Assembly: GCF_000332195.1 (NCBI RefSeq) | Contig: NZ_KB235922.1 | Location: forward strand, 5,429,322 to 5,493,321 | DNA from: Pleurocapsa sp. PCC 7319 | GTDB taxonomy: Bacteria > Cyanobacteriota > Cyanobacteriia > Cyanobacteriales > Xenococcaceae | Direction: 5' to 3' | DNA: 64,000 bases | Shown: positions 1 to 64,000 of the stretch, piece after piece | How positions within the stretch are numbered: position 1 is the first letter of the stretch | Layout: each line of letters begins with the position of its first letter | Made by a program: the position numbers and the translations under genes | Notes under the pieces: model-generated | Told to the model about the DNA's origin: nothing | What the model saw: the letters and a program-made list of their open reading frames with translations, nothing else | Database searches by the model: none

Positions 1-621
1 CTAGTGCAAAGTGCAGTTAGCAAAATTAGACACTGGCTGAACGGTACGGATGTGGTGAGTGGGTATGTTTTTGAGCCCCAGCGTAAAGCTGCAATTGGCT
101 ATTTTAGATTAGAGTCATCTAAAGATGGTACTCGACCTCACAGAGCCCAATTGACAGTAAATCCTGCCTATACTTGGCTTTATCCTAAATTGACTGCTCA
201 GATGGCACAGATAGTTCAGAAATCTCTCGACTGCAAACATGGTTTAGCTGACGAGAGTCAGATCTATTCCCAGCCTTTAGAAATAGTTTCTGCTGATTAT
301 CAACCGGAAAGAGAAGAATACTTTAACAAAATAGGTGCGACTGCTGTAGAACATACCCTGTTAATGTCTCGCTCTGTGTGGCATAAAATCAAAGAAGCTA
401 AACCATTAGAAGGGTTACAGCTATCAGATGTACTTCAGGGGTTAAAACCAGCTCGCGCTCCCATTCCTTCTCGTATATCTCTAATCAAGTCTCTTTCTAG
501 TTCATATCAAAATATAGTTAGACAGAAAAATATTTTTTATTCCAAGTCCACTGAATTTAACCCTGTGGAAAAGAATAAATCTGGAAAATCTTTTAAACCT
601 CCGAGTAGTGGCTTGGTTTAA
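1..621 (+). CDS. C-terminal part of an acetyltransferase-like cyanobacterial protein (5' end outside window)
   Basis: The reading frame is open from the first base, so the gene very probably starts upstream; the GTG at 4 is only the first possible start inside the window. The visible 200 or so residues are soluble, with no signal peptide or membrane segment. The stretch around residues 100-130, ending in a TLLMSRSVW-type segment after a hydrophobic strand, resembles the last strands of GNAT acetyltransferases, but the acetyl-CoA loop is not visible in this part. The tail after about residue 160 is basic, Ser/Asn-rich and probably disordered. It reads toward ruvX, 96 bases downstream. Function unproven; the GNAT assignment is inference. 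Confidence 0.6.
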   Translation, partial: LVQSAVSKIRHWLNGTDVVSGYVFEPQRKAAIGYFRLESSKDGTRPHRAQLTVNPAYTWLYPKLTAQMAQIVQKSLDCKHGLADESQIYSQPLEIVSADYQPEREEYFNKIGATAVEHTLLMSRSVWHKIKEAKPLEGLQLSDVLQGLKPARAPIPSRISLIKSLSSSYQNIVRQKNIFYSKSTEFNPVEKNKSGKSFKPPSSGLV

Positions 622-716
622 GAAGCCCAAAAATTGGACTATAGTCTAACTATTAAGAACGTATAAATTAAATATATGTCTTTTTTAATCGCATAAATAA
701 TCCTACAATAGATGCC

Positions 717-1169
717 ATGAAAAGAATTTCGGCTTTAGGGTTAGATGTGGGAAAAAAACGCATGGGAGTAGCTGGTTGCGATGGCACTGGTCTAATTGCT
801 ACCGGTCTAACTACTATCTATCGCACTTCTTTTGCTGAAGATATCAAACAACTCCAAAGTATAATTGAAGAGCGAAAAGTCGAAATATTAGTTATTGGCA
901 TGCCATATTCTTTGGATGGCACAGTAGGATTACAGGCACAGCAAGTTCAAAAATTCGCCAATAAGATTGCTAAAATTTTACAGCTACCAGTTGAATATGT
1001 AGATGAACGTTTAACTTCAGTTGAAGCAGAAGCTCAGCTTAAAAATAATAAGCAGTTTTCAACCCGAGATAAAGGTGCAATTGACCGCCGTGCTGCAGCA
1101 ATAATTTTACAGCAATGGCTTGATATGAGACGGATGAAAAAGATGAAGGATGAAAAGGATAAAAGATGA
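717..1169 (+). CDS. ruvX: Putative pre-16S rRNA nuclease / Holliday junction resolvase-like protein RuvX (YqgF)
   Basis: A 150-residue RNase H-fold protein of the YqgF family, the usual length. The N-terminal LGLDVGKKRMGVA segment carries the first catalytic Asp, IGMPYSLDGT follows near residue 60, and VDERLTSVEAE near residue 100 carries further acidic residues. The family is known for 5' processing of pre-16S rRNA and was earlier proposed as a Holliday junction resolvase. The C-terminal 15 residues are a Lys/Met/Asp-rich run encoded by short GATGAA-like iterations, probably a lineage-specific extension. The gene downstream is convergent. Confidence 0.93.
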   Translation: MKRISALGLDVGKKRMGVAGCDGTGLIATGLTTIYRTSFAEDIKQLQSIIEERKVEILVIGMPYSLDGTVGLQAQQVQKFANKIAKILQLPVEYVDERLTSVEAEAQLKNNKQFSTRDKGAIDRRAAAIILQQWLDMRRMKKMKDEKDKR

Positions 1170-1246
1170 AGGCAAAAGAAGCAAAACGAATTTTTCTTTT
1201 CTTCTGTCACCTTCACCTTCACAACATCCACGAGAAATTCATTCAA

Positions 1247-1963
1247 TTATATAGGCATAGGATCGGAAATACTAATATCTAAGATCGGTTGTCCGGTTAA
1301 ACAATGCCAATGACAAGTAAATAAATCGGGCTGTTGGGTTTTGAGAGTAATCAAGGCTGGTGCAGCTGGAAAGGGCCACAATCGGTCAAAAACTATTTCA
1401 CCATTGTATAAACTAAATTGCAGTAAATAGGTGGATGGGGGAGCATCCAAAGAATCAAGTAATTGAGCCGCTAAACGATGGAGAGATTTACGCTGGCGAT
1501 TAGGTATGCTTATGGGCTGTTCATAAGAGTTGGGCATTGCACCCTCACCAATAACCTCTGCATAAATAGGTTTATCTGTCATAATTATTGGCAACCACAG
1601 ATGACCTAACCAAGAATCTCCCACACTAGTCTTAAATCCTAAATTTTTTTCGACCCAACGCCTCCGGGAGTGAAGATCTTTACAAGCAGAATATATTTTT
1701 TTGTAGGGAAAATCAAAGTACTCTGGCAACTGAATCGTTAAGGGACAATAAATTGCTTCGGAGTCTTTGTCTATTTTATTAGTTCTTGAATGTCTAGACC
1801 AGAGGCTCGCTGCAGAAATGATTTCTACAACAGTTGAAACAGCAGAATATTGAGCAATGCTATGCTTCAAGGCTTCAACCATTTTTTGTGTTACTGGCGA
1901 TGCAGAAATTAGCTTTCCTTGTTCACTAACTTCGGCGTTGATAATGATTACAACTTTTTCCAT
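1247..1963 (-). CDS. Conserved hypothetical protein, soluble
   Basis: Not assigned to a family. The frame is open up to 2026, but the ATG at 1963 is preferred because a GGAAGGGG purine run lies just in front of it and the protein then begins MEKVVIIINAEVS, a normal beta strand; the longer form adds 21 atypical residues. The product is about 238 residues, with no signal peptide or membrane helix, mixed alpha/beta, and rich in aromatic residues toward the C terminus. It is convergent with ruvX, 77 bases apart. No catalytic motif could be recognised. Confidence 0.7.
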   Translation of the reverse strand: MEKVVIIINAEVSEQGKLISASPVTQKMVEALKHSIAQYSAVSTVVEIISAASLWSRHSRTNKIDKDSEAIYCPLTIQLPEYFDFPYKKIYSACKDLHSRRRWVEKNLGFKTSVGDSWLGHLWLPIIMTDKPIYAEVIGEGAMPNSYEQPISIPNRQRKSLHRLAAQLLDSLDAPPSTYLLQFSLYNGEIVFDRLWPFPAAPALITLKTQQPDLFTCHWHCLTGQPILDISISDPMPI

Positions 1964-2483
1964 TCCCCTTCCATAGTTATGAGATTTTGCCATAGCTGTA
2001 TAAGTCGAACAGTTATTTTTCCCCAATATTCAAGTGCTTTGTTGCTGAACTGCTATTATTCTTGATGCGTGAAAAAATAGTTCGTGATAGTTGTAGGGCA
2101 TAGTTGAATTGTTGTTCTATCTAGTTGGGAGTTGTGAACTGACAATAATTGCCAGCAGAGCAATAAAATTTAGGCGATACTAGAACATAAGTATAAAACA
2201 CCAATTGAATATCTCGACGTGATTGTAATCCTTGCTATTTTGGATATTGGTTTTTGTTTAACAAAAAATCGGATTTAAGCCGTAACTATCATAATTGCTT
2301 CTTGACTTAATTTTCAAGCTCGCAAGCAAATAATTGAATTATGTCAACATAAGATAACAAACTAACCTAATTATAATGAATTAGCTACCCTGAAAATGAT
2401 GGAATAATCAATCAATTTTATCTATATTTTGCCTCATCTACAATTAAACAGCTATTGAGTTCATCGTTAATCGTAATTTATTC
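1964..2483. other. AT-rich intergenic region between divergent genes
   Basis: About 520 bases between the hypothetical protein on the minus strand and the sucC-like gene on the plus strand. It must hold both promoters. No ORF, repeat or convincing hairpin with a T-run was seen. Confidence 0.5.
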
Positions 2484-3767
2484 ATGGAACTGCTAGAATA
2501 TCAAGCTAAGGAATTGTTTAGGATGGTAAGTATTCCTATTTTACCTTCTCAGACTATTAAAGATTCTAGAAAAATTAAACAATTGCAAATTCCCTATCCT
2601 GTTGTCTTGAAATCCCAGGTGAAGTCTGGAGGAAGGGGAAAAGCAGGGGGAGTACGTTTTGTAGCCAACACAATTGATGCGATCGCTGCAGCCCGAACAA
2701 TTTTTAACTTGTCTATTTTAGGAGAATACCCTGAAGTTATTTTGGCAGAGGCGCACTACAATGCTGAACGAGAATTTTTTCTGGCAATTGTCATCGACTA
2801 TGATTTGAAATGCCCTGTGCTTCTGGGTTCTGCCTTTGGAGGAATGAATGTAGACCTATTGTTAGCTAACTTACAACAAGTTGTGATTAATACGGAATTT
2901 TCTTTATTCCATGCTCGTCGCTTAGCTGCCAAGATGGGATTATCCGGAGAATTGATCTGCTCTGTCAGCGGAATTATTGCCAAGATGTATCGCTTATTGC
3001 AGGAAAAAGATCTCGATTTAATTGAAATAAATCCTTTAGGGGTTAATAAACAAGGAAAGTTGATGGCATTGGATGGCAAGATTACAATTAACGACTACGC
3101 TCTAGCCAGGCAACCGATTATAGAAACTTTAAGTTTATCCGAACAGCAAAAAAATGAAAGCTATCGTAAATATGTTGAACCTGAGAAAAACACTTTTCAT
3201 CAGATTGGATGGCGTTGGTTGGATTGGAAAAACCAAAAAGGTAAAATCGCTATAATCTCTAACAGCTTTGACTTAGCACTGCTAACTTGGGATTTACTCG
3301 AACAAAACAAAGTTTCCCCCGCTTGTGGTGTCATCATCGAAAATAGCTTGACTGAAGACATTGATAATTCCCAACTTTATCTAGAAAAAGTACAGCAGAT
3401 TTTACTTGAATTAGAGTCTGTTTCTGGTTTAGAAGCGATCCTAGTCAATGTTTGGGAGTCCGAAACAATTAGTCTTCAGATTGTGCAAGCGATCGCTAAT
3501 TACGATCAATCTGTTTTTGAACCAACTTTATCATCCAGAAAAGAAGCAGCATTAGTTAGCAGTAACTTTAAATCCAATTCAGGTAACTTAAAACAAAAGA
3601 GTAAATCTTCAGGATCTCAACCTATCCCAATAGCTAAACCTCGGTTTATTCTGAGGCTATTAGTCAACAACAATCTAGATGAACTGAAAGTTGATGAGTC
3701 AATTTACATATCTAGTAATTTAGAGGAAGTAATCTCACAAGCGAGCGCCATAGTTCAGTCTAGCTAA
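2484..3767 (+). CDS. Succinate-CoA ligase beta subunit-like protein, diverged
   Basis: 427 residues with the SucC layout. An N-terminal ATP-grasp domain opens with MELLEYQAKELF, carries SGGRGKAGG at 48-56 and ends with IEINPLG and LDGKITI. A CoA-ligase-like domain follows. The ATP-grasp part looks intact. In the second domain the glycine motifs of E. coli SucC are replaced: NGAGLA by NSFDLA, and the segment around NIFGGI by NVWESE. A Ser/Lys-rich linker of roughly 35 residues is inserted near residues 345-380. It lies 55 bases upstream of the alpha-like gene, so co-transcription is likely. Homology is clear; standard succinyl-CoA synthetase activity is doubtful. Confidence 0.8.
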   Translation: MELLEYQAKELFRMVSIPILPSQTIKDSRKIKQLQIPYPVVLKSQVKSGGRGKAGGVRFVANTIDAIAAARTIFNLSILGEYPEVILAEAHYNAEREFFLAIVIDYDLKCPVLLGSAFGGMNVDLLLANLQQVVINTEFSLFHARRLAAKMGLSGELICSVSGIIAKMYRLLQEKDLDLIEINPLGVNKQGKLMALDGKITINDYALARQPIIETLSLSEQQKNESYRKYVEPEKNTFHQIGWRWLDWKNQKGKIAIISNSFDLALLTWDLLEQNKVSPACGVIIENSLTEDIDNSQLYLEKVQQILLELESVSGLEAILVNVWESETISLQIVQAIANYDQSVFEPTLSSRKEAALVSSNFKSNSGNLKQKSKSSGSQPIPIAKPRFILRLLVNNNLDELKVDESIYISSNLEEVISQASAIVQSS

Positions 3768-3822
3768 AATATTTTGGTGACTAAACTTATCCACAAGATA
3801 ATCAGGACTAAAAAGTTTATAT

Positions 3823-4743
3823 ATGAATTGGTCTCCCCCTAAAAAGGTCATTATTCAAGGAATTACAGAATTCCCCGCTACTTCATACGCAGTGCAAATG
3901 CAAGCTTACGGTACTGAAATTGTAGCTGGAGTTAGTCCTGGCGAGGGAGGAATAGAAATAGGCAACATACCTGTATTTGATTTAGTTGAACAAGTCATAA
4001 CTCAGGATAAAACTATCGATACTAGCTTGATTTTCGTTCGTCCTTATCAAGTACTTGATGCGGCAAAAGAAGCTATCACCGCAGGAATTCGCTTCCTGAT
4101 TATTTTTACACCAAGAGTACCACCTCTAGACACCATAGAACTAATCAAGTATGCAGAAACTAATCAAACGCTACTTTTAGGACCTAGCAGCCATGGTCTA
4201 GTTATTCCTCAAAAGATTTGGCTGGGCAAGCTAGAGCCTCAGTATTATCAGCCAGGCTCGGTTGGTTTAATCACTAGTAGTCAGCACTTATGTTATGAAG
4301 TCGCCGCAGAGCTAAATCAGGCTAACATGGGACAGTCTTTAGTAGTTAGCTTGGGTGAGGAGCGAATACTTGGTTCCAATTTATCTCAATGGTTATCGAT
4401 TCTTAATCAGGATTCCCATACTGAAGCTATAGTTTTGATTGGACAAAGTATCAATGAAACTAATGAAATAGCCGCCTACTGTCAAACTCACGGTATCGAC
4501 AAACCAGTTGTTGTCTATATTGCTGGATTAAATACCCCCCAAGACAAAGTATTTCGTGATGCAGTGACAATTATTAGCAATCACTTATCAGCTTCCATTC
4601 CTGCATTCAATTGCGATTGGGCTTCGCCCACCGCCAAAGGCAATCGCCAAACCATCAACAAATTGAAAAAAGCGGGAATCACGATCGCCAAGAGACCCAG
4701 TGAAATTCCCACTATAATTCAAGAATCTTTATCGCTTAGATAA
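3823..4743 (+). CDS. Succinate-CoA ligase alpha subunit-like protein, diverged active site
   Basis: 306 residues aligning by eye along E. coli SucD: an N-terminal Rossmann-type CoA-binding domain, then a ligase domain with YEVAAELN, LGSNLSQWL and TEAIVLIG. The segment that should hold the phospho-histidine loop (GHAGA in E. coli) reads SNHLSAS, so a His is present but the glycines are lost, and the Glu of IGEIGG is Gln here (IGQSI). It is paired with the beta-like gene upstream. The two probably form a complex. Either a modified ligase or a non-catalytic paralogue would fit; sequence alone does not decide. Confidence 0.8.
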   Translation: MNWSPPKKVIIQGITEFPATSYAVQMQAYGTEIVAGVSPGEGGIEIGNIPVFDLVEQVITQDKTIDTSLIFVRPYQVLDAAKEAITAGIRFLIIFTPRVPPLDTIELIKYAETNQTLLLGPSSHGLVIPQKIWLGKLEPQYYQPGSVGLITSSQHLCYEVAAELNQANMGQSLVVSLGEERILGSNLSQWLSILNQDSHTEAIVLIGQSINETNEIAAYCQTHGIDKPVVVYIAGLNTPQDKVFRDAVTIISNHLSASIPAFNCDWASPTAKGNRQTINKLKKAGITIAKRPSEIPTIIQESLSLR

Positions 4744-5612
4744 ACTACATTTGGTTTTGAAAACTATTTTTTGCTCAACTCTATAAAACTTATTACTCTT
4801 ACTAGCAAATCATTAACTAAAATAGAAATATAATTAGTAAGATTAATCTAAATGAAATTAACAAGCAATTAAAGTTCTGAATGCTTGTAATCCTCGTGAA
4901 TATCTCAAAAAGTAGCTTCTCATAATCATCGTTAGAGTAAAGCAGTCCAAAAATTATCATTTTTCCGGAGCGAAAATAAGTAATTCAGATCTATTTAGGG
5001 AATGAGTTAATTTGTGGGTTTATCTTTTCTTATAACTTGTCTTAATCGAGTTTAAAAAAGGGAAAGCTTAACTCAGGTTTTTTAGATTCAGTGTGGAGTG
5101 AGAAAGCTAAAAGTCTAGTTCTCAATTGTTGTACTGAGTTTTGAAAGTCATGCTGAAAATTTTCTTATATCTAGGGTTTATGATATTTTTCATTCTGTTT
5201 TGGCGTTGGATTTTATCAAATAATACAGATTATCCCCCTCCACCTGGACGAATCTAGTGGAATCAAGCTATCAGCTATTAGCTGCCAGGAGAATCAGGTT
5301 TTAGACTTCGATCCTATACTTCTACACAAGTTTGCTATTTGACAGGTGTTGTGATCGCAACACATATTGAACTGCGCGATTCAAAATAGTTCATTGAGTA
5401 CAGCTCAATGTTAAAGTTTGGAAAAACGAACTTCAATCATTGTAAGTATAAAATTTAATGGTGGTCTTGTACGGCAAGAGATAGCTAATAGTAACTGCTG
5501 CTCGACCTCGTTCTGTCAGCACTAGCGCACTATTAGCTAGCTGTTATTGATTGCTAAGCCAGAGTAGTCCGTCTCCTGATATCTTGGTAAAAAGCTTACT
5601 CATCTCATACTC
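4744..5612. other. Long intergenic region with one small ORF
   Basis: About 870 bases. The only coding candidate is the 35-codon ORF at 5150-5257. Two inverted repeats are visible: an 18-bp imperfect palindrome at 5346-5363 centred on GATC (GTGTTGTGATCGCAACAC), and a 7-bp stem at 5393-5411 (CATTGAG/CTCAATG). Neither is followed by a T-run, so they are not obvious terminators. The promoter of the DUF262 gene should lie at the right end. Confidence 0.5.
5150..5257 (+). CDS. Candidate 35-residue single-pass membrane peptide
   Basis: ATG at 5150, TAG at 5255-5257. The peptide begins MLKIFLYLGFMIFFILFW, a single hydrophobic helix, then has a short polar tail with four consecutive prolines followed by GRI. 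The composition resembles the small membrane subunits of cyanobacterial photosynthetic and NDH complexes, but no known family was matched. There is no strong Shine-Dalgarno sequence, and the flanks are long non-coding DNA. It may be real or chance. Confidence 0.4.
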   Translation: MLKIFLYLGFMIFFILFWRWILSNNTDYPPPPGRI

Positions 5613-7316
5613 ATGGCTCGGATCAACCTATTAGATACTCGCACTACTAGTTTTGGTGACCTGATAGGCAATGGCAAGATTTACAAAGTACCTCCATTCC
5701 AGCGAGATTATTCCTGGAAAGAAGAGAATTGGGAAGATCTTTGGCAGGATATTTTGACTATTCATGATAAGTCTGACTCTAGTCATTACATGGGAGCTAT
5801 TGTTTTACAGAACTCATACAATTCGGATAAAGAGTTTACAGTTATTGATGGTCAGCAACGATTAGCTACTCTGAGTATCATTGCTATTGGTATTATTGAG
5901 AAAATTCAAAAGCTTGTAGAGCGAGAAGAGGATAAAGAAGCTAATCAGGATCGCCAAGAAATTTTAAAACGAACTTATCTTAGTGATAGAGATCCGAGAT
6001 CTCTTCGTTACTCAAGCAAGCTTCTTTTAAACGAGAATAACAATGATTTCTATCAAAGCAATTTGATAAATCTTAGAAGACCGTTTAATATTCGTTCTCT
6101 TTCTAAATCCAATCAATTGCTTTGGCAGGCTTTCCAGTATTATTCAGACCGTTTGGAAGAACTTCAAGAGGTGGTTCACAGTGGAGAAAAATTAGCTGAG
6201 TTTTTGACAAATGTAATTGCTCGAAAATTACTATTTATCCAAATTAACGTTGAGGATGAACTGAACGCATATACTGTGTTTGAAACTTTAAACGCTAGGG
6301 GAATAGAACTGAGTTCAACAGACTTATTGAAAAACTACCTGTTTTCACTCTTCCAAGGTCCAGATGACTTACAAGAAGCTCAAAGGCAATGGCGAAGAAT
6401 TATTAATACTGTTCAGATGAAAAGGTTTCCTGAATTTCTGCGATATTATCTTAGCCTCAAGCAAACCAGAGTCAGACGTGAGCGATTATTCAAGATAGTT
6501 CGGCAAGCAGTGAAGAATGGACAACAAGCATTTGAGTTGCTAGATCAACTTGAAAACTACAGTAGTCTCTTTATTGCTCTTGGCAATTCTAATGATGATT
6601 TCTGGCGTGATAGTCCAGAAAACCAACCTTATATTCGAGAACTTGAACTATTCCGAGTGAAGCAGGCTTATCCAGCTTTATTTGCTGCATACGAGCAGTT
6701 TACTCCTGATAACTTTACTCGCCTATTGAAGGTTGTATGTATTCTAGCTTTTCGCTACACAGTTGTAAGTAGTCTAAATCCAAATGAATTAGAAACGCTT
6801 TATAACAAAGTAGCAATTTCAATCATGAATGGCGAAATTACTAACCCCAGACACGTTTTTGATCGCCTTCGCGCAGTATATGTTTCCGACGACAAGTTTT
6901 CACAAGACTTTTCTTTGCTCTCAATTTCTACAAAAGGACAGAAGAGGAAGCTAGTAAGATACATACTTTGGAAGCTTGAGTTAGATGCATCAGAACGGCA
7001 AGATATTAGTGAAGATGGCTTTTCAATTGAACATATCTTGCCTGAATCACTAACCGAGAACTGGCGAAGACACTTTAATGATGCTCAGGTAGAAGAAATG
7101 GTATATCGTATCGGCAATCTGACACCTTTAGAGCCAAATCTCAATCGTCAAGTTGGAAACGAATCTTACTCAATGAAGAAAGAGACTTATCAGAAAAGTG
7201 TGTACAAATTAACCCAGAATATTTTGGCTGAAGAATGGTCAGCGCATACACTAGCCACCAGGCAACGGCAACTAGCACAGCGTGCTACTCATATCTGGAG
7301 ATCTGATTTTTATTAA
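5613..7316 (+). CDS. DUF262-DUF1524 (GmrSD-like) protein, probable type IV restriction / anti-phage factor
   Basis: 567 residues. The N-terminal DUF262 (ParB/Srx-like) domain shows PPFQRDYSW at 27-35 and the hallmark DGQQR at 79-83, the nucleotide-binding and hydrolysis motif. A helical middle follows. The C-terminal DUF1524 domain of the HNH nuclease type shows IEHILP at about 472-477, then RIGNLT and an Asn/Lys motif near 500-525. This is the architecture of fused GmrS-GmrD enzymes that cleave modified DNA with NTP hydrolysis, and of BrxU. It stands alone between long intergenic DNA and a convergent phosphatase gene, with no methylase partner, as expected for a modification-dependent system. 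Target specificity cannot be read from the sequence. Confidence 0.85.
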   Translation: MARINLLDTRTTSFGDLIGNGKIYKVPPFQRDYSWKEENWEDLWQDILTIHDKSDSSHYMGAIVLQNSYNSDKEFTVIDGQQRLATLSIIAIGIIEKIQKLVEREEDKEANQDRQEILKRTYLSDRDPRSLRYSSKLLLNENNNDFYQSNLINLRRPFNIRSLSKSNQLLWQAFQYYSDRLEELQEVVHSGEKLAEFLTNVIARKLLFIQINVEDELNAYTVFETLNARGIELSSTDLLKNYLFSLFQGPDDLQEAQRQWRRIINTVQMKRFPEFLRYYLSLKQTRVRRERLFKIVRQAVKNGQQAFELLDQLENYSSLFIALGNSNDDFWRDSPENQPYIRELELFRVKQAYPALFAAYEQFTPDNFTRLLKVVCILAFRYTVVSSLNPNELETLYNKVAISIMNGEITNPRHVFDRLRAVYVSDDKFSQDFSLLSISTKGQKRKLVRYILWKLELDASERQDISEDGFSIEHILPESLTENWRRHFNDAQVEEMVYRIGNLTPLEPNLNRQVGNESYSMKKETYQKSVYKLTQNILAEEWSAHTLATRQRQLAQRATHIWRSDFY

Positions 7317-7382
7317 TAATTTACAATTGATCACAGCTTACTGATAACCGCTTGCTGTAAATTTCATCTTTATTAGGCACTT

Positions 7383-8723
7383 TTATAAAGCTCCTGCTGC
7401 GGTTTGATCTAAAATGCCACCTCCGCTTAAGTGAGTAGTAATATTAATAGCTTGCAGTACGGGTTTACCTGCAGCACCTTGAGGATAGTCAATTACACTT
7501 ACTGCACCGTTACCTTGTTTAATGTTCCAGAAGTTTCCGGGTTTTAATCCTAGTAGATAGCACAGAATTACTTTATTTATGGCATCGTGAGCTACCACTA
7601 ATCCAGTTTGAGGAGTATCGGTATTGCTATAATCGGCAGCGATTTTATTCCAGGCGGCAACTCCTCGATCCCAAACCTGCTGCAAGTTTTCTCCTTCTGG
7701 CATTTGTACTGTTTCTGGTCGATCTTTCCATTGCTGAAGTAAATCAGAATATTCAGCCTGGATTTCAGACTCTAACATTCCTTCCCACAGACCATGACAA
7801 ATTTCAATTAATTCAGGAGTTGTCTCTAAGGAAACACCAGGATGATATTCTAAAATAATTTCGGCTGTTTCTTTGGGACGGAGCATGGAACTGGATACAG
7901 CAAAATCAATTGGTACATCCTGTAAAAACGTAGCCGCTTTTCTTCCCTGCGATCGCCCATTATCATTGAGGGGAATATCTCTGATCCCTTGAAAGCGAGA
8001 TTCCTTATTCCAGTTAGTTTCTCCATGACGTACTAAGAGTAAACGAGGGCCAGAATGAGGCGGACGAGTAGGAGGCAGAGGAATGCCCAAATGAGAGGTT
8101 TGATTGAGAGATTCGAGCTGCACCGAATCGCCAAAATTACTACTAAAGTTAAGGATATTAATGCAACAATTTGACTGTTGGATCGTGTGATAGCGATCGC
8201 TACTAATGCCAATAGCACTCATAATCAGACAACGATTAATCCCATTGTGAGCAACAATTAGAATAGTCTGTCCTTGATGTTTGCTAATAGCTTCTTGCCA
8301 AAAGTCTTGAGCCTGTTGATACAGTGATAGTACAGGATAATGTTCTGTTTCATCCTCTAGAATCATCTTAAATTCATGGGGATTTTCTTTCCACTGACGA
8401 TAATCATTAGCACACTGAGATTTAACTTCGTCTTTTTTCTTTTTTTCCCACAGGGGCAAATCAATTTCTATCAACCTATCGGTAGGTTGCAAAGTAGGAG
8501 GATTGGTTAGACCAGCTTGGATTGTTTCGGCAGTAAGTCTAGCTCGCTGTAGGGGACTACAATAAAAAGCATCAATTTTAACCTCACTTAGAGTTTGTCC
8601 CAGTTTTTGAGCGTCGGAAATACCTTTTTCGGTTAATACAGATTCATCACAACGTCCTTGAATCATCTTCTGTGCATTATAGGTACTTTGTCCATGACGA
8701 ACGATAATCACGCGAGTAGCCAA
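7383..8723 (-). CDS. Two-domain histidine phosphatase (phosphoglycerate mutase-like)
   Basis: 446 residues made of two histidine-phosphatase domains. The first has the phospho-acceptor motif VRHGQSTYN near residue 7 and its second His in VAHNGIN; the second has VRHGETNWN near residue 230 and VAHDAIN near 380. Both RHG cores and both distal His residues are present, so both domains may be active. Related cyanobacterial proteins are annotated as phosphoglycerate mutase, and at least one family member acts as a phosphoserine phosphatase; the substrate here is not known. It is convergent with the DUF262 gene. Confidence 0.85.
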   Translation of the reverse strand: MATRVIIVRHGQSTYNAQKMIQGRCDESVLTEKGISDAQKLGQTLSEVKIDAFYCSPLQRARLTAETIQAGLTNPPTLQPTDRLIEIDLPLWEKKKKDEVKSQCANDYRQWKENPHEFKMILEDETEHYPVLSLYQQAQDFWQEAISKHQGQTILIVAHNGINRCLIMSAIGISSDRYHTIQQSNCCINILNFSSNFGDSVQLESLNQTSHLGIPLPPTRPPHSGPRLLLVRHGETNWNKESRFQGIRDIPLNDNGRSQGRKAATFLQDVPIDFAVSSSMLRPKETAEIILEYHPGVSLETTPELIEICHGLWEGMLESEIQAEYSDLLQQWKDRPETVQMPEGENLQQVWDRGVAAWNKIAADYSNTDTPQTGLVVAHDAINKVILCYLLGLKPGNFWNIKQGNGAVSVIDYPQGAAGKPVLQAINITTHLSGGGILDQTAAGAL

Positions 8724-8880
8724 AACCTTTTCATCCTCATAAATTGATTTCCCTCAGTTATTGTAGCCACAATTGGGTAAATTACCTTGTTTAATCCTTT
8801 TAATTGATAACTATTCGCTGACAAGAGATAATGCCAAATGAATATAAAAACTAACTATAAGATTCTGCCTTGGAGGATAG

Positions 8881-10449
8881 ATGACAATCAAACGAGCAAT
8901 TTTAGCTCTGTTAACCATATTTGCGATCGCCAGAATTGGCTTTTCTTTAAACAGTAGTCTTTCTCAACCCCAGATCCAAAGTCGCTTAGAGCTATATCAA
9001 ACTAATTTATTACTCCACGTTGCGGAATACAAAACTAATACAAATGATGATTTTGATTTAAATAGTGCAGTCAACTCTTTAGTTGGAGAAGATCCTTATT
9101 CGGCAGCCAGTAAGCAATATCAGAAAGTACGCCAAGAAACGGTAGTTAGTCGTGATAATTTCGTCTCTAAGCTACAACAGCTAGACACTGGCAAAACAGA
9201 TATTACTGATGAAGCAAACAAACAAGGAATAAATGTCGCTCAAAAAAAACAGCTTAAACAGCAAATTACCGAATTAGAGCAGTTTATTAATGAATTGGAT
9301 TTAAAACAAGGGATTTTAGCTGCGGCGCAGGGTAAAACACAAGAAGCAATTTCTATTTGGGATGGTGAAATTAGTCGTATCAACAATCCCGAAAACAGTT
9401 ACTTACAAACAGCTACACTCCTTAAACAGTTATGGCAGGAGCAAACCCAAGAACTGGTAGCAAGTACCGAGACTATCAAAAGTAAATTAGAAAATAATTT
9501 AGATAGTTGGTTCAGTTATCAGGCTTTAGCCAAATTTGACGAAGTCAATCATCTTGCTGACGATTTAGCTTCACTTAAAGAACAAGAATTACAAGTTGCT
9601 ACCAATTCAATATTTAAATTAGCCTTAATCAGTGGCATTCCCTTTTTTGGTGGTATTACTGGAGTCGCTTTGTTAATATTTTTAATTATTCAAAGATTTA
9701 TTAAAAAAGAAACTTCGATTATTTCAACCAATAACAGCACTACCTGGGAGACACCTTGGGATTGGGAAATTACCTGGCAAGTTTTGATTGTCGGGTTTTT
9801 CTTTATCGGTCAATTTGTCTTACCTTTAATTTTAGGTTTTTTAAATATTAATCCGGTTAACTCTTCCCTTAGAATCAAAGCTTTATATATTTTGGGAACC
9901 TATCTTTTAATGGCTGTAGGGGGAGTTTCAGTTTTATACTTTTCGATTAAATCTTTTATCCCTCTCTCCCAAGATTGGTTTAAATTCAAATTAACTAGTA
10001 ACTGGTTTGTTTGGGGGGTTGGAGGTTATTTAGTTGCTGTACCTTTAGTATTACTAGTATCTTTGATTAACCAGCAAATTTGGCAAGGGCAAGGAGGTAG
10101 TAATCCCCTTCTATTTCTAGCATTACAAGCACAGGATCAAGTAGCATTGGCAATATTCTTTAGTACAGCATCGATCGCTGCGCCGCTCTTTGAAGAAATA
10201 ATGTTTCGTGGTTTTTTGTTGCCTTCTCTAACACGTTATGTATCTGTTTCGGGGGCAATTATGATTAGTGCTATTATCTTTGCAGTCGCTCATCTAAGCT
10301 TATCTGAAGTCTTACCATTAACCACTTTGGGAATAGTATTAGGAGTAGTTTATACGCGATCGCGTAATCTTTTGGCTCCGATGTTGCTTCACAGTCTTTG
10401 GAATAGTGGCACCTTAATTAGTTTATTCGTTTTAGGCAGTGGTATTTAA
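8881..10449 (+). CDS. CPBP family intramembrane glutamic endopeptidase
   Basis: 522 residues. One N-terminal hydrophobic segment is followed by a long Gln/Lys/Glu-rich helical region (about 30-240), probably extracytoplasmic, then a multi-pass membrane domain. The CPBP (Abi) motifs lie at the C-terminal end: EEIMFRG, the His of VAHLSLSE, and LLHSLWN. The family contains CAAX-prenyl proteases and bacteriocin self-immunity proteins. A GGAGG Shine-Dalgarno sequence lies 4 bases before the ATG. It divergently flanks the phosphatase gene. Confidence 0.9.
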   Translation: MTIKRAILALLTIFAIARIGFSLNSSLSQPQIQSRLELYQTNLLLHVAEYKTNTNDDFDLNSAVNSLVGEDPYSAASKQYQKVRQETVVSRDNFVSKLQQLDTGKTDITDEANKQGINVAQKKQLKQQITELEQFINELDLKQGILAAAQGKTQEAISIWDGEISRINNPENSYLQTATLLKQLWQEQTQELVASTETIKSKLENNLDSWFSYQALAKFDEVNHLADDLASLKEQELQVATNSIFKLALISGIPFFGGITGVALLIFLIIQRFIKKETSIISTNNSTTWETPWDWEITWQVLIVGFFFIGQFVLPLILGFLNINPVNSSLRIKALYILGTYLLMAVGGVSVLYFSIKSFIPLSQDWFKFKLTSNWFVWGVGGYLVAVPLVLLVSLINQQIWQGQGGSNPLLFLALQAQDQVALAIFFSTASIAAPLFEEIMFRGFLLPSLTRYVSVSGAIMISAIIFAVAHLSLSEVLPLTTLGIVLGVVYTRSRNLLAPMLLHSLWNSGTLISLFVLGSGI

Positions 10450-10564
10450 CTAATTTGAACATCTTTATTGTTCCAATAATCTTCAGCTTTTTATTTAATC
10501 AATCTTCAGCAATCACTCTATACTAGATGTAATTCATTTTACGAATAGTTTAAGAGCTGAAATT

Positions 10565-11422
10565 GTGGGTTTTAATCTAGTCTGGGGGTTGATTTTGCAG
10601 AAACTGGAGATTAACTACTATGCACAAATAAAAAGTTTTCTCAGTATAATTCTTGCTTGTTTAGTAATCCTTTATCTTTCAACCAAAGCTTTGTCAACTG
10701 AAAAGCATTCAAATACATCTTCACCTAAGACAGCTCGAGAAAATACTAAGCCACAAAAAAAAGAGGAGCGTGAAGAGTCTTTAGACTTTTCTAGTACTGG
10801 TAGACCAGGACAGCAAACTGCAGGAGAGAGTCGAGGGAATTGTACTAATATAAATGACTTCTTAAAAGCGGTTATGCCCGTTTCTCACTCGGGTAAAACA
10901 ATTTTAGGACATCCTAGTTTTTGGGTTTATTTGCCTCTGGTTACCGAACAAGCCAGTCACATCGAATTCATTGTTCAAAATGAGGCCAGAGAAGATATTT
11001 GGCGATCGCAGATTCACACCCCCCAGGATGGTCGATATCATAAATTTTCTTTGCCAGAAACTGAGCCTCCTTTAAAAATTGGTCAATGGTATCTTTGGTA
11101 CGTAAAAATATACTGCAACTCTCAGCTAGCCTCATCGCAGTATGTTCAAGGTTGGGTTCGTCGAGTTCCTGTAACCTCTGGCTTGTACTTGGAGCTGCAA
11201 CAAAACGGTCAAAGATCTCATCTAACCTATGCAAATCATGGTATTTGGTACGATGCCATTGATAAGTTACTAAGTCAGTATAAACCCAATTCTAGCGACC
11301 TGGATTTAGAAAAAGACTGGAAAAATTTAATTCGAGCTAAAGGAGTACAGCTACATCACCTGCCCTGTATAAGAGCTAATTTCACTTCGCGAAAGCAAGA
11401 AGCAAGAGCCGTTAATCTTTAA
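10565..11422 (+). CDS. DUF928 domain protein, secreted or membrane-anchored
   Basis: 285 residues from a GTG start. A hydrophobic helix at about residues 27-44 works as an uncleaved or late signal anchor, a charged Lys/Glu/Ser linker follows, then the DUF928 domain with HPSFWVYLP, WYLWYVKIYCNSQ and VQGWVRRV. DUF928 is almost confined to cyanobacteria and often sits beside CHASE2 or secreted proteins; its function is unknown. The start is uncertain because no good ribosome-binding site is seen. Confidence 0.82.
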   Translation: MGFNLVWGLILQKLEINYYAQIKSFLSIILACLVILYLSTKALSTEKHSNTSSPKTARENTKPQKKEEREESLDFSSTGRPGQQTAGESRGNCTNINDFLKAVMPVSHSGKTILGHPSFWVYLPLVTEQASHIEFIVQNEAREDIWRSQIHTPQDGRYHKFSLPETEPPLKIGQWYLWYVKIYCNSQLASSQYVQGWVRRVPVTSGLYLELQQNGQRSHLTYANHGIWYDAIDKLLSQYKPNSSDLDLEKDWKNLIRAKGVQLHHLPCIRANFTSRKQEARAVNL

Positions 11423-11683
11423 CCTGAGTGTCCAAGGAATTTTCTTCGTAATGTTAGTAGCTAAAATTCTGGATTTCATTGCTTACTACAATGACAAGAT
11501 GGTCAAACCGTTCCACTGGACTTATAAGGGTAAGGCTTTAACAGTATAACGGTTGTCTTATTTACGCCCACGTCCACTAGTTTTTTCACTTTTTGGGTTA
11601 ATTGTTTAGCTCATAATCTAGCCTTAACCCCCCGCTAAGCCTTAAACTTAGATTTGCAGAGAATTTAAGATATTTTTTAGATT

Positions 11684-12409
11684 GTGCGAAAAATAGTTAT
11701 TGCTGGCAACTGGAAGATGCACAAAAACCAGGCAGAGTCCTTAAAGTTTGTGCAAGCATTTAAATCAAAAACCGAAAATACCGACGAAAGTAGAGAAATT
11801 ATTTTGTGTGCTCCGTTTACATCTCTTACTGTCATGTCCAAAAATTTACACGGAAGTAGGGTCATGTTAGGAGCACAGAACATTCACTGGGAGATTGAAG
11901 GTGCATACACTGGTGAAATATCAGGAGAAATGCTCACCGAAATTGGTGTTAATTATGTGATCGTTGGTCACAGTGAGCGACGACAGTATTTTGGAGAAAC
12001 AGATGAAACAGTAAATTTACGACTTAAGAGAGCGCAGGAATATAGAATGAAACCAATTCTTTGTGTTGGTGAGACTAAATCACAAAGAGATGCTGGCGAA
12101 ACCGAAAATATTATTATCAATCAACTGAAACAAGATCTAGTAGGAATAGATCAAAATAATCTAATAATTGCCTATGAACCAATTTGGGCAATTGGTACGG
12201 GAGATACATGCGAATCTACGGAAGCAAATCGTGTCATCGGGATTATTCGCCAGCAATTAGATAATAAAAATGTGACGATCCAATATGGTGGCTCTGTTAA
12301 ACCAGGTAATATTGATGAAATTATGTCCCAGGCAGAAATTGATGGAGTTTTGGTAGGTGGAGCAAGTTTAGAAGCAGCTGACTTTGCACGTATTGTTAAT
12401 TATCAATAA
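11684..12409 (+). CDS. tpiA: Triosephosphate isomerase
   Basis: 241 residues from a GTG start, complete. It interconverts dihydroxyacetone phosphate and glyceraldehyde 3-phosphate in glycolysis and the Calvin cycle. Visible residues: GNWKMHKN (catalytic Lys), IVGHSERRQ (catalytic His), [11 protein letters not shown] (catalytic Glu), and phosphate-binding YGGSVKPGN and VGGASL. Cytoplasmic TIM barrel. The gene stands alone. Confidence 0.97.
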
Positions 12410-13340
12410 TTAGTAGCATTGGGGCAGTTAATAATAATTGCCTCAATTTATTCTAGTCCTATAGTTTAATCGTTTAAATTTGATATTTCTATATTTATCG
12501 AAAATTTTTCAAATATATTAAGATTTCAAGTACATTAAGAAATACGATATTTTAAAAACCTTGGTTTAGCTAAGCTTTTACTAAAAGCCTTTCACCCATA
12601 ATTATGATTCTGGTTGAGTTTCTACCGAGCCTCGTAGAGCCGTACAAACTTTGATTTTTGACTCAGTCATACTTGCAAGTATCATTATTACAATTTTGAT
12701 TGCTGCTTCTTCTGTATTTATCTTCAGATTCTTCAAGAAGTAATTGTTTACAATGAAATTCTTTTCTTCACGGTTAAAATGGTAAATTTGAAGTAGTAAA
12801 TCATTGTCAGACAAGCTTTTTAACCGCTCAAAATGACACTAAATGTATATTCAAGGTGTGTAATGTCAGTATATTTCTCGATAGACAATCTTTTTTTTGC
12901 TATTAAACAAACTAAAATCATCACCAAAAAAAATTGCTTTGTTTGTAAATTTCGGTGTTTTCGCTAATAGTCTTTTTCTCTTTTTCTGTTAGTATAGGAC
13001 AGAATTGAGCGTACAAATCAAGCGTATAATTCTCTGCGAATATTACATTATTGCCCCCTAGCCAATAATTGTAATTTGCGGGGAGGCATTTTTACTCTAT
13101 ATTTTATGGCTACGTAATTACTCTTATTTTATTTGGTCAGCCAGGCGATATTAAATTGCTAATAAAGAAAATCTTCTAGTTAATAAAAGCTAATGAAGCA
13201 TATTGGCTTTATATTAATTCTTAAATTTCAATAACTATAATTGAAAATATTGATTTTTTGGGATTTCAATAGATAATTTTTTTTGCCATTTAAAATTGCC
13301 AGGAAGCTATTCTATCGTAATTAACCATCTTATAAGCATC
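12410..13340. other. Long AT-rich intergenic region
   Basis: About 930 bases. A 70-codon TTG-initiated frame on the minus strand (12602-12814) has no ribosome-binding site and no recognisable domain, so it is not called. A weak inverted repeat after tpiA (about 12420-12443, GGCA...TGCC) could serve as its terminator. The remainder is very AT-rich; no repeat or RNA signature was recognised. Confidence 0.45.
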
Positions 13341-13610
13341 ATGACAAGACCCAAAAAATCTCAGCTTCAAGAAACAAATTCTCCTTTTAAAAGATTGAGA
13401 TTGAATGTCAAACTGTCCCAAGAACAATTAGCCAGAGAAATCGGTGTGGCAGTTTCTACTATTCGGCGTTGGGAAAAAGGTCAAGCCGAACCCACGATGA
13501 CAGTGGCTCAAATGAAAGAATTTTGCCGAGCAGTTAAATTCAAGTTTGACGACTTGCCTAACTCACTTTTGCCTCCCAAGAATAGTGATGCCAAAAATAC
13601 TAGCAAATAA
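13341..13610 (+). CDS. XRE-family helix-turn-helix regulator
   Basis: About 89 residues. The ATG at 13341 is preferred over an in-frame upstream start at 13296 because homologues begin directly before the HTH and the extra 15 residues look non-coding. The HTH_3 domain spans about residues 15-70, with LSQEQLAREIGVAVSTIRRWE as its two-helix core and PTMTVAQMKEFC behind. It is a single-domain DNA-binding protein with no ligand-binding partner domain. It is convergent with trpA; the target is unknown. Confidence 0.85.
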   Translation: MTRPKKSQLQETNSPFKRLRLNVKLSQEQLAREIGVAVSTIRRWEKGQAEPTMTVAQMKEFCRAVKFKFDDLPNSLLPPKNSDAKNTSK

Positions 13611-13631
13611 TAATTAACTAAATCTATGAAT

Positions 13632-14429
13632 CTATGACAAGATCGCTTGTTTTAGAGAATGGCAGAATTTACTGACTGCCTTTAGTCCCGTTTCGGGAGT
13701 TCCCTCTGACAATCGTTTAACTACGGCACTACCAACAATCACTGCGTCTGCGCCCCAGTCTTTGATTTGTTTTGCTTGTTCAGGACTAGAGATACCAAAG
13801 CCTACTCCGATGGGTTTGGTTGTTGTGCGATGCAAGTTCGACAACAGATCTTTAATTTCTGTTGCCATTTGGCTGCGAACTCCAGTTACTCCAGTTACCG
13901 AGACTAAATAGACAAATCCTTGAGATTTGGCAGTGATCTCATCAATTCGTTCTTGAGAACTAGTGGGGGCAACTAGCAATGTTACCTCAATGCCGATATC
14001 AGCGGCTGGCTTGAGTAATATTTCAGCTTCTTCCAAAGGTAGATCGGGGACAACCAACCCGCTAATTCCTGCATCTTTGATTTGTTTAAGGAATATATCT
14101 ATTCCCCGATAGTAGATTGGATTGTAATAGGTAAATAAGATGATCGGAACTTTAGTTGTGCCTTTTACTGTTTTTACTACTTCTAAAACATCATCCAATT
14201 GGACTCCTTTCTGTAAAGCTCTCGTAGCAGCAGCTTGAATTGTTGGACCATCTGCTAACGGATCTGAATAGGGTACACCCAATTCAATCATGTCTGCACC
14301 GCTCTGGGCTAAAACCTCCAAAGCTTTGGCAGTAGTAGCCAAATCAGGATCTCCTGCAGTAATAAAAGGAATCAGAGCACATTCAGAATTTTGTTTCAGA
14401 TCTTGAAAACAACGGGCAATAGAATTCAT
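13632..14429 (-). CDS. trpA: Tryptophan synthase alpha chain
   Basis: 265 residues, complete. It cleaves indole-3-glycerol phosphate to indole and glyceraldehyde 3-phosphate for the beta chain. The catalytic Glu and Asp lie in [17 protein letters not shown], and GFGISSPEQ and GSAVVKRL form the phosphate site of the TIM barrel. The beta-chain gene is not in this window, as is common in cyanobacteria. The ndhL-DUF3007 pair lies upstream on the same strand, separated by a small mobile element. Confidence 0.97.
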
Positions 14430-14480
14430 TAAGAAAAGTTGATTGAGTAATGAAGATTAGTATTTTAGTATTTTTGTGTT

Positions 14481-14819
14481 CCCTAGGATATGTCATCCTT
14501 TGGGCTTAGCATACCTTCTAAGCTATTTTAGCGGTATACATAGAGAAAAATGTTCTGCATATTGACTCCTCACCGCCCTAAAAAGTCGGTGATTCTGGTT
14601 TTTAGTTTTTAGCTCAAATTGACTACTAATTACTAAAAGAAGTCTTCCTAGAAGAAAGGGGCTTTAAACTCAGAACGATGGTAAAGCTTCAGAGATAAGG
14701 ACATAACCTTGGTACTCCCTTAAGGCTGTAATCTAGTCAAGAGTCGATGAGTCAAGAATCCCCCGTTAAAACGCGCTAGTGTTTAGCGGTGGAAGTGTCA
14801 AAGATGACATACCCTAAGA
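14481..14819. repeat. Imperfect 20-bp inverted repeat surrounding the small IS200/IS605-like element
   Basis: The left arm near 14481-14502 reads CCTAGGATATGTCATCCTTTG. The right arm near 14799-14819, read on the other strand, is CTTAGGGTATGTCATCTTTG. Roughly 17 of 20 positions agree. It reaches the 3' end of the DUF3007 gene, so it may once have been a simple terminator-like hairpin now opened by the insertion inside it. Confidence 0.5.
14562..14801 (+). mobile_element. Non-autonomous IS200/IS605-like element (about 240 bp)
   Basis: There is no ORF. The left end shows a hairpin at 14571-14591 (CACCG, loop, CGGTG). The right end shows a longer hairpin with arms near CCCCCGTTAAAAC and GTTTAGCGGTGG, followed by AGTGTCAA, the style of right end seen in cyanobacterial IS200/IS605 copies. 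Such elements move by single-strand cut and paste using a transposase supplied elsewhere and leave no target duplication, which agrees with none being seen. Confidence 0.5.
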
Positions 14820-15137
14820 TTGTTTAGGTGTTTGAGATTCTTTTTCTTGCTCAATTTCTTGTTGAAGTTTGGTCAAATCTTCAGGAGACATTTCTTCAAA
14901 ACGTTTTTGAATTACTGCTTCTTCATAATCTTTAAGTTGCTGATTATAAGTCATATTTTTGCTGCTGACTCTCAATAAGTAGGTCAGGGACCAACCAATT
15001 AACCCTATAACTAACAGAGTTTGTGTCCAAATTCCCGCATTGATAGAATCAATGCCCAGTACCTGTAAAATGACATAAATTAGTCCTGCCGCTACGAAAA
15101 CGCCAAGACTGATTCCCAAAGCATCAATTCTGCGCAT
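14814..15137 (-). CDS. DUF3007 family membrane protein
   Basis: 107 residues with two transmembrane helices (about 9-29 and 37-56) and a charged Glu/Gln/Lys-rich coiled tail. DUF3007 is conserved in cyanobacteria and plastid lineages. Its position 19 bases downstream of ndhL is a recurrent arrangement, suggesting one transcript. Function unknown. Confidence 0.85.
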   Translation of the reverse strand: MRRIDALGISLGVFVAAGLIYVILQVLGIDSINAGIWTQTLLVIGLIGWSLTYLLRVSSKNMTYNQQLKDYEEAVIQKRFEEMSPEDLTKLQQEIEQEKESQTPKQS

Positions 15138-15156
15138 AGTATTTATCTAGAGTATA

Positions 15157-15387
15157 TTAGGCTTTTAGATCGCGGCGTTTGGGACGAAAGTTGAGAAAGG
15201 GACTAAGCAGTAACATTCCAGGAAAGCTCAAAAATACAAAAAGATACATGATTAGTCGTTCTATGGAACTAGCAACATACCAACGGTTTTTGAGATATAA
15301 ATAAACCAATGCGGGGAGTACCAAAAGATATGTGCCACTTAAAACTAGATATAACAAGGCGACTAGAGTAGTTTCTGTCAATAACAT
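15157..15387 (-). CDS. ndhL: NAD(P)H-quinone oxidoreductase subunit L
   Basis: 76 residues with two hydrophobic helices and the ending FRPKRRDLKA typical of NdhL. It is a small membrane subunit of the cyanobacterial NDH-1 complex in the thylakoid membrane, needed for cyclic electron flow and carbon uptake functions. DUF3007 follows in the same direction. Confidence 0.93.
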   Translation of the reverse strand: MLLTETTLVALLYLVLSGTYLLVLPALVYLYLKNRWYVASSIERLIMYLFVFLSFPGMLLLSPFLNFRPKRRDLKA

Positions 15388-15513
15388 AATTGTTTTTATT
15401 TCCTGAAGATTTTTAATATTTATATTTTAGGCGGTAAATTGCACTCTTCGATATCAATACTGTATGATATATTAGTCCTCACAGGAAATACCTTTTTTCA
15501 CTAAACCATATCA

Positions 15514-15599
15514 GGGGGTATGGCGGAATTGGTAGACGCTGCGGATTTAAAATCCGTTGACCGTAAAAGGTCGTGGGAGTTCAAGTCTCCCTACCCCCA
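15514..15599 (+). tRNA. tRNA-Leu (UAA), intronless
   Basis: An 86-base cloverleaf. The acceptor arms GGGGGTA (15514-15520) and TACCCCC (15592-15598) pair perfectly. The anticodon stem GCGGA/TCCGT encloses loop TTTAAAA with anticodon TAA. A long variable arm (GACC...GGTC), typical of leucine tRNA, and the T arm GGGAG-TTCAAGT-CTCCC follow. CCA is not encoded. No group I intron interrupts the anticodon loop. Confidence 0.96.
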
Positions 15600-15685
15600 C
15601 TGTAATACCAAATATTAGCTCAGACTTGTTGTATATCGGCTGCATTTCTGTCTTCCTCTGAATGTGCTTGGATAGCGATCGCTGT

Positions 15686-15721
15686 TATATTTAATGGCTA
15701 TCGTATATTTAATGGCTATCG
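15686..15721. repeat. Two perfect tandem copies of an 18-bp unit
   Basis: TATATTTAATGGCTATCG occurs twice without a gap, just after a HIP1 site, in the non-coding DNA between the tRNA and the Wzc-like gene. Probably a recent slippage duplication. Confidence 0.9.
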
Positions 15722-15874
15722 GAACGAATTCCTATCACAGTCAAAAAACCAAGCAAAAGAAAAGCTAAGAAGATTTTTGAAGATGATTTCGCTCACTTTC
15801 GCCAAATTATCTTTAATTCCGGGCAATTAAAACCCTAATTTTCCCATTAAGCCAATTTTTGCCCTGTATTCAAA

Positions 15875-18154
15875 TTATAATTTTGCTTTACTAACATTGC
15901 CGTTTAAGCTATTACCTTGCTCCATGTTGGATAAATCCTCACTAGAAACAAAATCATCATTATTGACCTTTTGACTATCTCTTTTGAAATAACTTTTACC
16001 GTACCGACCATGATAAGAATAGCGGTCAAAGTCACTAGGCTTGACTCCATTAATCACCATCCCTAAAACTTTTTGTCTAGTGTTAGCCAGCGTTTCTTGG
16101 GCTAATTCCGCACTTTCGTGCTCAACTACTCCGGGTCTAGTAACAAACACAATGCCATCAACTAACTTACTAAGAGTTAGTACGTCTGCAGTTACAGGTA
16201 AAGGAGGCGCATCAATTAAAATTAAATCGTATTCTCGTCGTGAACGACCAACTAAGTCACTCATTGCTTGAGAATCGATTAATGCTAGGGGATTAGTCCG
16301 TACTAAACCACTGGTTATCAGATCTAATTTCGGCATGGGTCTTTCGATGACAGACTTGGGACTGAGTTGCTCAGTAATAATATCTCTAAGACCTTTACGA
16401 TTATCAACTCCCCACAAGTGATGCTGAGAAGAACGACGTAAATCTCCATCTATTAATAGTACACTGCGACCTAATTGAGCGATCGCCGCAGCTAGGTTAG
16501 CTGCCACAGTAGACTTGCCCTCTTCTGGGACAGAGCTAGTGATCAAAATGACTTTGGGTGGTTTGTCACTAGTCAAAAACTTGAGATTCGCTTGGATCAT
16601 CCGATAAACTTCTCCAGAGAAAGAATCTGGTTCTTCCCGAGTGACAATTCTTCCTTGATAATCAGGCGCTTCTAGGGGGGTTATGCCAATGGTATTGTAG
16701 GCAAATTTCCTTTTGATTTCAGCTAAAGACTTAATTGAGCGATCCTGCATCTCCAGCAAAATGATCGATAAGTTAGCTAGAAATGAGCCTAATATTACCC
16801 CCAATCCCAACAACATAACTCTGCCAGAGCTACCCTGTTCTGGCACGTCAGCGTACTCCACAACTTCTGCATTACCGCTTTGCTGATTTTCGGCTAGCTG
16901 TACTTCTTGTAAATTGTCCAGCAATGTTTCATAGGTTTTGCTGGCTGCTTCAGCTGCGCGAACTAATTCTCTTTCCTTTTTCTCTAATCTGGGTAGATCC
17001 TTGGCTCGCTTCAAATACTCTTGTTGAGTTTGGTATAGAGAGCTAACTTGTCTTTGTAGACTGAGTTCGTCGATTTTTAGAGTGATAAATTTTTCTAGCT
17101 GATTTTCTTTGATACCATCTTGACTCTGTAATAACCCTTGAGACACCTCAACTCCTTGCCCAACAGCATTAGCAACTAACCCTTCTAGTTGTTGTGTCAA
17201 GTTATTTTTTTTCTCGATTAAGCTAACAATACTGGGATGATTATCATTAAATCTCTGACGTTCTTTTGCCAAATCTGATTCTGTCACAGCTAACTGATCC
17301 AAAATACTTTGAACTTCAGGAGATCCCCCTAGTTGATTAGCAGCAACTGCCTGTTTCAAATCTAATCCCAACTGCCCTTGAAGTGCCGATGTTTGAGCTT
17401 GTAAACCTTGTAATTCTGAACCAGTAGATGATATCTGCTGATTTAGTGCCCCCAAATTAGTAACTAGTCCTTTTTTCTCTTCAGTCAGGTCAACAATATC
17501 ATTTTCGGCTCTAAAAGCGGAAACACTAGATTCCGCCTGTTCCACCTTATTTTCTATAGTAGGTAATTCTTTATTAATAAATTCTTTGGCAGCAGCAGGC
17601 TCAGATTGATTGCCTCTTATTTGCTGCTGAAGATAGACATCCATCAGAGAATTTACTACCTCAGAAGCAACTTTTGGATTGGGACTTCTGTAGCCAATTT
17701 GGACTACATCAGTACCACCAATCAGTTCAGTAGTAAGTTGTTGTCTAAAGTCTTTAGGCTTTAGAGGTTCATCTTCATCATCTGTTAATTTTTGACGATC
17801 GATTACTTGCTGAATAACTGGTTCAGACTCTAATACCTCAATTTGGGTACTCAGAGGAGTTTGGTTAGTCAAAATGGGTTCCAAAGTACCGGTCTGTTCA
17901 CCAATACCAGTAAGGGATGCAGCAGTTTTTTGTTTAAAGAGTAGTTTACCTTGTGCTTGATATGTTTTTTTCTGAAATAAGCTCAACCCTGCAGTGACTC
18001 CTAAAGTTAGCACAAATATTGCCAAGGCTGGTTTCCAACGCCTTCTAACTTTAAGTAAATAATCACTTAAGTTTAAATCTAAAGAATCTCTTGAGGAGGT
18101 TTCAGGTAAATTGGAATTTTTTATATTTTGACCGTTAGAGTTATTACTCAACAT
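15875..18154 (-). CDS. Wzc-like polysaccharide co-polymerase / bacterial tyrosine kinase
   Basis: 759 residues. The N-terminal Wzz domain sits between a transmembrane helix near residue 40 and a second near 445. Between them is a long periplasmic coiled coil. The cytoplasmic kinase domain has Walker A SSVPEEGKST near 540-549, Walker A' VLLIDGDLRR near 565-574, and Walker B LILIDAPP near 643-650. The C-terminal tail has only a small Tyr cluster (YSYHGRYGKSYF, about 712-723), fewer than in enterobacterial Wzc. Role: control of chain length and export of extracellular or capsular polysaccharide. It is monocistronic here, with no export porin or polymerase adjacent. Confidence 0.92.
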   Translation of the reverse strand: MLSNNSNGQNIKNSNLPETSSRDSLDLNLSDYLLKVRRRWKPALAIFVLTLGVTAGLSLFQKKTYQAQGKLLFKQKTAASLTGIGEQTGTLEPILTNQTPLSTQIEVLESEPVIQQVIDRQKLTDDEDEPLKPKDFRQQLTTELIGGTDVVQIGYRSPNPKVASEVVNSLMDVYLQQQIRGNQSEPAAAKEFINKELPTIENKVEQAESSVSAFRAENDIVDLTEEKKGLVTNLGALNQQISSTGSELQGLQAQTSALQGQLGLDLKQAVAANQLGGSPEVQSILDQLAVTESDLAKERQRFNDNHPSIVSLIEKKNNLTQQLEGLVANAVGQGVEVSQGLLQSQDGIKENQLEKFITLKIDELSLQRQVSSLYQTQQEYLKRAKDLPRLEKKERELVRAAEAASKTYETLLDNLQEVQLAENQQSGNAEVVEYADVPEQGSSGRVMLLGLGVILGSFLANLSIILLEMQDRSIKSLAEIKRKFAYNTIGITPLEAPDYQGRIVTREEPDSFSGEVYRMIQANLKFLTSDKPPKVILITSSVPEEGKSTVAANLAAAIAQLGRSVLLIDGDLRRSSQHHLWGVDNRKGLRDIITEQLSPKSVIERPMPKLDLITSGLVRTNPLALIDSQAMSDLVGRSRREYDLILIDAPPLPVTADVLTLSKLVDGIVFVTRPGVVEHESAELAQETLANTRQKVLGMVINGVKPSDFDRYSYHGRYGKSYFKRDSQKVNNDDFVSSEDLSNMEQGNSLNGNVSKAKL

Positions 18155-18332
18155 ATTAAGTATATTCAGGTAGGTAAGTTATTTGATGGTGAAACTATGT
18201 TTTAATATTATTTTGGCAAGACTTCGGTATTATTACTACTACTTTATTAAAGATATATCATTCACTACAGAATAAAGTGTCGTAATCGCTATAATCTTTA
18301 GAGTAATTATCATAATAAACTTATCAATCAAC

Positions 18333-19154
18333 TTGTCTAAGCTTTCGGGAACTCCTTTAACCTCAAGTCGCGCATTTTTCCTTGTATTTCATGGTAGTAG
18401 AGACCCTCGAACCCAATTGGCAGCAATACGCCTGGGGAAGTTATTAACTATAAAATTTGAATCTAAGAACATATTAACTCAGCAATATTACAGAGGAGTA
18501 GATTTATCATTTTCTCGGTCAGAAATAGTGACAACAATTGAATCACCCAAAACACCTTTAGTTGAAGTTGCTGCCTTAGAATTAACTCCACTATCTTTGA
18601 ATAAAAGCTTAGTTGAATTCGCTCTAAAAGCACAGCAAAAAGGTATTCAGCAGATTAAAGTGTTACCGTTGTTTCTTGCTCCTGGGGTTCATGTTCGGGA
18701 GGATATTCCTTCAGAAATTGCTTTAGCCATTAAACAAATCAATAGTCAAGTTACAATAGAATTATCTCCATATATAGGTAAATATTCGGGAATAGTCCCG
18801 TTGCTTTCCCATGAATTTGAGCAATTATCTGGAGAATCACGCATATTAGTAGTTCATGGAAGTCGTTTACCAGAAGTTAATTATTACTATCAGAGTTTGA
18901 CAACTCAGTTAAATGCCTTGACAGCATACTGGTCAGTTTCCCCTAGCCTTACTCAACAAGTCACGGAGCAAATAGCCGCCGGTTACAAGAAAATTGCTAT
19001 TTTGCCTTATTTTTTATTCCCTGGCAGAATCACTAAAGCGATCGCCGAAGAAGTGAGAACATTACAGTCAGCTTATCCCCAAGTAGAACTGATTCTAGGT
19101 CAACCTTTGGGAGCATCTGATACTTTAGCGGAATTAATTGTTGGGGAAGTTTAA
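18333..19154 (+). CDS. Sirohydrochlorin chelatase-like protein (CbiX/SirB family)
   Basis: 273 residues with two repeated CbiX-type halves. Each has a VFHGSRDP- or VVHGSRLP-type segment carrying the metal-ligand His (near residues 24 and 173), and each ends in a strand followed by PLFLAPGVHV or PYFLFPGRI. The family inserts Fe2+, Co2+ or Ni2+ into sirohydrochlorin. The TTG at 18333 is the best start seen; the frame is open somewhat further upstream, so the N terminus is uncertain. cobA starts 3 bases after the stop, supporting a siroheme-pathway operon. Confidence 0.9.
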   Translation: MSKLSGTPLTSSRAFFLVFHGSRDPRTQLAAIRLGKLLTIKFESKNILTQQYYRGVDLSFSRSEIVTTIESPKTPLVEVAALELTPLSLNKSLVEFALKAQQKGIQQIKVLPLFLAPGVHVREDIPSEIALAIKQINSQVTIELSPYIGKYSGIVPLLSHEFEQLSGESRILVVHGSRLPEVNYYYQSLTTQLNALTAYWSVSPSLTQQVTEQIAAGYKKIAILPYFLFPGRITKAIAEEVRTLQSAYPQVELILGQPLGASDTLAELIVGEV

Positions 19155-19157
19155 ATT

Positions 19158-19910
19158 ATGCATCAACTTAAATATGTAGGAAAGGTTTATTTGGTTGGAG
19201 CAGGTCCAGGTGATCCTGGATTATTAACAGTCAAAGGTAAAACCTTACTAGAACATGCCGACGTAGTAATTTACGATGCTTTGGTCAGTCCAGAGATCAT
19301 CAATATTATCAATCCCCTAGCCGAAAAAATTAACGCTGGAAAACGTAGAGGTAGGCACTCTTTACCTCAAGCCGAAACTACTGAATTACTAAGATCTAAA
19401 GCCGAAACCAACGCTATTGTGGTGCGCCTCAAAGGGGGAGATCCTTTTGTTTTTGGCAGAGGTGGAGAAGAAATGGCAGATCTAGTGCAAGCAGGAGTAG
19501 GTGTAGAAATCGTGCCGGGTATTACTTCAGGCATTGCTGCTCCTGCCTATGCGGGGATTCCTGTAACCCATCGCCTATATAATTCTTCTGTTACCTTTGT
19601 CACCGGTCATGAAGCGACGGAAAAATATCGCCCTGAAGTCAATTGGCAAGCGATCGCTCAAGGTTCGGAAACAATTGTAATTTATATGGGGGTGCATAAT
19701 CTTCCCCACATTATTCCCCAATTATTGGCGGGAGGTATGACCGCAGATACTCCTATTGCCCTAATTCGCTGGGGGACGAGACCCGATCAAACTGAGTTGG
19801 TGGGTACTCTAGAAACTATTATCGAGCAGATATTGACTACAGAATTTCAAGCACCAGCGATCGCTGTTATCGGTCAAGTTGTAGATTTTCGCTCTCTTTT
19901 AGTTCCATAG
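19158..19910 (+). CDS. cobA: Uroporphyrinogen-III C-methyltransferase
   Basis: 250 residues. It methylates uroporphyrinogen III twice with S-adenosylmethionine to give precorrin-2, the precursor of siroheme and cobalamin. Motifs: VYLVGAGPGDPGLLT near the N terminus, VRLKGGDPFVFGRG, GITSGIAAPAYAGIPVTHR, and IYMGVHN. This is the single-domain SUMT form, without the CysG dehydrogenase/chelatase part, which fits the separate chelatase gene directly upstream. Confidence 0.96.
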   Translation: MHQLKYVGKVYLVGAGPGDPGLLTVKGKTLLEHADVVIYDALVSPEIINIINPLAEKINAGKRRGRHSLPQAETTELLRSKAETNAIVVRLKGGDPFVFGRGGEEMADLVQAGVGVEIVPGITSGIAAPAYAGIPVTHRLYNSSVTFVTGHEATEKYRPEVNWQAIAQGSETIVIYMGVHNLPHIIPQLLAGGMTADTPIALIRWGTRPDQTELVGTLETIIEQILTTEFQAPAIAVIGQVVDFRSLLVP

Positions 19911-20111
19911 CCTTGACAACTCATTATCCCTAATTAACTGAAAATTTTGCAGAAATTGGGTCTATTAAATGGCATGATAATTATCATGATCATTTGGGAA
20001 AAATCGGCTGTGCTGAGTATTAATACTTAGAATAACTGACAAAATATCCTAATATAATACATAATTACTTAGAGTATGTCTTCATTGATGAGATATATAT
20101 AGATCGTGCTT

Positions 20112-20306
20112 ATGGGCTTTGCAGAACTATCAATTGCAGATATTGCAGCAGAATATCAAATCGAAGAACAAGTAGTATTCGACCTATGCGATCGCTTTAA
20201 AATTAACTATAAAAACGAACGCACCTGTCTAGCATTGGAAGATGCCAAGGCAATTATTATGGAAATTCTAGCTGCCAAAACTAATTTAGAAGCTAACCAA
20301 AAATAA
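20112..20306 (+). CDS. Small conserved protein, IF2-N-like helical domain
   Basis: 64 residues from the ATG at 20112; a GTG two codons upstream (20106) is possible. It is soluble and acidic. The pattern LSIADIAAEYQIEEQVVFDLCDRF resembles the small helical N-domain of translation factor IF2 or a degenerate HTH; this is a resemblance, not an assignment. It reads in the same direction as psbV, 162 bases upstream of it. Confidence 0.65.
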   Translation: MGFAELSIADIAAEYQIEEQVVFDLCDRFKINYKNERTCLALEDAKAIIMEILAAKTNLEANQK

Positions 20307-20468
20307 TTTATTTTAGCTCCGATTGGATATGCATTCGCCCTGAGCGATAAGATTGGTTACTGTTTTCATTAACTACCAGGTATTCTGTCAAGATAAATAA
20401 CTGAAGATTATGTATATTGGTGCATCACAAATAGCACCGCAATCAAATTAAAACTTTTGAGGAGAATA

Positions 20469-20960
20469 ATGTTGAAGCGATTATTATTTGCTGCTGTAGC
20501 TGCTTTATTTTTGGTAATTCAATTTAATATTGGTAGCGTTAATGCAGTTGAGTTAGACGAAGATATTCGTACAGTAAAACTCAACGATCAAGGAGATGAA
20601 ATAGTTTTAAGTCTCAAACAAGTCAAACAAGGACAAAAAGTATTTGTAGATACTTGCTCCTATTGCCATAAATCTGGTGCAACTAAAACAAACCCTAACG
20701 TCAATTTGGGTTTAACTGCTCTATCTGGGGCATTCCCCGCTAGAGATAATGTTGAAGGAATCGTAGATTACCTCAAAAATCCCACAACTTATGATGGTGA
20801 AAGAGAAATCTATGAATTCCACCCCAATACTACCCGTTCTGATCTTTATCCCTTAATGCGTAATTTAACTGATGATGATCTAGAAGCAGTTGCTGGACAT
20901 ATCCTAATTCAGCCTGAAATTCGTGGCATTCTCTGGGGAGGCGGAAAAGTTTATAACTAA
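20469..20960 (+). CDS. psbV: Photosystem II cytochrome c-550
   Basis: 163 residues from the ATG at 20469, chosen because GAGGAG lies 4-9 bases ahead and the product then begins with a proper signal peptide (MLKRLLFAAVAALFLV...) cleaved near NAVELDE. The c-type haem motif CSYCH is at 63-67, and a later His in YEFHPNT is the expected second axial ligand. It is a lumenal extrinsic subunit stabilising the oxygen-evolving Mn cluster. The C-terminal RGILWGGGKVYN is characteristic. A terminator follows at 21004. Confidence 0.97.
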   Translation: MLKRLLFAAVAALFLVIQFNIGSVNAVELDEDIRTVKLNDQGDEIVLSLKQVKQGQKVFVDTCSYCHKSGATKTNPNVNLGLTALSGAFPARDNVEGIVDYLKNPTTYDGEREIYEFHPNTTRSDLYPLMRNLTDDDLEAVAGHILIQPEIRGILWGGGKVYN

Positions 20961-21003
20961 ACCTTTTTTACTTTTTAAAATTTAAAGAGATTAAAGATCA
21001 ATA

Positions 21004-21045
21004 AAAGATGAGGGATGAATTTTGTTCTACCTCATCTTTTTTTTT
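21004..21045 (+). terminator. Rho-independent terminator after psbV
   Basis: AAAGATGAGG (21004-21013) pairs with CCTCATCTTT (21030-21039) and is followed by T residues to 21045. Its position, 44 bases after the psbV stop, fits. The A-run on the other side could also let it act for the convergent recG transcript. Confidence 0.85.
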
Positions 21046-21069
21046 GATACAAACGATATTAATTCAGAA

Positions 21070-23535
21070 TTAATTCCAAATATCTCCACCCATTAAACGA
21101 CGATAGCGAATTTCCAGCTCCTGCTTTAACGAGGGAGAATTATCTAACATTTTGTCCGCAGCAATAATCTTCTCCGCAGCTTCCCTAGCTAAATTTAGCA
21201 CTTCTTGATCTTCAACTAAACTGGCTAAGGCAAAATCTGGCAATCCCGATTGACGAGTTCCCAAAACTGCTCCTGGTCCACGAAATCGCATATCCGCTTC
21301 CGAAATAAAGAAACCATCCTGAGATTCTTCTAACACTGCTAAACGTTGTCTGGCTTCGACATTTTTACTGCTACTCATCAGGAAACAAAAAGATTTACTG
21401 CTTCCCCTGCCGATTCTGCCACGCAACTGATGTAATTGCGATAAACCAAACCGTTCTGCATGTTCAATCACCATGACCGTCGCATTGGGTACATCAACCC
21501 CGACTTCAATCACAGTTGTCGACACAATAATCTGAGATTCATTATCACGAAAAGAAGTTAACGCCACATCCTTTTCGACTGAACTCATCCGACCATGTAG
21601 TAGGGCGATTTTAAACTCAGGGAAAATTACTTCTGATAACCTTTTATGTTCTTCCGTTGCTGCTTTAAGATCGAGCTTTTCTGATTCTTCTACTAAAGGG
21701 AAAATAATATAAGCCTGTCTACCTTGAGCAATTTCTCGACGAATTAAATCATAGACTTTTTTACGATCCTTACCTTTTTTCATCATGGTGCTGATTGGTT
21801 GTCTGCCTGGGGGTAATTCATCAATCTGACTGACATCTAAATCACCGTGCAAAGTTAAAGCCAAAGTACGAGGAATAGGCGTGGCAGTCATGGTTAAAAC
21901 GTGAGGAGATTTACCCTTTCCTAAAAGACGCGCTCGTTGTTGTACGCCAAAACGATGTTGCTCATCAATTACGGCTAAACCCAGTTTATGAAAGTTAACT
22001 GAATCTTGAATTAAGGCATGAGTTCCCACTAAAAGTGGTAATTCACCATTTTCTAATTGAGAATGAATTTCTCGACGTTTAGCTGTTTTAGTTGAACCTG
22101 TGAGTAGCTCTACGGGGAGATGCAATAAATTGAACCAAGTAACTAACTTGCGGTAATGTTGTTCAGCTAATACTTCCGTAGGTGCCATTAATGCAGCTTG
22201 ATAACCAGACTGAATCGCAGCTAGGATTGCAAACACAGCCACAACCGTTTTTCCTGAACCCACATCCCCTTGTACCAGACGATTCATGGGAGTATCTGTC
22301 TTACCTAAATCCTGAAAGATTTCATTGATGACTCTTTCTTGAGCGTTAGTTAATTTAAACGGTAGGATCTGGTTAAATTGTTCGATTAGTTTCCCTTGAG
22401 GGGCAAAACTAGCACTGGATTGATTTTGTTTAAGCTGTTGGCGACGTTGCAGGAAGCCTAACTGAAGATAGAAAAATTCATCAAATACTAATCTACGTCT
22501 CGCGTGGGTAAGTTCTTCATAGTTTTCGGGAAAATGAATACAGGCGATCGCATTTTTCAACTTGACTAAACCATATTGGTTTCGCAGTTCACTAGGTAAA
22601 GGATCGACTAATTGAGCAGCAGCAGGCAAGACAGCAATGATTGATTTTCTAACTGTATCAGCTGGTACACCTTCCGTTAAAGCGTATACAGGCAATACCC
22701 TTCCCACTTTAATCGATTCAATACTCGCTCCTGCACCATCTAAAACTTCTATTTCAGGTTTATCTAGAGTAATACCATATTTATTTTGTTTAACGAGTCC
22801 AGAAGCAGCCACAATTGAGCCTACGGGATACTGACGTTTATATCTTTCTTGTGAACCCCGATTACTGAATCTAGCGCCCATTAGAAAGCGATTAATCTTC
22901 AATCTGCCTGTAGCATCAGTCAGGATTAACTCAAAAATAGTTAATTTTTTATTTTTGGGGCTGGTAAAACACTTACAACTTTTAACAGTTCCGATTACTG
23001 TGACTGTCTCTCCAGGTTCAAGATGAGTAATCTGTACCTGACGAGCATAGTCAAGATGATCGCGGGGATAATAAAACAATAAATCCCTTACTGTATACAA
23101 TCCCAGACGTTCTAAATAACTACTCCTACGCCCAATATCTATTACCCTGCTCAAAGGCTGATCTAAGGTAATGGTTTGATTAAAATAAGTCTTGGCTCTG
23201 GGACTATTTAAAGATGTTGTGCGGGGTACTTTCGGTTTCGGTGGAGTGGCAGGAGTTTCGGCGATCGCTTTTTGTTTATAGAGAAAATTACGAGTGCTAA
23301 TGACTAACTGCTTTCTTTGAGAGGAACTTAAGTTGTCATAACCAGCAAACTTTTGAGCAATATCGTGCCATTGCATTTTGTACCCAGCGGGAATATTTCT
23401 CGGCGGCTTGCCTAAACTAAGACAGATAAATTCGCTAAAGCGGTACTGATTGCCAATTAAATCTATATAGCCTCTTTCTGCTTCTACAGATAATGCTTTT
23501 TGCAACCTTACCCAATCTAGCGTTTGTTCACTCAT
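21070..23535 (-). CDS. recG: ATP-dependent DNA helicase RecG
   Basis: 821 residues, complete. An N-terminal extension of about 120 residues, common in cyanobacterial RecG, precedes the wedge/OB-fold domain (about 165-275). The helicase core starts with Walker A GDVGSGKT at 423-430, then DEQH in VIDEQHRFG, TATPIPRT, and the C-terminal helicase motif QLRGRIGRG. It remodels stalled replication forks and Holliday junctions. Monocistronic; convergent with psbV. Confidence 0.97.
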   Translation of the reverse strand: MSEQTLDWVRLQKALSVEAERGYIDLIGNQYRFSEFICLSLGKPPRNIPAGYKMQWHDIAQKFAGYDNLSSSQRKQLVISTRNFLYKQKAIAETPATPPKPKVPRTTSLNSPRAKTYFNQTITLDQPLSRVIDIGRRSSYLERLGLYTVRDLLFYYPRDHLDYARQVQITHLEPGETVTVIGTVKSCKCFTSPKNKKLTIFELILTDATGRLKINRFLMGARFSNRGSQERYKRQYPVGSIVAASGLVKQNKYGITLDKPEIEVLDGAGASIESIKVGRVLPVYALTEGVPADTVRKSIIAVLPAAAQLVDPLPSELRNQYGLVKLKNAIACIHFPENYEELTHARRRLVFDEFFYLQLGFLQRRQQLKQNQSSASFAPQGKLIEQFNQILPFKLTNAQERVINEIFQDLGKTDTPMNRLVQGDVGSGKTVVAVFAILAAIQSGYQAALMAPTEVLAEQHYRKLVTWFNLLHLPVELLTGSTKTAKRREIHSQLENGELPLLVGTHALIQDSVNFHKLGLAVIDEQHRFGVQQRARLLGKGKSPHVLTMTATPIPRTLALTLHGDLDVSQIDELPPGRQPISTMMKKGKDRKKVYDLIRREIAQGRQAYIIFPLVEESEKLDLKAATEEHKRLSEVIFPEFKIALLHGRMSSVEKDVALTSFRDNESQIIVSTTVIEVGVDVPNATVMVIEHAERFGLSQLHQLRGRIGRGSSKSFCFLMSSSKNVEARQRLAVLEESQDGFFISEADMRFRGPGAVLGTRQSGLPDFALASLVEDQEVLNLAREAAEKIIAADKMLDNSPSLKQELEIRYRRLMGGDIWN

Positions 23536-23982
23536 GCCTACTTTTTGCTGTTGATCATGATACTGGAACTTCTATTTAAGCAGTAAAATTTCAACTCATC
23601 ATTGATATTTTAAATATTACTTACAACCTTTGACATACAAAGTATATAGAATCCTGCCATATTCCATCTTTTGTTAGCTGTGGCGCGATTAGCTCTGCCA
23701 CTGCCCTTCGGGCAATCGCTTCTGGCGGTGAGCGAAGCTCAATCACAAAGCTAGTTTTAGACCTATGCTTTTTAATGCAGTCGCCACCATCATGAAAAAT
23801 TCTACAGCTCAATTTACCCAATTATCTAACTTTAAAAGATTACAGAGAACAAGTATTTGCTATTCTCGCTCAGTTAAGATGCATGATATTGTAATTGGCT
23901 TGTATATAAATAAGTATGAATTCGATAGCGAGGGACACTGCTTCGCAAGCAGCTTGTCCAATCGCCATGTTGGGTTAGATAT
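23536..23982. other. Intergenic region with two short GC-rich palindromic repeats
   Basis: 447 bases between the recG start and the pcyA stop. Around 23680-23760 and 23925-23970 lie GC-rich blocks with small palindromes (CTGCCCTTCGGGCAATCGC; GCTTCGCAAGC inside GACACTGC...GCTTGTC). They resemble the short dispersed palindromes common in cyanobacterial spacers. Open frames across this stretch have no coding character. Confidence 0.45.
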
Positions 23983-24759
23983 TTAGTAGAATTCCACAGA
24001 TTTCTCATATGACCTATCGGGAGAATTAGGTATATCAAACAATACAGAAGTCATATAATTTTCTGCCCATTCTGCGCCAAAAGCTTTTTCTAAGACACGG
24101 CGAGTTTTATCATTTTGTTGTTGTTTAGTACAATAATACTGTTGTCCAGCTAAATACAGCTCTTGTAGTTGATGGGATACTGGGATAGATTGAGCTGCTT
24201 CTTTACAGTGAATACGAAGGTAGCTTGAGGCTTGATCTAGAAAATCCTGTTCTTCCTCTGCATTGTGAGGACGTACAAACAGACAAAAATCCGAGAAAAT
24301 ATCAGCCCAAGGTGGTAGTTCGCGTAATTCTGTGAAATCTACTTTTGGTAATGCTGAAAGTGACTGAATATAACTAGAAGATAAAGTCTTTTCTGGACCA
24401 GTAGGAGATAAATCGGCGATCGCGGCACTAATTCCACCTCTCCCAGCGACGATATCACAACCAAACATCGGTAAAGGATATTCAGAGCGAGGAAACATCA
24501 CACAATGAAGAATGTCTAAATTGTTTCCTATCTTGGCTAATTCCAAGTGCATTTTACGAAACTGGGGGGTTTGATAGCAGCGATTTTCGATCCTTAATCT
24601 TTCTCCCTCCAGTTTGCCTTCAACATAACCCAATCCTTCCGGTAAAGAAAAAGCTGATAGCTCCAAATACTTCTGCCAAGAGTTGATAATACGTTCGGCA
24701 AGTCGATGGATTAAGGGATGTTGTTCTTGACGCAGAGAGGGTTGGGAAGTTTCTAACAT
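23983..24759 (-). CDS. pcyA: Phycocyanobilin:ferredoxin oxidoreductase
   Basis: 258 residues. It reduces biliverdin IXalpha by four electrons from ferredoxin to phycocyanobilin, the chromophore of phycobilisomes and phytochromes. The conserved active-site residues are visible: His 85 in DILHCVMFP and Asp 102 in FGCDIVAG (His88 and Asp105 of the Synechocystis enzyme), and Glu 73 in MHLELAK. Cytoplasmic. It is divergent from tatA, 138 bases away. Confidence 0.97.
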   Translation of the reverse strand: MLETSQPSLRQEQHPLIHRLAERIINSWQKYLELSAFSLPEGLGYVEGKLEGERLRIENRCYQTPQFRKMHLELAKIGNNLDILHCVMFPRSEYPLPMFGCDIVAGRGGISAAIADLSPTGPEKTLSSSYIQSLSALPKVDFTELRELPPWADIFSDFCLFVRPHNAEEEQDFLDQASSYLRIHCKEAAQSIPVSHQLQELYLAGQQYYCTKQQQNDKTRRVLEKAFGAEWAENYMTSVLFDIPNSPDRSYEKSVEFY

Positions 24760-24897
24760 TACGGTTATAAAATATTCAATCTAGGCAAAAAAATAATGTA
24801 GCCAAAGATGTCTATAAATAAAACGATATACTGAGACTGACCTTATCTATACATTTAGCTATTAATCGTAATAGATTTTAGTGCAGGAGATTAAATT

Positions 24898-25071
24898 ATG
24901 TTTGGTTTGGGTATACCTGAAGTAGCTGTGATTGCCCTAGTAGCAATTCTCGTTTTTGGTCCCAAGAAAATACCCGAAATTGGTAGTGCTTTGGGTAAAA
25001 CTATCAAGGGTTTTAAAGAAGAAATGGATAATCCACAATTAAATGATGGTCAAGAAAAAGATCGAGAATAA
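24898..25071 (+). CDS. tatA: Twin-arginine translocase subunit TatA/Hcf106-like
   Basis: 57 residues, too short for common ORF cut-offs. It starts MFGLGIPEVAVIALVAILV with one N-terminal transmembrane helix, then the hinge FGPKKIPEIG and the amphipathic helix SALGKTIKGFKEEM, then a charged tail. This is the TatA/B signature, and the length favours TatA. It forms the pore-forming part of Tat export in cytoplasmic and thylakoid membranes. CAGGAG lies upstream of the ATG as ribosome-binding site. tatC is not adjacent. Confidence 0.93.
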   Translation: MFGLGIPEVAVIALVAILVFGPKKIPEIGSALGKTIKGFKEEMDNPQLNDGQEKDRE

Positions 25072-25139
25072 AAATATCGTTATTGTGTGCCAGACATACC
25101 CTCATGATTAAAATTAAAAATTAAGTATTAGCGATATTT

Positions 25140-26990
25140 TCAGCGGTTAGTTGTTTGAGTTAAATCCATTATTTGTTCAAAACAAAAATCATCAACTAGT
25201 TTAGCGATCGCATTGACCACACCAGAATGTTCATCAGGAACTTGCTCCAATAAATTCAGAATTTCTTTGGCATTAGCAGCCGTAGCAAAATAATTAAGCT
25301 GTTGCATCCATTCTGAGGGCATGACTGCAAGTAATGTAGATTCTAGATTTAAGTTGTCTAATCCTAGTTGAGTATTTAAAGATGGGGGAGATTGCGCGTA
25401 GATGTATTTAACTTTTAAGTATTGAGCGATTTTTAACCATAACTCTGCTTCATTAAATGGAATGTTCATTAAGTCGTCACATCCTGAAGAGAGAATAAAC
25501 TGTTTTTGCTCTCTAAACTTGGAAGCGGTTAAAGCAATGATGACCACGGATTGATCTAAGCGTTTAATGTGCTGTGTGGCTTCATAGCCATCCATAACTG
25601 GCATTTGCAGATCCATCAAAATTAAGTTAGGCGACCAACTGGACCACAGTTTTATTGCTTCTTGTCCATCAACAGCCTCTTTAACTCTAAATCCAACCAT
25701 TTCTAATAACTGAGTCAGAAATTGTCGATTTTCCCAACGGTCTTCTACTACCAAAATTCTTGGTGCTGGTAAATTGGGTTGCAAGCCAATTACTCGTCTT
25801 TGTTCTGGTAGGGAAGAAACCGGTTGACCCGCATCTATATAGATATCAAAACTAAAAGTTGACCCTTGATTAACCCTACTTTTAACGGTGATATCCCCTC
25901 CCATTAATTGCACATATTGACGGCTAATCGATAAACCTAATCCTGTTCCAGATTGAGATTTACGACCTATTTCGGTCTGCACAAAGGGAGCGAAAAGAGT
26001 GGTCAATTCATCAGCAGTGATACCATGACCTGTATCTTCTATTTCAAAAGTGATTTGATTAGTCTTTTGGAGATTATAGTTTATTCTCAGAGTTACTTGA
26101 CCCTCAGGCGTAAATTTAACGGCATTTGCCAATAAGTTAATTAAGACCTGTCGTAATTTCTGCTCGTCAGTCTGGACATACTGAGGTACATGATCGCTTC
26201 GCTGAATTACGAAGTTTAAACTCTTGGCTTGAGCTTTTAGTCGAAACATCTCTTCGATACCTTGGAGCATTCGATATAAATCAAAGTTGTTTTTCTCCAG
26301 AACGAGTAGACCTGCTTCAATTTTAGAAACTTCCAGCACATCGTTGATTAGTGCCATTAAATGCTCTCCGCTGTGATTAATTATTCGGAGCTGTTCTTGA
26401 TGTTCTCTACTGAGAGATTCGTCTCGCTGCATTAATTGTACAAAACCGATAATAGCGTTCATCGGAGTCCGCAATTCATGAGTAATCTGGGAGAAAAAGA
26501 TGCTTTTTGCGCTATTGGCGGCTTTAGCTGCCTGCAAAGCTCTGGTTAACTCATTTGTGCGAGATGCAACTTGAGCTTCTAAATTTTTCTGCAAATTGCG
26601 TAACTGAAGATGAGTCGTTACTCTAGCGATCACCTCTTTAATTTGAAAGGGTTTAGTGATGTAATCTACCCCCCCGAGACTAAAAGCGTTAACCTTATCC
26701 AAAACCTGATCTAAAGCACTCAGAAAAATTACCGGAATTGAGCTGGTGTTTGGATCTGCTTTTAATTGGCGACAAACTTCGTAACCATCAATCTCCGGCA
26801 TATTAATGTCCAGTAAAATTAAATCCGCCCAACCAGAACGGGCGATCGCGATCGCCTCCGAGCCTCTTTCGACTGAACGCACTGCATATCCTCTACGAGT
26901 GAGTATTCTGGACAGTAATTCCAAGTTGTCTAGCACATCATCAACAATAAGGATCTTATCCTGAGTAGTTGGAGATAAGTCTGGCATTAG
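25140..26990 (-). CDS. Hybrid sensor: receiver - histidine kinase - receiver
   Basis: About 616 residues from the ATG at 26990 (MPDLSPTTQ), preferred over 27023 because the receiver domain starts directly after it. Receiver 1 has ILIVDDV and the phospho-acceptor Asp in LILLDINMPEIDG. A coiled linker leads to HisKA with phospho-His in ITHELRTPMNAIIGF. HATPase motifs are NLLANAVKFT and GTGLGLSIS. Receiver 2 has ILVVED and LILMDLQMPVMDG, but the usual conserved Lys before Pro (KP) is replaced in NIPF. There is no sensor domain or membrane helix, so input comes through the first receiver or a partner. Orphan gene. Confidence 0.92.
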   Translation of the reverse strand, partial: LMPDLSPTTQDKILIVDDVLDNLELLSRILTRRGYAVRSVERGSEAIAIARSGWADLILLDINMPEIDGYEVCRQLKADPNTSSIPVIFLSALDQVLDKVNAFSLGGVDYITKPFQIKEVIARVTTHLQLRNLQKNLEAQVASRTNELTRALQAAKAANSAKSIFFSQITHELRTPMNAIIGFVQLMQRDESLSREHQEQLRIINHSGEHLMALINDVLEVSKIEAGLLVLEKNNFDLYRMLQGIEEMFRLKAQAKSLNFVIQRSDHVPQYVQTDEQKLRQVLINLLANAVKFTPEGQVTLRINYNLQKTNQITFEIEDTGHGITADELTTLFAPFVQTEIGRKSQSGTGLGLSISRQYVQLMGGDITVKSRVNQGSTFSFDIYIDAGQPVSSLPEQRRVIGLQPNLPAPRILVVEDRWENRQFLTQLLEMVGFRVKEAVDGQEAIKLWSSWSPNLILMDLQMPVMDGYEATQHIKRLDQSVVIIALTASKFREQKQFILSSGCDDLMNIPFNEAELWLKIAQYLKVKYIYAQSPPSLNTQLGLDNLNLESTLLAVMPSEWMQQLNYFATAANAKEILNLLEQVPDEHSGVVNAIAKLVDDFCFEQIMDLTQTTNR

Positions 26991-27090
26991 GGTTACTCTC
27001 AGAAAATAGTTCGGGAAGAACACTATCTTAACCGCAGCATATAAGATTTTGGATTTTGACTATTATGAGAAGTAACCTAAATGATAATTT

Positions 27091-28155
27091 TTAATTATTA
27101 ATTACTAATTTCTTAAACCAAGCTTCAAAGCGATCGCCCAAAGCCTCAAGGGAATATTGCTCTTCTGCTTGTTGACGACAAAGTTGACGCTCAATCTGAT
27201 CGATTTGGTTAATTGCCTCAACTAGTCCAGAAATACTATCGGGTTCTACTAGCCAGCCTGTTTGACCATCTTTAACAATCTCCGAAGGACCACCACGTCG
27301 ATAGGCAATAATTGGTACCCCACAGGCTAAAGCCTCGATAGCGACATTCCCAAAAGCTTCAATCCAACGGGGAGTCATCAATAAAGCGCGACATTTGCCT
27401 AGTTCCTGCTGTAGTTTTTCAGTAGATAAAAATCCCTGATAGTCTATCGGTGCATCGGGAAAATCACGGCAAATTTGCTCCCAATAGTCTTGATCTTGTA
27501 TTTTGCCAAAGATCTTCAATGGTATCCCGGTAATATTAACTGCTGCTACGGCATCTTCTAGAGCTTTTTCGGGTGCAATGCGTCCCAGCCAAGCCAAACT
27601 GGCTTCAGGGGTATTGTTAAACTGGTAGAGAGATAAATCAATTGCGCTACTTAAGATCTCGCAATCAGCGGCAAAAGGAAAAGTATCAGCCTGAGATTGA
27701 GTGTAAACACCAAAAGTACCAGGATATTGTTGGATGATCTGCTGCATAATGCGATCGCTGGCTACTGTCATCGATCCCATACTAATAAAGTGGGCAATCG
27801 TCGTCTCAATAAAGGGAGTTAAATAAAAAGGTAGCCAATCAAAGGCAAAATTTACGAGCAAATCATATTTGTGCTGCACTCTGCGGGCATAGTCCCACAT
27901 ATTTGCCAACACCGAGTTATCAGGTAAACAAATCGGCACCTCGCGGCTCTGAGTTTGTACTGGTACTTGCAAATTACCGGTAATGGTTGTCACGGGTATA
28001 TTGTTTAACCAAGAACCTTCAGGGGCGACTACTTCTAGCTGATGTCCTCGGCGACGAAATTCTTGGGCTAGATTTTGAATAGTTAATTCAACTCCACCTC
28101 CTTGTCCAGATCCTAAAGAGCCAACGGAAGTAGATAAAAAAAGAATTTTAAGCAT
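27091..28155 (-). CDS. Glycosyltransferase family 4 (GT-B)
   Basis: About 354 residues from the ATG at 28155 (MLKILFLSTSVGS); the frame extends eight codons further to 28179, but the shorter form begins with the normal first beta strand. The donor loop GQGGGVELTIQNLA is at the N terminus, and the C-terminal GT-B nucleotide-sugar motif is EALACGVPIIAYRRGGPSEIV. It transfers a sugar from a nucleotide donor; the acceptor is unknown. It lies alone downstream of hcp, separated by a terminator. Confidence 0.88.
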   Translation of the reverse strand: MLKILFLSTSVGSLGSGQGGGVELTIQNLAQEFRRRGHQLEVVAPEGSWLNNIPVTTITGNLQVPVQTQSREVPICLPDNSVLANMWDYARRVQHKYDLLVNFAFDWLPFYLTPFIETTIAHFISMGSMTVASDRIMQQIIQQYPGTFGVYTQSQADTFPFAADCEILSSAIDLSLYQFNNTPEASLAWLGRIAPEKALEDAVAAVNITGIPLKIFGKIQDQDYWEQICRDFPDAPIDYQGFLSTEKLQQELGKCRALLMTPRWIEAFGNVAIEALACGVPIIAYRRGGPSEIVKDGQTGWLVEPDSISGLVEAINQIDQIERQLCRQQAEEQYSLEALGDRFEAWFKKLVINN

Positions 28156-28179
28156 TGAGTTTACCGAAGTTTTTAGCAC

Positions 28180-28327
28180 CTGAAGGACGCTACGCGCCCG
28201 AAAAAGAAAATGAGAAACTGGGTAGGCAGTCCTGATCCCCTAAGAGAGGTATTTTAGCATCAAGACCGAAGCGACAATGGTGTGAAAGCGCCCGATCATC
28301 AGCCTGGTTCCTGGGAGAGAGAAATAG
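28180..28327. other. GC-richer non-coding block, possible structured RNA or leader
   Basis: About 150 bases that stand out from the AT-rich spacers by G/C content and several short complementary blocks. It lies directly upstream of the glycosyltransferase start, on whose transcript it would be a leader. No known riboswitch or small-RNA signature could be recognised. Confidence 0.3.
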
Positions 28328-28368
28328 AAAAAAAGCGATCGCTCAATAAACTTTTCTAAGCGATCGCT
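28328..28368 (-). terminator. Terminator after hcp built from two HIP1 palindromes
   Basis: Read on the minus strand, AGCGATCGCT (28359-28368) and a second AGCGATCGCT (28334-28343) flank a 15-base loop and are followed by seven T residues. Position is 61 bases beyond the hcp stop. Each arm is itself a self-complementary HIP1 core. Confidence 0.75.
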
Positions 28369-28428
28369 GTTATTTATATATATTATCTTAGATTTGAATT
28401 AGCCTATGACCAAAAGCTAATCAATGTT

Positions 28429-30078
28429 TTAGCCCAAACAAGCTGCTAAATCGGCATCAGGAGTAGTAATGGGTTGCAAGTTGTATTTCTCTGATAAAAG
28501 CTGCAAGACATTAGCTGAGAGAAAAGCGGGAATTGTCGGTCCCAGACGAATGTCTTTAATTCCTAGATAAAGTAAAGTTAGTAATACAGCAACAGCTTTT
28601 TGTTCGTACCAAGAAAGAATCATTGATAAGGGAATTTCGTTAACTCCTACCTTAAAAGCATTAGCCAAAGCGACTGCAATTTGTATTGCGGAATAAGCAT
28701 CGTTACACTGTCCTACATCTAGCAGGCGAGGTATACCTTCGATATCACCCATTTCTTTGTCAAAGAAACGGAATTTACCGCAGGCAAGGGTCAACACTAC
28801 ACAATCATCAGGTACTTTATCGACGAATTCAGCATAGTAATTACGGTCTGGTTTTGCCCCATCACAGCCACCCACTAAGAAGAAGTGGCGTATTTTACCT
28901 TGTTTGACAGCATCAATCACTCTATCGGCGACTCCTAAAACAGCATTGCGAGCAAAACCTGTAGTAACCTGGCGATATTCTGATTCTTCACTAAATCCTG
29001 GTAATTCTTGCGCTTTTTTAATTACAGGGGTAAAGTCTATACTGTCATCTGCTTTTGTAGGGAGATAATTCAAACCAGCATACCCCACAGGTCCTAAAGT
29101 AAATAGTTTATCTTCATAATGTTCGTGAGGGGGCATGAGGCAGTTAGTAGTAATTACAACTGCGCCAGGAAATTTAGCAAAGTCCTTAGTTTGGTTTTGC
29201 CAAGCAGTACCAAAATGTCCGTAGAAATGAGGATATTTTGCTTTAAGTTTGGGATAACCATGAGCGGGTAATAATTCTCCATGAGTATATACGGTAATCT
29301 CTTTATCTACAGTCTGCTTGAGGATCGCTTCTAACTGCTTAATATCATGTCCCGAAACTAAAATCGCCTTACCTGGTGTATGATTCAAAGGAACGGCAGT
29401 AGGTACGGGATGACCATAAGTGCCAGTATGCCCAGCATCGATTAATTCCATGGCTCTTAGGTTGATTTTGCCGATCTCCAGAGCCAAGTTCACCCATTCT
29501 TCTAGACTCAAATCCTGACTGTCGATAGTAGCTAATACCTGCTGAACAAATTGATATACAGTCTCGTCTTCCTGACCTAATTCATAGGCATGGAAAGTAT
29601 AGGAAGCCGCCCCCTTAACACCATAGAGAGCAGTCAGTTTAAGAGAAAAGATATCTACATTGGCTCCCGACTGACCGATTAATTCTAAATTAAAATTTTG
29701 TCCCTGCTCGACCAGGCTTTCATTGTAATCTGGTTCATAGCTCGATATTGCCGACCAAGTAATAGGCGTGTCCACTACTTGCTGAATTTGAGCTTTTAAA
29801 TCTTCTCTGAGGGCGATCGCTTGTTTAATATATTTAGTAAATCTTTTCTGATCAAAGTTGACATTAGTCATAGTTGCAAACAAAGATTCGCAGGTAAAGC
29901 GATCAACCTCTCTAGTGTTGATCGCCAATTCTTTCGCCTGAAGCACCACAGGGGCAATTCCTCGCAAACAATAGACTAATAAATCTTGTACCGCATTTAC
30001 TTGAGGACTTTTACCGCAAGCACCCCATTGATGACAGCCATTTCCGCTAGCAGTTTGTTCACATTGTTCGCAAAACAT
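28429..30078 (-). CDS. hcp: Hybrid cluster protein / hydroxylamine reductase
   Basis: 549 residues. The N-terminal cysteines C3, C6, C15 and C21 in CEQCEQTASGNGCHQWGACG bind the cubane cluster. Ligands of the hybrid 4Fe-2S-2O cluster are recognisable in SGHDIKQLE, HGELLPAHGYP, TTNCLMPPHE, VGGCDGAKPDR and LACGKFRF. Known activities of the family are NO reduction, hydroxylamine reduction and protein S-nitrosylation. Usually an NADH oxidoreductase (Hcr) is adjacent; here the upstream partners are a cupin-globin fusion (118 bases away) and a methyltransferase on the same strand. Confidence 0.96.
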   Translation of the reverse strand: MFCEQCEQTASGNGCHQWGACGKSPQVNAVQDLLVYCLRGIAPVVLQAKELAINTREVDRFTCESLFATMTNVNFDQKRFTKYIKQAIALREDLKAQIQQVVDTPITWSAISSYEPDYNESLVEQGQNFNLELIGQSGANVDIFSLKLTALYGVKGAASYTFHAYELGQEDETVYQFVQQVLATIDSQDLSLEEWVNLALEIGKINLRAMELIDAGHTGTYGHPVPTAVPLNHTPGKAILVSGHDIKQLEAILKQTVDKEITVYTHGELLPAHGYPKLKAKYPHFYGHFGTAWQNQTKDFAKFPGAVVITTNCLMPPHEHYEDKLFTLGPVGYAGLNYLPTKADDSIDFTPVIKKAQELPGFSEESEYRQVTTGFARNAVLGVADRVIDAVKQGKIRHFFLVGGCDGAKPDRNYYAEFVDKVPDDCVVLTLACGKFRFFDKEMGDIEGIPRLLDVGQCNDAYSAIQIAVALANAFKVGVNEIPLSMILSWYEQKAVAVLLTLLYLGIKDIRLGPTIPAFLSANVLQLLSEKYNLQPITTPDADLAACLG

Positions 30079-30196
30079 AATTTATTTCTCCGAAGTTAAA
30101 AGTCAAGGAAGGTAACAATTAGCCATTAGCCCTTCGGGTTCAGCACTTTGCTCAAGTCGGGGAACCCGCCCAACGCAAGTGCTTCACCATTAGCTA

Positions 30197-30985
30197 TTAG
30201 CTATTAACAGTTTGATATATTTGTTGTTCTCGATTAATAAACACATCAGCTAATACTTTGTAGGCTTCAGCCCAAGCGGTCATAACTTCTTCTGTTGCGT
30301 CATCACCTAAAACTTCTTTGATTGCTTGCAATAAACATTCCCCCACTATGGGATATTGTTCTGGTAAAACGTTGGTTTTTACGTGACGATGGGCAATTTT
30401 TTCTACCATTGCTTTTAATGCTTCGAGATCGTCAATATGAATCGCATAGCTATAGACGGCAGTAGCAAGTTTAGCTGGTTGAGAACCATTAGCTTGGGCA
30501 GACATATCAAATTGTGCTTTCACTTCTGGATATTTGTGAAACATAATTTCGTACATCCGAGTAGTAATTGTTTTACCGTGTTTTCTAAGAATAGGAGCGG
30601 TAAATTTGATGATATTAATAGTTTTTTGGTTGATTTTCTTTTTTTCTGGAGAATGTTCTGATAAAGCGAGAACAAATGCTAGATTTTGCTGGGCTTGTAC
30701 TGCGTGAGGTGCATTTGCGGGCATAAACACAAATACCCCTGGAGAGAGAGCAATATCTTGCCCTTCTAAATTGAGATTTCCTGTACCTTCCACCACAGTT
30801 ACGACAGCGTTACGGGTAGAAGTGTGTTCGTCGATTTCTGTCCCTGCTGCCAAACAAAACAAACTATATTGGCTGTTATTATCTTTGAGTAAAACTTTAC
30901 TGAGAATGCCACTGGTCGGATATTCAATTAAATCCTGCAAAGTAGCAGTAAATGAATTGTTAGATGATGCAACTGAGGTATTCAT
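30197..30985 (-). CDS. Cupin-globin fusion protein (flavohaemoglobin-type globin without reductase)
   Basis: 262 residues. Residues about 15-110 form a small cupin with candidate metal ligands His 54 (IDEHTSTR), Glu 66 and His 94 (NAPHAV). Residues about 117-258 are a globin closely following the Hmp flavohaemoglobin haem domain. Comparison by eye gives B10 Tyr 145, E7 Gln 169, proximal His 201, Tyr 211 and Glu 253, matching Tyr29, Gln53, His85, Tyr95 and Glu135 of E. coli Hmp, all known to matter for NO dioxygenation. The FAD/NAD reductase part is absent. The neighbour hcp supports a role in nitrogen-oxide chemistry. The cupin's ligand is unknown. Confidence 0.88.
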   Translation of the reverse strand: MNTSVASSNNSFTATLQDLIEYPTSGILSKVLLKDNNSQYSLFCLAAGTEIDEHTSTRNAVVTVVEGTGNLNLEGQDIALSPGVFVFMPANAPHAVQAQQNLAFVLALSEHSPEKKKINQKTINIIKFTAPILRKHGKTITTRMYEIMFHKYPEVKAQFDMSAQANGSQPAKLATAVYSYAIHIDDLEALKAMVEKIAHRHVKTNVLPEQYPIVGECLLQAIKEVLGDDATEEVMTAWAEAYKVLADVFINREQQIYQTVNS

Positions 30986-31107
30986 AACTTTACAGACTCG
31001 TATTTATTTAATCTGTAGGGTGAACGGCGGTTTTTCCCTACCAATGAACAATTCAAAGACGTAAAATTTAGTGTCTCTAATTAAGGACGGGCGTAAGGCT
31101 TGTGCCC

Positions 31108-31881
31108 CTACGTAACTTTTGCCCAAAAAACGATGTAGCCGATACGATCGCGCTGCTCTTGAAAAGTGCGACGCATTTGTAAGACTCTTTGACGCAAATT
31201 GGAATTAAATAAAATATTCCAGACAATTTTGACAGTTCCTAACAAACCTTCATCCCGCACCATCTGACCTAAATTAAGCAATCCCATCTCATCTGCTTTC
31301 CATTGCTGCACATTTAAACCCGCCTCTCTACAAGCTGATTCCCATTCTTCGAGTGTTAAAGGATTAGCATTAACCCGAATTGTTTGAGATAGACTTTTAC
31401 GTACTTCCCACTCATTACTGCGAACAAGCATTTCATGGGAAAGAAACTTACCCCCAGGCTGAAGATGGTATTTAATTGCCGACAATATCTTGGATTTACC
31501 TACATCAGATTGCATAGTTAGGATGGCTTCAGCCAAGACATAATCAAACTTGTCTGTAATCTTATCTAACTGAAAGATATCTCCCTCAATAATTGTCACC
31601 CGATCTTGTAAACCAGCCGCCTTAATCTTTTCCTGAGCTTTGGCTACGCTATCTGGGTTTTTCTCAACTCCCACCACGCGGACGTTAAATCTTTTGGCTA
31701 ATGCGATCGCGCTTTCCCCAAAGCTAGCTGCCAATTCTAATACAGTATCTCCTGGTTGGAAATCAGCCCAAGTAAACAGTTGTTCTGTGGCAGCTTTTCC
31801 TCCAGGGCGCAATATCTTCTTTCCTGCCGCTGCTAGTACTTGATGACCAGGGGCAGTAGCAAAATTGAGAGTGGCTGTCAT
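31108..31881 (-). CDS. Class I SAM-dependent methyltransferase
   Basis: 257 residues. The SAM-binding core is VLELAASFGESAIALAK near residue 42 (a slightly atypical glycine loop), the acidic strand end VVGVEKNP, and IIEGDIFQL. The C-terminal part holds a helical substrate region. It is first in a same-strand series with the cupin-globin gene (122 bases) and hcp. The substrate is not evident. Small-molecule or quinone-type methylation is possible. Confidence 0.85.
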   Translation of the reverse strand: MTATLNFATAPGHQVLAAAGKKILRPGGKAATEQLFTWADFQPGDTVLELAASFGESAIALAKRFNVRVVGVEKNPDSVAKAQEKIKAAGLQDRVTIIEGDIFQLDKITDKFDYVLAEAILTMQSDVGKSKILSAIKYHLQPGGKFLSHEMLVRSNEWEVRKSLSQTIRVNANPLTLEEWESACREAGLNVQQWKADEMGLLNLGQMVRDEGLLGTVKIVWNILFNSNLRQRVLQMRRTFQEQRDRIGYIVFWAKVT

Positions 31882-32178
31882 GAGTCATATCCAAAGTCGA
31901 TACTCTTACTCTGACATTAAGTTCGAGTCTCGTCTTTGAGGTAGCTCATGTTTAGAGGTAAAGTTTTGTGTGTTTTTTTTGTTGGATGTAAAAAGTGCGA
32001 TCCCCTCTCAAAATTCATGAAATGTAATTGTTTTTTTTGAATCGAGAGGGCTTCTGACTCCTCTAGCACCGAGATTCAAGACATGAGTAATTCCTAAAAT
32101 CATGGTGTTATCCCTCATGACTATCGGATAATGCTTTGTATGATGAAATTAGACTGGACTTATACATTTGAATTAATA
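31882..32178. other. Intergenic DNA before the accessory island
   Basis: About 300 bases between the methyltransferase start and the proposed left boundary of the restriction-modification cassette. It should contain the promoter of the methyltransferase-globin-hcp series. No ORF or clear repeat seen. Confidence 0.4.
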
Positions 32179-32185
32179 GTTAGCT
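32179..32185 (+). other. Candidate left boundary of the restriction-modification cassette (GTTAGCT)
   Basis: GTTAGCT lies 59 bases before the endonuclease ATG. It is the exact reverse complement of AGCTAAC at 34529-34535, the outer arm of the attC-like site at the other end. In integron cassettes the first bases of the cassette match that arm in this way. Confidence 0.4.
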
Positions 32186-32243
32186 ACCCATAAGGTGATA
32201 ATTAGGCACAATAAGCTAAAAAAGAAAATTATTAGGATTTTTG

Positions 32244-33266
32244 ATGCAATATAATCGAGATATTGACGATTTAGAGAATAATGCTGTTTTATGGTGGCCT
32301 GAACACCTTAATGAAATGAATGCCGCAATCAGTGTTATCCCAAAATTATTAAAGACACAGGATGATTTCCTTAAAATCATTTCGTTGTCAAAAAACTCAC
32401 CTTTTCAAGTATTTGATGTAATTTCTGCTTCGAGATTTCCAGCAAATTTGTTCTTAAAACATCTATGTGTATTAGCAGATTATGGAGGTGAGCCTATTCA
32501 GCGTTTAGGCAGGTCGTTTGAATCAGTTTTTCAGTCCAAAAATGATGAGTATGTTATTGATTTTATTTGGAACTCAAAAAATTACCAGTATATCTTTAAG
32601 TCACTTCCTGTTCGTGGGCTAGGAAACAAAAAGCTATTTATTGACGGCGATGGACTAATAGAGAAAAAAGAGCTTTCAGATGTATACAAGGATATGATTG
32701 TATTGTTAATGTTTGGCTCAACATCAACAGTTAGTGAAGAAGCGGGTCTGGCAGCATGTGAAATTGGAACATTACTTGGAAAAGCTGAAATACTAGAAAA
32801 GTATGTAAAAGAACGCTACATAAATGTGAGCAGAATAACTGGTGGAGCAACAGCCAATTCATTAGGGCAGTTAGCACAAAAAGAAGTTGTTAATTTTCTT
32901 TCACTCTCTCTTGGACAAGATTATACTGTCTCAAGCAATGGATATATAGAACTAGATGGGTACAACAAAGATGGTGGGATGCCTTTTGATGTGGTTGTAG
33001 AAAAAGGAAATAAAAAAATCGGTATCGAAATTAGTTTTCAAGTAACAACGAATAGCACAATTGAGCGTAAATCTGGACAAGCAGCAGATCGAATGAAGTT
33101 AATGCACTCAAATGGATACAAAATCGCGTATATCTTAGATGGAGCCGGTAATTTTCAAAGAAGGTCAGCAGTATCAACAATCTGTAGAAATAGTGATTGC
33201 ACTGTGGCTTACACAGATAGCGAGTTTTCAGTATTATCAAAATGGATAGGTGAAGAGCTTGATTAA
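32244..33266 (+). CDS. Probable type II restriction endonuclease
   Basis: 340 residues from the ATG at 32244, behind TAGGA. A TTG one codon upstream is less likely. No close family was recognised by eye. The C-terminal third contains MPFDVVVE, then KKIGIEISFQV, an acidic-hydrophobic-E-x-S pattern that fits a PD-(D/E)XK-like nuclease core. The gene overlaps the downstream C5 methyltransferase by 17 bases, the usual organisation of a type II system. The DNA is more AT-rich than the flanking genes to the right. The recognition site is unknown. Function is inferred chiefly from context. Confidence 0.75.
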   Translation: MQYNRDIDDLENNAVLWWPEHLNEMNAAISVIPKLLKTQDDFLKIISLSKNSPFQVFDVISASRFPANLFLKHLCVLADYGGEPIQRLGRSFESVFQSKNDEYVIDFIWNSKNYQYIFKSLPVRGLGNKKLFIDGDGLIEKKELSDVYKDMIVLLMFGSTSTVSEEAGLAACEIGTLLGKAEILEKYVKERYINVSRITGGATANSLGQLAQKEVVNFLSLSLGQDYTVSSNGYIELDGYNKDGGMPFDVVVEKGNKKIGIEISFQVTTNSTIERKSGQAADRMKLMHSNGYKIAYILDGAGNFQRRSAVSTICRNSDCTVAYTDSEFSVLSKWIGEELD

Positions 33267-34617
33267 ATTTATTGACTTATTTGCTGGTACAGGTGGCATA
33301 CGTTTGGCTCTAGAACAGGCTTGTAGTGATTTTGGTATTGAAACAGAATGTGTATATAGCTCTGAAATTGATAAAAATGCATGTCTGTCTTATGAGTTAA
33401 ATTTTGGAGTTAATCCCTATTCTGATATTACTAAAGTTAATGAATTTCCAGATTTTAATTTCTTGTTAGCTGGTTTTCCTTGCCAAGCATTTTCTTATGC
33501 AGGTAAGCGTAAGGGATTTGGCGATACAAGAGGAACATTATTTTTTGATGTAGAAAGAATATTAAAACAAAAAAAACCAAACTATTTTCTGCTAGAAAAT
33601 GTAAGGGGGTTAGTTACGCATGATAAAGGTCGAACATTTAAAACGATAAAAGACAGCCTTGAGAGTATTGGTTATTCAGTTAGCTATTTGCTTCTTAACT
33701 CAAGTAATTTTGATGTGCCGCAAAATAGAGTCAGAATTTATATTGTCGGCGTTCTGAATCAACCTGTTAAATTAACACTTAACAGCGACCTTGGGGCTGC
33801 TGACACTCATAAATTCAAAAAAAAATCGAAATATATACAAATATCTTTATTCGGCGAAGAACAAGAAAAAGCTGTTACCGTAAGAGATATTCTAGAATCA
33901 GATCCAGATCAAAAGTATAATTGTTCTCTTGATTTTGTTGAAAAATTAAGAAAAGTAGTTGGAAATGATTTTACGAATTTACATGGCTATAGATTGATAG
34001 ATTATAGAGGTGGCAAATCTTTACACTCATGGGAGCTTGGTGTAAAAGGTGACTGTACTCCACAAGAAGTGGAATTCATGAATTTACTTATCTCAAATCG
34101 AAGAAAAAAGATATTTGGAACGCATCAAGATGGAAAAAGTTTGACAAAGGAACAAATATTAACCTTTTACCATGAAAATGATTTCTCTAAAGTAACAAAA
34201 TCATTGATAAATAAAGGATATTTAAGCTGTTATGACAATAAATACAACCCTGTTTGCGGCAATATGTCTTTTGAGGTTTTTAAATTTCTTGATCCTGATG
34301 GAATATCAATCACACTTACTGCATCAGATGCAAATAGATTAGGTGTTGTACAAAATAATATCCCAAGACGCATAACTCCAAGAGAATGCGCAAGATTACA
34401 GGGGTATCCAGATACGTATAAATTACTAGATAATGATAATGCTGTTTATAAACAAATGGGGAATGGGGTATCAGTTCCTGTTGTCAAAGCAGTTTTGAGC
34501 AATTTCATCGAGCACAATTACGCACAGCAGCTAACAAAAGCAACCAGCGGACAGTCAAAAGCTTACCGCTCGTTATTCGGTATACAGCTTCTTCCTGCCG
34601 CTGATGCAATGCGTTAA
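33250..34617 (+). CDS. DNA (cytosine-5) methyltransferase
   Basis: 455 residues from a GTG start inside the endonuclease gene. C5-methylase motifs appear in order: FIDLFAGTGGIRLAL (I), GFPCQAFSYAGKRKGFGD with the catalytic Cys (IV), FLLENVRGL (VI), QNRVRIYIVG (VIII), RRITPRECARLQGYP (IX region) and YKQMGNGVSVPVV (X). The target-recognition region lies about 190-340. The last 25-30 residues are encoded by the attC-like sequence at the 3' end, and the stop codon lies in its terminal GTTAA, so the coding frame runs through the recombination site. It protects host DNA against the upstream nuclease. Confidence 0.95.
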   Translation: MKSLIKFIDLFAGTGGIRLALEQACSDFGIETECVYSSEIDKNACLSYELNFGVNPYSDITKVNEFPDFNFLLAGFPCQAFSYAGKRKGFGDTRGTLFFDVERILKQKKPNYFLLENVRGLVTHDKGRTFKTIKDSLESIGYSVSYLLLNSSNFDVPQNRVRIYIVGVLNQPVKLTLNSDLGAADTHKFKKKSKYIQISLFGEEQEKAVTVRDILESDPDQKYNCSLDFVEKLRKVVGNDFTNLHGYRLIDYRGGKSLHSWELGVKGDCTPQEVEFMNLLISNRRKKIFGTHQDGKSLTKEQILTFYHENDFSKVTKSLINKGYLSCYDNKYNPVCGNMSFEVFKFLDPDGISITLTASDANRLGVVQNNIPRRITPRECARLQGYPDTYKLLDNDNAVYKQMGNGVSVPVVKAVLSNFIEHNYAQQLTKATSGQSKAYRSLFGIQLLPAADAMR

Positions 34618-34618
34618 A
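34529..34618 (+). repeat. Integron attC-like recombination site
   Basis: The outer arms CTAAC (34531-34535) and GTTAA (34613-34617) pair imperfectly, with one G-T. The inner arms AGCGGACAG (34545-34553) and CTGCCGCT (34595-34602) pair with one extra unpaired base on the left arm, as in attC sites. The end GTTAAAT fits the GTTRRRY core. Total span is about 90 bp, within the attC range. No integron integrase is in the window. Confidence 0.55.
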
Positions 34619-34880
34619 TTTTCTGGCTTTGCTAAATCTAACAATCTCTGTCATCTATCCTGCTTAGGAAGTTCTTGTAATATAAGACAATCTATAAAAG
34701 TTCTATTCACCTTGTTTTGATTAGCGATCTTGCCAAGCCAGATACTCAGGTGTTGTGTACAATGGTACACTTTGCGATCTCGGCGAAGTCGAGGGGCTGC
34801 GTGATCGCAATTAGCCCAAACCTCTAAAACTCCGAATCGAGTTAATAAGAATCTAAGCTAAAAAAGCGATCGCATTTTGG
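34619..34880. repeat. Intergenic repeat family A, copy 1
   Basis: Starts immediately after the attC-like end with TTTTCTGGCTTTGCTAA. It shares long blocks with copy 2 (36029-36268), for example TGTCATCTATCCTGCTTA and TTAGCGATCTTGCCAA, roughly four of five bases identical overall. The second half carries a small GC-rich palindromic insert (TTTGCGATCTCGGCGAAG...GATCGCAA) that also occurs in copy 3. No coding potential. Together with 34881-35098, also non-coding, it fills the gap before the carbonic anhydrase gene. Confidence 0.75.
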
Positions 34881-35098
34881 TTCTTACTGCGTCAATCTGT
34901 AAATCTTAACTTTTGCTTGAGAACTTCATTATACAAATTAAAGCTTGATTTTAAGTAGATGCAGCTACATTTTCTTTTACGGCTAAATGAGTTAAAAATT
35001 ATTCAATTTCTTTTCCTCCCATTTCTTGAGGATGCCGCTTATTATGAAATATGATGTAACGTTTAATCCAATTTAACGTAGCTTTTTTCAATTTTATA

Positions 35099-35240
35099 GG
35101 AATAATGCTTAAGACGAATAACATCACTAACTTGTTCAAGCAGTTTTTTAGGCGGTTTTTCCCCGGAATGATATCCCAAAAAATTCTGGATATTATACTT
35201 ATTTGGCATGATATCCAGAAAGTTTCTCGATATCGGACTA
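35099..35240. repeat. Intergenic repeat family B, copy 1
   Basis: Begins AATAATGCTTAAGACGAATAAC, then CATCACTAACTTGTTCAAGCAG, then ATGATATCC-type half-palindromes and GATATCCAGAAAGTTTCTCGATATC. It closely matches copy 3 at 44691-45073 and more loosely copy 2 at 36952-37058. It ends about 65 bases before the carbonic anhydrase start. A short ORF through it is a chance frame. Confidence 0.75.
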
Positions 35241-35306
35241 TCTCAATGGAACGGACTTCTTCCACTCATCTCGCCACCGATATGCCGCTGAGCCCTGCCC
35301 AGGATC

Positions 35307-35990
35307 TTGAGAAGAACAAGCATTGCGATCCTATTTTTATATCTCGCATCGTCTATGACCCTTCCTGTTAACACTTCCAACGCGCAGAAAAAAAATGCTA
35401 TTGATGCTATAGAGGCGCTGAAACAACTCCAAGCCGGAAATGCCAGATTCGTTGCGGACCGACCGCGCCACCCACATGCGAAAACCGATTGGCGACAAGC
35501 ATTAGAGAAAGGACAACATCCGTTCGCGGTCGTCCTCGGTTGTAGCGACTCCCGGGTCCCGCCCGAACTGATCTTCGATCAGGGATTCGGTGATCTATTC
35601 ATCGTCCGTGTCGCTGGAAACGTTGTTGACGTTGACGTGACCGCAAGCGTCGAATACGCGATTGATCATCTCGACACGCAGCTAGTCATTGTGATGGGTC
35701 ATTCAAATTGCGGCGCTGTCACGGCTACGCTGGACCATCTTTCAAACGACGAAGGTGAACCAGCAGAAGTGGTTTCTTTGCTATACCGAATTGAACCCGC
35801 AATTGTCGGAATCCCCAAAAACCTGTCTCGCCAAAAACAGATCGCTCACGCAGTAAAGCGTAACGTTGAACTTGCCGTTCGCCGTCTTTCCCACGTTCCC
35901 GACTTGCGCCGCAGGGTAACAACTGGCAAAATCAAGATTGTCGGTGGGGTCTACGATATGCACACCGGCAAAGTCAATTTTATCGATTGA
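35307..35990 (+). CDS. Beta-class carbonic anhydrase with signal peptide
   Basis: 227 residues from a TTG start, giving RRTSIAILFLYLASS as a signal-like N terminus cut near SNAQ; an internal ATG at 35355 would give a cytoplasmic form. Zinc ligands and the Asp/Arg dyad are visible in LGCSDSRVPPE and GHSNCGAV. It catalyses reversible CO2 hydration. The signal suggests a periplasmic enzyme, unlike the carboxysomal CcaA. Codon use and G/C content are visibly higher than in its neighbours, and it is flanked by repeats A and B, so lateral acquisition is likely. Confidence 0.9.
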   Translation: MRRTSIAILFLYLASSMTLPVNTSNAQKKNAIDAIEALKQLQAGNARFVADRPRHPHAKTDWRQALEKGQHPFAVVLGCSDSRVPPELIFDQGFGDLFIVRVAGNVVDVDVTASVEYAIDHLDTQLVIVMGHSNCGAVTATLDHLSNDEGEPAEVVSLLYRIEPAIVGIPKNLSRQKQIAHAVKRNVELAVRRLSHVPDLRRRVTTGKIKIVGGVYDMHTGKVNFID

Positions 35991-36028
35991 CCACATACTC
36001 GCCGACAAAATGCGGCATAACTCAATTG

Positions 36029-36268
36029 TTTTCTATCTTTGCTAACATCTAATAATCTTTGTCATCTATCCTGCTTAAGAAATGCTTGTAATACAAGGTA
36101 ATCTACAAAGGTTGTATTCACCTTCCTTTAATTAGCGATCTTGCCAAACCAGATACTACGCGATCGTAATCACCCAAAACCTCTAACACTCTAAATTGAG
36201 AAATTGAGTTCAGAAGAATTTGAGAGAAAAAAAGCGATTACTTATGGCATAGCCTAAGGATCGCATTC
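36029..36268. repeat. Intergenic repeat family A, copy 2
   Basis: Follows the carbonic anhydrase stop by 38 bases, beginning TTTTCTATCTTTGCTAACATCTAA, and is collinear with copy 1, but without the GC-rich palindromic insert of copy 1. The spacer 35991-36375 contains only this repeat and a short AT-rich leader of the next gene. Confidence 0.75.
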
Positions 36269-36375
36269 GAGAAAATTACTCAAATTAAAACAGTTTAGTC
36301 TCCGATTTAGCTAATGTTTAAAAGTAAAGTTTGCTTAACTCTTAGAAAAGTAACAAAAGCAAAAAAGTAAGGCAT

Positions 36376-36951
36376 ATGAAAAGTGAAGCAGAAATCATGT
36401 CAGTCACGGTTGGTGCTCCTGATGTGTTGAATAATACGATTCATCTTGCAGATTCCGATCCAGCTTGGCCATCGGTATTTGCTGAATTAGAGCAGGAAAT
36501 TCGTCATGCTTTAGAAGATAAGGTACTTCTGCTCGAACATGTAGGTTCAACGTCTGTACCTGGACTGTCAGCAAAACCAATTATTGATATGGTCTTGGCA
36601 GTTGCAGATTCATCTGATGAGTCTGGTTACGTACCTCAGCTAGAAACTATAGGGTATGTACTGAAGATTCGAGAACCCGATTGGTACCAGCACCGGGTCT
36701 TAAAGCTACAAGCCACTCAAGCAAATCTACACGTGTTTACCTCAGGCTGTGAAGAAATTGAGCGCATGATAGCCTTTCGCGATCGCTTAAGAAACCATCC
36801 TGAAGATCTGAAATTATATGAAACAACTAAACGTAAGCTATCTCAACAAACCTGGAAATACCTACAGGATTACGCGGACTCTAAGTCAGCAGTTGTTCGG
36901 AAAATAATGGAGCGAGCTCTTCTAGAGCAAAATAATGTTTTAGGTGAATAA
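36376..36951 (+). CDS. GrpB family protein (nucleotidyltransferase-like fold)
   Basis: 191 residues from the ATG at 36376; an internal Met at codon 8 is an alternative start. GrpB/UPF0157 hallmarks are LLEHVGSTSVPGLSAKPIIDMVLAV, with the nucleotidyltransferase-like GS and acidic D residues, HRVLKLQ, LHVF, and RDRLRNHPED followed by the Lys/Tyr-rich helix. Biochemical role is not established for most members; many are annotated as dephospho-CoA kinase-related by domain fusion. It lies between repeats A2 and B2. Confidence 0.9.
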   Translation: MKSEAEIMSVTVGAPDVLNNTIHLADSDPAWPSVFAELEQEIRHALEDKVLLLEHVGSTSVPGLSAKPIIDMVLAVADSSDESGYVPQLETIGYVLKIREPDWYQHRVLKLQATQANLHVFTSGCEEIERMIAFRDRLRNHPEDLKLYETTKRKLSQQTWKYLQDYADSKSAVVRKIMERALLEQNNVLGE

Positions 36952-37058
36952 TATTCCAAACATATTCAAGCAGTTTTTGCAGCGGTTTTCCCACTGAACA
37001 ATATGCCGAAAGTTACCTGGTATCATACTTTATGTACCAAAAGTTTCTTGACATCATG
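36952..37058. repeat. Intergenic repeat family B, copy 2 (diverged)
   Basis: Shares ATTCAAGCAGTTTTT, GCGGTTTT and the iterated CCAAAAGTTTCTTGACATCAT segment with copies 1 and 3. It runs from the GrpB stop to the start of the DUF1254 gene; the first possible ATG of that gene (37032) lies inside the repeat. Confidence 0.6.
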
Positions 37059-38996
37059 CAAAATAGAGCAGAAAAAGTGACTCCGGAAACCTACATCCGC
37101 GCGGAGACAGACTTTGCATTCGCTCGCTTTCAGGAAAATGCCGGAGACAAAATCAATCAGTTTTATTACATCACCGAACCCACGCCACTCGATCAGCAAG
37201 ATGTGATCCGAATGAATCGCGACACTCTGTACGCTGGAGCGGTAGTCGACATTAAGGGTGGCGCAACCGTTACGATTCCAGAGTTTCCTGACGATCGCTA
37301 TTTCTCAGTTTACGTCATCGACAACGACCATTACGCTGCCGCTGTATTTTATGAGCCTGGGACCCACAAAATTCCTGACGATACCCGCTATGTAGGGTTA
37401 GTCCAACGAATTCGGCTGATGGATCCTTCAGACGAGGAGGATATTGCTCTCGTCAATCGCCTGCAGAAGAGCATCACGATTCAGGCATCTAGCTCTGAGC
37501 TTTTTCCAGAACCCAAGTGGGATAAAGAATCGATGCTGACACTCCGTGCTGAGTATGAAAAAGAGTTTCAGAAATTCGATCAATACGACCCGGATTGGAT
37601 GGGAGCTCGTGGCGAGGTTGATGAGAAGACGCGCCACCTCGCCGCAGCCGGCGCGTGGGGACTGTTCCCTGAAGAAGACGCGGTCTACATTAACTATACT
37701 GGTTCTGCCAACCCCAACCAATGCTACAAGGCCACTTACCAGGTCCCTGAAAACGATGCCTTCTGGTCGATCTCAGTTTACGGTAAGGATGGCTTCATCA
37801 AGTCGGACAACAACACCATTAATGACCAAAATGTCGTTTTTAATGACGATGGAACATTCACCGCCTACTTTGGCTCCAAGGAATGCTGCGGCGAACAGGC
37901 AAATCGAGTGGACATCACCGAGGGCTGGAATTTCCTGATGCGCGTTTATCGTCCTGGGAAAACTGTACTTTCACAAGAATACAAGCTTCCCGAAGTCGAG
38001 GTGGTAAATACAGAAGTGTCTGGCACTTTGACGACCGTGACTAAGGAAAACTTCATTGTCGCGGAGACCGACAAATACTTTTCCGACCATGTAAAGAACC
38101 ACCCTGTTAATACGATCCGGCACTCACGCAAGATGTCTAGCAAAGACAATCAGTTTGTGATCCGTGAGAACCAGGATGTCCTTTACAGTCACGCGGTAGT
38201 TGATATCTCGGAAGGGGCAACCCTCGTGAATCCAGCCTGGGACGTGTATTCTGTGATTCAGGTAATTGACGAGCACCACTACACCATCGCAGTCGTCTAT
38301 CCGGGAGACGAAGTCACTATCAGCTCCGATATGGTCGAACTCGGAGACCATGTGTTCCTCAACATTCGCACTGGCGTCAGAAGTCTGGACGAGGCAGGCA
38401 TGAAGGAAGCCCATGAGCATCAGGATAACATCAGAATTTTTGCTAAGTCAGCCAAACCTTACATTTCGAAAGGATTCGACCGCGAGAGCCTCGACAAGAT
38501 CCGCGCGGAACTGGAAGCTCGAAAGGAAGAAATCATCAAGCCATGGCCGATGTTCGGAACCAAGAACGAAGTAGATCCTGAAAAATTTCTGATCGCTAGT
38601 GCGGCAGGCTGGGGTGGGCTGCCAGCAGAGCACGCGAGTTACTCGGTCACGATTCAGCCATCTCCTGATCTCTCTTCATCTGGCGAAGCAGCATCTCTAA
38701 CACTGCCCGTTCCTCCTCTCAATTTTGAACAGGGCGGCTTCTTTTCTGTGACCGCCTATGACAAGGACGGGTGGATCGCAACAGAGCCATTCGCGCTTAA
38801 CAACCGACAGGCTAAGCCGAACGAAGATGGGTCCTATACCTTCCGATTCAACAGCCCTAACGCTGAAAACAACATCAACATCGTGCCGGGTTGGAATATG
38901 CTGATTCGATTGTATATGCCCAATAGCTTGAACGAAATTCTGGCTTACATCAACGAGATTGATCGGTCTGTCAAGGTTGAGAAACTCAATCCTTGA
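37056..38996 (+). CDS. Tandem DUF1254/DUF1214 protein
   Basis: About 646 residues from the ATG at 37056, chosen because an earlier in-frame ATG (37032) lies within repeat B. The protein is two homologous halves. Each begins with a DUF1254 segment (VTPETYIRAETDFAFARFQ; VTKENFIVAETDKYFSDH), continues with NRDTLYAGAVVDI or NQDVLYSHAVVDI, and ends with a DUF1214 segment (FWSISVYGKDGFI...GWNFLMRVYRP; FFSVTAYDKDGWI...GWNMLIRLYMP). There is no signal peptide. The family is uncharacterised. DNA is visibly GC-richer than the flanks, suggesting recent transfer. Confidence 0.9.
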   Translation: MQNRAEKVTPETYIRAETDFAFARFQENAGDKINQFYYITEPTPLDQQDVIRMNRDTLYAGAVVDIKGGATVTIPEFPDDRYFSVYVIDNDHYAAAVFYEPGTHKIPDDTRYVGLVQRIRLMDPSDEEDIALVNRLQKSITIQASSSELFPEPKWDKESMLTLRAEYEKEFQKFDQYDPDWMGARGEVDEKTRHLAAAGAWGLFPEEDAVYINYTGSANPNQCYKATYQVPENDAFWSISVYGKDGFIKSDNNTINDQNVVFNDDGTFTAYFGSKECCGEQANRVDITEGWNFLMRVYRPGKTVLSQEYKLPEVEVVNTEVSGTLTTVTKENFIVAETDKYFSDHVKNHPVNTIRHSRKMSSKDNQFVIRENQDVLYSHAVVDISEGATLVNPAWDVYSVIQVIDEHHYTIAVVYPGDEVTISSDMVELGDHVFLNIRTGVRSLDEAGMKEAHEHQDNIRIFAKSAKPYISKGFDRESLDKIRAELEARKEEIIKPWPMFGTKNEVDPEKFLIASAAGWGGLPAEHASYSVTIQPSPDLSSSGEAASLTLPVPPLNFEQGGFFSVTAYDKDGWIATEPFALNNRQAKPNEDGSYTFRFNSPNAENNINIVPGWNMLIRLYMPNSLNEILAYINEIDRSVKVEKLNP

Positions 38997-39134
38997 TTGG
39001 GAACTGCTCAAACCCATTGAAATCGACTAACCTTCGCTATATATGCATGGGGTATAACTAAAGGATTTACTAAAGTCGCGCTTTTAAAAAAGAAAAAAGA
39101 AAAATCGGGTTATTTTTATAGTTCATCCGACTCA

Positions 39135-39354
39135 TCAATCGTCGGATAGAACAGAACTCCTAATTTGTTTAGTTCGGCCAATGTTAAAAATCAAGGTGAC
39201 GCGCTTACCTGATTGTTTAGTAACAAAATCTTCTAAAAGCCCCACTTGCTTTGGGGTTAAAGTACCCGTCAGGAAAACATCAAAGCGGGCCTCTGGAGGA
39301 GCAGTTAGCCAGTCGATCTTACTGTTAACTATTTCTATACGCTCGAAGGTATTA
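39135..39354 (-). pseudogene. DUF389 gene, 3' fragment
   Basis: Open on the minus strand up to the stop TGA at 39135-39137. It encodes TFERIEIVNSKIDWLTAPP followed by FDVFLTGTLTPKQVGLLEDF and ends SVLSDD, the cytoplasmic C-terminal part of DUF389 membrane proteins. Its 5' side is cut by the IS701-type element at 39355. It joins in frame to the fragment at 41979 if both intervening elements and one copy of each target repeat are removed. Confidence 0.75.
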
Positions 39355-39355
39355 T

Positions 39356-40808
39356 CCCTCTTCTGTCAGACTCCGAAAAAAGAATTATAATTAAATCAAT
39401 CAGAAGACAAGTAAAAGGTAACCAGAGCAATGGATGTGGAGCTACAGATTCTCAAACATTTGAAACGAGATGCTCGCCCGACAATATCAATCATTGACCA
39501 ATATTGCTTTGCTTATCATGACCTATTTCCTGAAGTTAGAAGTTACGAATGTTTCAAATATTTACATCAAGGTATTATCTCACCAATTAAAAGGAAGTCA
39601 TTGCCAGAAATAGCAAAGGTAGTGGGAATATCATCACCCCAATCGTTACATCATTTTATAGCTAACTCGCCTTGGTCAGTAGAAGATTTAAAGCAGAAAA
39701 GATTGGAATTGACGATTAAAGCTTTAAAAGAGAAAAAAATTACAGTGATAATTGATGAAACAGGAGATAGAAAGAAAGGAAAAAAAACTGATTATGTTGC
39801 CAAACAGTATTTAGGAAGTGTAGGTAAAATAGATAGCGGTATTGTCTCAGTAAACGCTTATGGAGTCTATGAAAATGTTACTTTTCCCTTAATATTTAAA
39901 ATATTCAAGCCAAAAGGAACACTAAAACCAGAAGATAAGTATAAAACGAAGATTGAACTAGCATCAATAATTATTACAGAATTAGTAGAATTTGGATTCA
40001 ATATCGAATTAGTATTGGCAGATAGTCTATATGGCGAAGCCAGTAATTTTCTCTCAACTTTGAATAAATACAAATTACCGTGGATTGTCTCCATTAGAAG
40101 TAATCACGGAGTCTGGATGCCTAACAATCAAAGAGTAAGAGCTAATAAATGGTGTAAATTTACCAGAACTTTTAGCAATCAAAAATCTGAAAATAGATAT
40201 ATTCGCGAAATCATTTATGGTAAAAGACATCACATAACTTATTGGCAATTAACCACTGATACAGAAACCATGCCAGAGAATTCTACTTCTTTTGTTATGA
40301 CCAATATTCAAGACACTAAAAGTAAGATGAAAAAGACTCTTGGTAACTTATATGGATTAAGAACATGGGTGGAATATGCTTTTCGACAATGCAAACAAGA
40401 ACTTGGTTGGACTGATTATCGATTTACTAATTTTGCTGAAATTAATAGATGGTGGGAAATTGTCATGAGTACCTATTTGATGATTAGTTTAAATACCCAA
40501 GTTTTCTTATCTTTGAATACATCTGATAGTCAAAATCATCAAACAGAAATCTCAGCTAGTTTTACTACTCATCCACAATGGAATTATCAAACTGGATGGA
40601 AGAATGTTTTGAATAATTTTCGTCTTCTGATTCAACCAAGCCTTCTTTTGTGGTTAATTTTTCCTTGGCTAGAGATATTTCCTAATTCTTCTTTATTGCT
40701 AGGATTACATAACTTAATTGATAGCATCAATCAATTAACAACACTGCCTCTTTCTGGATAAATCTTCTTATTTCCTACTCTTAAATCTCGGAGTCTGACA
40801 GAAGAGGG
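39356..40808 (+). mobile_element. IS701-family insertion sequence, complete
   Basis: 1453 bp. Terminal inverted repeats CCCTCTTCTGTCAGACTCCGA (left, 39356) and TCGGAGTCTGACAGAAGAGGG (right, ending 40808) are perfect. The flanking TTAT (39352-39355 and 40809-40812) is a 4-bp target duplication. One transposase gene fills it. The copy looks recent and intact. Confidence 0.85.
39430..40761 (+). CDS. IS701-family transposase
   Basis: 443 residues, DDE type of the IS4-like superfamily. The first Asp lies in IIDETGDRKKGKKTDYVAKQYLG, the second in ELVLADSLYGE, and the Glu region in WVEYAFRQCKQELGW. The N-terminal part carries the DNA-binding helices. Full length, with no stop or frameshift. Confidence 0.92.
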   Translation: MDVELQILKHLKRDARPTISIIDQYCFAYHDLFPEVRSYECFKYLHQGIISPIKRKSLPEIAKVVGISSPQSLHHFIANSPWSVEDLKQKRLELTIKALKEKKITVIIDETGDRKKGKKTDYVAKQYLGSVGKIDSGIVSVNAYGVYENVTFPLIFKIFKPKGTLKPEDKYKTKIELASIIITELVEFGFNIELVLADSLYGEASNFLSTLNKYKLPWIVSIRSNHGVWMPNNQRVRANKWCKFTRTFSNQKSENRYIREIIYGKRHHITYWQLTTDTETMPENSTSFVMTNIQDTKSKMKKTLGNLYGLRTWVEYAFRQCKQELGWTDYRFTNFAEINRWWEIVMSTYLMISLNTQVFLSLNTSDSQNHQTEISASFTTHPQWNYQTGWKNVLNNFRLLIQPSLLLWLIFPWLEIFPNSSLLLGLHNLIDSINQLTTLPLSG

Positions 40809-40811
40809 TTA

Positions 40812-41975
40812 TATGAAGTCCGTTTGATTAGTTCTAATTAAACGGCTGTTGCTAAACTAGACTGTGGCCACCAAGAGAAATTAGTAATTCCTTTGACCAA
40901 TTCTGGTTGTTGCAAAATGACTTGACATCTGGTGTACAAGATTTCTTCTAATTGCTCCAAATTAGTAAAGCTACGATTAGCCAGAGGCTCATCTACTATC
41001 GGCCACAGTCTTTCGGCTGGCTGTAATTCAGGGGAATAAGGAGGGAGAAATTCCAGATGTAAACCTAATGGTAAATTTTGAGTAATTTCTTTGCTGACGT
41101 GCCAGCCAGCCCCATCCAAAACTAACAGAATCTGTTTACTTTCACCAAGATTAAACTCTCGCGCAAAATCTTCTAAAACTTGTAAAAACAACTCTTTGTT
41201 GACATAGGGAAGAATCCAAAAGTAAGTTTCTCCTGACTGGGGAGCTACAAAACCATACAACCAGAGCCATTGATACTTCCAATTAACATCTGCTGTCAGA
41301 TTTTCGCCAATTTCTGCCCAAATTCGTCTTGGAATTAGTTTTAATCCCAAACGGTGTTCATCCATAGTCCATAGTTCTACTATGGCCTGGGGATTATCTC
41401 GGCATAGTTTTTGATATCTGTTTTGAAGTTTTTTTTCCATTTTTCTTGCTCAAAAGGGTCTGATTCAGTATGAGCTGGTCTCGGTTGTTTGAGTCTGAGT
41501 TCGTACCCTCTAAGATATTCCCATCCCCTTTGTTTACTCACGGGACGTTCTAAAAGCTCCGACATCCAGTCTGCCACTTTACGACTATTCCATAAACCTC
41601 CATCTACTGGTGGGGTTTGTAATCTTTGCCACAAATGAGCTAACTGCACATCATCTAGCAAAGGTTTATTCCCCTGATTTTGATGTCGGCGATCGCCTAA
41701 CCCTTCCTCTCCTAAATGGTTATAGCGACTAGCTAACTTATAAATCCATTTTGTACTATAGTTGGTAATACTACTTACTTCTGCTACAGTCTTGCCACTA
41801 GCTAAAAGCCATATGATTTGATAATGAGAACGTTCTACTGAGTCACAACTGTTTCGATAACGTTGTTTTAGTTCTTCTAAACTCAGATGAGATTTTAATT
41901 TGAGGGAGCTGGGCATTGATTTATGTCATATTGATAGCTTCAATTAATTTTAGAACTAATTAAGCGGACTTCATA
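40812..41975 (-). mobile_element. IS630-family insertion sequence
   Basis: 1164 bp. The ends TATGAAGTCCGTTTGATTAG and, inverted, TATGAAGTCCGCTTAATTAG match over about 26 bases with two or three differences. It is flanked by TTA (40809-40811 and 41976-41978), compatible with insertion at a TA-containing site. It carries two overlapping ORFs on the minus strand that form one transposase by frameshifting. Its left end abuts the IS701 element, which inserted later at that junction. Confidence 0.8.
40838..41916 (-). CDS. IS630-family transposase made from two frames
   Basis: The first frame (41916 to 41380, 178 codons) encodes the helix-turn-helix part with ASGKTVAEVSSITNYSTKWIY. The second (41440 to 40838, 200 codons) encodes the DDE catalytic part with TMDEHRLGL, LVLDGAGWHVSK and LPPYSPELQPAERLW. 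They overlap by 61 bases. An A8 run followed by C on the minus strand (41436-41428) reads A-AAA-AAC in the first frame, a classic -1 slippery heptamer, which would fuse the two parts just before EKKLQNRYQ. No other damage seen. Confidence 0.85.
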
Positions 41976-41978
41976 TTA

Positions 41979-42136
41979 GAGCTTACTAATGCATCTCGGA
42001 TTAAAAGTTCGAGTCTTTGTTGTTGCGTTAATCTAACAAAGCTAATGCCCAAAGGAATAATCAATATGGCAGTAAAAATTGCTGTCCGTATCAAAGCTTT
42101 TCGACCAAAACGCAGTGAGGCACAGCCTGTAATTAA
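41979..42136 (-). pseudogene. DUF389 gene, middle fragment
   Basis: Encodes TGCASLRFGRKALIRTAIFT, a hydrophobic helix AILIIPLGISFVRL, then QQQRLELLIRDALVSSN, the last membrane helix and start of the C-terminal domain of DUF389 proteins. The upstream edge borders an IS200/IS605-like element, the downstream edge the IS630 element. The annotated-looking start in this stretch lies in mobile DNA and is not a real start. Confidence 0.7.
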
Positions 42137-42690
42137 TTGACACACTCTCATCCTAAATCAAAGATTTAGAATGAGATTCTCAAGACTCACGACTTGAGTT
42201 TCCTGCTTATTTCAGTTCGGCTCTTAACTAACTACGCACTCAAGCATCACCCTAAAATGACTCATGTTTCACCCCGTCAGACCGCCACCACAGGCAACTT
42301 AGAAACTGGTTTCTGATCCAGCCCATCCCATGCCCTGGGACAAAATATATTTTAAATTGGAACTCTTAAAGTTTTACCTAGCAAGAGGATTTGAGGTCGA
42401 GACACGCTGGGGTCTCCCCAGCATGTGTAATCGACCTGTTGACTTCAACAAAAGTCAATTAGTTGCTAGAACCACATACTTTAACTATTCAATTTACTAG
42501 GTTCTGTACGCAGTCCAGTAATTTAAACTCGTGTCGCGTACAAAGGTATTATACAACGGCTACAACCCTTGTTAGATGAAGATTTCATGTCAAATATGTA
42601 AACCCATCCCCTTCGTATTTAAGTTCGATTCACCACCCACTAAATTCCCATCCTTTAAATTTAGTAGGTGTACTCTCTCACACGAAGATA
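42137..42690 (-). mobile_element. IS200/IS605-like remnant without intact transposase
   Basis: About 550 bp. Read on the minus strand, the left end has a hairpin CTAAATTT...AATTTAG, and the right end has CTAAATC-TTT-GATTTAG followed by GAGAGTGTGTCAA, the arrangement of IS200/IS605 ends. A short frame reading CPRAWDGLDQKPVSKLPVVAV near 42360-42290 looks like the decayed tail of a TnpB-type gene. No complete ORF. The left boundary is approximate. Confidence 0.45.
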
Positions 42691-43314
42691 GATGAGCATA
42701 CAAGAGAGGGTAATGCCCAGTAGATTGGTTACATATAACAGTGTTGCACCTATACTGAGTTTCCAGTCTGTTTGTGATAGACCTAAGCCAATGACACAAA
42801 GTGGTGGCATGAGAGCTACAGAGATCGCCGTACCAGCTAAACTAGAAGTAATTTTTGGCTCTACTTTGGCAAAGCCAGCGATTGCCCCTGCTGCCAGCGC
42901 AATTCCCAAATCGATTAGAGTAGGTTGCGATCGCGATGTTATTTCGCTACCAAATTCGGGAGCTGCTACTATCAAACCCAGCCAACCCAGTAAACAAGCC
43001 AGAGCAATTGAAATTAGCGTTCCTGCGATAATTGCTATGCCCGATTTGCGATACAAAACACTGTTACCTGCTAGGGCTGCAAAGGCGAGGGATCTGATCG
43101 GCAGCATCAAAGGAGCGACAATCATTGCACCAATAATTACAGCCGTACTATTAGAAAGAAGTCCTAAAGTAGCGATGGCACAAGCACCTACCGTTAACGC
43201 TAGATAAGAAATATCGAGTTTTGAATCTTCTAAAAGATCCGAGTGTATTTTTTTTCTTTCTTTTTGATCGGGTTTTCTAATGCTCAAATCTTGGAAATAG
43301 CTGCGAAGACTCAT
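42661..43314 (-). pseudogene. DUF389 gene, 5' fragment
   Basis: About 209 genuine residues followed by a few codons of inserted DNA (reading ...REYTY then stop). It contains several transmembrane helices, with NSTAVIIGAMIVAPLMLPI and ALMPPLCVIGLGLS as the conserved DUF389 core, ending at LLGITLSCMLIYL inside the fifth or sixth helix. DUF389 proteins are multi-pass membrane proteins of unknown transport or regulatory role. The remaining parts lie at 41979-42136 and 39135-39354. The truncated product is unlikely to be functional. Confidence 0.85.
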
Positions 43315-43442
43315 TAATAACCTTTGCTTTTGTATTGATATACAATCTATGCTATATTTAAAGATTGATTCTTAAATAAGCAGTAACAAGATTGTACAGA
43401 TAAAAGCTCCCAAAATAAAAGTTGATTCTCCGTGTCCAGGAC

Positions 43443-44066
43443 TCAAACATCAGGTAGGCACAGTTGAAAATTCACATATTCTCCTTCTCCAGTCGATAGA
43501 GAAACCCAGGCATCTAACTCACCTTGTTGTACATTTATCCATTGTCGACCCCTGGATTCTGTAATGATTAGTGCCGGTGGGGGCATATAAAAAACCTCTT
43601 CGCCATTGCGCAGTGTACCCACCTGTCGCGAAGATATCTTGGGTTCTTGCCGCACACGCAATCCATTACCAAAGTCGCTCTGAACCTGAAGACAAACCCG
43701 ATCATCTAGACCAACCTGTATAGCTCTACTGGTCTGGGTCACCACAAACTGCCCCTCTACCTGGCAGCCGAACTCTACTTCGCCTGTACCAATTTCCCAG
43801 AAAAGGTCACTTAGGCGGTACCAATAGGTAGGGGAGACATCTAATGCATTCGCTCTTTGCTCACAAAGATCCTTATAATCTAGATGACTACCCAACTCCG
43901 TATTAGAGAACCCAGCATGAAAGGGAAGAGACTCTCGAGACGAAGGAACAGGTTGCCAGTCTTGCCAACCGGATTTCGACTGAGCCAATACACTCAGAAC
44001 CATTGCTAGGAATAAACTGCTGGTTAATCCCAAAAAACGAATGATACCTAAATTCACAACTGCCAT
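43443..44066 (-). CDS. Secreted SH3-domain protein
   Basis: 207 residues. The N-terminal signal peptide (LGLTSSLFLAMVLSVLAQ) is cut near AQSKS. The C-terminal half holds a bacterial SH3-like domain with GLRVRQEPKISSRQVGTL and WINVQQGELDAWVSL, the typical pattern of SH3b domains that bind cell-wall peptides. Several Cys residues suggest disulfides. Divergence from and relation to neighbours are unclear; its function is likely at the cell envelope. Confidence 0.8.
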   Translation of the reverse strand: MAVVNLGIIRFLGLTSSLFLAMVLSVLAQSKSGWQDWQPVPSSRESLPFHAGFSNTELGSHLDYKDLCEQRANALDVSPTYWYRLSDLFWEIGTGEVEFGCQVEGQFVVTQTSRAIQVGLDDRVCLQVQSDFGNGLRVRQEPKISSRQVGTLRNGEEVFYMPPPALIITESRGRQWINVQQGELDAWVSLSTGEGEYVNFQLCLPDV

Positions 44067-44137
44067 TGCTTCTAACTAGTTAGTTAGTATTATTTACTTC
44101 ATATCACTGAATTACTACTACTAGCCAAAACTTTATA

Positions 44138-44434
44138 CTACTCCAATAACCAAGCAAATAATTCCCCTAAAGTTAACTGAAAAGCTTGAGCAAAATCAGG
44201 TACAGGTAAAACATCTGTTGCGGCTTCAAATAATGCTAGTTGTTGCTTAGGAAAATAAACAAATACAGACTGTTCGCTAAGATCGATTAGCCATCCTAAT
44301 TTCGTACCATTATCTAAACAATGAAGAATATTTTTTGTTACTTTAGTTTGACTTTGATTGGGAGATAAAATTTCAATTATCCAGTCTGGTTCTATGTTAA
44401 AAGTACAATCCCAATATCGTAGCCGCCGCGGCAT
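44138..44434 (-). pseudogene. Uma2 (DUF820) nuclease-like gene, N-terminally truncated
   Basis: 98 codons covering only the C-terminal half of the Uma2 family: PDWIIEILSPNQSQTKVTKN, a variant of the family's PD..VEILSPS...D...K motif, then GWLIDLSEQSVFVY and a hydrophobic tail. Full members are about 185-200 residues. The 5' half is missing, replaced at 44435 by unrelated repeat DNA, so the gene is probably dead. The family is very abundant in cyanobacteria and has a PD-(D/E)XK fold. Confidence 0.7.
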
Positions 44435-44515
44435 TTATAAGCTCCGTCCATACCTTGCTACGCCGAAGATATGGATTTCACGCTCACACGGTTAACAATA
44501 GCGATCGCGTAAAAT

Positions 44516-44640
44516 AAGGCACTTTGCTATCTCGGCGAAGCTGAGGCGCTACGCAATCGCAATTTATACGTAAAAACCTCTAAAACTAGGAATTGAGTTT
44601 AAAGAATTCAAGCTAATTGAAGGTGATTCCGACGCGACCC
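44516..44640. repeat. Intergenic repeat family A, copy 3 (right half only)
   Basis: Matches the second half of copy 1: CACTTTGCTATCTCGGCGAAGCTGAGG...CGCAATCGCAATT, then AAAACCTCTAAAACTAGGAATTGAGTT. The left half is absent. It lies between the truncated Uma2 gene and repeat B copy 3. Confidence 0.65.
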
Positions 44641-44690
44641 GTAGCCTACGGATCGCTATTGTCCTATTTGGTAAATATACACAGCTTAAG

Positions 44691-45073
44691 AATAATGCTT
44701 CAGACGAACAACATCACTAACTTCTTCAAGCAGTAGACCTCTTGCAAAAGTCTTTTATGATATAATGAAGGACTATAGTTTTTTCAGCAATGTCTTTGTT
44801 GGCGATCGCTAAATTCTTTCAAAATTGACTTGGAAAAGATTTGCTACCAAGAGTTGTCATAATTTTTGGACAATCCCCTATTGTACCACGAATTATTTTT
44901 GCAAGAGGTCTAGTTTTTGGGCGGCTTTTCCACGAAATGATATCCCGAAAAATTCTTAATCTTATAATTATTTGGCATGATATTCAGAAAGTTTCTCGAT
45001 ATCATCAATGAATATACTGAAAGTTTCTTGATATCATGCTGGGTAGGGTAGATATCCAGAAAGTTTCCGCATA
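44691..45073. repeat. Intergenic repeat family B, copy 3, split by a MITE
   Basis: The left part (44691-44735) and right part (44911-45073) together match copy 1. The right part contains three iterations of a roughly 33-base unit with core CAGAAAGTTTCTCGATATCAT or close variants. The 175-bp element between them carries inverted repeats and a TA duplication. Confidence 0.75.
44736..44910. mobile_element. MITE with 14-bp terminal inverted repeats and TA duplication
   Basis: Ends GACCTCTTGCAAAA (44736-44749) and TTTTGCAAGAGGTC (44897-44910) are perfect inverted repeats, flanked by TA (44734-44735 and 44911-44912). No ORF. TA duplication points to an IS630/Tc1-mariner-type transposase acting in trans. 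The ends differ from those of the IS630 copy at 40812, so a different parent is expected. Confidence 0.85.
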
Positions 45074-45080
45074 ATAAATA

Positions 45081-45092
45081 GTTAGGCATCAA
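45081..45092 (+). other. Left arm of a perfect 12-bp inverted repeat around the HAD gene; integron core-like
   Basis: GTTAGGCATCAA, 8 bases before the HAD ATG, is the exact reverse complement of TTGATGCCTAAC at 45699-45710. GTTAGGC fits the GTTRRRY core of integron cassettes, and GCCTAAC fits the complementary RYYYAAC. Confidence 0.6.
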
Positions 45093-45100
45093 GTTGAAAT

Positions 45101-45709
45101 ATGAACCCAACTATTGAAGTAATTTTATTCGACCTAGGTGGAGTGCTAGTCGAATTAGGCAATACTCCAATTCCCATGGAATGGTTGCCTGGTGATAGCC
45201 AGTTTAATCTTTCAAATTGGTTTGCCTCCGAGATAGCAAAATCTTTTGAGAAAGGATTAATTAATGCACAGACATTTGCGGAAACATTAAGAATAGACCT
45301 AAACATCGAAGCCTCTTCCGAGGAAATAATACAACACTTTACTGATTGGCCTATCGGTCCATTTACTGGCTCACATGAAATATTGAAGAGTGTAGAAAAT
45401 AAATTCAGGCTCGCCGTTTTATCAAATACCAATGAGCTTCACTGGCCTAGAATTACAAGTGAATTTGGGATTAGCAGTTATTTTGAACATATATTCGCAT
45501 CTCACAGATTGAAAATGGCGAAACCAGATTTAGAAATATTTGAGCATGTTATTAGCGAGATGAATGTTGAGCCAAATAACATATTATTTATGGATGATAA
45601 CCAGAATAATATCAAGGCATCTAAAAGACTCGGAATTCATGGTGTTCATGTAGGTGGAATTAGACAGGTTCATCGAACACTATTTGAAGTAGGTGCAATT
45701 GATGCCTAA
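45101..45709 (+). CDS. HAD superfamily hydrolase (subfamily IA)
   Basis: 202 residues, complete. HAD motifs: ILFDLGGVLVELG (I, nucleophile Asp; the second Asp of DxD is Gly here), LAVLSNTNELH (II), KPDLEIFEHV (III, Lys) and ILFMDDNQNNIKASKRLG (IV). The lack of the second motif-I Asp is seen in some HAD proteins and may reduce phosphatase activity. The stop codon overlaps an attC-like arm (GCCTAAC). It sits alone among repeats and insertion sequences and is probably acquired as a cassette. Confidence 0.9.
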   Translation: MNPTIEVILFDLGGVLVELGNTPIPMEWLPGDSQFNLSNWFASEIAKSFEKGLINAQTFAETLRIDLNIEASSEEIIQHFTDWPIGPFTGSHEILKSVENKFRLAVLSNTNELHWPRITSEFGISSYFEHIFASHRLKMAKPDLEIFEHVISEMNVEPNNILFMDDNQNNIKASKRLGIHGVHVGGIRQVHRTLFEVGAIDA

Positions 45710-45765
45710 CAAGCGCATGCAGTCGGATGAAATGTCTGCTACGTGCGCATTTTGCAGCTAATGTA
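45704..45765 (+). repeat. Partial attC-like site after the HAD gene, cut by an insertion sequence
   Basis: GCCTAACAAGCGCATGCAG at 45704 has the form of the outer and inner left arms of an attC site, overlapping the gene's stop codon. A matching right end GTTAGGC is not found in the next 60 bases; the IS1634-type element inserted at 45766. Joining across that element does not restore an obvious right arm, so the site is probably incomplete. Confidence 0.4.
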
Positions 45766-47474
45766 GCGGACATTTCGCAGGTCAGTCAGCAGATTAAATA
45801 ATATTTTTGGCAAGGGTTTCCAAAAAACCGTAAGATCTTCAGTCGGGTGTCAGTAAGATTAGAAACTTGTATTTGATGATTCAAATGAACAAGATGAACC
45901 GCCTGAAAACACTGAAATACCCATCTTAGTGTAGGAGTAGAGGTGGGTTTCTTGAGTTGGTTGGGAATAGTCTGCTCGGAATGAGCTAAGACTTGTCTTA
46001 ATTGACGTTGACCGAGAGTATAAACTAGCAAACACAAACCCATAACCATTGCCAGGGCTGCCACTCGCCGAGGAGTATTCAAAAAGACACTCGAAGTAAA
46101 AAACAGAGGATCTTTCAAGAATCGGAAACCCCTTTCCGAACTTTGCTGACCTTTATATTCAGTTAAAATCTCATCATTAGTCAGAATCTTCTCATCGAGA
46201 ACATTAGTAGCGAGAACAAACCTTCCTGCTTGTCTTCTGGCAATCTCAATTACCTCATCTACAGGAACAACTTGAGCCTTGATACGATAGGTAAAATGTT
46301 CAGGAGACTGATTTTTCCTAGGTCGTCCTGCCTTTGTGTAGTGAGCATCAGTCTCAATGTCGATTAATTCTAAGGAATGATATTTCCAGTTGCGGCTAAG
46401 TTTTTCCGCCGCTTTTTTGGCATCGGCAGCACAGGCAAAATCTTGTCTCATCAGTGACTTAAGTTCACTTGTCGCTATTTTAAGTTGTTTTGTTAGTCGC
46501 TTTTCGAGTTGCTTGAGATCGCTATTAAGACGCTTTTCACTTTCAATAATTAGCCAACGTTGATGAACTCCTCCATAATCGCAACAACATGATGCAATAC
46601 GATAACCTGGAATTTTGCTCTCAACCAACACCTCGCCTTCGATTGATTCAGCTAAGATTTTGGCGGTTTTTATACTTCGAGGGACAAGGGTAATCCAGTT
46701 TAACTCTCCCAGTTGTTGAATATTTGCTGAACTGTAAAGCGCACTGTCAGCAACGTAGATACTATCCAGATTCCATTCCTGTTTAAATTGCTCGATCAAT
46801 TGAGCAAAAACAGCACGGTCGGATTCGTTTCCATTTCCTATCCTCACAAACAGGGGGACATCTCCATCTCCTGTACAGATAACATCCATCATGAATTGTT
46901 TTAAATCTGGTCGATGATCTTTGGAGTAGCCGTAAGTTATCTTGACGGATTCGATTGATTCGGTTGATTCGGTTGATTCATCTGCGGTTTCTATTTCATA
47001 GCTTCCCTCCAAACTAAAGCTACTCGAATCTAGATGTAGACTCTTGGTCAAAAGGTTAAATCTTTGATGGGCTAACATCGCAATGCTAGTGAATAAGGTC
47101 GTTAATCCTTGATTCGACAAGCTATCCAAAGCTCTTCCAATTCGGTCATCATTCAGATGTTCTGGTTTAATCCCCTCTCCTAAAAGATGTTCCGTTGCTT
47201 TGCCAACGAAAAACTCACTAAATAAGTACAGCGGTGCACTGACAAACCCTAATCCATTGAGAATCATAGCTTTCACCACTTGTCCTGTGCTGATGATTTG
47301 TTGGGGATGTTGCTCTATTTGCTTATCTATTTCTTCAACTAATCCTATTTGGTCAACGATTCCTGCTACTATACCTAGGTGGTCTAAGTTTTTAACTTGG
47401 ATATCCATTCAGAGGTTATTTTAACTCTTCATTTTAATACCCTATCTTTATTCCTCAACCTGCGAAATCCCCGC
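45766..47474 (-). mobile_element. IS1634-family insertion sequence with 7-bp target duplication
   Basis: 1709 bp. The ends GCGGACATTTCGCAGGT (45766-45782) and, inverted, GCGGGGATTTCGCAGGT (47474-47458) agree at 15 of 17 bases. TAATGTA directly flanks both sides (45759-45765 and 47475-47481). One intact transposase on the minus strand fills the element. Confidence 0.85.
45786..47408 (-). CDS. IS1634-family transposase
   Basis: 540 residues, uninterrupted. It opens with MDIQVKNLDHLGIVAGIVDQ and VVKAMILNGLGFVSAPLY, typical of the family's N-terminal domain. DDE-type core segments include SIYVADSALYS and, near the C terminus, ERGFRFLKDPLFF. A 9-base microsatellite encodes an EST/ESI repeat near residue 145. 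It catalyses transposition of the surrounding element. Confidence 0.92.
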   Translation of the reverse strand: MDIQVKNLDHLGIVAGIVDQIGLVEEIDKQIEQHPQQIISTGQVVKAMILNGLGFVSAPLYLFSEFFVGKATEHLLGEGIKPEHLNDDRIGRALDSLSNQGLTTLFTSIAMLAHQRFNLLTKSLHLDSSSFSLEGSYEIETADESTESTESIESVKITYGYSKDHRPDLKQFMMDVICTGDGDVPLFVRIGNGNESDRAVFAQLIEQFKQEWNLDSIYVADSALYSSANIQQLGELNWITLVPRSIKTAKILAESIEGEVLVESKIPGYRIASCCCDYGGVHQRWLIIESEKRLNSDLKQLEKRLTKQLKIATSELKSLMRQDFACAADAKKAAEKLSRNWKYHSLELIDIETDAHYTKAGRPRKNQSPEHFTYRIKAQVVPVDEVIEIARRQAGRFVLATNVLDEKILTNDEILTEYKGQQSSERGFRFLKDPLFFTSSVFLNTPRRVAALAMVMGLCLLVYTLGQRQLRQVLAHSEQTIPNQLKKPTSTPTLRWVFQCFQAVHLVHLNHQIQVSNLTDTRLKILRFFGNPCQKYYLIC

Positions 47475-47529
47475 TAATGTAGAGTGCAAAACTAATCAAT
47501 TTTGATCCCATAAAACATCTATCACCATA

Positions 47530-48279
47530 CTAGATAATCATTTTTTCCAATTCTGAAAGGGTGACAAAATGATAGCCTCGTTGTTGCAATTGAGGAATAA
47601 TTTTATTTAATGTCTTTACAGTATTTATACCTCTAATATCACTTTTATCGTCGCTATCATGAAGAATAATTATTGAGCCCGGGCGAATATTTCGCTGAAT
47701 ATACCAGCTAGAAAATCTATCAGAAGTAATTGCTGTATCGTAAGACCATACTGACCCCAAGGCAATCTCATAATTATATTTATGAACTATTTGAGTCATA
47801 CTCGAATTACACCATCCATGACCGGGACGAAACCAATTAATAGCAGCAAATTTAGCTAAAAATCGATCTGCTTTCACAAATTCGGCTTCAAATTGGTTGC
47901 CTAATTTAATACTAGATTCATCGACTGTTAGATGATTACCTAATTCATGTCCTTGTTTGACAATCTGATTAATTAATTGAGGATTATTTTTTGCCTTGCT
48001 GGTAATAATAAAAAAAGTTGCTTTAATTTGATACTGAGCTAAAGTATCTAAAATCGCTGATGTTGTATTAGGAACTAATCCGTTATTATCTGGACTGTCA
48101 TCAATGGTTAACGCGATTACGGGTCGATCTACTCTGTAGAAATATCTGGCTGCTGGACAGATATAGGTAGATAAACTGGAAATTATTCTCGGTGAGGGAT
48201 TAAGTAATATTGCGATCGCCAGTAAAAAAATAACGATAGTAAAAATTACAAAAAGTCGCAGTTGACGTCTTAACAACAT
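47530..48279 (-). CDS. Membrane-anchored polysaccharide deacetylase (NodB fold)
   Basis: 249 residues. The N-terminal helix FVIFTIVIFLLAIAILL anchors it facing the periplasm. NodB motifs: TIDDSPD (catalytic Asp and metal Asp), GHELGNHLT (metal His pair), WFRPGHGW, and IIILHDSDD near the C terminus with the last His. It deacetylates N-acetylated sugars of peptidoglycan or exopolysaccharide. Its start lies 10 bases after the stop of the ABC exporter, so the two are likely co-transcribed. Confidence 0.9.
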   Translation of the reverse strand: MLLRRQLRLFVIFTIVIFLLAIAILLNPSPRIISSLSTYICPAARYFYRVDRPVIALTIDDSPDNNGLVPNTTSAILDTLAQYQIKATFFIITSKAKNNPQLINQIVKQGHELGNHLTVDESSIKLGNQFEAEFVKADRFLAKFAAINWFRPGHGWCNSSMTQIVHKYNYEIALGSVWSYDTAITSDRFSSWYIQRNIRPGSIIILHDSDDKSDIRGINTVKTLNKIIPQLQQRGYHFVTLSELEKMII

Positions 48280-48289
48280 TCTTTAGTTA

Positions 48290-49915
48290 TTAGTGATTAC
48301 TATCTTGCCTAACTATACGACCATAATCTAATTTAATCAGGCGATCGCATTGAGCAAAATAACGGTCATCATGACTGACAGCAATGACAGTTTTACCCCT
48401 ATTTTTCAATTCTGGGAGTAACTTTTCATAAAATACTTGTTTAAATACAGGGTCTTGATCGGATGCCCATTCATCAAAGACATAAATTGGGCGATCCTCT
48501 AGATACGCAGTCAATAATGCCAGACGTTTACGCTGTCCCTGAGATAAATTAGTGGTAGACAAAATATTATCCTTGATTGTTACCTTATGGTCTATTTCTA
48601 GTTGATTCAGATATTTGTCAATTTTTGTTTGATGACTAGTATCTATTCCTATCAAGCGATCAAATAGATAAAAGTCATAAAATACTACGGAAAACTGTTG
48701 ACGATACCATTCGCGATTTTCGTCTGTAACGGGGAGATTATTAAATACAATAGTGCCGCGATCGGGGATATACAAACCCGTAATTAATTTAACTAAAGTT
48801 GATTTACCGCTGCCATTGCCCCCAACAATAAAGATAATTTCTCCTGGTTGAAACTTAAGATTAATACTATCTAGAGTAAATTGATGTTCTTCTCGATCTC
48901 CACGATATGCATGATTAATATCAACTAACTCTAAGCTTTGCCAATTAGAATCAAATTTGGCTTCTGTGGGAAATTCAGGCTCTCTAACTGGTTTGGCTAA
49001 AGATAAACCTAAAGATTCAATTTTATTTAAAGAGACATTTGCTTGAGCTATCTGAGGTAAAGAAGTAACAATTTCGCTGATGGGATTAATCATGTATAAA
49101 ACAGCTAAAGCGTAACTAGATATAACTCCTAGAGAAATTATCATTAACTTGGGAAAGACAAACAAAATTAAGCCAATGGGTATAAAAAATAGAATAGTCC
49201 CTAAAGAACCGGCAAATGCAAAAGCAGTAATTCCCTTAACCCAATAATATTTTGCTTGTTTAGCAGTCAGTTTTAATTCCTCTTCAATAAAGGTATTTCT
49301 TCGAGGACGATGTAATTTTAGTTCTTTGGTACCTTCTGTAAGCGAGCGAAAATGTCCAAATAAAACATCTTGAATTTGACGACCTTTTTCAAAATCTTTG
49401 ATGCCTTGCTTTTGTAGAAACTGGTAAATCAAAAAACCAGTAATAACACTAGTCAATACTACTAAAAATAGTAGGGGAGATAACCAACATAAATAAGCAA
49501 AAACCCCCAACAATACAGCAAGATTGACAATCGCTACTGATAGCTGAATCGAAGCTGTCGCGATCGCATTGATATCTCCTGTCAACGTCGCTAATAGTTT
49601 AGGCGCACCAACAGTTTCTAAATGTTGTAGAGGGCAATTCAAAATACGTTGAGTCATGTCCAAACGCAAATTGTAGATAATCTCTTGAGCTAAACGAGTT
49701 ATCAAAACCCAACTAATAAAGCGGAAAATCCATAAAATCAAACACAGACCAATAAACAACCATGGTAGCCAAATAGGTAAATTAGAGAGATTGGCGATCG
49801 CATAATTAATCACAGCGATAACCCCAGCACTACTAGCACCACTTATAAAGCTCGATATGGCTGCGATGAACAAATTTTTGCCAGAATTTTGGAGCAAGAG
49901 ATAGATAATTTTCAT
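48290..49915 (-). CDS. ABC exporter of the cyclic-peptide/siderophore type (PvdE/SyrD family)
   Basis: 541 residues, a half transporter: six membrane helices (about 1-290), then the ATPase with Walker A GGNGSGKST, signature NLSQGQRKRLA and Walker B IYVFDEWASDQDP, the last form typical of PvdE/SyrD exporters of non-ribosomal peptides and siderophores. No peptide synthetase is nearby. It pairs with the deacetylase downstream. The natural substrate is unknown. Confidence 0.88.
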   Translation of the reverse strand: MKIIYLLLQNSGKNLFIAAISSFISGASSAGVIAVINYAIANLSNLPIWLPWLFIGLCLILWIFRFISWVLITRLAQEIIYNLRLDMTQRILNCPLQHLETVGAPKLLATLTGDINAIATASIQLSVAIVNLAVLLGVFAYLCWLSPLLFLVVLTSVITGFLIYQFLQKQGIKDFEKGRQIQDVLFGHFRSLTEGTKELKLHRPRRNTFIEEELKLTAKQAKYYWVKGITAFAFAGSLGTILFFIPIGLILFVFPKLMIISLGVISSYALAVLYMINPISEIVTSLPQIAQANVSLNKIESLGLSLAKPVREPEFPTEAKFDSNWQSLELVDINHAYRGDREEHQFTLDSINLKFQPGEIIFIVGGNGSGKSTLVKLITGLYIPDRGTIVFNNLPVTDENREWYRQQFSVVFYDFYLFDRLIGIDTSHQTKIDKYLNQLEIDHKVTIKDNILSTTNLSQGQRKRLALLTAYLEDRPIYVFDEWASDQDPVFKQVFYEKLLPELKNRGKTVIAVSHDDRYFAQCDRLIKLDYGRIVRQDSNH

Positions 49916-50300
49916 AATCTAGCGATGGTCTTCTTGTCTTTTTTTAAGCTGATGCTGACGTTATGAGAAAGTGACCAAAACAGTGGGATCTAATGCAAAA
50001 TCTTATGAATTTACTATCAACGAACACATGAGGCGGAAGACCTAAAATAGGTGTGACTAAAGTATGGTTGGATAGATAGGACTTTAGAACTATTTTCTAA
50101 TCACTAAATTGGGACTTAAGACTCTAGTAATGGAAGCTATAGATAACTTAACCTTATTTCAGTGAAGAATTAAGTGGAGCGATCGCAACTGAGCTGGAAA
50201 TATCTCCCGAAGATTTTGTAGATCTTACTAATTCTATCCCAACCAATAGTTTAAGATACTGGATTTATGATCGAAACAAGCTATTGATTACTGGTTACTA
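49916..50300. other. Intergenic region with a short coding remnant
   Basis: About 385 bases. Bases 50164-50301 read as SEELSGAIATELEISPEDF, then a segment ending LRYWIYDRNKLLITGY and a stop overlapping the next gene's start. There is no start codon ahead, and a stop lies just upstream, so it looks like the 3' end of a decayed small gene. Nothing else recognised. Confidence 0.4.
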
Positions 50301-51569
50301 ATGAATCGTCTCAAGCAACTTAAAACTTATCCTTTTGGTTTATTTCTTTGGTTAGAGTGTATGTTGTTAGGTTCGGCAATTTTGGGCGAGCTACCTGACC
50401 ATTACATTACAGCAGAATACGATACACCCGAGCAATCAATTTTTCTAACGTTCACCCTATCTCTTCTTTGTTTATTATTACTTGGAGCGATGGGTTTCAA
50501 ATTACCCAAAAAAAGTGATTTTCATAAATGGCTTTACTTTAGCTTACAATTAGCACTCATTATATTCGCAACTATCTTAACGAAAAAGTCTTTTTGGTCT
50601 ATATATGCCTATTTGATTGTTGCGATGCGTAACGGTCTAATCTTCAAGCCGAGACAATATTGGCTGGCGAATATTTTGCTATTTGTATCTCTAATTCCCT
50701 CTACAGCCTATATGCGCAATTTCCCGAAATTTCAGGCTCGTGTATCTAAGTTTCAGAGCATTTCTGTAGAAGAATATGACAAGATAATTAGCATGACCAT
50801 TATCAGCAGTTTAATTGAAGTTGCTTTGTGTATAACTTTAATCTGTATCTTAGTTAATGTTGTGCTGCGAGAATATAAAAGCCAGCAGCAGCTAGCTATT
50901 GCGCGGCAACAACTACGTCAATATGCCTTAAAAGCCGAGGATAGAGCAACAGTAAATGAGCGTAACCGTATCGCCCGAGAAATTCATGACTCAGTTGGTC
51001 ATGCTCTAACTGCCCAAACAATACAATTAAATAATGCGATCGCTTTTTGGCAAGCCGATCCCCATAAAGCTTATCAATTTTTGACTGAAGCTAAGGGATT
51101 AGTCGCTACAGCCCTCCAAGAAATTCGCCACTCTATAAATACTCTCCGCAGCGATCCTTTAGAAGGGAAAAACTTAGAACCAGCAATTATTTCGTTGTTT
51201 CAAGAATTTTCTAGCAGAACCAGAATTGTTCCTGACTATTCAATAAGCCTTAATTATTCTCTTACAGAAGAAGTAAAACTAACTGTTTATCGTATAGTGC
51301 AAGAAGCTTTAACTAATATCGCTAAACATAGTGAAGCCACATCAGTTAAGGTAGAATTACAAACTCTACCCGAACATCTATGTCTCTTAATTGAGGATAA
51401 TGGTAAAGGTTTCAATCCCCAACAAAATACGACAGGCTTTGGACTTCAGGGAATGCAAGAAAGAGTCACTGCTTCAAATGGCAATATACAAATATGTAGC
51501 GACTTTAACTGTGGTTGCACCATCACTATCATTATTCCTCAACAAATAATCTTATCTATTGACAATTGA
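50301..51569 (+). CDS. DesK/NarX-type sensor histidine kinase
   Basis: 422 residues. About five transmembrane helices (residues 12-190) form the sensor part, with no large external loop. A HisKA_3 dimerisation domain carries the phospho-His 229 in ERNRIAREIHDSVGHALT. The HATPase domain has VQEALTNIAKHS, LIEDNGKGFN and GFGLQGMQERV. The response regulator gene starts 39 bases downstream, so they form one two-component operon. The signal may be membrane state or a small membrane-soluble cue. Confidence 0.92.
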   Translation: MNRLKQLKTYPFGLFLWLECMLLGSAILGELPDHYITAEYDTPEQSIFLTFTLSLLCLLLLGAMGFKLPKKSDFHKWLYFSLQLALIIFATILTKKSFWSIYAYLIVAMRNGLIFKPRQYWLANILLFVSLIPSTAYMRNFPKFQARVSKFQSISVEEYDKIISMTIISSLIEVALCITLICILVNVVLREYKSQQQLAIARQQLRQYALKAEDRATVNERNRIAREIHDSVGHALTAQTIQLNNAIAFWQADPHKAYQFLTEAKGLVATALQEIRHSINTLRSDPLEGKNLEPAIISLFQEFSSRTRIVPDYSISLNYSLTEEVKLTVYRIVQEALTNIAKHSEATSVKVELQTLPEHLCLLIEDNGKGFNPQQNTTGFGLQGMQERVTASNGNIQICSDFNCGCTITIIIPQQIILSIDN

Positions 51570-51608
51570 CCATTACCATATTTATCCATAATTAATTCAT
51601 GATTAAAC

Positions 51609-52268
51609 GTGATTCGCATATTAATCGTTGACGACCAAACTATCATTAGACATGGGCTTAAAAGCCTATTAGAACTTCAAGATGATTTATCTGTGGTCGG
51701 AGATGCCGGAAATGGAGAAGAAGCTTTGGATGCGATCGCCTCTTTAAAACAAGAATCTCAATTACCAGATGTCGTTTTATTAGATGTCCGAATGCCAATT
51801 ATGGATGGCGTAGCCACCACTAAAGAATTACATCTGCATTATCCTGAAATAAAGATCTTAATTCTCACTACCTTCGATGACGATGAATACATTTCCCAAG
51901 CCATGAACTATGGAGCCAAGGGCTATTTACTTAAAGATAGTCCCCCGGAAGACTTAGCAATGGCAATCCGCGCGGTCAATAAAGGTCATACTTATATGGG
52001 CTCGGGTTTATTGGAGAAGATGTTACAGACATCTGCTAAACCTCAACTTGCAACCTCTAATATCTCTAGCCAACTAGCTGAAATTTCCCCTAGAGAAAGA
52101 GAGGTCTTAAATTTAATCGCTCAGGGGGCAAATAATCGAGAAATTGCGGAAAAATTATATATTTCTGAGAAAACGGTTAAAAATCATGTTACTAGTATCT
52201 TGAGTAAGTTAAATTTGCGCGATCGCACCCAAGTTGCAGTTTTTGTTAATCAAATAGAAATGTACTAA
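51609..52268 (+). CDS. NarL/LuxR-family response regulator
   Basis: 219 residues from a GTG start. The receiver domain has IRILIVDDQ and phospho-acceptor Asp 59 in VVLLDVRMPIMDG. The C-terminal LuxR HTH is SPREREVLNLIAQGANNREIA and SEKTVKNHVTSIL. Partner of the upstream kinase. The 3' end touches the convergent pentapeptide gene without spacer, so no terminator separates them. Confidence 0.94.
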   Translation: MIRILIVDDQTIIRHGLKSLLELQDDLSVVGDAGNGEEALDAIASLKQESQLPDVVLLDVRMPIMDGVATTKELHLHYPEIKILILTTFDDDEYISQAMNYGAKGYLLKDSPPEDLAMAIRAVNKGHTYMGSGLLEKMLQTSAKPQLATSNISSQLAEISPREREVLNLIAQGANNREIAEKLYISEKTVKNHVTSILSKLNLRDRTQVAVFVNQIEMY

Positions 52269-54221
52269 TCAAAAATAAATTAACAGGTTTAAACCAGGAA
52301 TAGTTCGTGAAAGTGTCCACAATAGCAGAATAATATATAAAACGCCTATGCACCATTGATACCAGACTAAAGTAGCAATCAGTCCTGGTAGATGTCGATC
52401 TCGAAGGCGGATATCATTAAATCCTAACTTGAAGATGTTGTTGGCACTAAAGTCGTAATAGTTTAACCAATTCCAACGTTTTTGCCATAAAATTGGCTGA
52501 TAGCGATCGCGAAAAAAAGGAAATCGCGGCATAATAGGCAAACGACCCAAAAGTAGACGAAACTGCCGCATCGAACCATCTTCTACAAAGTAAGTCGTAT
52601 CTAACAGCTTATGATATCTTCCTCGTCTATAAATCAAACTTATTATAAGTATTGGTATTGGTAAGCAAATTAGTGCAATACAGACTAAGGTTAGCCCAGG
52701 TCGATTACTGGCGATAAAAATATTGAGAATACTTAAAAAAGTCAGGATAAGATAACTAATACCCATCACAATAATTTCGTAGTTATTAGGTATTATTGGC
52801 TGAGAAATTCTGGGTCGATAGCGATCAAGCAGCCAAAATAAAAAACCAAAAAAAGCGATTATGACTATACCAATACTGAACAGTAAATTGATATTGGTAC
52901 CATAATCTCCGAGTAATAATAATAAATTCAAACTCAACCATTGGGGTATGAGACTAAGCCAGCTCCAGCTAAATATTTTAGACCATGATATTTTAGTTAA
53001 GCGATCGCTTAGTTGTTTAGCTCTTAATTGCTCTCGTTGATATTCGATCTGATTGGCATCAGCTATTTGTTCTAAGCTACGAAAGTTACGAATCAAATTA
53101 CGCAATACTGTTTCATTTCCTTCCAAACGTTCGACTCTAATGAAGTTACCAATTACATTGGTTTCACCGATGATTTTTGCTTCAGCCGAATCGAAAGCTA
53201 AGCCAGAAACATTAAGACTTACAGTGGGAGTTAAAAAGGCGTTACTAAAGTCAATTCTATCAAGCAAATGAGCATCTTGTAGATTAATAATTGAGTTAGC
53301 ATAAATATCACGAAAAGTAATATTTTTCTCAAAAGTACTATTAATAAAAATGAGGGCATCTAGAAATTTAGCTTTTGCCAAAACTAAGCGATCGCGAAAA
53401 ATAGTCTTACTAAAATCTGCTGGTTGAATAAATACACTACGAGTAAAATCAGCTAACTGATAAAATTTAGCTTCGTTAAATTCAATAAATGCTTCAATTT
53501 GACTATTGCTAAAATCCAAAATTCCTTGAAATTCGACTTGATATAATTTTGTTGGGGCAAAAAAATGAGATCGAGATAGATTAATATTCTGATTGAAAAT
53601 AGCTTGACTAAAGTTTACTTCTCGACCAAAAATACTCTGCTCAAGTTTAACTACTCCTTGGAATTTGGCTGAGGTAGCTGTTAGCTGCTGTAAAAAAAGA
53701 CTATTAGCTGCATTTACTTCTCCTGTAAAAATAGTGCTGTCAAGTTTAAATCCACAACGCAAGATATTAGCTCTAGGAATTTGCTGGCTGACATTATTTA
53801 CTAAAGGGTAATATTGATTGATTTTTTCTTGTTCTAAAGGAGTAAAAGTTGAAGACAGCATTCCTGTTCCTAAAGAAGTCAAAATACCCAGTTGATTAAG
53901 TTGTAAGTCTCCCTGAATAATTGAGTTACTTAAGTCAAGACTGATAGAATTAGTAGCCCTATTGATAGTACTTCTGATTTCCCGATAAAATTGTTGACTA
54001 AATTCACTATCTGGATTGGAGATATCAATAATATAATTACTTAAATCAATCGTATCTTTTCCTTCTTGTTGAACTAGATTATTAACTTGCTGGTCAAGTA
54101 TTTCTGGAGTCAAATAAATACGCTGTTCTGATTGAGCATTGGCTTCTAAGGGACTCAATATAAATAAAATTAGGCAAAATGCAACAATGAGCATACACCA
54201 TGATTTAACAATAGCAGCCAT
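52269..54221 (-). CDS. Pentapeptide-repeat membrane protein
   Basis: 650 residues. The N-terminal signal segment (WCMLIVAFCLILFILSPLEANAQ) is followed by an extracytoplasmic pentapeptide-repeat region (about 150-330) with many A(N/D)FS/F-type units such as VNFSQAIFNQNINLSRSHF. Then come a helical stretch and a membrane domain of about four helices with a basic loop. Pentapeptide domains form a right-handed quadrilateral beta helix. Fusion to a membrane domain suggests an envelope sensor or scaffold; no enzyme motif seen. Confidence 0.82.
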   Translation of the reverse strand: MAAIVKSWCMLIVAFCLILFILSPLEANAQSEQRIYLTPEILDQQVNNLVQQEGKDTIDLSNYIIDISNPDSEFSQQFYREIRSTINRATNSISLDLSNSIIQGDLQLNQLGILTSLGTGMLSSTFTPLEQEKINQYYPLVNNVSQQIPRANILRCGFKLDSTIFTGEVNAANSLFLQQLTATSAKFQGVVKLEQSIFGREVNFSQAIFNQNINLSRSHFFAPTKLYQVEFQGILDFSNSQIEAFIEFNEAKFYQLADFTRSVFIQPADFSKTIFRDRLVLAKAKFLDALIFINSTFEKNITFRDIYANSIINLQDAHLLDRIDFSNAFLTPTVSLNVSGLAFDSAEAKIIGETNVIGNFIRVERLEGNETVLRNLIRNFRSLEQIADANQIEYQREQLRAKQLSDRLTKISWSKIFSWSWLSLIPQWLSLNLLLLLGDYGTNINLLFSIGIVIIAFFGFLFWLLDRYRPRISQPIIPNNYEIIVMGISYLILTFLSILNIFIASNRPGLTLVCIALICLPIPILIISLIYRRGRYHKLLDTTYFVEDGSMRQFRLLLGRLPIMPRFPFFRDRYQPILWQKRWNWLNYYDFSANNIFKLGFNDIRLRDRHLPGLIATLVWYQWCIGVLYIILLLWTLSRTIPGLNLLIYF

Positions 54222-54566
54222 AAACAGAGCAATTAATAATTAATAATGTCAATCTTCCTCTTATTTAAGGAGAAGTAATTGTCCATTGTCCATTATCAAT
54301 TTTCAATTATTGAATATTTATCTGAAGTTTTTAGTATTTAGTTTTTAGTATTTAGTTTAAAAAAGAGTGCTAAAAACTCGTTTGAGTATAAGACGAGGGG
54401 CTGTCTAGGGAGGTTTCCTCCTTAGTTTATAAGCCCCGTCCCACTACCCGCTGTCCCCTGCATTCCGCAGTTCAAGACTATATCTGAACGACTAAAAACT
54501 AATGACTAACGACTAAGAACTTTATCTTTAAAAGCTGATAGCCAAGAGCTTCGCTCCCTTTATTAA
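54222..54566. other. Intergenic region with a GC-rich hairpin
   Basis: 345 bases. TATTTAGTTTTTAGTATTTAG iterations at 54330-54360 precede a stem: GGGGCT...GGGAGG-TTT-CCTCC...AGCCCC at about 54397-54437. Its flanks do not show a T-run on the minus strand directly after it. It could be a structured leader of the pentapeptide gene or a mobile-element end. No ORF. Confidence 0.45.
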
Positions 54567-55844
54567 CTAACAAGGCTTTAATATCGTAACAGCATAACGT
54601 TCAGGGGATAAATACCGGCTAGCGATCGCCTGTAATTGTTCGGGCTGTAGTTGACTAATGATTTGGGGATAAAGAGCCGAATCAGAGGCTGTGGCGATGA
54701 TATTATAAAATCCATATAATCCTGCCAACTGGTTAGGGGTCTCAGTGGAGAAAATATAGTCATTAATTAACTGTCGTTTCGCACGGGCGATCTCTGCTTC
54801 AGGGATCAGATAGGTTTGTAATCGGTTAAGGCGATCGCAAATTATATTTTCTACCATCTCTAAATATTCAATTTCTAACCAAGCATTGATGGTGAACATA
54901 CTCGAGTCTTTTTGCAAAGAAAGACCACAGTCAATATTCAGAACTAACTGTCGTTCTTCCCTAAGTTCTCGTACTAATCCCGAACTGCGACCTCCAGTCA
55001 AAATCAAGGCAATTAAATCTAGAGCGATCGCCTCCTCCAAAAGTTCTGCACCAGGACAAATCCAGGCCATCAAAAGACGTGACTGTTCAATTCTGGGGAG
55101 ATATAGTTCTTGGCGGCGAATAGCGATCGCGGGAGGTTCTGCTTCTATCAATATAGGGGGACATTCAGAACGCACACTAAACTCACTAAAATTCTCATTG
55201 GCTAAAGATAAAGCTTTTTCTGGTTCAATTCCGCCAACAATTACTACTGTCATATTTTCTGGCTGATAATAAGTCCGATGAAAACAGCGCATTTGATTGG
55301 GGGTATGTTCCAGTAATAATTCTTTTTCTCCTAAAATCGGACGTCGGTAGGGATGACACTGATAAGTGTTTTGACACAAAGCTTGAAATCCCACAAAATC
55401 CGGGTCGTCATGACTTGAATAAATTTCTTCCAGAACTACATCTCGTTCGCGAATAAATTCTTCATCGGGGATAGTTGCTCGCAACAAGATGTCGGCTAAA
55501 AGAGGCAAGGTCTTTTCGATGTGAGATGCGGCGTTAGTCAAATAGAAATGAGCATAATCGTAACTTGTAGCAGCGTTGGTAATTCCCCCAGTATTTTCAA
55601 TCAGCCAGTCAAATTCTCCCACCATCACGTTAGGAGAACCTTTAAAAATCATATGTTCTAGAAAATGTGCCATTCCCGACCATTCCCCAGGTTCAGAGAT
55701 GGCTCCCGCTTTAACCCAGATATCCGTAACCACCACAGATGTCGCAGGTAAATACTGGTGAATTACAGTTAATCCGTTGCTTAATTTAAAAGTATTAGCT
55801 TTAAACTGTACTGGGTAAAGAGATTGTGATAAATTTGGCATCAA
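54567..55844 (-). CDS. M16 family zinc peptidase
   Basis: 425 residues, a processing-peptidase-like half of the pitrilysin family. The inverted zinc motif HFLEH is at residues 60-64, the third ligand Glu lies in the RERDVVLEEI region (near 140), and the C-terminal half has the inactive repeat fold with GGRSSGLVRELREE. There is no clear signal peptide. Known family members cleave peptides or signal sequences. Stands alone; divergent from nadK. Confidence 0.92.
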   Translation of the reverse strand: MMPNLSQSLYPVQFKANTFKLSNGLTVIHQYLPATSVVVTDIWVKAGAISEPGEWSGMAHFLEHMIFKGSPNVMVGEFDWLIENTGGITNAATSYDYAHFYLTNAASHIEKTLPLLADILLRATIPDEEFIRERDVVLEEIYSSHDDPDFVGFQALCQNTYQCHPYRRPILGEKELLLEHTPNQMRCFHRTYYQPENMTVVIVGGIEPEKALSLANENFSEFSVRSECPPILIEAEPPAIAIRRQELYLPRIEQSRLLMAWICPGAELLEEAIALDLIALILTGGRSSGLVRELREERQLVLNIDCGLSLQKDSSMFTINAWLEIEYLEMVENIICDRLNRLQTYLIPEAEIARAKRQLINDYIFSTETPNQLAGLYGFYNIIATASDSALYPQIISQLQPEQLQAIASRYLSPERYAVTILKPC

Positions 55845-56312
55845 CTAGCTACATTAGCATTGAGTATAGCCAATGATAACTCTTTCTATTTTGTCTTACC
55901 TGTAAAATTTTTTACAGAAACTTGTGACAAGTTGTAGATATGCAACTAAAATTAATTTTTTGAAGATAAATATAGCCCACCGCCACGCCGTTTTACCTTA
56001 GTTTATGACCTGGAGAACCAGGATGGGAATTGGCTACTTTCGCTTCCATTTCCGAGTACTAGCTCGGTATACTTCCACGGAAATACTCGCTATTCCCTCA
56101 TAAAATTAAGCATAGATCAATAAACTTAGCAGGTAGTCACCAACGCAGTAGTGGTACTTTAACTATAATAATCAGTTTTTTAGATTTAGCAAGGGGGAAA
56201 TAGAGGAATAAGAGATGAGGAATAATTTTTTGTAACCTGTATTCAGCCACAAAGTTAGATGAGAACGATAGTATGAGAAGGTATTGATCGATTTACCCGT
56301 CTCAAAAGTATA
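55845..56312. other. Divergent promoter region between M16 peptidase and nadK
   Basis: 468 bases holding the promoters of both genes. At 56052-56067 CCGAG-TACTAG-CTCGG is a short perfect hairpin, nested in a wider TTCC...GGAA pairing. There is no T-run, so an operator or RNA element rather than a terminator is possible. No ORF. Confidence 0.4.
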
Positions 56313-57245
56313 GTGGAGCTAAAAAACGTAATCATTGCCTATAAGGCAGGGGACAAAAATAGTAGACAATGGGCTGAAAAATGCGCAGGAGAATTAGAAG
56401 CTCGCCAATGTAAGGTTCTATTAGGACCTAGCGGCATTAAAGATAATCCCTATCCTGTATTTTTAGCTTCTTCGGGGGTTAACATTAATTTGGCAGTTGT
56501 TTTAGGTGGAGATGGTACTATCTTGTCTGCTGCTAGACAATTAGCACCCCAAAAAATACCAATTTTGGCGGTAAATGTGGGTGGACATTTAGGATTTTTG
56601 ACTGAACCGTTTGAACTATTTCGGCAAACAGAGACTATATGGGAGCGTTTACAGTCGGATCTTTATGCTGTTCAGAGACGCATGATGCTCCAAGCACAGA
56701 TATTTGAGGGCGAAAGAACTAAATTAACCCCTGTCAGCGAGACATTTCATTGTCTGAATGAAATGTGCATCAAACCAGCAAGTATTGATCGTATGCCTAC
56801 CTCAATCTTAGAAATGGAAGCAGATGGTCAACTAGTCGATCAGTATAGTGGAGATGGATTATTAGTTTCAACTCCCACTGGTTCTACTGGTTATACTGTT
56901 TCGGCCAGTGGTCCAATTTTACATCCAGGAATGTGGGCGATCGCGGTTACTCCCATTTGTCCTCTTAGTCTTTCTGGTCGTTCACTAGTTTTACCTCCTG
57001 GAAGTGTAGTTAGCGTTAGCCCTCTGAGAGACTATGAAGTTAACACTAAACTATGGACAGATGGTGCATTAGGTGCAACTATTTGGCCCGGTCAAAGAGT
57101 AGTAATTAAAATGGCCAATTGCCAAGCGCACTTTATCCTTCTGCGAGAAAGTTATTCTTTTTACGATACGTTGAGAGAAAAACTACAATGGGCAGGGACT
57201 AGAGTACATTATGAAAACGAGGAACAAAATTCTGCTAAAAAGTAA
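56313..57245 (+). CDS. nadK: NAD kinase
   Basis: 310 residues from a GTG start. It phosphorylates NAD to NADP. Motifs: LGGDGTILSAAR (GGDG), NVGGHLGFLTE, HCLNEMCIKPAS (NE), and GDGLLVSTPTGSTGYTVSASGPI. The family's GGDG and NE/D sites are intact. Cyanobacteria often have two NAD kinases; which one this is cannot be said. It is followed by the MscS gene in the same direction. Confidence 0.95.
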   Translation: MELKNVIIAYKAGDKNSRQWAEKCAGELEARQCKVLLGPSGIKDNPYPVFLASSGVNINLAVVLGGDGTILSAARQLAPQKIPILAVNVGGHLGFLTEPFELFRQTETIWERLQSDLYAVQRRMMLQAQIFEGERTKLTPVSETFHCLNEMCIKPASIDRMPTSILEMEADGQLVDQYSGDGLLVSTPTGSTGYTVSASGPILHPGMWAIAVTPICPLSLSGRSLVLPPGSVVSVSPLRDYEVNTKLWTDGALGATIWPGQRVVIKMANCQAHFILLRESYSFYDTLREKLQWAGTRVHYENEEQNSAKK

Positions 57246-57353
57246 GTATTGTTAGTGTAGCCACTTAACCCACGAACTTTTGTGCTACTAACACAATTCA
57301 ATGGTTTTTAAAGAATAGAAATACTAAATCAACTCCTAAATCTTGAATAATCG

Positions 57354-59027
57354 ATGTGGTCTAAAAAACTTTCCCAGGTTGTTTTGACAGTAGTTACTGC
57401 TATCCTAATTCTAGTAACCAATATTAGTCCTGGACTGAGTCAAAATAACGACTCTGGCTTGCCCGAAGCTACTGTATTGATTGATGGTCGAAAAATATTC
57501 TCTGTAGGTACAGCTGGTAATAGCTCCGCAGAAGAAAGAGCAGAATATATTCGTGAAAAATTGAGAGAAGCAGTTGAAGATGATGACTTTGACGAGGTAA
57601 TAATTAGAGAAAAAAATCGACTGCCTGTACTTAATTTATTGTATCAAAGGCAGCCAGAGCAAAATCCAGATAGCGAGTCAGAATTAGTTTCTCGAGAAGA
57701 TCCCCAAGAGCTGCTGACCGTTACTGAAAAAGAAACTATCGGTGGGCAGACTAAACGTCAAGCTGCGGAAGATTTACAAGAAAAAATAACAGATGCGATC
57801 GCGCAAGCGAAAAAAGAGAGAACTCCTGCTTATATCCAGCGTCAAGCAATTATCGCCTGTATCTTGTTGGTACTGACTTTATTGGGATCGAGACTTTTAG
57901 ATCAGCTACAAACCTATCCCCTAAGGCGGGCAATTCAAAGAGTTATCCCAGGATTACCTAGCAATACTAGTTCTCAAGCTTCTAACTTAACTACCTTATT
58001 TCGTCTTAAATTAGGATTTGCTCAATTTGCTCTATGGTTAGTCGCAATTGTGGTTATTTGCCATCTATTCTACTTCACCAGGGATGGGTTATACTTACTT
58101 CTCGATATAGCAGTTAAGACCTTTAAAGAACCCTTCTTTCCTTTGGGGGGGAATGACGTTTCAATTATTGGTCTACTAATTTTAATAGGATTGCTGATTA
58201 TTTCATTCTATATTAGTAACTATCTTGCTAATTTGCTGCGTACCAATGTCTTGCAAGCTACCAGAATGACTAGGGGTTCGCAAGAGATAATTTCACTTGT
58301 TGTTAAATATGGTTTAATCTCTTTCGTCACCATAGTTTTGCTTCAGGCTTATGGTTTAAATTTAAGTTCTTTAGCATTTGCAAGTGGTGCCTTGGGTGTA
58401 GGTATTGGCTTGGGTTTTCAGGATATTGCTCGTAACTTTGCTAGCGGACTTGTATTGCTATTTGAACGTTCAGTTCAAGTAGGAGACTTTATTCAGGTGG
58501 GAGAACACTTAGGCGTAGTGGAAGAAGTTAATGCCCGCAGTATTGTACTCAAAACTTTAGATCGAATTTCTATCATTGTGCCTAATTCACGCTTTTTGAG
58601 TGAAGAAGTAGTCAATTGGAATCACCGTAGAAGCGTCTCCCGTATACACTTACCTATTGGAGTAGAATATGGCTCTGATGTGACCAAAGTTAAATCGGCT
58701 TTATTAAAAGCAGCAGAAGAGCATTTGGAGGTATTGCGTAACCCTCAGCCTCAAGTATTTTTTACTGAATTTGGTGATAGTTCTCTTGATTTTGAGCTAT
58801 TGGTTTGGACGTCCGATCCTAGCCGCCAAGCACCGCTCAAAAGTGATCTGTATTTTAGAATTGAAGAAATTTTTCGCGAACAACAAATTCAGATTCCCTT
58901 TCCCCAAAGAGATATTAATTTCAGCACTAAAGATTTACCTCTTAGACTCTCCCCTCAATTGGAAGGTCATTTACTTTATTTGCTAAAAGGCTTGATCTCT
59001 CAGCAATATCCTAATCTTAAAAAGTAA
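57354..59027 (+). CDS. MscS-family mechanosensitive channel
   Basis: 557 residues. A signal peptide (to about residue 30) and a periplasmic acidic region lead to four or so membrane helices. The pore helix and beta domain follow: SSLAFASGALGVGIGLGFQDIARNFASGL is the TM3-type Gly/Ala-rich pore helix, then VGDFIQVGEHLGVVEEVN and VPNSRFL. The C-terminal alpha/beta domain is complete. It probably releases solutes on hypo-osmotic shock. The nadK stop is 108 bases upstream. Confidence 0.92.
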   Translation: MWSKKLSQVVLTVVTAILILVTNISPGLSQNNDSGLPEATVLIDGRKIFSVGTAGNSSAEERAEYIREKLREAVEDDDFDEVIIREKNRLPVLNLLYQRQPEQNPDSESELVSREDPQELLTVTEKETIGGQTKRQAAEDLQEKITDAIAQAKKERTPAYIQRQAIIACILLVLTLLGSRLLDQLQTYPLRRAIQRVIPGLPSNTSSQASNLTTLFRLKLGFAQFALWLVAIVVICHLFYFTRDGLYLLLDIAVKTFKEPFFPLGGNDVSIIGLLILIGLLIISFYISNYLANLLRTNVLQATRMTRGSQEIISLVVKYGLISFVTIVLLQAYGLNLSSLAFASGALGVGIGLGFQDIARNFASGLVLLFERSVQVGDFIQVGEHLGVVEEVNARSIVLKTLDRISIIVPNSRFLSEEVVNWNHRRSVSRIHLPIGVEYGSDVTKVKSALLKAAEEHLEVLRNPQPQVFFTEFGDSSLDFELLVWTSDPSRQAPLKSDLYFRIEEIFREQQIQIPFPQRDINFSTKDLPLRLSPQLEGHLLYLLKGLISQQYPNLKK

Positions 59028-59041
59028 GATTAGCTCTAAGT

Positions 59042-59062
59042 TATCAGCTATCAGCTATCAGC
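59042..59062. repeat. Short tandem heptamer repeat
   Basis: Three perfect copies of TATCAGC just after the mscS-like stop. Heptameric tandem repeats of this sort are common in cyanobacterial spacers. Confidence 0.85.
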
Positions 59063-59156
59063 TTTTCATGTGTTTTTTAGAAAGTTTCACAGTGAAATTT
59101 AGCGAGAAATTAATGTTTTTCAAATATTGGAGAGCAGTATTTATTTCCAGAGATGA

Positions 59157-59882
59157 TCACTGGAGTTCTTGAATGCGAATTCCTAAAGTATAAAGATTCT
59201 CGATATTCAAGTTAACGAATAGGTAAAACGTGATTATAAAAAAGCTAAATAAAAATGTGTAGAGAACTAAAGCTTTTGCCTTAGAATAGACACTTAATTC
59301 ATTAATAACCTGTTTAAAAAGGTTAATAGGATTACGAACAATATCCCAACTATTAAATCGCAAATACCGACCGATATAAATACCGAAATTAGCCAACAAG
59401 ACATAGCTGATTATAGCGATCCAACTTAATGCATTAGTTAAATGATTTCGTAATAAAAAGTGGATGATAGCTAGGGAATGACTACCAATTAATAGTCCTA
59501 CCCCGACAATTGAAAGAATTTCGATATTGTCAAACCAAAAAGGGTCTTTGGCATCATCAGCAAAGCGATCGCGAAAGTGATGAACTTCAGTGATTAAATA
59601 TACTGAATTAGGAAAGAAAACGAACCAAATAGCCAATAGAACTAATACTGTCCAAGTTTCATTAAATCCACTTCTGAGAAATAAGATATAGGCAGAGATC
59701 GAAAGTAGGAATGGAATCCAGGCAAGAATAATATTGAGCAGGAAGGGTTTATAAAAGCGACCTTGATAAAGTCGGCTCCTCATCCATTCCAAACCTAATG
59801 CAGCCAAGCTGAAGAAAAATATAATTGGAAGTCGTAAAAATAAATAACTAAACAGAATTTCTTCGTAAATCTCAATATCCAT
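59157..59882 (-). CDS. DUF1361 family membrane protein
   Basis: 241 residues with about six transmembrane helices. The characteristic DUF1361 segment is WFVFFPNSVYLITEVHHF followed by DPFWFDNIEI, and a later IGRYLRFNSWDI. Function unknown. It begins 13 bases after the stop of the PrsW-like gene, so they probably share a transcript. Confidence 0.88.
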   Translation of the reverse strand: MDIEIYEEILFSYLFLRLPIIFFFSLAALGLEWMRSRLYQGRFYKPFLLNIILAWIPFLLSISAYILFLRSGFNETWTVLVLLAIWFVFFPNSVYLITEVHHFRDRFADDAKDPFWFDNIEILSIVGVGLLIGSHSLAIIHFLLRNHLTNALSWIAIISYVLLANFGIYIGRYLRFNSWDIVRNPINLFKQVINELSVYSKAKALVLYTFLFSFFIITFYLFVNLNIENLYTLGIRIQELQ

Positions 59883-59895
59883 CTTGATCGGGTTT

Positions 59896-60849
59896 TTAAA
59901 GACTTTGTAAGGCTCTAATTTTCTGTCTTAAAGGTTCAATATCATGGCTGAATTTAGCCTGTTCACCTAGCTTGGCAAGTTGTTCCTTACGCTGAGCTAA
60001 TTCTCCACAAAGCTGAATGAATTTACGGGGTTGAGGTTTTTGAAGCTGAAAACGGGATTGCTGATTATTTTTTTTGCCACAAAGAGCAAAGTAATTTGAC
60101 TCTAAAATTGTTTGGGGGACCTCTTCAGGTAAATACTGTCGCAATCTGCTTTTTTGATAGGCAATTGCCCGTATAATCAGATAAATCATGACTCCTGCTG
60201 GAATCAAATAGGCGATCGCATTCCAAATTAGGGTTTGATTGCCATGGGATTGACCATAGAAATTACCTAAATCATAAGCACTGTGGGCTAATACAGCACC
60301 GAGCCATCCACCAAGAGGCGCAAGCCACTTAGTTCTTTGTTTAGGAGCAAGGCGGGCTATACCGAAACCAATTCCAATAAAAGCGGTATAGATAGCATGA
60401 GCAAATCCAAAAGCAATGATGTTGATCAGATAATTTTCTTGCCAGACTTCTGGATCGATAACGCTGCTAGACTGCAACAGCTTTTCGATTACTGCAAAGC
60501 CAAATCCTGCCATGGAGCCATAGATAATGCCATCAACCCAATCATCAAATTCTCGACGCACCAAAAAATACATCAGCACAACTGCCAATCCTTTGAATGT
60601 CTCTTCTGCAATCGGAGTAATCAAACCATAATTGATATAGGTCAAAGTATTTTGGTCGAAAAAGGGTCGTATGGCAATTGTCAAGCCAATTTCTGTTACC
60701 ATACTCAGCATGGTGGCGGGGATAGCACCCCAAAAAAAAACTGCAATTATCCATCCATAGGGCTCTTTTTCGTAGCGATCTATTTGTAGCACTAACCAAA
60801 TATAAAAGAGAAAAGGAAGAATGATCGCAACTGGATCGGATAAAGACAT
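59896..60849 (-). CDS. PrsW family intramembrane metalloprotease
   Basis: 317 residues with seven or eight transmembrane helices. The PrsW motifs are EETFKGLAV (double Glu), GFGFAVIEKLL, and the His-containing segment FAHAIYTAFIG plus LAHSAYDLGN. PrsW of Bacillus cleaves an anti-sigma factor at site 1. A charged C-terminal coil (about 260-317) is probably cytoplasmic. The substrate here is not evident. Confidence 0.9.
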   Translation of the reverse strand: MSLSDPVAIILPFLFYIWLVLQIDRYEKEPYGWIIAVFFWGAIPATMLSMVTEIGLTIAIRPFFDQNTLTYINYGLITPIAEETFKGLAVVLMYFLVRREFDDWVDGIIYGSMAGFGFAVIEKLLQSSSVIDPEVWQENYLINIIAFGFAHAIYTAFIGIGFGIARLAPKQRTKWLAPLGGWLGAVLAHSAYDLGNFYGQSHGNQTLIWNAIAYLIPAGVMIYLIIRAIAYQKSRLRQYLPEEVPQTILESNYFALCGKKNNQQSRFQLQKPQPRKFIQLCGELAQRKEQLAKLGEQAKFSHDIEPLRQKIRALQSL

Positions 60850-60899
60850 GGTGTTAGCCCAAAAACAAAGTTAATTGCCAAGCAGCAAGCAAAAATAGG

Positions 60900-61439
60900 T
60901 TATAAGCGATCGCCTGGGCATACTTTTGGTGTCGTCTCCAGACATTGAGGTTTAATTGTTTGTACAAATGCAGCAAACTGTTTGCCGTTATGCTGATTTA
61001 GAGCCAGAGTAGCTATTGCTTCTGGTTTGGGATTACCACGATGATTGACAGTTATAGTCTCATTTGCACTAATACCAAATTTCTGAAAAGTTTTTCTGGC
61101 AAATTGACAAGAGATAGGAAACTCTCCCATAAAAACTCTTCCTGCATCTGCTTCATAGTTCCAATAAAAAATATATTCTGACTCTTCATCCTTACAAAAA
61201 TGATTAGTTACTTCGATCATTTTTTCTACATGGGCATCATAAAGTCTCAAACCATTGCCAATGCTCGTAGCAGTGCTGTGATCCCTTACTCGAAAAGTTG
61301 CTGTTCGAGAACTAAAGTCTCCACCAGCCCCCGCCAGGTTAATATAGGCTTTGGGTAGGGGAATCGCGATCGCTTTTTCAAACAAAGCAATACTAATTAA
61401 CAGAGAAACTCCAATTAGCAATTTGTATTTTTTCATCAT
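60900..61439 (-). CDS. Secreted hypothetical protein with cysteines
   Basis: 179 residues. The N-terminal signal peptide KLLIGVSLLISIALFEKAIA is cut near AIAIP. The mature part has four Cys residues (HFCKDE, ISCQF, PQCLE, KVCPG), likely two disulfides. No domain recognised. The next gene upstream on the same strand also encodes a secreted unknown protein, 19 bases away. Confidence 0.7.
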   Translation of the reverse strand: MMKKYKLLIGVSLLISIALFEKAIAIPLPKAYINLAGAGGDFSSRTATFRVRDHSTATSIGNGLRLYDAHVEKMIEVTNHFCKDEESEYIFYWNYEADAGRVFMGEFPISCQFARKTFQKFGISANETITVNHRGNPKPEAIATLALNQHNGKQFAAFVQTIKPQCLETTPKVCPGDRL

Positions 61440-61458
61440 TTAGAATAGTTAAATAAAA

Positions 61459-62340
61459 TCAATAAAAATTAAACTCAAGATTATCTAAAATTGGCTTAGC
61501 TGAAGACCAATAATCACTAGACATTTCCGCTGGAAAAAACACTGTAACCTGAATTGCTTGACCCATTGATTCTCCCAAAAGAATATGTCCCATCATTTCG
61601 TAATCATTGGCAAAGGTAATAATTTTTTTGACCCAAGGATATCTTAAATCTTGAGGGGGAGTAGCTTTTTTTACAATCGTCCAGCCATTATTTTCTAATA
61701 GTCCATTATCACCAGTCACAAACCTTTCTGCTGCTCTAGATGTGGCAACTCCAGTTGGTAGAAAGATCTGAACTTCAGCATCATCTAAAGCGTTATTTTG
61801 AGGTTTAAAGGTAAAGGAATATCCACATCCCTCAGTACTACAGTAATTGCCCCTTACCTGCATATTTTCAGGATAGCAAGTAATAATTAGCCCATTAGAC
61901 TCAGCATACATTAGTAAATCATTGGCAGTAGAACTAGTTGGAAAGGGAGTAGTGCATTTATCAAAAGCTGCTTCTTGATTCACTTCAACAACTCTTTCTC
62001 TTATGGGCTCTTCTCCATCTGTTCCAAGAACAAATGTTTTCTCATCGATAATGTAGTTGTTATTGCCCTCAATCCCGACATATTTTCGACCTTCTTTTTG
62101 TATTGGAAAACGCTTGTATCCTGTTCCATCAAGGTAAGTGACTACACCTTGATAACTTGCTTCTCCTAAACAAATAGAAATTAAATAATTATTAGTTCTA
62201 TAAGATGCTTGCTTTTTATTAAGTCCACATACGCTATGAGCAGTTGCGAATTGATTTGGGTTGGTAAAACAACCAAGTACAGCAGCAGCAAATATGGGAG
62301 TAATCTTCTCTGCAAATTTCTTTACTCGTTGTTTAATCAT
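61459..62340 (-). CDS. Secreted hypothetical protein
   Basis: 293 residues. A signal-like N terminus (ITPIFAAAVLGCFTNPNQFA) could be cut by signal peptidase I; the AVLGC segment is lipobox-like, so a lipoprotein is possible. The mature chain has paired cysteines (SVCGLNK, ISICLGE, NYCSTEGCGYSF). No known domain. Possibly co-transcribed with the secreted protein at 60900-61439. Confidence 0.7.
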   Translation of the reverse strand: MIKQRVKKFAEKITPIFAAAVLGCFTNPNQFATAHSVCGLNKKQASYRTNNYLISICLGEASYQGVVTYLDGTGYKRFPIQKEGRKYVGIEGNNNYIIDEKTFVLGTDGEEPIRERVVEVNQEAAFDKCTTPFPTSSTANDLLMYAESNGLIITCYPENMQVRGNYCSTEGCGYSFTFKPQNNALDDAEVQIFLPTGVATSRAAERFVTGDNGLLENNGWTIVKKATPPQDLRYPWVKKIITFANDYEMMGHILLGESMGQAIQVTVFFPAEMSSDYWSSAKPILDNLEFNFY

Positions 62341-62558
62341 CTACACTCAGTTCAACTTTTTTCCAAGAAGAAATTACTTATTTATCGGGTTTTAGTAGTA
62401 ATACTATTGCTGTTTATATTTGTTTTATGAACTCACAAAATTCTTAAAACTTTGATTAAAACAAATCTACTACTGCTCCAAAAATATAGCTTACCATTTC
62501 AAATATGTCGATCAACAAGCTTTGTTCTTAGCTAATAGCTATTAGCTTCGATATTCGC

Positions 62559-62592
62559 AAAAAAAAGAGACACATCTATGGTGGTGTGTCTC
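62559..62592 (-). terminator. Rho-independent terminator after dnaK
   Basis: On the minus strand GAGACACA (62592-62585) pairs with TGTGTCTC (62574-62567) across a 10-base loop and is followed by eight T residues (62566-62559). It lies 46 bases beyond the dnaK stop. Confidence 0.9.
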
Positions 62593-62637
62593 TATATATT
62601 CATACTTGAGATATTTCTCTAACTATTTCTATTTCAC

Positions 62638-64000
62638 TTACTTAGTTTCGGAAAACTCAGCATCGATGACATCATCGCCACTACTACTACCTTCAGCATC
62701 TTCTGGAGGAGCTTCTGCGCCTGGTGCGCCTCCTGGTGCAGCATCTGCTGCCCCCTCACCTTGTTGATAGATGTTGCTGCCAATGCTGTAGAGAGTTTGT
62801 TGTAATTCAGGTAAGAGAGTTTTAATCTTCTCATCATCTTCCGATGCCACAGCTTCTTTAAGGTCTTTAATTAAACCTTCAGCCTTAGTTTTGTCATCGG
62901 CAGGTACTTTGTCTCCAAGTTCACTAAGTTGTTTTTCTGCTTGATAAACCAAGGAATCAGCTTGATTTTTGCGATCGATTGCTTCACGACGTTCCTTATC
63001 CGCAGCAGCATTAGACTCAGCTTCCTGAACCATGCGATCGACTTCATCATCGGGGAGAGTTGATGCCCCAGTAATACTAATTGATTGTTCCTTACCAGTA
63101 CCTTTATCCTTGGCAGTCACGTTTAAGATACCATTGGCATCGATATCAAAAGTAACTTCAATTTGGGGTACACCGCGAGGAGCAGGAGGGATACCATCCA
63201 GACGGAATGTTCCCAAACTCTTATTGTCTTTGCCAAATTCCCTTTCGCCCTGTAGAACATGAATTTCTACATTGGTTTGACCATCAACGGCAGTAGAAAA
63301 AGTTTCCGATTTCTTGGTAGGAATAGTAGTGTTACGAGGAATGATCTTGGTCATTACACCACCCAAGGTTTCTACACCAAGAGAGAGAGGTGTAACGTCT
63401 AAGAGCAAGATATCTTTAACTTCTCCAGCCAAAACCCCAGCTTGAATTGCCGCACCAATAGCTACTACTTCGTCAGGGTTAACAGTTTGGTTAGGGTCTT
63501 TATCTAAAACTCTTTTGGTAACTGCAACGATCGCAGGAATGCGAGTTGAACCACCCACCATGACTACTTCGTCGATCGCCTCTTTAGCCAGCTTAGAATC
63601 TTTAAGGGCTTGCTCTACAGGAATACGACAGCGATCGATTAGATCGGAACAGAGTTCTTCAAACTTAGCTCTAGTCAAGGAAACATCTAAGTGTTTGGGT
63701 CCATCCTGAGTTGCAGTAATAAAAGGAAGGTTGATATCAGTTTGAGTCGCGCTGGAAAGTTCAATCTTGGCTTTTTCTGCAGCTTCAGTTAAACGCTGTA
63801 AAGCTTGATTGTCTTTGCGAAGATCGATACCTTCGTTTCTTTGAAATTCTTCTGCTAAATAGTCAACGATTTTTTTATCAAAGTCGTCACCACCCAAGTG
63901 GGTATCACCCGCAGTAGCCAGCACTTCAAATACGCCATCTCCCACCTCAAGGATAGAAACGTCGAAAGTACCACCACCTAAGTCAAACACAAGAATGGTT
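62638..64000 (-). CDS. dnaK: Chaperone DnaK (Hsp70), C-terminal part; 5' end outside window
   Basis: About 454 codons visible, entering the window in frame; the GTG near 63990 is an internal Val, not a start. The visible part begins in the ATPase domain at [19 protein letters not shown], includes GGSTRIPAI, then the substrate-binding domain with [19 protein letters not shown], and a Gly/Ala/Pro-rich tail ending in [11 protein letters not shown]. It is an ATP-driven folding chaperone. The EF-terminal tail is close to the DnaK norm; cyanobacteria carry several dnaK genes, and which paralogue this is cannot be said. Confidence 0.96.

Follow-up and report, generated by a model that had tools for sequence, protein, structure and literature searches.

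A fusion of a cupin with a reductase-less globin of flavohaemoglobin (FHb) type recurs in 27 of the 388 sampled genomes of the order, as 29 genes, and we think it probable that in Pleurocapsa sp. PCC 7319 it belongs to a nitrosative-stress operon, in which the globin would detoxify NO and act, with the co-regulated cupin attached to it, together with a methyltransferase (MT) and the hybrid cluster protein Hcp under CRP/FNR-family control. The strongest evidence is the recurrence of a palindrome together with a CRP/FNR-family regulator. Among haemoglobins with a possible part in NO handling, the fusion is a further domain architecture, and the shared operator offers a way to test what this cupin family and this MT do. 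Table 1 lists the features of the window, by which we mean the whole stretch of 64,000 nucleotides that was analysed.

Table 1. Position of the genes and candidate signals within the window
Feature	Position	Strand	Details
Possible terminator 3' of hcp	about 28327..28368	-	AGCGATCGCT, 15 nt, AGCGATCGCT, then a T run; read from the letters
hcp (hybrid cluster protein Hcp)	28429..30078	-	549 aa; open reading frame, Pfam Prismane, NCBIfam
Cupin-globin fusion	30197..30985	-	262 aa, with the cupin at about aa 13-110 and the FHb/VHb-type globin at about aa 118-258
Class I SAM methyltransferase (MT)	31108..31881	-	257 aa; opens the putative operon
Candidate operator CATGAGCTACCTCAAA	31935..31950	-	2 mismatches to the consensus TATGAGnnnnCTCATA; 69 bp upstream of the start codon of MT

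Gene layout and domains of the fusion protein

The open reading frames of hcp, the fusion and MT lie where the preliminary description had placed them, all on the minus strand with the fusion between MT and hcp, and hcp starts 118 bp downstream of the fusion; the three genes would probably share one transcript. The terminator that had been described after hcp is plausible by eye, with an inverted repeat and a T run behind it, but a terminator scan with a loop limit of 8 gave no entry there. Hcp is a member of its family by both Pfam (Prismane, E = 1.2e-162) and NCBIfam, where its score for the hydroxylamine reductase equivalog was 785 bits (cut-off 367), and MT matched Pfam Methyltransf_31 (E = 3.2e-15).

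The globin part of the fusion matched Pfam Globin over residues 143-248 (E = 1e-17, above the gathering score). Against the NCBIfam flavohaemoprotein model the match was confined to model residues 2-143 of 399, with 197 bits for a cut-off of 432, and therefore the C-terminal FAD/NAD(P)H reductase domain is absent, as had been described. The best PDB relatives of residues 118-258 were Vitreoscilla haemoglobin (VHb; 1vhb, E = 3.9e-38) and the flavohaemoproteins 3ozu and 1cqx. The likeness to VHb and to the globin domain of Hmp extends from sequence to fold and to five pocket residues, Tyr145, Gln169, His201, Tyr211 and Glu253, which we take to be Tyr B10, Gln E7, His F8, Tyr G5 and Glu H23. These residues, found at the positions named earlier, are kept in all 29 fusions, which marks the domain as FHb-type; with this conservation and the fold match to VHb, the loss of the haem pocket that would have spoken against the preliminary description was not seen.

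Hmp carries a FAD/NAD reductase which is absent from the fusion, whereas the fusion has the N-terminal cupin as its extra domain. As an FHb-type globin without reductase, the fusion resembles the class of VHb and of Campylobacter Cgb, the latter being similar in both sequence and fold (2wy4), but it departs from the single-domain organization of this class by the N-terminal cupin in the same frame, which Cgb lacks. The globin of the fusion would carry out NO dioxygenation; for single-domain globins, the accessible part of PMC3820574 cautions that a protective effect alone is no proof of this enzymatic activity. Synechococcus PCC 7335 likewise has a globin fused with a second domain and linked to NO metabolism, but there the partner is a nitric oxide synthase with the globin at its N-terminus, modelled on another bacterial globin, 3S1I (PMC6104048, accessible part).

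The cupin part matched Pfam Cupin_2 over residues 42-99 (E = 3.6e-10, above the gathering score), and its best PDB relative was the cupin 3rns (E = 2.8e-18). Among the fold matches of the AF2 model of this domain alone, which has a mean pLDDT of only 62, cupins also ranked best (E = 1.7e-6; TM 0.66-0.71 in the six leading matches), in agreement with a cupin beta-barrel, and the model of the whole fusion reached a mean pLDDT of 60 with a poor cupin half. From the usual cupin metal motif, HxH...E...H, only His54 and His94 are kept, in 54 of 54 sequences, together with an equally invariant Cys44, and a metal or small molecule may be held by these three residues. The small cupins 3rns and 1yhf resemble the N-terminal domain in fold and sequence, including the His that match His54 and His94, but they show Ser in the place of Cys44 in the printed alignments and have no globin attached. 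The PDB title of 1yhf gives an unknown function.

The presence of two ligand-binding domains on one chain, together with a weak Pfam match of the cupin half to AraC_binding, below the cut-off, could also indicate a sensor or regulator, whose haem would bind NO or O2 and alter the action or binding of the cupin in the manner of a globin-coupled sensor. We consider this improbable, given that the pocket has the residues of the catalytic FHb proteins, that Pfam and NCBIfam revealed neither a DNA-binding nor an enzymatic output domain in the fusion, and that cupin and globin also occur as separate genes.

Recurrence, neighbourhood and history of the fusion

The occurrence in 27 genomes does not bear out a one-off fusion, the other outcome that had been set as refutation. 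In the literature searched, with its limited coverage of subscription journals, none of the titles and openings of abstracts describes a cupin-globin fusion. A full-length MT adjoins 16 of the 29 fusions and hcp only 9, and the fixed system of MT, fusion and hcp proposed in the preliminary description is therefore rejected as a conserved unit; what is supported is a recurrent reductase-less fusion with intact pocket residues, which has hcp next to it in these nine cases and shares a palindrome with some hcp and norB genes. Short MT pieces are left in L043 and L050 and, by eye, in L040. Cupin and globin are adjacent separate genes followed by hcp in one genome (G531) and are unlinked, each with the same palindrome, in another (G068), while the fusion of G638 (L164), a genome without an exact core site, has the palindrome, MT, hcp and the regulator all absent nearby.

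MT and cupin form a common pair: in 17 of the 22 fetched cupin-only loci a full-length MT adjoins the cupin. MT shows weak resemblance to small-molecule methyltransferases, among others. Both observations would suit a small-molecule pathway of MT, cupin and globin with a product linked to NO only indirectly, in which the cupin would be an oxygenase or isomerase using O2 or the product handled by the globin. This pathway seems unlikely to us, since 13 of the 29 fusions have no full-length MT beside them (some of these loci being cut by contig ends) and the metal motif of the fusion cupin is incomplete.

The partners of the fusion are loose, because an hcp match is missing in 12 of the 27 fusion genomes and a norB match in 26 of them. 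An association of hcp with the fusion at the genome level was not significant (15/27 fusion genomes versus 6/19 cupin-only genomes; p = 0.14). The norB gene is present in one of the 27 fusion genomes versus 7 of the 19 cupin-only genomes. These counts, which include no correction for kinship, look as if a reductive NO sink had given way to an O2-dependent one. A single origin, with all fusions in one clade, was rejected on the cupin tree (AU p = 0.011), which has several long branches. The cupin tree needs at least 6 changes (bootstrap 5-7) and the globin tree at least 8 (bootstrap 7-9), with only 1 and 3, respectively, forced by well-supported branches alone and with gain and loss indistinguishable.

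The palindrome and its places

The palindrome TATGAGnnnnCTCATA, which has the spacing of CRP/FNR sites, lies before 25 of the 29 fusions when counted in the range from -130 to +450 bp relative to the start of the first gene. Within the same limits it is found at 16 of the 22 cupin-only loci and at 8 of 18 stand-alone globin loci, the latter corresponding to 8 of 13 close relatives and none of 5 distant ones. With up to 2 mismatches it precedes MT in 23 of 27 loci (1.3% for shuffled sequence), and it is a steadier element than the MT and hcp neighbours. Furthermore, it precedes unlinked hcp genes (L194, L195), the hcp of L040 and norB (L206, L207), and this DNA switch, shared with other NO genes, suggests that the fusion is part of an NO defence programme.

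The Pleurocapsa genome contains 4 exact core sites, of which only the one in Table 1 is outside an open reading frame, the other three being likely due to chance. Thirteen genomes have exactly one exact core site, and in 11 of them it precedes a gene of the set. For the site-rich genomes (G360, G429, G486, G505 and G543), the core sites inspected were L100, L213, L214, L215 and L233; four are inside open reading frames and L233 is more than 300 bp before two other ones. The control pattern, the palindrome read backwards, had as many as 11 matches in a single genome (G535), and therefore it is the place of the sites, and not their number, that constitutes evidence.

Regulator, proposed mechanism and relation to HcpR

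A CRP/FNR-family gene with the helix YEECVR is found beside 17 of the 29 fusions; in Pleurocapsa the gene of this type is not adjacent to the window operon and is located at C7:3830893. A Cys is present inside the DNA-recognition helix in 32 of 33 regulators, and the YEECVR regulator forms a clade separate from HcpR-type regulators. In our reading it would bind the palindrome, and its signal may be NO rather than O2 or redox. Cgb is also controlled by a CRP/FNR-family regulator, NssR (PMC3820574, accessible part); for the fusion, a response to NO is proposed here.

In the nitrosative-stress operon that we favour, the regulator would bind TGAG-N4-CTCA before MT and switch on MT, the cupin-globin fusion and Hcp. 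The globin domain would then bind O2 and oxidise NO to nitrate, and its re-reduction would fall to a ferredoxin or flavin reductase encoded apart, the putative electron donor, because the fusion has none of its own; at low O2 the reduction of NO would be carried out by Hcp. The cupin is usually a partner of MT in the same gene set; its fusion with the globin would reflect a common stress on which both act, and cupin and MT would presumably have roles in NO handling.

VHb, the closest relative of the globin by sequence and fold, has been proposed to deliver or store O2, CRP/FNR proteins sense O2 too, and the NCBIfam name of Hcp is hydroxylamine reductase. The regulon could accordingly answer low O2 or redox, with a globin that delivers or stores O2 or reduces hydroxylamine or nitrite in place of detoxifying NO. 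The accessible part of PMC3820574 mentions a suggestion that cyanobacterial haemoglobins reduce hydroxylamine. We regard this alternative as rather unlikely: the norB genes with the same palindrome point to NO, and one fusion with hcp stands behind an HcpR-type site (L161 of G600), where an other-clade regulator, a perfect TTGACnnnnGTCAA site and hcp are followed by the fusion 72 bp further. Additionally, a set of N-terminal Cys like that of FNR is not conserved in the regulator.

HcpR sites TTGACnnnnGTCAA at cyanobacterial hcp and norB have been published (PMC1274295, accessible part). The HcpR system and the palindrome regulon overlap in target genes, have equal spacing (TGA-N6-TCA) and each use a CRP/FNR-family regulator, but they differ in the half-site, which is TGAG in the palindrome, in the helix, YEECVR versus the HcpR-type PETLSR/PATLSR, and in the clade of the regulator. 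Before the window operon no TTGACnnnnGTCAA-type site was found, with up to 1 mismatch in the 300 bp before MT or with up to 2 mismatches in 31881-32241, and in this the operon differs from L161, which has such a site. Sites with 2 mismatches are commoner in the whole window than in shuffles (52 versus a mean of 32.4), and none of them precedes MT.

A bolder possibility, which we hold only tentatively, is a second cyanobacterial NO regulon besides HcpR, governed by a TGAG-N4-CTCA factor that would sense NO or redox through its helix Cys and comprising MT, cupin, globin, hcp, norB and two unknown families, with the fusion as a two-site NO enzyme of new architecture whose Cys44/His54/His94 site would work directly with the globin haem. 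No description of such a second regulon was found in the literature searched. The existence of two parallel CRP-family regulators for cyanobacterial NO genes is suggested, with hcp and norB behind either kind of site: among 20 hcp/norB upstream regions, 7 have neither, 4 carry the palindrome and 9 an HcpR-type site.

Architecture, recurrence and conserved residues of the fusion

In the 7.39-Mb genome containing the window, the MT (SAM methyltransferase) gene lies 122 bp from the cupin-globin fusion gene, which in turn lies 118 bp from hcp, the hybrid cluster protein gene. Pfam places Cupin_2 at residues 42-99 of the fusion and Globin at residues 143-248, and Vitreoscilla haemoglobin (VHb) and flavohaemoglobins (FHb) align with residues 118-258, the alignment ending at the point where the flavohaemoglobin reductase would start. 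For the full-length fusion, AF2 gave a mediocre model (mean pLDDT 60) whose globin half matched VHb (E 1.6e-10), and the cupin domain modelled alone (AF2, pLDDT 62) matched the folds of 1yhf, 2ozj and other cupins.

Features of the fusion locus and related stretches (window positions unless a locus, L, or C7, a contig of the window's genome, is named)
Feature	Position	Strand	Type
hcp	28429-30078	minus	ORF
Cupin-globin fusion, 262 aa	30197-30985	minus	ORF
MT	31108-31881	minus	ORF
Palindrome, window copy	31935-31950		
BanI-type restriction enzyme and C5 DNA methylase genes	32241-34617	plus	
Two distant globin-like stretches	C7:826970-827794		
Two distant globin-like stretches	C7:4644861-4645784		
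Own regulator copy with two presumably transposase-like ORFs beside it	L094:5864-8607		
~154-aa family member	L049:5528-5989		
~154-aa family member	L074:5973-6440		

Two-domain matches to the fusion, with 63-100% identity and both domains covered, were found as 29 genes in 27 of 388 sampled genomes of the order, and a phylum-wide sample yielded 4 fusions among 386 genomes, the window's being included in both. A separate scan of named species, which shares some assemblies with these samples, gave 22 loci, 13 of them spanning both domains (1 broken into frames) and all 13 cyanobacterial. The window's genome also has two further places with distant globin-like stretches (26-31% identity).

Tyr145, Phe159, Gln169, Leu173, His201, Tyr211 and Glu253 of the globin part are kept in all 29 order-level fusions. 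The usual cupin metal motif includes a second His and a Glu, both absent across the 54 cupin domains compared (29 fused, 23 cyanobacterial stand-alone and 2 archaeal), in which Cys44, His54 and His94 are invariant. The small cupins 3rns and 1yhf have His at both positions matching His54 and His94, but Ser in place of Cys44. Catalysis, signal and electron donor would be those suggested by the FHb/VHb family, the observations themselves being of sequence.

Among the papers listed by literature searches, none describes a cupin-globin fusion in its title or opening lines of abstract. The available parts of the sources already describe a reductase-less FHb-type globin, Cgb, under the CRP/FNR-family regulator NssR (PMC3820574) and a cyanobacterial globin joined to NO synthase (PMC6104048).

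A palindrome shared by the neighbouring genes

An exact gapped-palindrome search of the 300 bp before 27 MT genes returned TATGA-N6-TCATA in 7 and ATGAG-N4-CTCAT in 5, with at most 3 in 20 shuffles. The merged motif TATGAGnnnnCTCATA, allowing up to 2 mismatches, precedes 23 of these 27 MT genes, which are related and hence not 27 independent events, mostly at about 70 bp from the start; its frequency in Markov-shuffled sequence was 1.3%. The TGA-N6-TCA spacing is that of CRP/FNR sites. It is shared by the HcpR and HcpR1 sites, according to the available parts of PMC1274295 and PMC5701242.

Exact core sites (TGAGSTASCTCA) are rare, with exactly one in 13 of 42 genomes examined, nearly all chosen for carrying the cupin or the fusion. 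The single site precedes a gene of this set in 11 of the 13: MT in 7, a partly circular result since those MT genes belonged to the motif-discovery set, and, outside that set, C4 (a family of about 160 aa), hcp, norB and fusion/regulator in one genome each (G336, G523, G093 and G535). The remaining two genomes, G600 and G629, have their site within a different gene.

About 6 kb was fetched on either side of each locus, less at contig ends, and neighbour counts are lower bounds. Among the 29 fusion loci (28 plus L048, that of G305), a full-length MT adjoins at least 16, hcp occurs in at least 9, and the CRP/FNR-family regulator with helix YEECVR in at least 17, not counting the regulator of L161, which belongs to another clade. 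The palindrome (up to 2 mismatches, -130 to +450 bp relative to the MT start, or to the fusion start where no full MT exists) was present at 25 of 29, three lying more than 200 bp away (L144, L156, L162). By this definition none was found at L143, L161, L163 and L164; in L163 it stands before the regulator instead, and the fetched stretch of L164 (genome G638) showed no MT, hcp, regulator or palindrome. MT has shrunk to short pieces in L043, L050 and, by eye, L040, with the palindrome kept.

The 22 cupin-only loci fetched (including L166, from G531, and the broken L167), from well over 100 matches listed, held MT in 17, regulator in 16, palindrome in 16, C4 in 8, norB in 4 and hcp in 1. Among 18 stand-alone globin loci fetched, the palindrome occurred at 8, all among 13 close relatives and at 0 of 5 distant ones.

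Further palindromes stand before the regulator's own gene (L050, L062, L071), a gene for cytochrome b561 (L045), C4 (L072, L105), a member of a second family of about 154 aa (L074) and, 66 bp before its start, a presumably OsmC-like gene (L099). C4, seen in L071, L072, L077, L079, L080, L083, L085 and L086, either follows the cupin or carries a palindrome of its own, and two members scanned gave no Pfam or NCBIfam match. Nor did the ~154-aa member of L049, which stands before hcp. Directly upstream of the MT operon lie the BanI-type and C5 methylase genes; in L039, a close relative, their place is taken by a phage-integrase gene, so this flank looks mobile.

Two regulators and their sites

Twenty upstream regions (13 hcp and 7 norB) were examined for the TGAG palindrome (up to 2 mismatches), found in 4, and for the HcpR site TTGACnnnnGTCAA, published in PMC1274295 (available part), found with up to 1 mismatch in 9; 7 had neither. 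The HcpR site was present at 8 of 8 loci holding an HcpR-type regulator, so named from place and helix (PETLSR or PATLSR) alone, that of L202 being cut before the helix; this agrees with the available part of PMC1274295 and works as a positive control. The fusion-adjacent regulator forms a clade separate from these 8 (SH-aLRT 100, quick tree), and its recognition helix is mostly GITYEECVRL, with Cys in 32 of 33. A single copy, sharing 83% identity with that of L041, is encoded in the window's genome but unlinked to the window; it lies 1.6 Mb away, beside two ORFs that we take to be transposase-like.

In L161 (genome G600), a perfect HcpR site is followed by hcp and, 72 bp on, by the fusion, which thus stands behind a site type already tied in print to NO genes. 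An HcpR-like site with one mismatch also occurs at two cupin-only MT genes (L085, L087).

Fused and separate domains and their partners

Cupin and globin occur in three states: fused, as adjacent separate genes and unlinked. G531 has them as neighbouring separate genes followed by hcp; in G068 they are unlinked, each with a palindrome, and that genome's only two exact core sites precede MT-cupin and the globin. Trees of both domains require several changes between fused and separate, the well-supported branches alone forcing 1 (cupin) and 3 (globin). Since the two are joined or split behind a single type of operator, they would be expected to work jointly or, at the least, against a common stress.

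Genomes with norB numbered 1 of 27 with the fusion versus 7 of 19 cupin-only, one of the 7 (G207) counted on a partial gene (Fisher p 0.0055, kinship uncorrected), and those with hcp 15 of 27 versus 6 of 19 (p 0.14), the gene of G172 among the 6 being partial. In L063-L066 and L177, the palindrome lies between the stand-alone globin and a divergently oriented gene for a carotenoid oxygenase of the RPE65-type family.
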